Source of the DNA: a virus
Strand: one strand, 5' to 3'
DNA length: 20,219 bases
Virus record (IMG/VR): IMGVR_UViG_3300031658_002172
Span: 1 to 20,219 of that record
The number at the start of each line of letters is the position of its first letter. Position 1 is the first letter of the stretch. Position numbers and translations under genes: made by a program. The notes under the pieces are model-generated. The model saw only the letters and a list, made by a program, of their open reading frames with translations. It had not been told where the DNA came from and made no database searches. Positions 1 to 20,219 of this stretch are shown piece after piece.

Positions 1-70
1 GTATTACTTTTCGTATATACTCTTCATCATTACAAAGGTGTGCAATTATAATTTGCTCAATATTATCCAT
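1..70 (-). CDS. 41: gp41 replicative helicase, N-terminal fragment (cut by window edge)
   Basis: An ATG at 70-68 opens a frame that runs off the left edge. The 23 visible residues begin MDNIEQIIIAHLCNDEEY. They resemble the start of T4 gp41 (MVEIILSHLIFDQAYF), the hexameric DnaB-type helicase that unwinds the replication fork and loads primase gp61. Position supports this: in T4, gene 41 follows uvsX closely, as here. The start overlaps the end of the preceding small zinc-ribbon gene by 8 nt, and a purine-rich stretch (GAGGAAGAG) lies upstream as a possible ribosome site. None of the ATPase motifs are inside the window, so the call rests on the N-terminus and on synteny. Confidence 0.72.
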   Translation of the reverse strand, partial: MDNIEQIIIAHLCNDEEYIRKVI

Positions 71-239
71 TCTTTAACTCTTCCTCTATGAATTCTTTTC
101 GTATTTGCTCTATGCAAGGTTCACATAGATACAAGTCTTTGTCTATACTATTAAAACATAAAGCGGCTTCCATGTCAACAATTGTACCCAAACATTTATC
201 ACATTCGTGTGTGTTGTTGGTGACTCCGCCATTACTCAT
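63..239 (-). CDS. small zinc-ribbon-like protein (58 aa) between uvsX and gene 41
   Basis: Hypothetical protein of 58 residues. It has two CxxC pairs (C13/C16 and C39/C42) spaced like a treble-clef or zinc-ribbon knuckle, an extra C28, and an acidic, charged C-terminus (residues 46-56). I place the start at the ATG at 239-237, which overlaps the uvsX stop by 8 nt. The frame can be extended to 281, but that would overlap uvsX by 50 nt. The position between uvsX and gene 41 fits a replication or recombination accessory role, but no specific family is recognised. T4 has gene 40 in this slot; I see no resemblance strong enough to call it that. Zinc binding is inferred from the cysteine pattern only. 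Confidence 0.65.
   Translation of the reverse strand: MSNGGVTNNTHECDKCLGTIVDMEAALCFNSIDKDLYLCEPCIEQIRKEFIEEELKNG
150..178 (-). promoter_or_regulatory. candidate sigma70 promoter inside the zinc-ribbon gene, reading into gene 41
   Basis: On the minus strand TTGACA (178-173) is followed after 17 nt by TTTAAT (155-150), a 5/6 match to the -10 box. The next bases, AGTAT, resemble those after other promoters in this window. It is inside coding sequence, so chance is possible. It would give gene 41 its own transcript. Confidence 0.4.
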
Positions 240-1293
240 CCGAGTATGCTGCTGAAACATCTTCCGAAGTGACTTCTTCATTCATGATACGTTCACTTGA
301 GATAATATATCGGCGTTCGATCCACTCATTGAATGACTTGTCAGATAGAATTGGAATCCAAAACTCTTTGGTATCAGTTTCTTTACGGCGAAACTTCTTG
401 CTGTCAGTACCATCACTAGCGATTTGATACCATCCATTAGAGGGTTTGACTACATGACCAGCCTCGATAGCCATGTCTAACAGCCCTGACCACTTGCTGA
501 TGCCGCCTTCAAACGTAACTTCAAGTGGAATCTTAGACTTCTCTCGGACGAATCTTGATTTCTCCACGTTGATAATGAAATTGTAACCAACGACATCACT
601 ACCCGTTTTCTCTTGCTGTCGACCAATAATAAATATCTCGTTTGCGGAATAATAAATTCCAGTTCCGCCTGAAACAACCGCTTTAGGAAACATCCCAATT
701 TCCATATAGGTATGATTGACTACGATTGCAGGAATATCTTTGATTGTTAAGTGTGGTGTGATCATTCTAAACAGCGACTTCATTTGTTTGGCGCGGGTCA
801 TATCAGCAACAGACTTACCATCAAGCGCATCATCAACTTCTTTCTTTGATGCTAGGTTGCCAACAGAGTCAATGATAATCATTACATGATCGCCTCGTTG
901 GAAGCCATTCATCTGTGACATAACATCATGCTTTAACTGCTCGATGTCGGTGATGGGTGTATGGATCACTCTATCAGTGTTGATGCCAAAGCTGGTGAAG
1001 TATCCCTGTGGTGCCCCAAATTCTGAATCGTAAAATAAAATGACACCATCATCGTACTTGTCCAGATAAGACTTAGCCAACAGCATTGCAAACGCTGTCT
1101 TAAAATGCTTTGATGGACCAGCGAATACGGTCAGCCCGGGTGTTAGACCACCATCTAGTTTGCCACTCAGAGCCACGTTCAATGCTGGCACCGAAGTTTG
1201 AATCAGGTCTTTCGATCCGAAAAACTTGGAGTCTGTCAGCACAGAACTCTCTTTGATGGTTGAATTACTTTTTATCTTGTCAATTAGGCTCAT
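232..1293 (-). CDS. uvsX: UvsX recombinase (RecA/Rad51 family)
   Basis: Phage recombinase of 353 aa. It forms filaments on single-stranded DNA and drives the strand invasion that primes recombination-dependent replication and repair. Visible features: the N-terminal stretch SKFFGSKDLIQTSVPALNVALSG, close to T4 UvsX; Walker A GPSKHFKT (59-66); YDSEFG (88-93) with the probable catalytic glutamate E91; Walker B VMIIID (137-142) followed by SVGNLASKKE; the DNA-binding-loop region with VSGGTG; and NVEKSRFVREKSK. T4 UvsX is about 390 aa, so the C-terminus here is shorter. It starts at ATG 1293 with GAGAG about 8 nt upstream, 26 nt after gp43 ends. It lies in the T4 order 43-uvsX-41. Its partners UvsY and UvsW are at the other end of the window. 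Confidence 0.98.
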   Translation of the reverse strand: MSLIDKIKSNSTIKESSVLTDSKFFGSKDLIQTSVPALNVALSGKLDGGLTPGLTVFAGPSKHFKTAFAMLLAKSYLDKYDDGVILFYDSEFGAPQGYFTSFGINTDRVIHTPITDIEQLKHDVMSQMNGFQRGDHVMIIIDSVGNLASKKEVDDALDGKSVADMTRAKQMKSLFRMITPHLTIKDIPAIVVNHTYMEIGMFPKAVVSGGTGIYYSANEIFIIGRQQEKTGSDVVGYNFIINVEKSRFVREKSKIPLEVTFEGGISKWSGLLDMAIEAGHVVKPSNGWYQIASDGTDSKKFRRKETDTKEFWIPILSDKSFNEWIERRYIISSERIMNEEVTSEDVSAAYSDE

Positions 1294-1319
1294 ATATTAT
1301 ACTCTCAGTTGTGTTTGGT

Positions 1320-3827
1320 TCACGAAAATAATCCAGCGAGTGATGCAACTGGTCTGGGATTCCAGTTGAGGCCTTGCGTGATTGTGTTCATTGGTTCAAT
1401 AAATGCTTTAGTAAACATCATATCATAATCCACGTAGCGATGCAAGTCAAATTCAGGAGGTAATTTACCATTGAATCCTATCACATTTTCAAAGATGATG
1501 TTTGGCTCTTTGAGATAGATAAATTTAATCTTATCCCCTTCCCTAATCTCCTGATACTTGTGTGTTAATTTAGCCCCACGTAATTGGTGATTGTACATCA
1601 ATGCACCACGAACATGCATTGGAGTACCCTTGGAATATATGTGGGATGATGATGAATACTTTTTTAGATTGTTGCAGCCACGAGGGAAGGCAATCTGCTC
1701 TGGTGTCATATCTTTGAATGCTTGCCATGTCGCATCAACAAACTCTTGTAGGTCTGTCTCCTCCGCAGTCAGGCACAGACGCACCGCTTCTTTAAGCGAC
1801 TTACGAACTGGTGCTGGCGTAGATGAGCGAACAATTTCTAAGCCCATGACTTTCAGTTTAGGCTCGGTGTACCGCACTCCCTCATTGTCGTATACATTAA
1901 GTGCGTATCGTTTCTTGGCGATCCAGATACCCGTGTCGGCGATTGCTTCTCGCTTAAAGAATATCTTCTCATCAAATGCATTCATATATCCACATATGTC
2001 AGCCATGGCTGCGTTGATTGCAGGCTCTAACTTGTCTGTGGTTAGTTTGTCGATTGCATCAATGATTTGATCTTTGGTCATGCCCTGCATGTACTTCTCG
2101 ACCAGTGGATCAAGGGTGATATAACATGAGTCAGTATCAGAATAGAAGGAGTAGTTGATGCCCTCGGTACCGACAAACTTATTTAGATATTCATCAAGTG
2201 CTTTGGCTGTCTCTCGGATGATGAACTGACCAGTCAGGGTAATGCCCTCCGCAATTCGCTCGTCAAAATATCTGAAGTACTTATTGCCCATCGCGCCAAA
2301 CAGGGAGTTTAACTGAATCTTTCTCGCCATCTGGAAGTTGTTGTATTTTGCGATATCATCCAATAGCTTGGGATCTTTGGTCTTCTCGTATTCACGCTCG
2401 GCATCTTTCATCAGCTTCTTGTATCGCTGGCGATCATCGAAAAACTTCTGCGTTATCTCTGGAAACAAGCCCTGTGTTTCGCGGGTGAAACAGTAGCCGT
2501 TAGCTGCCATTGAGAGATTCTGTTCTTTCAAATTTGAGGTATCGTGGCGCCGTTCTAATAGAGAATCGACTGTGCAATCTAGTGGGCTGACATCCGCGAA
2601 CTTCTCTGGTGATAGATTGTGTTGCATAATGATTGATGGATACAGAGAGGTAGCATCAACAGACACAACCCACTTGTACTTGCCTGGGACTGGCTCTTGA
2701 ACATATCCACCTTTGATGCCCGTCTGTTCTGCAAATCGCTTCTTCTGAGGAATCATTATGTTCTTTTCAAGAAGGTGATTATACAACAGACAATCCCAAG
2801 TTCGTACTGAGGAATAGACATCTTCAAAGTTACACTTGGAGTCATATGCCATCGTGGCAATCAGTTCGATCAACTTCATCTTGTCTTCAAGTTCGTCAAC
2901 AATCTTGGCATCGATGATGTTATAATCGATGAACTTATTCCAATCATTCTCATAGAACTCACGAAAAGTCTCGTACTGATTCTCCAGCTTGTTCTTACCA
3001 AGTTCTACTTCAGCAATGTAATCAAGTTTATATGACTCCTGGGCTGCGTAGGTGAACTTCTGATAGAGATCAAGATAATCTAAGTGAGTAACCCCTTTAA
3101 TGTCGTATGTAGTCCTCTCTTGATTGTGAATTGTGATGGTGCGCTTGCGGGTCATGTTGAATGGGCTAAATGAATTCTTAGCGTCATTGCCAAAGATACG
3201 ACCAATACGAGAAATCAGATATGGAATATCAAAGAACTTGGAATTCCAACCAGTGATGATATCTGGATACTCCGAGACCCACCAAGACATAAACTTTTCG
3301 AGTAGCTCGTACTCATCAGCACATGCGATGTATTCTACATCTAGGTCGCGTACTTCATCAGATACACATTTCCACTCACCAGTTCCCCATGTGCGAATCT
3401 TCTTGGTTAGATTATCTACCATCGAGATCAACAGAACTTCTTCTAGGGGATTGTCTACGTCCGGAAAACCATGCTCGGCAGTGGTTTCAATATCCATTGC
3501 CTGTATCGATAGTGCAGACAGATCGAATTCTATGGCACCCGGATAGTTTCTTGTGATGTACTGATATGTCAGATCCGTCTGCCCATAGATGGGATAGTTG
3601 TCGATCTTACTGTACTTGTCCATGAACTCTCGGCAGTCATTGTTGTCTGCAAACTGTATGGACTTCAGCGGCTCCCCATAAAGGCCGCGATGCTCTGAGT
3701 TAGAGTCACCACGGACATAAAGAGTTGGCTGGAATGGCTGCCGTTCAACGAACTTCTTACCGTCTCGCACTCCGCGAGTCAGAATGTTGTTGCCGTACTG
3801 CCATGCAAATGAATAAAAACTTGACAT
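1320..3827 (-). CDS. 43: DNA polymerase gp43 (family B, with 3'-5' proofreading exonuclease)
   Basis: Replicative polymerase of 835 aa; T4 gp43 is 898. Exonuclease motifs: ExoI AMDIET (D112, E114), ExoII GWNSKFFDIPYL (D200) and ExoIII YNIID (Y302, D306). Polymerase motifs: motif A DATSLYPSII (D391), motif B KIQLNSLFGAMGN (about 503-515) and motif C YSDTDS (562-567), followed by a KKRY motif. All catalytic residues are present, so it should be active in both synthesis and proofreading. The C-terminal ASLAGLFS looks like the clamp-binding tail that docks to gp45. It starts at ATG 3827 with GAGGG 6 nt upstream, and it has its own promoter just upstream. T4 gp43 represses its own translation through a leader hairpin; I do not see a clear equivalent here. 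Confidence 0.98.
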   Translation of the reverse strand: MSSFYSFAWQYGNNILTRGVRDGKKFVERQPFQPTLYVRGDSNSEHRGLYGEPLKSIQFADNNDCREFMDKYSKIDNYPIYGQTDLTYQYITRNYPGAIEFDLSALSIQAMDIETTAEHGFPDVDNPLEEVLLISMVDNLTKKIRTWGTGEWKCVSDEVRDLDVEYIACADEYELLEKFMSWWVSEYPDIITGWNSKFFDIPYLISRIGRIFGNDAKNSFSPFNMTRKRTITIHNQERTTYDIKGVTHLDYLDLYQKFTYAAQESYKLDYIAEVELGKNKLENQYETFREFYENDWNKFIDYNIIDAKIVDELEDKMKLIELIATMAYDSKCNFEDVYSSVRTWDCLLYNHLLEKNIMIPQKKRFAEQTGIKGGYVQEPVPGKYKWVVSVDATSLYPSIIMQHNLSPEKFADVSPLDCTVDSLLERRHDTSNLKEQNLSMAANGYCFTRETQGLFPEITQKFFDDRQRYKKLMKDAEREYEKTKDPKLLDDIAKYNNFQMARKIQLNSLFGAMGNKYFRYFDERIAEGITLTGQFIIRETAKALDEYLNKFVGTEGINYSFYSDTDSCYITLDPLVEKYMQGMTKDQIIDAIDKLTTDKLEPAINAAMADICGYMNAFDEKIFFKREAIADTGIWIAKKRYALNVYDNEGVRYTEPKLKVMGLEIVRSSTPAPVRKSLKEAVRLCLTAEETDLQEFVDATWQAFKDMTPEQIAFPRGCNNLKKYSSSSHIYSKGTPMHVRGALMYNHQLRGAKLTHKYQEIREGDKIKFIYLKEPNIIFENVIGFNGKLPPEFDLHRYVDYDMMFTKAFIEPMNTITQGLNWNPRPVASLAGLFS

Positions 3828-3852
3828 TAAATACCCTCACTATTGAATACAT

Positions 3853-3882
3853 ATTATAACACGGTAACAGTGGTAATGTCAA
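3853..3882 (-). promoter_or_regulatory. sigma70-type promoter of gene 43
   Basis: On the minus strand, TTGACA (3882-3877), an 18-nt spacer and TATAAT (3858-3853): both hexamers match consensus. It lies in the gap right after the upstream Sm-like gene, about 25 nt before the gp43 start. The sequence after the -10 box (ATGTATTC) resembles the two CobS/CobT-region promoters. A direct repeat TTACC-ACTG-TTACC sits in the spacer. Confidence 0.85.
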
Positions 3883-3885
3883 GCA

Positions 3886-4275
3886 TTATCCTTCAAATTT
3901 TGGAGGTAAATCATCTGATGGTTCAGCCGTAGGAACTGAGACACCGGGATGGCGGTATTTGTTGCGATACTGTTCCACTATCTCGGTAGTTGGTGCATAC
4001 ATACCGACTAGCTTGTCAGTAACGATTGAGATTTGTCCGTCATGAGCCGCGGGACAAAATGGGCTGAAAACAATTTGGAATTTCTCTGGGTCTTTATCCA
4101 TTTCCTTAAGAAATATCAGTGCTGGATTCTGCATCATATAGCGACTCTGTTCCTTTTCCAACTTGAGTATGCAGATTATATCTTCCCCAGATACCAACTT
4201 TACACCACAAATATGTGGCTTATCTCCCAATTGGTCAACTGCTTTGCTTGTCTTCTTACTTGTCTTCTTGCTCAT
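3886..4275 (-). CDS. Sm-like (LSm/Hfq-fold) phage protein, copy 2
   Basis: Small protein of 129 aa. The core, from about residue 23 (CGVKLVSGEDIICILK, later YMMQNPALIF, SPFCPAAHDGQISI and a final YRNKY), follows the pattern of small Sm-like proteins of marine T4-like phages: a glycine-containing first strand pair, an NPA/NPL turn, then a second strand block. The N-terminus is Lys/Ser/Thr-rich (KKTSKKTSK) and could touch nucleic acid. The C-terminus is Pro-rich and acidic. It aligns in outline with the 122-aa protein at 18323-18691, so the window carries two divergent paralogues. RNA binding is inferred from the fold pattern, not seen directly. It starts at ATG 4275 with AGGAG 9 nt upstream. 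It lies between hsp20 and gene 43. Confidence 0.8.
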   Translation of the reverse strand: MSKKTSKKTSKAVDQLGDKPHICGVKLVSGEDIICILKLEKEQSRYMMQNPALIFLKEMDKDPEKFQIVFSPFCPAAHDGQISIVTDKLVGMYAPTTEIVEQYRNKYRHPGVSVPTAEPSDDLPPKFEG

Positions 4276-4291
4276 AACGGACTACTCCTAA

Positions 4292-4317
4292 TCATAATAT
4301 AATAGTTAACTAACTCA
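4292..4317. repeat. leader motif shared with gene 44 (copy 1)
   Basis: An AT-rich element upstream of the second Sm-like gene. Its plus-strand start TCATAATATAATA and end AACTCA match the element at 7166-7192 before gene 44. It sits directly upstream of the ribosome site. It may be a promoter variant or an RNA operator; its function is not known. Confidence 0.45.
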
Positions 4318-4328
4318 ATTTCTTTTCA

Positions 4329-4817
4329 TCAACTTTCTTGCAACAGCTCCTTGCTTGATTCGGGCTTAATCGAAGTAACCTTAATTTCTATGGTTTTCTT
4401 CTCTTCTGGCACGATTCGAATAAGTAAGATGTTAAGCATACCATTCTCAAACGATGCACTTTGAACTTGAACACCTTCCGCTAATGAAAAATGTCGAGTA
4501 AAGTTTCTAGCGGCTATTCCTTTGTGATAATACTCTTTCTCCTCTGCATCTCCACTATCTCGTTCCTGTATGCCCTGAACGATTAGTTGATTGCCTTCTG
4601 GTACTACGTTGACGTTAAATTCGTCCTCGCGAAAACCAGCGGCAGCGATTTCGATAGAAAATTTATCGTCATCGAGTTTTACTATGTTGTATGGTGGATA
4701 CGGCGCAGGAGAGGATCCTGCTGTCATGCTATCGAACATTCGGTCGAACCCAATTGCATGGGACTTCCAATCTTCAAAAATTTTACCAACGTCTATACTT
4801 GTATACTTTCGTACCAT
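4329..4817 (-). CDS. hsp20: small heat-shock protein Hsp20 (alpha-crystallin type)
   Basis: ATP-independent holdase chaperone of 162 aa. The N-terminal arm is aromatic-rich (FEDWKSHAIGFDRMFDSM). A PPYNI(V)K entry leads into the alpha-crystallin domain: DDDKFSIEIAAAGF, NQLIVQG, the loop with EEKEYYHKGIAARNFTRHF, and the closing A-x-F-x-NGML motif followed by ILLIRIVPEEKK. The tail is short and polar. Homologues are standard in cyanophages and related marine T4-like phages, where they may protect or assemble virion proteins. I choose the second ATG (4817): the ribosome site AGGGAG ends 7 nt before it but only 1 nt before the ATG at 4823. The leader is unusually hairpin-rich. No sigma70 promoter is visible in the gap, so it is probably co-transcribed with regA. 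Confidence 0.95.
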   Translation of the reverse strand: MVRKYTSIDVGKIFEDWKSHAIGFDRMFDSMTAGSSPAPYPPYNIVKLDDDKFSIEIAAAGFREDEFNVNVVPEGNQLIVQGIQERDSGDAEEKEYYHKGIAARNFTRHFSLAEGVQVQSASFENGMLNILLIRIVPEEKKTIEIKVTSIKPESSKELLQES

Positions 4818-4823
4818 TTTCAT

Positions 4824-4919
4824 TCTCCCTTTCAGCGAGATTAATTGTGAGATCCTTGCGGCATCTCGTTTGTGCTAGAACACTTTCATGTCTCTAGCGA
4901 TTATTCGGTATTTCTACCG
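4824..4919 (-). promoter_or_regulatory. structured hsp20 leader with three hairpins (candidate RNA thermometer)
   Basis: The short regA-hsp20 gap can fold, as minus-strand RNA, into three hairpins in a row. H1 (4919-4906) is CGGUA-GAAA-UACCG, spans the regA stop codon and has a GNRA loop. H2 (4897-4875) has CUAGA/UCUAG plus ACA/UGU with one bulged G. H3 (4867-4849) has GAGAU-G-CC/GG-AUCUC around a GCAA loop. After these, UCUC can pair with GAGA inside the Shine-Dalgarno sequence (AGGGAGA). Small heat-shock genes in bacteria are often controlled by leader thermometers (ROSE, fourU). The hairpins are seen; the thermal role is inferred. Confidence 0.45.
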
Positions 4920-5333
4920 TTTCTTACCTATATTGTACTTTGCAACCAAAGACCATTCACCCTTCTCTTTGAATGCTAAAACTTTTATCTGACTGAGCGG
5001 CGCGGTGTCTTCAAAGAATGCATCAGAATTAATGACAACAACTAAGCCCCAATCGGACAGCAACTTAGCAATCGTGTTTCTACGTTGAATATCGTTCTCG
5101 GTAAAGTCTGCTGCTTTGCCATCCAATGCAAATAGCTCTTTAAAATGCGTGATGAAATATCTACCCTGCTTGTGCAGGATATGACATGATTGATACAGAA
5201 CTTTATCTTTTTTAGAAGCGACCCCGATACGGGATAATGTTTCACGAACTTTTAAAAAATCATCTGCATTCTTTAGATTTATCTCCAGTGGACTATATCC
5301 AGGGAAATCAATATCAAAGAAATCCTCACTCAT
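4914..5333 (-). CDS. regA: RegA translational repressor
   Basis: RNA-binding protein of 139 aa that in T4 represses translation of many early mRNAs by binding near their start codons. The match to T4 RegA is strong: DDFLKVRETLSRIG, KDKVLYQSCHIL, GRYFITHFKELFALDG, RRNTIAKLLSDWGLV and the C-terminal EWSLVAKYNIG. The protein has about 16 extra N-terminal residues (MSEDFFDIDFPGYSPL) before the point where T4 RegA begins (EINL versus MIEITL). The ATG at 5333 is preceded by TAGGA at 7 nt, which supports the longer form. It lies in its T4 position after gene 62. The T4-type late promoter motif at 5384-5391 lies just upstream, which is unusual for an early regulator. Confidence 0.96.
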   Translation of the reverse strand: MSEDFFDIDFPGYSPLEINLKNADDFLKVRETLSRIGVASKKDKVLYQSCHILHKQGRYFITHFKELFALDGKAADFTENDIQRRNTIAKLLSDWGLVVVINSDAFFEDTAPLSQIKVLAFKEKGEWSLVAKYNIGKKR

Positions 5334-5383
5334 TATTAATTCCTACGAAAACTTACGTCATGTTGTTGGTGGCTTTATATCTG

Positions 5384-5391
5384 TATTTATA
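5384..5391 (-). promoter_or_regulatory. T4-type late promoter box (TATAAATA)
   Basis: On the minus strand the octamer TATAAATA (5391-5384) matches the T4 late promoter consensus exactly. This is the element read by the gp55 sigma factor that the window also encodes. It sits in the 62-regA gap, about 50 nt before regA, and could drive regA, hsp20 and the Sm-like gene late. It is the only exact match I found. Confidence 0.55.
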
Positions 5392-5395
5392 CAAA

Positions 5396-5851
5396 TTATA
5401 CTTTACCACCCCTCGACATTAGTTTTTCTATACTCACTAGATCCTCATCAGTAAGTATTCGCATGGCTTCTTGTGCCTTGGTATTGTTGTAACCAAAGTA
5501 ATCTTTAATCAGTTGAAGATTCTCTTCTTTCTCTGGCTTCAACCATTTATTGTATCGTTTGGCTTTTCGTATCAGGCTCCGTAGAAAATCGTATTGCATC
5601 TTAGCATCAAGATGTGGGCGTGAATTCATCTCATTGGCTAGTTTGACAGTATCTCTACCATACGACAGTGCCTTGTTAACAATAAATGCACTGTACTGTT
5701 TCTCTGACCAATCATCGACAATCAGATTCTCTTTAGTATAGTTGATACTGTTGGCAAAATCAAACGGGCTGATGGACTTCTTCTTGACCTTATATGTCTC
5801 TGGATCAATGGCTTCATGTGCCTTCACTCCAAGAAGTTTCTCTAAACTCAA
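5396..5851 (-). CDS. 62: clamp loader small subunit gp62
   Basis: Partner of gp44 in the complex that opens the gp45 ring and places it on primer-template DNA. It has 151 aa; T4 gp62 is 187. The pattern matches marine T4-like gp62: SPFDFANSINYTKENLIVDD, EKQYSAFIVNKALSYGRDTV, ANEMN, LDAKMQYDFLRSLIRKAKRY-KWLKPEK, a YFGYNNTKAQEA helix and LMSRGGK. About 25 extra residues precede the usual start. No ATG is available early in the frame. The likely start is TTG at 5851, which overlaps the stop of the MazG-like gene (TTGA) and so couples the two. A GTG at codon 9 is the alternative. It follows the MazG-like gene rather than gp44 directly. Confidence 0.93.
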   Translation of the reverse strand: MSLEKLLGVKAHEAIDPETYKVKKKSISPFDFANSINYTKENLIVDDWSEKQYSAFIVNKALSYGRDTVKLANEMNSRPHLDAKMQYDFLRSLIRKAKRYNKWLKPEKEENLQLIKDYFGYNNTKAQEAMRILTDEDLVSIEKLMSRGGKV

Positions 5852-6219
5852 GAGAACATTACCTTCTTTAGATTTGGTCTGAAGTATCCGTCCGGCTTCA
5901 TTACTTTACCTGCCTCGTCTTTGATCATTCTGCCATCAACAACTTTACTATTGTTTGATGCTCGAACTTCATTCCAACATGCTTCAATTGGTATGCCAAG
6001 AGTCGATGCAAGGCCGCTGAGAACCCATATAATATCACACACAGCATCGGCTACTTCAACGATATCTTTATTCGCGAATGCTTCCAGTAGCTCTTCATAC
6101 TCCTCGGTGATCAGATTCATATAAAGTTGTTCTTGCTCTGTCGCGGCAAAAGCAGGAACAGTCTTGGTTGGTTGGTCGGCACTTCGCATAAATTTTTCTA
6201 CGTCACTTTGTATATCCAT
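5848..6219 (-). CDS. MazG-like nucleotide pyrophosphohydrolase
   Basis: All-alpha NTP pyrophosphohydrolase of 123 aa that hydrolyses nucleoside triphosphates or similar nucleotides to monophosphate and pyrophosphate. The metal-binding pattern is visible: EEYEEL (39-44) and, on the next helix, EVADAVCDIIW (55-65) with D58 and D62. The C-terminal signature is EVRASNNSKV..GR.IKDEAGKVMKPDGYFRPNL. Its substrate cannot be read from sequence: house-cleaning of non-canonical dNTPs and modulation of (p)ppGpp have both been proposed for phage MazG. It is inserted between gp44 and gp62, which are adjacent in T4. The ATG at 6219 overlaps the gp44 stop (TGATG) with GGAG 8 nt upstream. A GTG at 6222 is also possible. 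Confidence 0.9.
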   Translation of the reverse strand: MDIQSDVEKFMRSADQPTKTVPAFAATEQEQLYMNLITEEYEELLEAFANKDIVEVADAVCDIIWVLSGLASTLGIPIEACWNEVRASNNSKVVDGRMIKDEAGKVMKPDGYFRPNLKKVMFS

Positions 6220-7154
6220 CACTTCATCTCCACGCTAGCCATAATGTCAACCAGACATGCAGTAAGATTGATTTCTGGATCTGCTACGAAGGCTGCTTTG
6301 TATTGATAGTCAGCAATCAATAGTACCAAGTGTGGCACCTGCTTTACTTTGTCGATCAATGCATCATACACTTTACGATAAATGCCCTGCGGATCACTGT
6401 CAACGTTGTTGGCAACCCACTGGCGCATCTTCTTAAAGTCTTTATCTTTGAGACTGTCGATCAATCCCTTAGTGTTGATTTCAGCAAGGTTGCTTAGTAT
6501 ACCTTCATCGATGGTACCACCAACAGAGTATCGCTGAAGTTCATTAAGAACCCTACGGTAGTCGGGAAAGTATTTCTTGAGCAGTTCAGCAAGAACCTTA
6601 TCTGAATATTTTACACCCTCTTCATCGAGGATAAACTTCATTCGCTTGTGAAAACGAGCAGCCATTTCTGGTCGTGCTGATCGATCAAGTTTGAAATCAA
6701 TTACAGTGGTCCGACTGTGCAGTGGCTCAATGATTCGATTCTTGAAGTTGCATGTGAAAATGAACCGACAGTTCTTTGAGAACTCCTCAATGAAACCACG
6801 CAGAGCAGGCTGAGTTGAGTTGGGATTTAAGTAATCAGCCTCATCGAGAATGACCACTTTTGGCTTGTTCTCAAATGACATCGTGCTTGCAAAGTTCTTA
6901 ATCTTGGTACGCAGGACATCGATACCAGACTCTTCGGAACCGTTAACAACAATGTAATCACATCCCAATTCATGACACAGGGCACGGGCAACCGTAGTCT
7001 TGCCCGTGCCCGCGGTGCCGCACAACAACATGTTTGGAATCTCGCCTGCTTTTACAAACTGCTTGAATACTTTTAGCTGCGAGTCGGGTAAGATACACTC
7101 GTCTAATGTTCGTGGGCGATATCGCTCAACGAATAAAAACTCTTTGTTTTCCAT
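6219..7154 (-). CDS. 44: clamp loader large subunit gp44 (AAA+ ATPase)
   Basis: ATPase of 311 aa that with gp62 loads the gp45 clamp. Visible motifs: FVERYRPRTLDECILP at the N-terminus, Walker A GTAGTGKT (46-53), Walker B VVILDEAD (100-107), sensor 1 region FTCNFKNRI and the arginine-finger region LHSRT, then the collar domain. T4 gp44 has 319 aa. I choose the ATG at 7154 because GGAG lies 5 nt before it. The upstream ATG at 7169 would place that ribosome site inside the gene and add only MNGVI. It is separated from gp45 by the peroxiredoxin gene and from gp62 by the MazG-like gene, although these three form one unit in T4. Confidence 0.97.
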   Translation of the reverse strand: MENKEFLFVERYRPRTLDECILPDSQLKVFKQFVKAGEIPNMLLCGTAGTGKTTVARALCHELGCDYIVVNGSEESGIDVLRTKIKNFASTMSFENKPKVVILDEADYLNPNSTQPALRGFIEEFSKNCRFIFTCNFKNRIIEPLHSRTTVIDFKLDRSARPEMAARFHKRMKFILDEEGVKYSDKVLAELLKKYFPDYRRVLNELQRYSVGGTIDEGILSNLAEINTKGLIDSLKDKDFKKMRQWVANNVDSDPQGIYRKVYDALIDKVKQVPHLVLLIADYQYKAAFVADPEINLTACLVDIMASVEMK

Positions 7155-7165
7155 GATCACTCCAT

Positions 7166-7192
7166 TCATAATATAATATATAGTTTAACTCA
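7166..7192. repeat. leader motif shared with the second Sm-like gene (copy 2)
   Basis: The element before gene 44. It shares TCATAATATAATA exactly, and AACTCA at its far end, with 4292-4317 (plus-strand reading). On the minus strand TTGACT lies upstream, but no good -10 box follows at 17 nt. Confidence 0.45.
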
Positions 7193-7802
7193 TTACTGCT
7201 TTGGAGTCAACAGATTCAAACAAATCTAATTGCAGATTCCTCCCTGCTGGTGCTGGTACTGGGCTCTCAAGTATAACGTACTGTAGTAACTTGTCAGGAG
7301 AGGTTTCTCCATATGGATCATCTTCTGCATTATCACATTTACCAGGCTCGATCCAATATTTCTCAACAACACCATCATTGACTAACATGGCATATCTCCA
7401 TGATCTCATACCAAATGACAGATTGTTCTTGTCAACCAACATTCCCATGTTGCGAGTAAATTCACCAGAACCGTCTGGAATAACTTTGATGTTCTTCACG
7501 CCAGCCCATTTGGACCACTGATTCATGACAAACGAATCATTCACTGACAGGCAGTAGATATCATCTATACCCGCTTCAATAAATTGGGAGTGCATTATTT
7601 CAAACGATGGCAACTGAAGTGCTGAACACGTTGGAGTAAATGCTCCGGGAAGTGCAAATAGAATTACTCGTCTGTCTTTAAATATTTGATCTGTAGTTAA
7701 GTCTTCCCATTTAAATGGATTATCATCCTTGATAGTCTCATCCCGAACTCGGGTTTTAAATGTCACGGTTGGTACTAGTGTACCCACGTCAAGCTCTTTC
7801 AT
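7185..7802 (-). CDS. peroxiredoxin, Prx5/PrxII type
   Basis: Thiol peroxidase of 205 aa that reduces hydrogen peroxide and organic peroxides. The catalytic site PGAFTPTCS (52-60) has the peroxidatic cysteine C59 with its conserved Thr/Pro. Also visible: the ring of SVNDSFVMNQWSKWAG, DGSGEFTRNMGM and the GMRSWRYAMLV strand with the active-site arginine. C84 (IYCLSVND) is where plant-type PrxII has a second cysteine; C156 is another candidate resolving residue. No glutaredoxin domain or signal peptide is seen, so it acts in the cytosol with a host or phage thiol donor. It starts at ATG 7802, 7 nt after gp45, and is placed between clamp and clamp loader. An extra C-terminal tail of about 25 residues has no clear function. 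Confidence 0.95.
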   Translation of the reverse strand: MKELDVGTLVPTVTFKTRVRDETIKDDNPFKWEDLTTDQIFKDRRVILFALPGAFTPTCSALQLPSFEIMHSQFIEAGIDDIYCLSVNDSFVMNQWSKWAGVKNIKVIPDGSGEFTRNMGMLVDKNNLSFGMRSWRYAMLVNDGVVEKYWIEPGKCDNAEDDPYGETSPDKLLQYVILESPVPAPAGRNLQLDLFESVDSKAVMS

Positions 7803-7809
7803 ATCAGCC

Positions 7810-8463
7810 CTACCCTATCTGAGAGTTAGGATCAAGAGCTAACCAATACTTTGTTTTGTCATTCGAAAGATACATAAACTTCTTCTTGCTGAGGACAGTA
7901 ACATAGTTAGCAGAGATAACCTTGAAGTTCTCAATTGGTATTCGGCAGTCAAACTCGCCATCGAATTCACCAATATCTTGGGTGTATGTATTGCTGCGGG
8001 GAGTAGATGGATCACCAACGCTCATCTTGACCAGGCCATTCTTAGCAACTACACTCAACATAGGAGCAGAGATTACAGCCGCGGCACGTTTCATTGTGTC
8101 GATCATCGTAGCAGTCAAATTGAATTCGTAGTGGTTGTCTACCTCGATTGTCTTATCGGGAGCTGCAACTATGATTGACTTATCGGCATAGTAATATTTG
8201 AACTCACTTGTGTCCTTACTGATGGTAATGCAATCTTCACCGAAATCAACATCGGTATCTTCCATCATAGTCAGTAGGGCAAGCAGACTATTCAAGTCAT
8301 AGATAGCAAACTCGCGGTCGAAGGTTTCTGTAACCTCAGCCCGGGAGAATATATTTACCCCAGTTGATATGGTCGATAGAACATTGCCCTTACGGACAAG
8401 AATATTGCTGTTGATTGAAGCAAAATTCTTCAGAACTTCCATCGTAGTTTTTGATATTTTCAC
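7810..8463 (-). CDS. 45: sliding clamp gp45
   Basis: Trimeric DNA clamp of 217 aa (T4: 228) that tethers gp43 to DNA. In T4 it also acts, with gp33 and gp55, as the moving activator of late transcription. The N-terminus MKISKTTMEVLKNFASINSNILV aligns directly with T4 MKLSKDTTALLKNFATINSGIML. The blocks FAIYDLNSLLALL and the later DIGEFDGEFDCRIPIENFKV also match. The start is a GTG at 8463, fixed by the T4 alignment and by GAGGA 6 nt upstream. Its promoter has full consensus hexamers, and an intrinsic terminator separates it from the upstream gene, so it begins a strong, independent transcription unit. Confidence 0.96.
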   Translation of the reverse strand: MKISKTTMEVLKNFASINSNILVRKGNVLSTISTGVNIFSRAEVTETFDREFAIYDLNSLLALLTMMEDTDVDFGEDCITISKDTSEFKYYYADKSIIVAAPDKTIEVDNHYEFNLTATMIDTMKRAAAVISAPMLSVVAKNGLVKMSVGDPSTPRSNTYTQDIGEFDGEFDCRIPIENFKVISANYVTVLSKKKFMYLSNDKTKYWLALDPNSQIG

Positions 8464-8495
8464 AGGTCTTCCTCACAGTTAGAATCAGTACAATT

Positions 8496-8524
8496 ATTAT
8501 ATAATAAAATAGGGGTGTTGTCAA
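8496..8524 (-). promoter_or_regulatory. consensus sigma70 promoter of gene 45
   Basis: TTGACA (8524-8519), a 17-nt spacer and TATAAT (8501-8496) on the minus strand: a perfect match to the bacterial consensus. It lies about 33 nt upstream of the gp45 start and just after the terminator at 8554-8618. It probably drives 45-prx-44-mazG-62 early in infection. Confidence 0.92.
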
Positions 8525-8553
8525 TAGTTAAACGGTAGTATATTTTTTATAAC

Positions 8554-8618
8554 AAAAAAACCTAAACAGCGATGTGGAGTTACAATTGAGAGAGAGGTCA
8601 CACACATCGCTGCTAGGT
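8554..8618 (-). terminator. intrinsic terminator with long stem after the DUF3310 gene
   Basis: Read on the minus strand, 8618-8603 pairs with 8576-8560: 5 bp, a small internal loop, then 10 perfect bp (core CAGCGATGTG on the plus strand). The loop is 26 nt, and the stem is followed at once by seven T (8560-8554). A further inverted repeat TTATAAC/GTTATAA (8547-8553 and 8634-8640) encloses it. The 26-nt loop is larger than in a typical terminator, so a processed small RNA is an alternative reading. Confidence 0.75.
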
Positions 8619-8642
8619 ATCCTTGCGGATTCGGTTATAATT

Positions 8643-8975
8643 TTAAATATGGTATGCTGATGTATTATCAACTACTGGTATGCCCTCTGTCCGGTCAGCA
8701 GTGACACTCTCTCTTGTGTCGTGTACATGTAACTGGATAAGGGCATAGTGTAGCACTTTCATTAGGTCTTTGCGGTTGTAACCATCTTTGTTGCCATATC
8801 TCTGGGCATACTTCATGATGTTACCGATGCAAAATCCATCGCCATGACCGCTATCAATAATAAACTCGGTTGCCTGAAACTTATTTTTGGAATAGTGTTG
8901 ACTATAAGTATCATCCACATAATCCAGTAAGTCTCGTATTGCATTGTCTTCGTTGTATCTATAGTCAATACTCAT
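8643..8975 (-). CDS. DUF3310-type phage protein
   Basis: A 110-aa protein. Its middle part (FIIDSGHGDGFCIGNIMKY..RYGNKDGYNRKDLMKVLHYALIQL, about residues 41-84) matches the pattern of DUF3310 proteins, common small phage proteins sometimes labelled nucleotide kinases without clear proof. The conserved helix FxxGNxxKYxxR followed by K.G....DL.K..hY is the usual core. The biochemical role is not known. The start codon overlaps the stop of the CobS-like gene by one base (TAATG), so the two are translationally coupled. It is the last gene before the terminator at 8554-8618. Confidence 0.82.
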   Translation of the reverse strand: MSIDYRYNEDNAIRDLLDYVDDTYSQHYSKNKFQATEFIIDSGHGDGFCIGNIMKYAQRYGNKDGYNRKDLMKVLHYALIQLHVHDTRESVTADRTEGIPVVDNTSAYHI

Positions 8976-10162
8976 TAGAAAGGCACCTCTTCATCGGTAG
9001 CGACTTCTTCAGTCGGATCATCAGCTAGTGATACTTCGTCATCTACTTTGGTGTAGAGGTCCAAGAACGCTTGCTTTGTGTCAGTGTCGAATCGATTAAC
9101 ACACAACTCGATTGCTTTCATCTTGTCACCGAACACTGAGAACGCTTTAACGATGTGTTCTAGGCGGCGGGTAGAGATCAGTTCATCGATGGCACCCTCG
9201 TAGAAAGTCTTTCGGATCACTTCAGCCCATGTCACGAGATTGGTAGCAAAAGTCTCATCAACACAGTCAGCGACTCGCATCTTGCCAAGCACGATTCTCT
9301 TCTCTTGGGCAGCAGATGGATACTCTTGCTCAACTGTGATTGCGAATCTCTCTAAGAATGCTTCATCTAAAATCTGGGCACCCATAAACTTACCGTCATC
9401 AGATCCGCGACCTTTAGTATTCGCAGTTGCGATGATAGTAAACCCTGGAGCCGGGGAGATGATCTCACCAGTCTTCTTGTTGAAGTATGGCTTGCCTTCC
9501 ATAATAGCTTGAAGACACATTAGCTTGTTAGAGCCTCGGTCAATCTCGTCTAATACAAGCACTGCACCGCGCTTCATTGCGGTAAGTACAGGACCCTCGC
9601 GGTAGACTACGTTGCCGTCGACAAGTGTATTGCCGCCAATCAGATCATCCTCATCCGTCTCGATGGAGATATTAACTCGCATTGCTTCGCGCTTCAATTT
9701 CGCGCAAACTTGCTCGACCATCATGGTCTTACCGTTGCCGGAGAGACCAGAGATGAAAGTGGGATAAAACATTTTCGACTTGATAATACGAATTAGGTCT
9801 TTGTGAAAACCGAATGGCACATAAGTACTGTCTGCAATTGGAATCAGATTATCAATAGTCACTGATAGTTTAGCCTGGGTTAAAACCCTCGCGGCCTCCG
9901 CCGGAAGGGCAGAAGTATTTTGTGATACGATTGTCACAATGGGTTTCTGCTTGGCAGTGGGTGGAGCATATGGTGCGGGCGCGCCCGAAACATCATATTG
10001 ACCACGCGCTACAGCATAGTTGCCGACAATATAGCCGACCGCTGAACCCTGTTTAGCTAAACCGAGACCCTCGGCAACCACATTAATTTCTTTTCGTGTG
10101 AGTGTACTTCCAGCAGTATCAACTTCGCGCAGGGCACTCAACAATATATTCACATCACTCAT
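8975..10162 (-). CDS. cobS-like: MoxR/CobS-type AAA+ ATPase
   Basis: AAA+ ATPase of 395 aa related to the CobS subunit of cobaltochelatase and to MoxR ATPases, which act as chaperones with VWA-domain partners. N-terminal region: a small helical domain (about 1-60), then a Pro/Ala-rich linker. The ATPase core has Walker A GLSGNGKT (139-146), Walker B VLVLDEID (201-208), sensor 1 IIATANT (243-249) and LDEAFLERF (265-273) with the arginine-finger region. The C-terminal tail is acidic. No CobN homologue or other cobalamin gene is present, so cobalt insertion is unlikely to be its job here. It follows the VWA gene directly but has its own promoter. The start ATG 10162 has GAGAGAGG 7 nt upstream. 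Confidence 0.9.
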   Translation of the reverse strand: MSDVNILLSALREVDTAGSTLTRKEINVVAEGLGLAKQGSAVGYIVGNYAVARGQYDVSGAPAPYAPPTAKQKPIVTIVSQNTSALPAEAARVLTQAKLSVTIDNLIPIADSTYVPFGFHKDLIRIIKSKMFYPTFISGLSGNGKTMMVEQVCAKLKREAMRVNISIETDEDDLIGGNTLVDGNVVYREGPVLTAMKRGAVLVLDEIDRGSNKLMCLQAIMEGKPYFNKKTGEIISPAPGFTIIATANTKGRGSDDGKFMGAQILDEAFLERFAITVEQEYPSAAQEKRIVLGKMRVADCVDETFATNLVTWAEVIRKTFYEGAIDELISTRRLEHIVKAFSVFGDKMKAIELCVNRFDTDTKQAFLDLYTKVDDEVSLADDPTEEVATDEEVPF

Positions 10163-10225
10163 AATCTGACCTCTCTCAAAAAGGATTGTTTAACTTATTT
10201 AACTTCTTACTCAATCTAGAATACT

Positions 10226-10254
10226 ATTATCGCATACAAACGGGTAAATGTCAA
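10226..10254 (-). promoter_or_regulatory. sigma70 promoter of the CobS-like gene
   Basis: TTGACA (10254-10249), 17 nt, GATAAT (10231-10226) on the minus strand; the -10 box has one mismatch. It is followed by AGTATTCT, the same bases as after the CobT-like promoter. The leader is about 60 nt. Confidence 0.85.
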
Positions 10255-10290
10255 CCCTTTTTTTACGATAGTTTCATTTATTTTCATGTC

Positions 10291-12570
10291 TTAGGCAACC
10301 TTATCAATGAAGCGATTAAGAAACACTCGGCTGGCGCTGCGACCTTTAGCGAACTTCATAAATCCACGCTTTAGATCACCCTTGGAGTTGGACTTGACTT
10401 CCAGATCTGAAGTGTCGACCTCAAGCCCCTTGCCACCCATTATCATAAACATTGCATCGTATGCTGTTGCGCCGATAACTTCCATGAATCCCTCAGCTTT
10501 GAATATCTTATGGGCTGCAGTGAATCCTTCGTAGTCATATCGGTTAGTCGCTGTAAAGTATGCGTCACGGACATCAGAAGGTCTTCCAGAGACCAAATTG
10601 AAGCAGATCATGCGCGACCCAGTGGTATTTTTGTAGTGGGTCAGCAGAGCCAAGAAGTAATCTTGTGAAGAGATTCCGCAGCCCATTCTATATCCATGGC
10701 CGTATCTATCAGTGGTTACATACTTGGTAGAGACTGCGCCCTCCTTGATATATACTTCTGAAACTTTCTTGCCGTCGCGCTTGTATGTTATGTGATTGTA
10801 GTCGGTGCCCTCAAGAGGAGAAACATCTTCAACCATCAGGGCTTGATCAGTATTGTATCCGTCAGTCAGAATGATTGTGTTCAGAACTTCAATTCTGTTG
10901 CGCTCTTTGAATTTGTTCGCAACATCACGAGCAACTAAGATTGCAGAGGATAGAGGAGTAGCAGACAGGTGCATATAGCGGGGGATTGAACCTCGATCCT
11001 GCATGACAACCCCTGGCTCAGCTGGGTAGTTATATCCGCTTGCGTAACCCAACAGACTCTTAAATGATTTGGCGTACATTGGAGCAGACAACTCGGATGA
11101 GATTAATTGAAGCAAACGAAAAGAATCATCATCAATGAAAAACTCTCCATTTTTGAGACTCTGCGCTTCTTGTAAGGCTTTCCGTGGTTGACATCTCTCG
11201 GAATCTTGTGCATTACTGAATCCATAAACATCAAATGGTATACCAACTTTCTTACAGAAGGATACCTGAATCAATAACTGTTCAAGGACATTGGACATCT
11301 CGCGATGCATACTGCCTGACATATCGACTAGCATAAACATGCCGTGATTCTGACCATCTGGTGTGGTAGTAGTTGACAAGAAGAGATCATCCGACACCTT
11401 ATATGCCCATAATTTCTTATCATTCAGTAAGCCGGTTTTGTTCTCGCGAGATTTCTTCAGTGAAGTTGCTTTGCGGCGCATTTCAAACTGCTGTACTAGT
11501 AGATTGATTGCAGACTTATTCCGATTCTGGAAGTTCTTGAACAGAGTGGATTCGATTTCAGCATTGCTTCCACTGGCAGCTTGTCTTGCATAGTATCCCG
11601 ATTTTCCTTCATAATACTCAGGAACATAATTCCAAACTTCGTCAGCTTGCATAACAAACGCGGAAGAATCGATCTTAGGAAAGTTGCCGTTCAGAATTTC
11701 CAAATCGGACATTTCGACCAGATTTTCTTCATTATTTCGGAATGCAGTGTCAGTGAGTGACTCTGGTTCCGGGGTGCCTTCATCGATTTCATCAGATCCT
11801 GATTTGCTTTGATCTTGGCTGTCTGATTCAACATCATCCGCCTCGTCATCAGCATCTTCATCAGTCTCGCCGTCAGAACCCTGAGAATCTGCATTATCTT
11901 CTGCATCAGACTCTTCCGTTTCATCAGAATCTCCCATCGTGGAAGTCTCACCAGATTCGCTATCTTCATCACTGTAATCGTGTGCAGTATTATCAGTCAA
12001 TTGATCTTGCATGGCTTTTTCGTCTTTACTGTACTCATATAAGTCAGTGGCAACCGAAACAACATCTTCCCATGTCTCACATAACTCGGTTCGATTGACT
12101 ATATACATCTCAGTTTCATCAAACTTGATTCCAAGCATGTTTCCACACTTGAATCTGAGATTGATTCTATCAATTAGGGGAAGAGAATCTAGGTCACGTC
12201 CTTTTAGACCGAAGAAATCCTTGTCCATTAACTCTTTGTAACCTTTAGAAAAAGACTTTACAAGGCCCGGATATCGTAGTTTAACTTTCTTTTCGATTCG
12301 AGCGTCTTCAATAACATTAAGAAAAGACTTAAAGCCCTGACCCTTTTCGCACAAAGCATCGTGCCATCCCTCCAGAGGAGTTTCTAAACCGTGGCTGATT
12401 TCGTGTCCCACCAGCAAATCATAGAGATCCACCGACATTTCCTTCCACCTGGGAAGAATGACTTTTCGATTCTTAAGGTCAAACATCGCAGTAGAGACAT
12501 TTTGATGTTCTACGCTAATGTCTTCAGTTGCCAACAACTTGGCTAGGATACTTTTTTGTGCTATTTGCAT
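10291..12570 (-). CDS. cobT-like: CobT-like protein: HExxH metallopeptidase-like N-terminus, acidic linker, VWA domain
   Basis: Large protein of 759 aa. The N-terminal domain contains HEISH (56-60) and, 28 residues on, E88 in NVIEDARIE: the layout of a gluzincin zinc peptidase site (two His and a distal Glu). Next come an Asp/Glu/Ser-rich low-complexity linker (about 190-275), then a VWA domain with MIDAS DMSGSM (415-420) and a later TDGYN (D570). CobT and related VWA proteins pair with MoxR/CobS ATPases, and such an ATPase is the next gene. Its role in phage is unknown; a metal-dependent chaperone or protease complex is a reasonable inference. Catalytic activity of the HExxH site is not proven. 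It starts at ATG 12570 behind its own promoter, with only a weak ribosome site (GAGAG). Confidence 0.9.
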   Translation of the reverse strand: MQIAQKSILAKLLATEDISVEHQNVSTAMFDLKNRKVILPRWKEMSVDLYDLLVGHEISHGLETPLEGWHDALCEKGQGFKSFLNVIEDARIEKKVKLRYPGLVKSFSKGYKELMDKDFFGLKGRDLDSLPLIDRINLRFKCGNMLGIKFDETEMYIVNRTELCETWEDVVSVATDLYEYSKDEKAMQDQLTDNTAHDYSDEDSESGETSTMGDSDETEESDAEDNADSQGSDGETDEDADDEADDVESDSQDQSKSGSDEIDEGTPEPESLTDTAFRNNEENLVEMSDLEILNGNFPKIDSSAFVMQADEVWNYVPEYYEGKSGYYARQAASGSNAEIESTLFKNFQNRNKSAINLLVQQFEMRRKATSLKKSRENKTGLLNDKKLWAYKVSDDLFLSTTTTPDGQNHGMFMLVDMSGSMHREMSNVLEQLLIQVSFCKKVGIPFDVYGFSNAQDSERCQPRKALQEAQSLKNGEFFIDDDSFRLLQLISSELSAPMYAKSFKSLLGYASGYNYPAEPGVVMQDRGSIPRYMHLSATPLSSAILVARDVANKFKERNRIEVLNTIILTDGYNTDQALMVEDVSPLEGTDYNHITYKRDGKKVSEVYIKEGAVSTKYVTTDRYGHGYRMGCGISSQDYFLALLTHYKNTTGSRMICFNLVSGRPSDVRDAYFTATNRYDYEGFTAAHKIFKAEGFMEVIGATAYDAMFMIMGGKGLEVDTSDLEVKSNSKGDLKRGFMKFAKGRSASRVFLNRFIDKVA

Positions 12571-12604
12571 TGGGACAAACTCTCTTCTCTCATTTCAGAA
12601 TACT

Positions 12605-12633
12605 ATTATAGCAAGTATCTAATCAAAAGTCAA
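12605..12633 (-). promoter_or_regulatory. sigma70 promoter of the CobT-like gene
   Basis: TTGACT (12633-12628), 17 nt, TATAAT (12610-12605) on the minus strand, followed by AGTATTCTGAAATGAG. The -10 box and the next bases nearly repeat those of the CobS-like promoter. It lies in the gap after the ClpP-like gene. Confidence 0.87.
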
Positions 12634-12680
12634 GCGATTTTGGTCGGTTTATGCAATTATTTTCGGTCTGTAATCCTCGG

Positions 12681-13304
12681 TTATTTGGCGGCTTTCTTTT
12701 TTAATTGTTTTTTCTTTGGTGCCTCGGCAACTTTCTTTTCTTCTTTGCGCTCTTTTTCAAGTATTATAGTCTTCTTTTTGAGTCTAGCGAAGACATCATC
12801 TGGTGCCAACCAGACATCTTTACCGTCTATCACCGCTTGGATCTCGGCTTTACTAAAGAAGTGTGCATAGATGTCGTGCATTAAGTTGCTGATCCAATCA
12901 CTGTCGTGCAGTACCTGGGAAGCCATTTCATTGCCCTTACCCCACGCGGCACCAGAATATGTGTGCACCATAAACTGGCTGTGGCTTGATATCTCACACA
13001 CATCTCCCTGTAGGAAGATCATGGTTGCAGCAGACATGCAGGCACCTTCAATCGAGGTGACAATAGTGGCAGATGTCTCCCTCATTGCGCGTATTAGTTG
13101 TATTGCGGTGTTGATTTGCCCACCATATGAATTGATGTGGATATAAATCACATCTTCTGCTGTTGCTGTTCGGAACAACTGATTCCATTCTATATAGTCA
13201 TCTGGTCCTCTTATCTCATCATGTAGGTACAAGTCGTATGTCCGTGACATTGTACGCTCAAAAATCTTGGGATTAAGCAATGCATCTAATTTAAACTCGC
13301 TCAT
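12681..13304 (-). CDS. clpP-like: ClpP-like serine protease
   Basis: ClpP/crotonase-fold protease of 207 aa. The catalytic triad can be traced: nucleophile S91 in GACMSAATMIF (E. coli GQAASMGAFLL), H114 in SQFMVHTY (E. coli RVMIHQP) and probably D163 in GKDVWLAPDD. The oxyanion strand NSYGGQI (58-64) matches ClpP NSPGG. The C-terminus (175-207) is very Lys-rich (KKKQLKKKAAK) and could bind nucleic acid or another acidic partner. No ClpX or ClpA gene is in the window; a host ATPase, or the neighbouring AAA+ protein, would have to feed it. I take ATG 13304, overlapping the upstream gene by 14 nt, rather than the TTG at 13346, which would overlap by 56 nt. T4-like phages also use ClpP-fold prohead proteases, so that role is an alternative. 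Confidence 0.88.
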   Translation of the reverse strand: MSEFKLDALLNPKIFERTMSRTYDLYLHDEIRGPDDYIEWNQLFRTATAEDVIYIHINSYGGQINTAIQLIRAMRETSATIVTSIEGACMSAATMIFLQGDVCEISSHSQFMVHTYSGAAWGKGNEMASQVLHDSDWISNLMHDIYAHFFSKAEIQAVIDGKDVWLAPDDVFARLKKKTIILEKERKEEKKVAEAPKKKQLKKKAAK

Positions 13305-13656
13305 AGTATCGGGTAACCGCCTGTATTTTCTCGATTTGTTTATCAATGATAGCTGAACGATTCGGCCAGTGGATGTACTCTTTGTCGGGATTTTTCTTTA
13401 AGTTGGACAGGAGTGGAAGAATGAGGTCTTCTAAGTCCCTCAACTTACCTGATATATCTCCTTCCAATAAAGTCCGATGCTCTGTTAAAACACCAGCACT
13501 ATCCATGTCCAAGATCCTGTTCTCGATGTCGTAAAGTTTTTTCATTACGTCATCAAGTGCGCCATCTGGAAGTTCGGCGGCGATTGGTGCTTGTGTGGTC
13601 GGCTGTGTCGACGGTATCTCTTCTACTGCGGTGAATCCAAAATCGAAATCAGACAT
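13291..13656 (-). CDS. conserved hypothetical, helical (121 aa)
   Basis: Not assigned to a function. The N-terminal 30 residues are Pro/Thr/Ala-rich and probably disordered (EEIPSTQPTTQAPIAAELPD). Residues 33-85 look helical with a coiled-coil-like heptad feel (MKKLYDIENRILDM, LEGDISGKLRDLEDLILPLLSNL). The C-terminus carries KEYIHWPNRSAIIDKQIEKI, a motif I associate with hypothetical proteins of marine T4-like phages. It starts at ATG 13656 with AAGG 9 nt upstream and overlaps the ClpP-like start by 14 nt, so it may be a partner or substrate of that protease. It lies in the run PDF, this gene, ClpP-like. Confidence 0.8.
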   Translation of the reverse strand: MSDFDFGFTAVEEIPSTQPTTQAPIAAELPDGALDDVMKKLYDIENRILDMDSAGVLTEHRTLLEGDISGKLRDLEDLILPLLSNLKKNPDKEYIHWPNRSAIIDKQIEKIQAVTRYYERV

Positions 13657-13705
13657 TGTTCTTTACCTTATAATTCTGCGCTACGGCTCTGTTTGAATAT
13701 CTCAT
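13649..13705 (-). CDS. possible 18-codon leader micro-ORF (MRYSNRAVAQNYKVKNNV)
   Basis: In the gap after the deformylase gene a strong ribosome site (GAGGAG) lies 4 nt before an ATG at 13705. This opens an 18-codon frame that ends in TGA at 13651-13649, overlapping the start of the 121-aa gene by 8 nt. The layout would allow translational coupling. No conservation data are available, so it may be chance. Confidence 0.25.
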   Translation of the reverse strand: MRYSNRAVAQNYKVKNNV

Positions 13706-13724
13706 ATAACTCCTCTCTGTTTAC

Positions 13725-14267
13725 CTAGTCTTTGGTTCTCCGATTGAATGCTTTTACTCTCTTATCCAACGACTTCATGGCTCTATCAAGTTTTAATCTA
13801 GATACGCGGTGCATGAAATTGTATCCCAACATATGATCGTATTCATGTAATGCGACTCGTGCGGCTAGACCAGTATACTTCTCGGTTTTTTCTTCTTGAT
13901 TCTCATCGAAATATTTTAACGTACATTCAATGGGTCTCTTTATATTTAGACGTAGCCCAGGGACACTCAGACAGCCTTCTCGCATAACCTCGTGTTTATC
14001 ACTAACTGAAATCAATTGAGGATTGAAACACACTCGGCTAAACTCTTCTCCGCTGGTTGGATTTCGTACACCTATTGACATGATTGCCATATCTAGTCCG
14101 ACTTGATTTGCAGCTAGCCCCACGCCACCAAGTTCTATCATTTTGTTTGTTAGTTTAGTCGCCCATTTTTTAGCGTCTTCTTCTTCAAAGTTAAATGGCT
14201 CTGGTACCTTCTTCAGTATTGGAGTACCGATTGGTACCAAATTCATTTCATCACTCAAATGTTTCAT
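13725..14267 (-). CDS. def: peptide deformylase
   Basis: Fe/Zn metallo-enzyme of 180 aa that removes the formyl group from the N-terminal methionine of new proteins. All three PDF motifs are intact: GVGLAANQ (48-55), EGCLS (97-101) with metal ligand C99, and HEYDH (141-145) with ligands H141 and H145 and catalytic E142. About 35 residues follow the last motif, so the C-terminal helix that is missing in some short cyanophage PDFs appears to be present. Phage PDFs are thought to support fast processing of proteins, such as host photosystem D1 in cyanobacteria, but the host is not known here. It starts at ATG 14267, 34 nt after gp46, with no strong ribosome site. Confidence 0.96.
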   Translation of the reverse strand: MKHLSDEMNLVPIGTPILKKVPEPFNFEEEDAKKWATKLTNKMIELGGVGLAANQVGLDMAIMSIGVRNPTSGEEFSRVCFNPQLISVSDKHEVMREGCLSVPGLRLNIKRPIECTLKYFDENQEEKTEKYTGLAARVALHEYDHMLGYNFMHRVSRLKLDRAMKSLDKRVKAFNRRTKD

Positions 14268-14301
14268 ATTATGTTTACCAAAAAGTTGTAGTGAATATCA
14301 G

Positions 14302-15972
14302 TTATGACATTACCGAATAGTTTTGTTTCTTTTCAAATTTAATGACACTCCGAAATTTATCAAACAGGATGTCTCCTTTATGGGAGATCACGAAAACATT
14401 CGCATCTTCTCCTATAGTGTTTAACAAAGACATGACATAATCTGTTCCGTTATTGTCCAATGAACTGTCGAACACCTCATCCAAAATGAGTAGATTTGTC
14501 GCGGCACTATTCTTCATCTTAGCGATAGTGCGCCAAGTGAATAGTAATGCCAAATCAATTCTCTGCTTCTCGCCTTCACTGAATGATGCATAACTAAACT
14601 TGTCTCTATGTCTAGATTTGATAGTCTCGTTGAACTTCTCATCCAAATCAAACTGAACAAAGAAGTCCATTGAGGCTAGGTACTTATTTACCAACGAGTT
14701 GATAGCAGGTAGATATTGGCGAATAATTCTAGTCTTGATGCCAGTGTCTTTCAGCAGTGATGCAGCCAGTTTTAAATAATGTCCCTCTTCATTCTTGACC
14801 GACTTATCATGTTCTTTTTCCACAACAACTTTCGCAAGTGCTTTCAGCTTATCTTTTTCTTCTGTGATGTCTGCGAGGTTTACCTTTGCATGTGATATCT
14901 CAGCATTCAGTTTTGTCTGATATTTCTGGTTGGTAATAATCTCGTTGTTTATATCTACCAGCTTCTCTGACAAATCAATAAATTTTTCTAGTGTGTCATT
15001 TAATTGGGTGAACTCACTTTCAATTTTTTGATTCGCGTCTTGTAGTTCACCAATTTTTCGTTGTCGTTCTGTTTTAATCCCTGATTTAAAGTCATGTGAT
15101 ATACCTTGCTTACATGTCGGGCAGTCATCATGACTCTCATAAAAATCCAACTCTTTTTTTACTTTTGTGATTTGGGTATTAAATTGGTCTCTGTATCCTT
15201 GGAGCTTTTTGATTCTCTCTTTAGGATTTCCCAGTTGATCCTTCTCGCTGCTTGCTGTCGTTGCCTGTTGCTCAAATTTCTTAATCGCATCCTCGATTGC
15301 ATCTATCTGTTCTTGCATGTCCGCTATTTTAATTTCTTTATCGTTCTCCAGAGTTTGCACATACTTGTTCTGGAGAATGGCTTTGGACTTGCTTACTTCA
15401 ACGTCGGTTTCGATGTCTCTTATCGTATCTTTCAGTTTATTTATTTTTTCTTTGAGTACGACATTCATCACGGTAAATATTTGGATGTCTAGAATGTCCT
15501 CGATGATCTCCCTTCGACTGCCAAGGGGCAACTGCATGAACGGCGTGAAAGAGGCACTGCCGAGTATGACAATCTGAGTAAATGATTTATAGTTCAGCTT
15601 CAGAATGGCTTCTTCAAGATACTTTTGCATATCTCTCAGTGCGGCATCTTGGTCTATCATCTTGCCGTTACAATAAATCTCAAAAAAGTTTGGTTTGATA
15701 CCGCGCTTAATCTCATACTCGTTGGTGCCAACCGAGAAGGTAATCTCTACCTCTAGGGATTTACCGTTGACCGCGTTTACTAGCTGAGGCTTATTGATAC
15801 TTCTGAACGGCTTATTAAACAAAACAAAACACAGCGCATCAAGCATGGTAGATTTGCCACTGCCATTATCGCCAACAATTAAGGTACTGGTACTACGGGT
15901 AAAATCAATCTCCGTGAACGCATTGCCCGTTGATAGTAGATTCTTCCATTTTAATGTTTTAAATGTAATCAA
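14302..15972 (-). CDS. 46: recombination nuclease subunit gp46 (Rad50/SbcC-like)
   Basis: SMC-like ATPase of 556 aa (T4: 560) that works with gp47 to resect DNA ends for recombination-dependent replication and host DNA breakdown. Visible: Walker A GDNGSGKS (34-41), IVILGSASFTPFMQLP, two coiled-coil arms flanking the zinc hook CPTC (C284, C287), the second-half region DKFSYASFSEGEKQRIDLALLFTWR with the ABC signature, Walker B LLILDEVFDSS (D498, E499) and the FVISHK switch. The likely start is TTG at 15972, with GGAGG 9 nt upstream; the alignment with T4 gp46 begins here and no ATG is near. It follows gp47 after only 4 nt. Confidence 0.97.
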   Translation of the reverse strand: MITFKTLKWKNLLSTGNAFTEIDFTRSTSTLIVGDNGSGKSTMLDALCFVLFNKPFRSINKPQLVNAVNGKSLEVEITFSVGTNEYEIKRGIKPNFFEIYCNGKMIDQDAALRDMQKYLEEAILKLNYKSFTQIVILGSASFTPFMQLPLGSRREIIEDILDIQIFTVMNVVLKEKINKLKDTIRDIETDVEVSKSKAILQNKYVQTLENDKEIKIADMQEQIDAIEDAIKKFEQQATTASSEKDQLGNPKERIKKLQGYRDQFNTQITKVKKELDFYESHDDCPTCKQGISHDFKSGIKTERQRKIGELQDANQKIESEFTQLNDTLEKFIDLSEKLVDINNEIITNQKYQTKLNAEISHAKVNLADITEEKDKLKALAKVVVEKEHDKSVKNEEGHYLKLAASLLKDTGIKTRIIRQYLPAINSLVNKYLASMDFFVQFDLDEKFNETIKSRHRDKFSYASFSEGEKQRIDLALLFTWRTIAKMKNSAATNLLILDEVFDSSLDNNGTDYVMSLLNTIGEDANVFVISHKGDILFDKFRSVIKFEKKQNYSVMS

Positions 15973-15976
15973 ACTA

Positions 15977-17041
15977 TTATGCCTCCGATTGAGCTTCTAC
16001 ATATAGTGTCCGTAGCACCGACTTCAATTTGTCTCGATCTAGGTCCGTTGCAACATTGTCCACATAATCATTGAGTAAGGTCATTGTGTCTTCTAGGTTC
16101 ACCTCAACTTCACCAACTGCATCATCCTCAAACTCTGAGAAATCTTCGAGTATTTTAAGTTCAATCAAATTGCATTGGTACAAGTTGTCGATGAATGCAT
16201 CAAAATATGCAAAGTCATTCTTGCTTACAACTATAACCTTTACACAGGAATTATTAATAGAAGAATAATCGAAATCATCAAGTAAACTTCTAAAACTTGG
16301 ATCGGTATCATCGAAATGAAACTTATGAAAGATTGTATATGGGTTCTGCAAAAATTCAACAGAGTGATCGTATGTGTCATAGATATTAAATCCTCTAGGA
16401 TCTTCATAATCGGACCATGTAATTTCATATGGATTTCCAAGATATAATATATTGTCCGTTCTACTGCGATGATGGTAATGCCCACTACAAACTAATTCAA
16501 ACCGACTGAAAGGAGAGATGTCTGAGCCATGATCGTTCGTAACGCCCTTGTACATTTGAAAGCCACTGAACTCAAAATGGCCGAAGACAGCCTCTGCATC
16601 AGTCTCTTTAAGTACGCGCATCGTATCGTCATAATTCTCACTACATATCCAAGGAACGAAAAGAATCTTTCTTTCATCAAAAGTGAGTTCGGTCACCTCA
16701 GGATAGATCGTAACATTATCATACTGGGCCAGCAATAATTCAGGAGAGTTTACTTTATTGGTATTCTTAAAGTATGTATCATGATTGCCAGGGATCATAT
16801 GAATATCTATGCCCAGTGCCTCTGCTTTGTCAAAGAAGTATGACTTGCAACTCTGCAAGGTATTATAGTTGATAAACTTTCTGCGGTCAAATACATCACC
16901 GAGATGGAGTATCGTCTTAATTTGTCGTTCTACCAGTGTTGGGAAAAAGAACTCGTCATAGAACTTTCTAAAGAACCCATCAAACTGTATCGAGTCACCC
17001 CTCGCACCGAAGTGGGTGTCATTTATCGTAGCTATTTTAAT
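15977..17041 (-). CDS. 47: recombination nuclease subunit gp47 (Mre11/SbcD-like), probable ATT start
   Basis: Metallophosphoesterase nuclease of 354 aa (T4: 339), partner of gp46. Metal-site motifs: NDTHFG (7-12; D8, H10), HLGDVFDRR (46-54; D49), GNHD (85-88), GHFEFSG and the VCSGHYHHRS block. The frame has no ATG, GTG or TTG ahead of the first two motifs. The first usual start, TTG at 16858, would delete 61 residues including D8, H10 and D49. The only fitting start is ATT at 17041, which gives (M)KIATINDTHFG, matching T4 MKILNLGDWHLG. AAAGG lies 9 nt upstream. The ATT overlaps the exonuclease stop (ATTAA). An ATA two codons later is a weaker alternative. An ATG lost by sequencing error cannot be excluded. 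Confidence 0.9.
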   Translation of the reverse strand: MKIATINDTHFGARGDSIQFDGFFRKFYDEFFFPTLVERQIKTILHLGDVFDRRKFINYNTLQSCKSYFFDKAEALGIDIHMIPGNHDTYFKNTNKVNSPELLLAQYDNVTIYPEVTELTFDERKILFVPWICSENYDDTMRVLKETDAEAVFGHFEFSGFQMYKGVTNDHGSDISPFSRFELVCSGHYHHRSRTDNILYLGNPYEITWSDYEDPRGFNIYDTYDHSVEFLQNPYTIFHKFHFDDTDPSFRSLLDDFDYSSINNSCVKVIVVSKNDFAYFDAFIDNLYQCNLIELKILEDFSEFEDDAVGEVEVNLEDTMTLLNDYVDNVATDLDRDKLKSVLRTLYVEAQSEA

Positions 17042-17567
17042 TTTGCAATACCTTTAGTAGTGTTCTAGCTTGACTCTTAGCATCATCAAGAGCATGGTGG
17101 CTTACATCATCTTCCTGCGCTCTGATCTGAGCGTTGCTGATACCCATGAGGTTCATCACTGTCCTAAAACACATAACGTCCCAGTGCTTCCATGGGATCT
17201 TAACATCGGTGCGTGTCATGGCTTCTTCGAGTATTGTGATGTCAAACGAGGCACCGTTGCCCCATGGTTGTACTCGTGTATTGCCAATCCAATCACAAAA
17301 TTTCTGTAGTGCTTCTGTTACAGGGATCGGGTCGACCATAAGTGCTTGCAATGCTTCGGGCTTTTGCTTCTGCCACCAGGCGATTGTGTTCTTGTCGATG
17401 TGTAGCCCGGCATCTTTGCATGTCTTGGCATCCACGTTAATATAAAATTCATCAAAGATACCGTCTTGTATATTGAATTTTACAGCGCCAATAGAGAGTA
17501 TGGTTGCGTGGGCTCTAGTAGATAGAGTCTCAAGGTCAATCATAAGGTGTGTTTGGGTGGGCTTCAT
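17037..17567 (-). CDS. dexA: DexA-like 3'-5' exonuclease (DEDD family)
   Basis: Exonuclease of 176 aa with the RNase H-like DEDD fold. Visible: motif I HLMIDLETL with D11 and E13, LSIGAVKF (24-31), motif II GNGASFDI with D109, and motif III HHALDDA with H157 and D162, a DEDDh arrangement. T4 DexA (227 aa) degrades DNA from 3' ends. The pattern is also shared with small 3'-5' exoribonucleases of the Rv2179c type, so the substrate could be RNA. It starts at ATG 17567 with GGAG 10 nt upstream, behind its own consensus promoter, and its stop codon overlaps the gp47 start. It therefore heads a nuclease operon dexA-47-46. Confidence 0.88.
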   Translation of the reverse strand: MKPTQTHLMIDLETLSTRAHATILSIGAVKFNIQDGIFDEFYINVDAKTCKDAGLHIDKNTIAWWQKQKPEALQALMVDPIPVTEALQKFCDWIGNTRVQPWGNGASFDITILEEAMTRTDVKIPWKHWDVMCFRTVMNLMGISNAQIRAQEDDVSHHALDDAKSQARTLLKVLQN

Positions 17568-17594
17568 CTTTATATTTCTCCAGTTATAGATACC

Positions 17595-17623
17595 ATTATA
17601 TCACGGATATACATGCCTGTCAA
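17595..17623 (-). promoter_or_regulatory. consensus sigma70 promoter of the dexA-47-46 operon
   Basis: TTGACA (17623-17618), 17 nt, TATAAT (17600-17595) on the minus strand: both boxes perfect, spacing optimal. It lies just downstream of the gp55 gene and about 28 nt before the exonuclease start. Confidence 0.92.
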
Positions 17624-17630
17624 GTACTTT

Positions 17631-18239
17631 CTAAATTTCCTTGAGTGCTTCGATCTTCTCTTTTGCCAGTGCTAATGCCTCTTTATCGTCAAGATATTTA
17701 GGGCGGCGCTTGGGGATCTTTGACTTCTCGCTGGCAAACTCTGCTTCGTGTTTGTTTGATTCATCGATTTTCTTCCGCATGTAATCAAGGAACTCTGTTG
17801 CGTGGATATCGTTTCCGTGATCTTGTGCGAGTATTTCAGAGAATTCCAGATTCTGGATATATCTCATCTTGGTACTCTGATACTTCTTCTCTTTCTGAAT
17901 CCTACGAATAAATGCATAGTAGGTAATCTGCGTAAAGTACGCAAACGGATTGGATGATTTGGCGGGGTCAAAGTTGTCCATATATGTTATGCAGTTTTCG
18001 ATGCCATCTAAAATCATCTCATCCCGAAATGTATAGTTGACAAAGTTTGCTTTGTATGCCAAATGATTTGCAATCTTAACAAAACATTCTCCAATGTAAT
18101 CAGGAACTCTGGGTTTTGGGAGCTCGTTTTCTTCTACTGACTTCCATTCAATTACGAGGTCACGATGAGCAGATATGTTTAATAAAAACTCTTTATTGTT
18201 TACATAGTGTCTATTGGTACTGGCTTCTGCTTTTTTCAC
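17631..18239 (-). CDS. 55: late-transcription sigma factor gp55
   Basis: Phage sigma factor of 202 aa (T4: 185) that redirects host RNA polymerase to late promoters of the TATAAATA type, with gp45 as activator. The sigma region 2-like core is clear: the YTFRDEMILDGIENCITYMDNFDP helix, SSNPFAYFTQITYYAFIRRIQKEKKYQ and the following helix. This part matches T4 gp55 and the sigma70 family. There is no region 4. The C-terminus is Lys-rich. The start is GTG 18239 with GGAG 7 nt upstream; an overlapping ATG is immediately followed by TGA and cannot be used. It sits after the Sm-like gene and before the exonuclease operon. A plus-strand promoter lies in the gap just before it. Confidence 0.95.
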   Translation of the reverse strand: MKKAEASTNRHYVNNKEFLLNISAHRDLVIEWKSVEENELPKPRVPDYIGECFVKIANHLAYKANFVNYTFRDEMILDGIENCITYMDNFDPAKSSNPFAYFTQITYYAFIRRIQKEKKYQSTKMRYIQNLEFSEILAQDHGNDIHATEFLDYMRKKIDESNKHEAEFASEKSKIPKRRPKYLDDKEALALAKEKIEALKEI

Positions 18240-18268
18240 ATTATTTCTCCATTATTTTTAAAAAGGTA

Positions 18269-18296
18269 TTGACATTCCTGTGGATGTGTGTATAAT
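18269..18296 (+). promoter_or_regulatory. consensus sigma70 promoter on the plus strand (antisense)
   Basis: On the plus strand, TTGACA (18269-18274), a 16-nt spacer and TATAAT (18291-18296). Both boxes are perfect, yet the direction is opposite to all genes in the window. Transcription would start near 18303 and run antisense into the Sm-like gene and uvsW. I see no plus-strand gene or terminator after it. Confidence 0.75.
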
Positions 18297-18322
18297 AGGG
18301 TGTGTCCCTTTAAGAAAGAATA

Positions 18323-18691
18323 CTAATTAATCTTATTATCTTTAACTGCTTTTAAGTATTCTAGTATATCATATGACTCATCTAATTGTTTGACATTCTC
18401 TGAGAAGAAAATCCGGCGAACAATTCTTCGATAATCTTCTAAGTATTTCTTACTGATAGGAGTCACATTTACAATCTGTTCACATCTAACAAAGAACTCA
18501 GTTTCATCTGAAAAAGGAATCCAGGGAACTAGAGAAAAGGATTCCATAATACCCGAATCAGTATCAGAATAATCTCTGTCTATTTTAAGGGGAGTAATCA
18601 GTCGCAATCGATTATCAGATTGTTCTTCCATACCGGCTACCAATTGCAGAGAATCAGTAAAAGTTATAACATTTACGGGTAAGTCATTCAT
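18323..18691 (-). CDS. Sm-like (LSm/Hfq-fold) phage protein, copy 1
   Basis: Small protein of 122 aa. The order of elements resembles the 129-aa protein at 3886-4275: strand VNVITFTDSLQLVAGM, a turn LRLITPLKI, then SLVPWIPFSDETEFFV, CEQIVNVTPIS and a Tyr-rich helix KYLEDYRRIV. The correspondence (ITPL versus MQNPA, VPWIPFSDE versus FSPFCPAAHDG, YLEDYRRIV versus IVEQYRNKY) suggests paralogues of the phage Sm-like family. The second half (90-122) is an added helical tail. RNA binding is an inference. It starts at ATG 18691 and overlaps the uvsW end by 8 nt, so it is coupled to the helicase gene. It lies under the antisense promoter at 18269. Confidence 0.72.
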   Translation of the reverse strand: MNDLPVNVITFTDSLQLVAGMEEQSDNRLRLITPLKIDRDYSDTDSGIMESFSLVPWIPFSDETEFFVRCEQIVNVTPISKKYLEDYRRIVRRIFFSENVKQLDESYDILEYLKAVKDNKIN

Positions 18692-20171
18692 CTATTTTCA
18701 TCTTCACTATTTTATAATTAAAAGATTCTTCATTGTAAATCTTGATCCTTTCCATCATATGATTTAGGGTAAAGTTCTTCTTTGATTTCCAAGATAAATC
18801 ATCTCCAAGATCAAACAAATTACAGACTGTCTTCTGCCCACCTCGTCTAAGCCCTCTACCAATTGACTGTAGATTTCTAATTCGACTCTTACTCGGTGAA
18901 GCAAATACAACATTATGCAAGTTTCTTATGTTTATTCCAGTAGAAAAAGTACCATATGAAGCAACTATTATAGCATCATTTTCTTCCTCTGTCAAGCGGC
19001 GAATCTCTTCTCGATGCTCTGTATCTGTACCGCCATGTACATAGAATACCTTGCGCCCCTTGACAACATGATTTTTTATCATATCATACAGTACCGCGCC
19101 ATGCTTCTCAACATACTGATATAGGACCAGGGTGTTGCCCTTCTGGGCAACTGTGAGATTTGTGATCAATTTATTTCGTAATGGATTTCTCACAATCCAA
19201 TCTATCTCTTCCTGATATGGCATCTTAGAGACTAGCTTCCTGTTCGCATCAGTATATTCCAAGAGCATACACACGATTTTTAATTCGGCTAGTTGTTTGT
19301 CATCCATCAGCTTCTTAGTGGACGTGACTTGATTGACTCTGCCAAACACCCCCTCAAGAACCAGGCGGTGAGTTTTGCTTCCATCTAATGTACCAGTCGT
19401 GCCTATGCGATAAGGTGCCGTAGTGCATTTGTCCATTATAGTAGTCAGCGACTTAGCTTTGAAGTTGTGCGCTTCATCACCGTAGATCACATCGAACTGC
19501 CCAAACCACACACCAGGGAACTTGTAGATCGACTGCCACGTGGAGATGATAACATCTTTGTCGTTGGTCTTTTCTTTACCACTGTAGATTCGATGACAGT
19601 GTTCATCCACGTCCCATTTATTGGCTGAAGAATAATCACCAAAGTCACCATACATTTGCTCAACTAGTGAAGTCGTGGGCACAATGAGTAATTGCTTTCT
19701 GCCATGAAGTTGATGATATCGAATCAACATATACAACATGAGAGATTTGCCACTAGCGGTGGGCGACAACAACAGGCTTCTGCCCTTCGATATTGCATGA
19801 TTAACTGCTTCTATCTGATACTCCCTGGCTTCGATTGGCTTGTTCTGACTGTGCAGATCCAGATGCTTTGCGAATTTCTGTACCGCCTCTATTGTACTGT
19901 CTTCACCGAGGTCTTCCATCTCCAGCTTTGTTCTGTACTCTAGCTGTTCAGCAAACTCCAAAAGATAGTCTAGGAGACCAATGTACAATTCCCTCGTGTA
20001 CATATTGAATAGTCTTGCCTTGCCATCCCAATATCTAGATTTATAGCTCGGCATAAATTTAGCACCAGGAACATCGAATGTGAAGTGGTCCACAATCTCC
20101 TTTGCGGTAGAAGGATCCGTGTCCACTATTAAGTGAACTTCATCCTTTTTGGTGATCGTAATCAAACTCAT
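18684..20171 (-). CDS. uvsW: UvsW helicase (SF2)
   Basis: RNA/DNA helicase of 495 aa (T4: about 500) that unwinds R-loops, branch-migrates recombination intermediates and, in T4, helps shift replication from origin-dependent to recombination-dependent mode. Visible: an N-terminal DNA-binding domain (HFTFDVPGAKFMPSYKSRYWDGKARLFN, 29-56), motif Q-like REYQIEAV, Walker A SPTASGKS (136-143), DEAH (232-235), TGT motif III (about 259-261), GRKVFYVHGGTDTEHREEI, ASYGTFSTGINI and motif VI QSIGRGLRRG. In T4 this gene is late. It starts at ATG 20171, abutting the previous stop codon. Two plus-strand promoter-like sequences lie against it, the better one at 18269. Confidence 0.97.
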   Translation of the reverse strand: MSLITITKKDEVHLIVDTDPSTAKEIVDHFTFDVPGAKFMPSYKSRYWDGKARLFNMYTRELYIGLLDYLLEFAEQLEYRTKLEMEDLGEDSTIEAVQKFAKHLDLHSQNKPIEAREYQIEAVNHAISKGRSLLLSPTASGKSLMLYMLIRYHQLHGRKQLLIVPTTSLVEQMYGDFGDYSSANKWDVDEHCHRIYSGKEKTNDKDVIISTWQSIYKFPGVWFGQFDVIYGDEAHNFKAKSLTTIMDKCTTAPYRIGTTGTLDGSKTHRLVLEGVFGRVNQVTSTKKLMDDKQLAELKIVCMLLEYTDANRKLVSKMPYQEEIDWIVRNPLRNKLITNLTVAQKGNTLVLYQYVEKHGAVLYDMIKNHVVKGRKVFYVHGGTDTEHREEIRRLTEEENDAIIVASYGTFSTGINIRNLHNVVFASPSKSRIRNLQSIGRGLRRGGQKTVCNLFDLGDDLSWKSKKNFTLNHMMERIKIYNEESFNYKIVKMKIDE

Positions 20172-20219
20172 TTACATAAGACCATTTGTGAACTTGGACC
20201 ATTCTATATGGTTTTTGAT
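20172..20219 (-). CDS. uvsY: C-terminal end of a UvsY-like recombination mediator (cut by window edge)
   Basis: The right edge holds an open frame of 15 codons (IKNHIEWSKFTNGLM) ending in TAA at 20174-20172, directly before the uvsW ATG. It aligns without gaps to the T4 UvsY C-terminus (IKHIQDMRAFEAGK) at the IK, acidic residue, F and G positions. UvsY loads UvsX on single-stranded DNA. Gene order near uvsW supports the call, but the visible part is short. Confidence 0.55.
   Translation of the reverse strand: MKNHIEWSKFTNGLM

Follow-up and report, generated by a model that had tools for sequence, protein, structure and literature searches.

We found that a marine T4-like phage very probably has a genuine promoter, directed towards lsm and uvsW, in its gap between gp55 and lsm, to judge from its sequence and its retention among relatives. 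That a promoter at this junction is fixed in nearly all of the Kyanoviridae examined is well supported by sequence comparison. From it, we propose, with a probability of roughly 45%, that host sigma70 polymerase makes an early antisense transcript over lsm and uvsW, which would delay both genes until the late RNA polymerase takes over.

The gp55/lsm gap in the window

The window, by which we mean the whole stretch of 20,219 nucleotides analysed, is a fragment of a virus record (IMG/VR IMGVR_UViG_3300031658_002172), and its layout and best matches point to the Kyanoviridae, T4-like marine phages. The gap between gp55 and lsm measures 83 bp and houses the pair TTGACA-16-TATAAT at 18269-18296 on the + strand. 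As the original prediction had it, both boxes are perfect and lie on the strand without genes: every long gene-like ORF in the window is on the - strand, and the promoter opposes them all. Its strand is opposite to that of lsm and it reads into lsm, a cis-antisense geometry. A start near 18303 had been proposed, which agrees with the +1 that we predict from the distance to the -10 box, and the adjacent gene that had been taken for the late sigma factor was confirmed as gp55. The features of the region are listed below.

17631..18239, - strand: gp55, late sigma factor gene, first of the early block (phrog_234, 1.2e-55)
18269..18274, + strand: -35 box TTGACA of the antisense promoter, kept among relatives
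18275..18290, + strand: 16-nt spacer; its sequence drifts among relatives, with a spacing of 16-18
18291..18296, + strand: -10 box TATAAT, with 26 nt between its last base and the lsm stop codon
18297..18309, + strand: dyad AGGG-TGTGT-CCCT, centred on the predicted +1; proposed operator and counterpart of AACnnTGTnaGGGTT
18302..18304, + strand: predicted transcription start (+1), from the -10 distance
18303..18691, + strand: putative antisense transcript covering the whole of lsm, which may continue into uvsW
18323..18691, - strand: lsm, Sm-like (LSm-fold) protein gene by predicted fold; putative target
18684..20171, - strand: uvsW, DNA/RNA helicase gene; putative target

The AlphaFold2 model of the lsm product has a pLDDT of 90 and matches 3by7 with a Z of 13.9 and an rmsd of 1.2 Å over 82 residues. 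The predicted structure confirms the neighbour as Sm-like, with an Sm beta-barrel of the Sm/LSm fold.

Dinucleotide shuffles of the window led us to expect 0.01 perfect TTGACA/TATAAT pairs. Since five were observed, including the one at 18269-18296, the phage is rich in consensus promoters. Three of the others, on the - strand at 3853-3882, 8496-8524 and 17595-17623, stand directly upstream of genes, and the pair at 18269 is the only perfect one in the window that opposes genes. The genes that the three precede are those of the polymerase, the clamp and the exonuclease, and the early block appears to be driven by near-consensus host promoters. The fifth perfect pair, at 18967-18995 on the - strand, falls within the uvsW reading frame, some 280 nt ahead of lsm; it is kept in the closest relatives and absent in L003, L005, L006 and L008. 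We set it aside, as it overlaps LTE..DAII, a motif conserved in the protein, and probably arose by coincidence from the coding sequence. On the + strand we found no terminator-like site from 18303 to 20000.

Conservation at the lsm/gp55 junction

Conservation of the boxes in relatives had been named beforehand as a check, and nearly every relative passed it. In the first nine relatives this junction has an antisense TTGAC[AT]-16/18-TATAAT pair, and the spacers are unrelated. A set of 67 non-redundant loci held 21 perfect antisense promoters, of which 19 fell within 100 bp before gp55. An enlarged set comprised 236 loci holding uvsW, lsm and gp55, 157 of them non-redundant and 152 with a gap of at least 50 bp; it was gathered by gp55 similarity, while a search with the lsm protein yielded one close contig only. 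An antisense match of at least 10/12 was present in 148/152 of these gaps, at least 11/12 in 122/152 and 12/12 in 24/152, whereas 192 other co-oriented gaps of the same contigs gave 5, 0 and 0, respectively; the loci share ancestry and were selected by gp55 similarity, so that these counts are not independent trials. Together with the shuffles, the contrast at the 11/12 level upholds the earlier view that such a pair is unlikely to have arisen by chance. The boxes have been retained 16-18 nt apart, a sigma70-type spacing, while the spacers diverged, and the only conserved parts are the -35 box, the -10 box, the dyad and about 17 nt of transcript.

We found the junction promoter in 13 of the 14 Kyanoviridae isolates examined, namely S-BM3, S-RIM4, S-8S53, SynMITS9220M01, S-CAM22, ACG-2014e, S-RIM14, ACG-2014b, ACG-2014f, S-T4, S-RIM2, Syn9 and P-HM2. 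The P-HM2 copy has a weaker -10 box, and its dyad is shifted. The remaining isolate, MA10, has no such promoter. Bellamy is a further carrier. Melnitz-2 has no antisense promoter, and its lsm/gp55 gap contains instead a late-type TATAAATA box facing gp55 (L085 14826).

The distance from the -10 box to the lsm stop is nearly fixed, with a median of 27 nt (quartiles 26-31), and that to gp55 varies between 18 and 2950 nt. Where genes of 0.2-3 kb have been inserted before gp55 (L037, L046, L057, L071, L076), the promoter remains directly behind lsm, and lineages in which lsm abuts gp55 (L010, L011, L016, L036) have no gap and no promoter. Because of the near-fixed distance and the retention behind lsm after insertions, the promoter belongs with the 3' end of lsm and not with gp55.

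This bears on whether the antisense start might be unselected noise from a pseudo-symmetric, bidirectional gp55 promoter. Bidirectional promoters are common in bacteria (PMC12825309, PMC10268837), and many relatives do have a sense sigma70 promoter for gp55 back to back with the antisense one, with overlapping -35 boxes in some, such as Syn9 and Bellamy. In the window, however, the best sense match before gp55 is 9/12 beside a perfect antisense site, which is not a bidirectional arrangement, and across loci perfect copies number 19 antisense and 4 sense. The antisense promoter also stays with lsm when gp55 is displaced, and it has a dyad of its own that the sense promoters lack. Since the promoter tracks lsm and is perfect even where the gp55 sense match is 9/12, we consider it unlikely that it is a mere by-product of a divergent gp55 promoter.

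A dyad at the predicted start and its sister copies

Directly after the -10 box lies a dyad centred on the predicted +1, which reads AACnnTGTnaGGGTT in most cyanophages and AGGGTGTGTCCCT in the window. Other forms are GGACT-ATGT-AGTCC, GGTCT-ATGT-AGACC and CAGC-ATGT-GCTG, and S-T4 has CTGG/CCAG arms. The mean pairing score of the dyad is 3.38, compared with 1.89 for shuffled sequence. TGT stands at the dyad centre in 39/44 junction promoters versus 2/93 sense promoters of similar strength. The dyad is thus a junction-specific extra relative to ordinary sense promoters, and we propose that a phage regulator uses it as its operator.

The varying arms, with their compensating changes, and the pairing score would also suit a dyad that acts in the sense mRNA, as a hairpin or terminator closing the late operon, with the promoter-like boxes secondary to it. 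On the sense side, however, there is no run of T, and the -35 spacing is kept although the spacers are unconserved. Promoter and dyad also occur in the same orientation before other genes elsewhere, where no late mRNA has its 3' end. Because promoter and dyad move as one unit in this way, a late-mRNA hairpin has very little probability.

These other copies were found by a genome search, which in ten genomes gave one or two gene-strand copies besides the junction copy, and in several others the junction copy only. In Syn9 the full unit of promoter and dyad occurs exactly twice, as the antisense copy at 123733 (-) and as a gene-strand copy at 52741 (+) within a cluster of tiny genes. The gene-strand copies precede phrog_718, phrog_707 and phrog_661 small early-region genes, or CP12/CpeT genes. 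In L249 from 7741 onward (Syn9 52741), L259, L263, L266 and L267 the sister promoter stands before a tiny-gene operon of phrog_718/phrog_707/phrog_661. L262 and L265 have a third dyad-promoter copy before the CP12 and/or CpeT auxiliary metabolic genes, at about 12-14 kb in several cyanophage genomes.

The dyad type is uniform within a genome: CACTG in Syn9 and in ACG-2014b, CCATG in S-RIM2 and in S-RIM4, and CTCTGC in all three copies of S-8S53. In the ten genomes with several copies, the same dyad with matching half-sites recurs at several promoters of each genome, and within-genome concordance was 92/96 positions (permutation p 0.0008, uncorrected for relatedness). This concordance suggests one trans-acting, phage-specific regulator; recombination between the copies could be an alternative source of it. 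The phrog_661 protein is MazE/AbrB-like, below the Pfam cut-off, and is a candidate for the regulator and for an autoregulator of the sister operon. We detected no relative of it in Bellamy or in P-HM1/2, and for this reason it is not a general regulator.

A wider reading is that the Kyanoviridae possess a regulon of two or three early promoters marked by one phage-specific +1 dyad, with the antisense promoter at the late/early border as its best-kept member. One regulator would then set the timing of the early takeover genes, of the carbon-metabolism genes CP12/CpeT and of the antisense control over UvsW and the Sm-like protein, and would replace the MotA/AsiA middle switch. We regard this reading as speculative and on the whole improbable.

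The original prediction had also offered a regulatory small RNA as an option, and this is now weakened. Such an RNA would start at the antisense promoter, act in trans and be served by the Sm-like protein of the opposite strand. The predicted Sm/LSm fold of the neighbouring protein and the conserved first ~17 nt of the transcript are in keeping with it. Beyond ~17 nt, however, the body is conserved no more than the coding background, and what is conserved at the 5' end is part of the dyad, which other promoters have in common. No Rfam family matched the site or any of the 12 loci scanned, and the relatives share no conserved terminator position. A small RNA of this kind therefore seems very unlikely.

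Timing of lsm and uvsW

In P-HM1, Bellamy and Syn9 all these genes lie on one strand, and the gap divides a late block (tail, capsid, gp3, uvsY, uvsW, lsm) from an early block (gp55, gp47, gp46, clamp, polymerase). In T4, gene 55 and uvsW are not neighbours. T4 uvsW has a late promoter, and its product unwinds the R-loops of the origins, whose promoters are shut off late (PMC3016281); the earlier description of T4 uvsW as a late gene whose helicase dissolves origin R-loops was thus correct. Cyanophages have neither T4 middle promoters nor motA/asiA (PMC5780444). The position at the border, the lateness of UvsW in T4 and this lack of a middle mode are the grounds on which we propose an early antisense hold on lsm and uvsW.

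Host polymerase would use the antisense promoter early, and the transcript, or transcription itself, would oppose read-through into lsm and uvsW and their translation. A phage regulator would act at the dyad as an operator. Once gp55-directed polymerase takes over, the antisense transcript would fall away, and UvsW and the Sm-like protein would be released late. We infer the transcription, its timing, the repression and the regulator alike.

Some observations count against this proposal. Among the relatives, only 20/90 loci have an exact TATAAATA in the sense orientation within the uvsW/lsm block, and the promoter is absent from Melnitz-2, from MA10 and from the four gapless lineages. Apart from this, no conserved antisense ORF was found among relatives, where the longest had a median of 45 aa. 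Terminator-like hairpins in the uvsW/lsm block of 146 loci numbered 63 antisense and 11 sense, compared with 41 and 32 downstream of gp55, a strand bias that is weak and composition-prone and that we do not count as evidence.

The same transcript could instead mark a replication origin, where its R-loop would serve as primer for early DNA synthesis in the manner of T4 oriF and the UvsW encoded next to it would later remove the R-loop. The likeness to T4 oriF (uvsY) and oriG lies in a promoter-driven RNA near uvs genes and in the biology of UvsW, which unwinds R-loops at origins whose promoters fall silent late (PMC3016281). The T4 origins combine a MotA-type middle promoter with an A+T-rich unwinding element (PMC3016281), whereas the present site has a full -35 box and neither a family-wide A+T-rich element nor a skew switch, skew having little power as a test in T4-like phages. 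The first 80 nt downstream reach 75% A+T in the window, whose overall value is 59%, but in the relatives the corresponding value is 0.674 against 0.669 for the rest of lsm, so that an unwinding element is not seen there. Bellamy has no third-position skew switch at the junction and the cumulative GC skew of Syn9 has no turning point at 123.7 kb, subject to that same weakness of skew as a test. The sister copies before genes, moreover, have no reason to be origins. We therefore judge an origin at this site to be quite unlikely.

The proposed antisense delay of lsm and uvsW bears on a wider question, as the ordering of early and late genes is poorly understood in marine T4-like phages, which are without the T4 middle-mode regulators. 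A backward promoter that is retained in one place through nearly the whole family and shares its dyad with a few early-region promoters offers a testable handle on the timing switch and on the lateness of UvsW. The conserved unit predicts exact start sites in cultured phages with published transcriptomes. For Syn9 (DQ149023.2) the predicted antisense start lies near 123698 on the complement strand and that of the gene-strand sister near 52777, and for P-HM2 (NC_015284.1) the antisense start is expected near 120709 on the complement strand.

The paQ promoter of lambda is a sigma70 antisense promoter that delays late expression through antisense RNA and transcriptional interference, and like the promoter described here it opposes a gene of the late-switch region. 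Lambda, however, is a temperate phage and its paQ is activated by CII, whereas the T4-like phages have consensus boxes at which we saw no activator site. In addition, paQ opposes the late activator itself, and the putative targets here are lsm and uvsW. For T4-like cyanophages, work on Syn9 by Doron in 2016 (ISME J) reportedly described a novel element for early genes. The unit of promoter and dyad may be that element, and if so the finding is partly already known.

In the part of the P-HM2 RNA-seq study available to us, antisense RNA is reported for the host only (PMC5082946). An antisense non-coding RNA of a T4-like marine cyanophage is known from S-PM2, where CfrI is expressed 3' of and antisense to psbA (Millard 2010, cited in PMC5931967). 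CfrI resembles the present case in being an antisense RNA of such a phage, expressed for CfrI and putative at lsm. CfrI lies at psbA, whereas the present site, for which Rfam gave no match, lies at lsm/uvsW beside gp55, occurs family-wide and bears a dyad.
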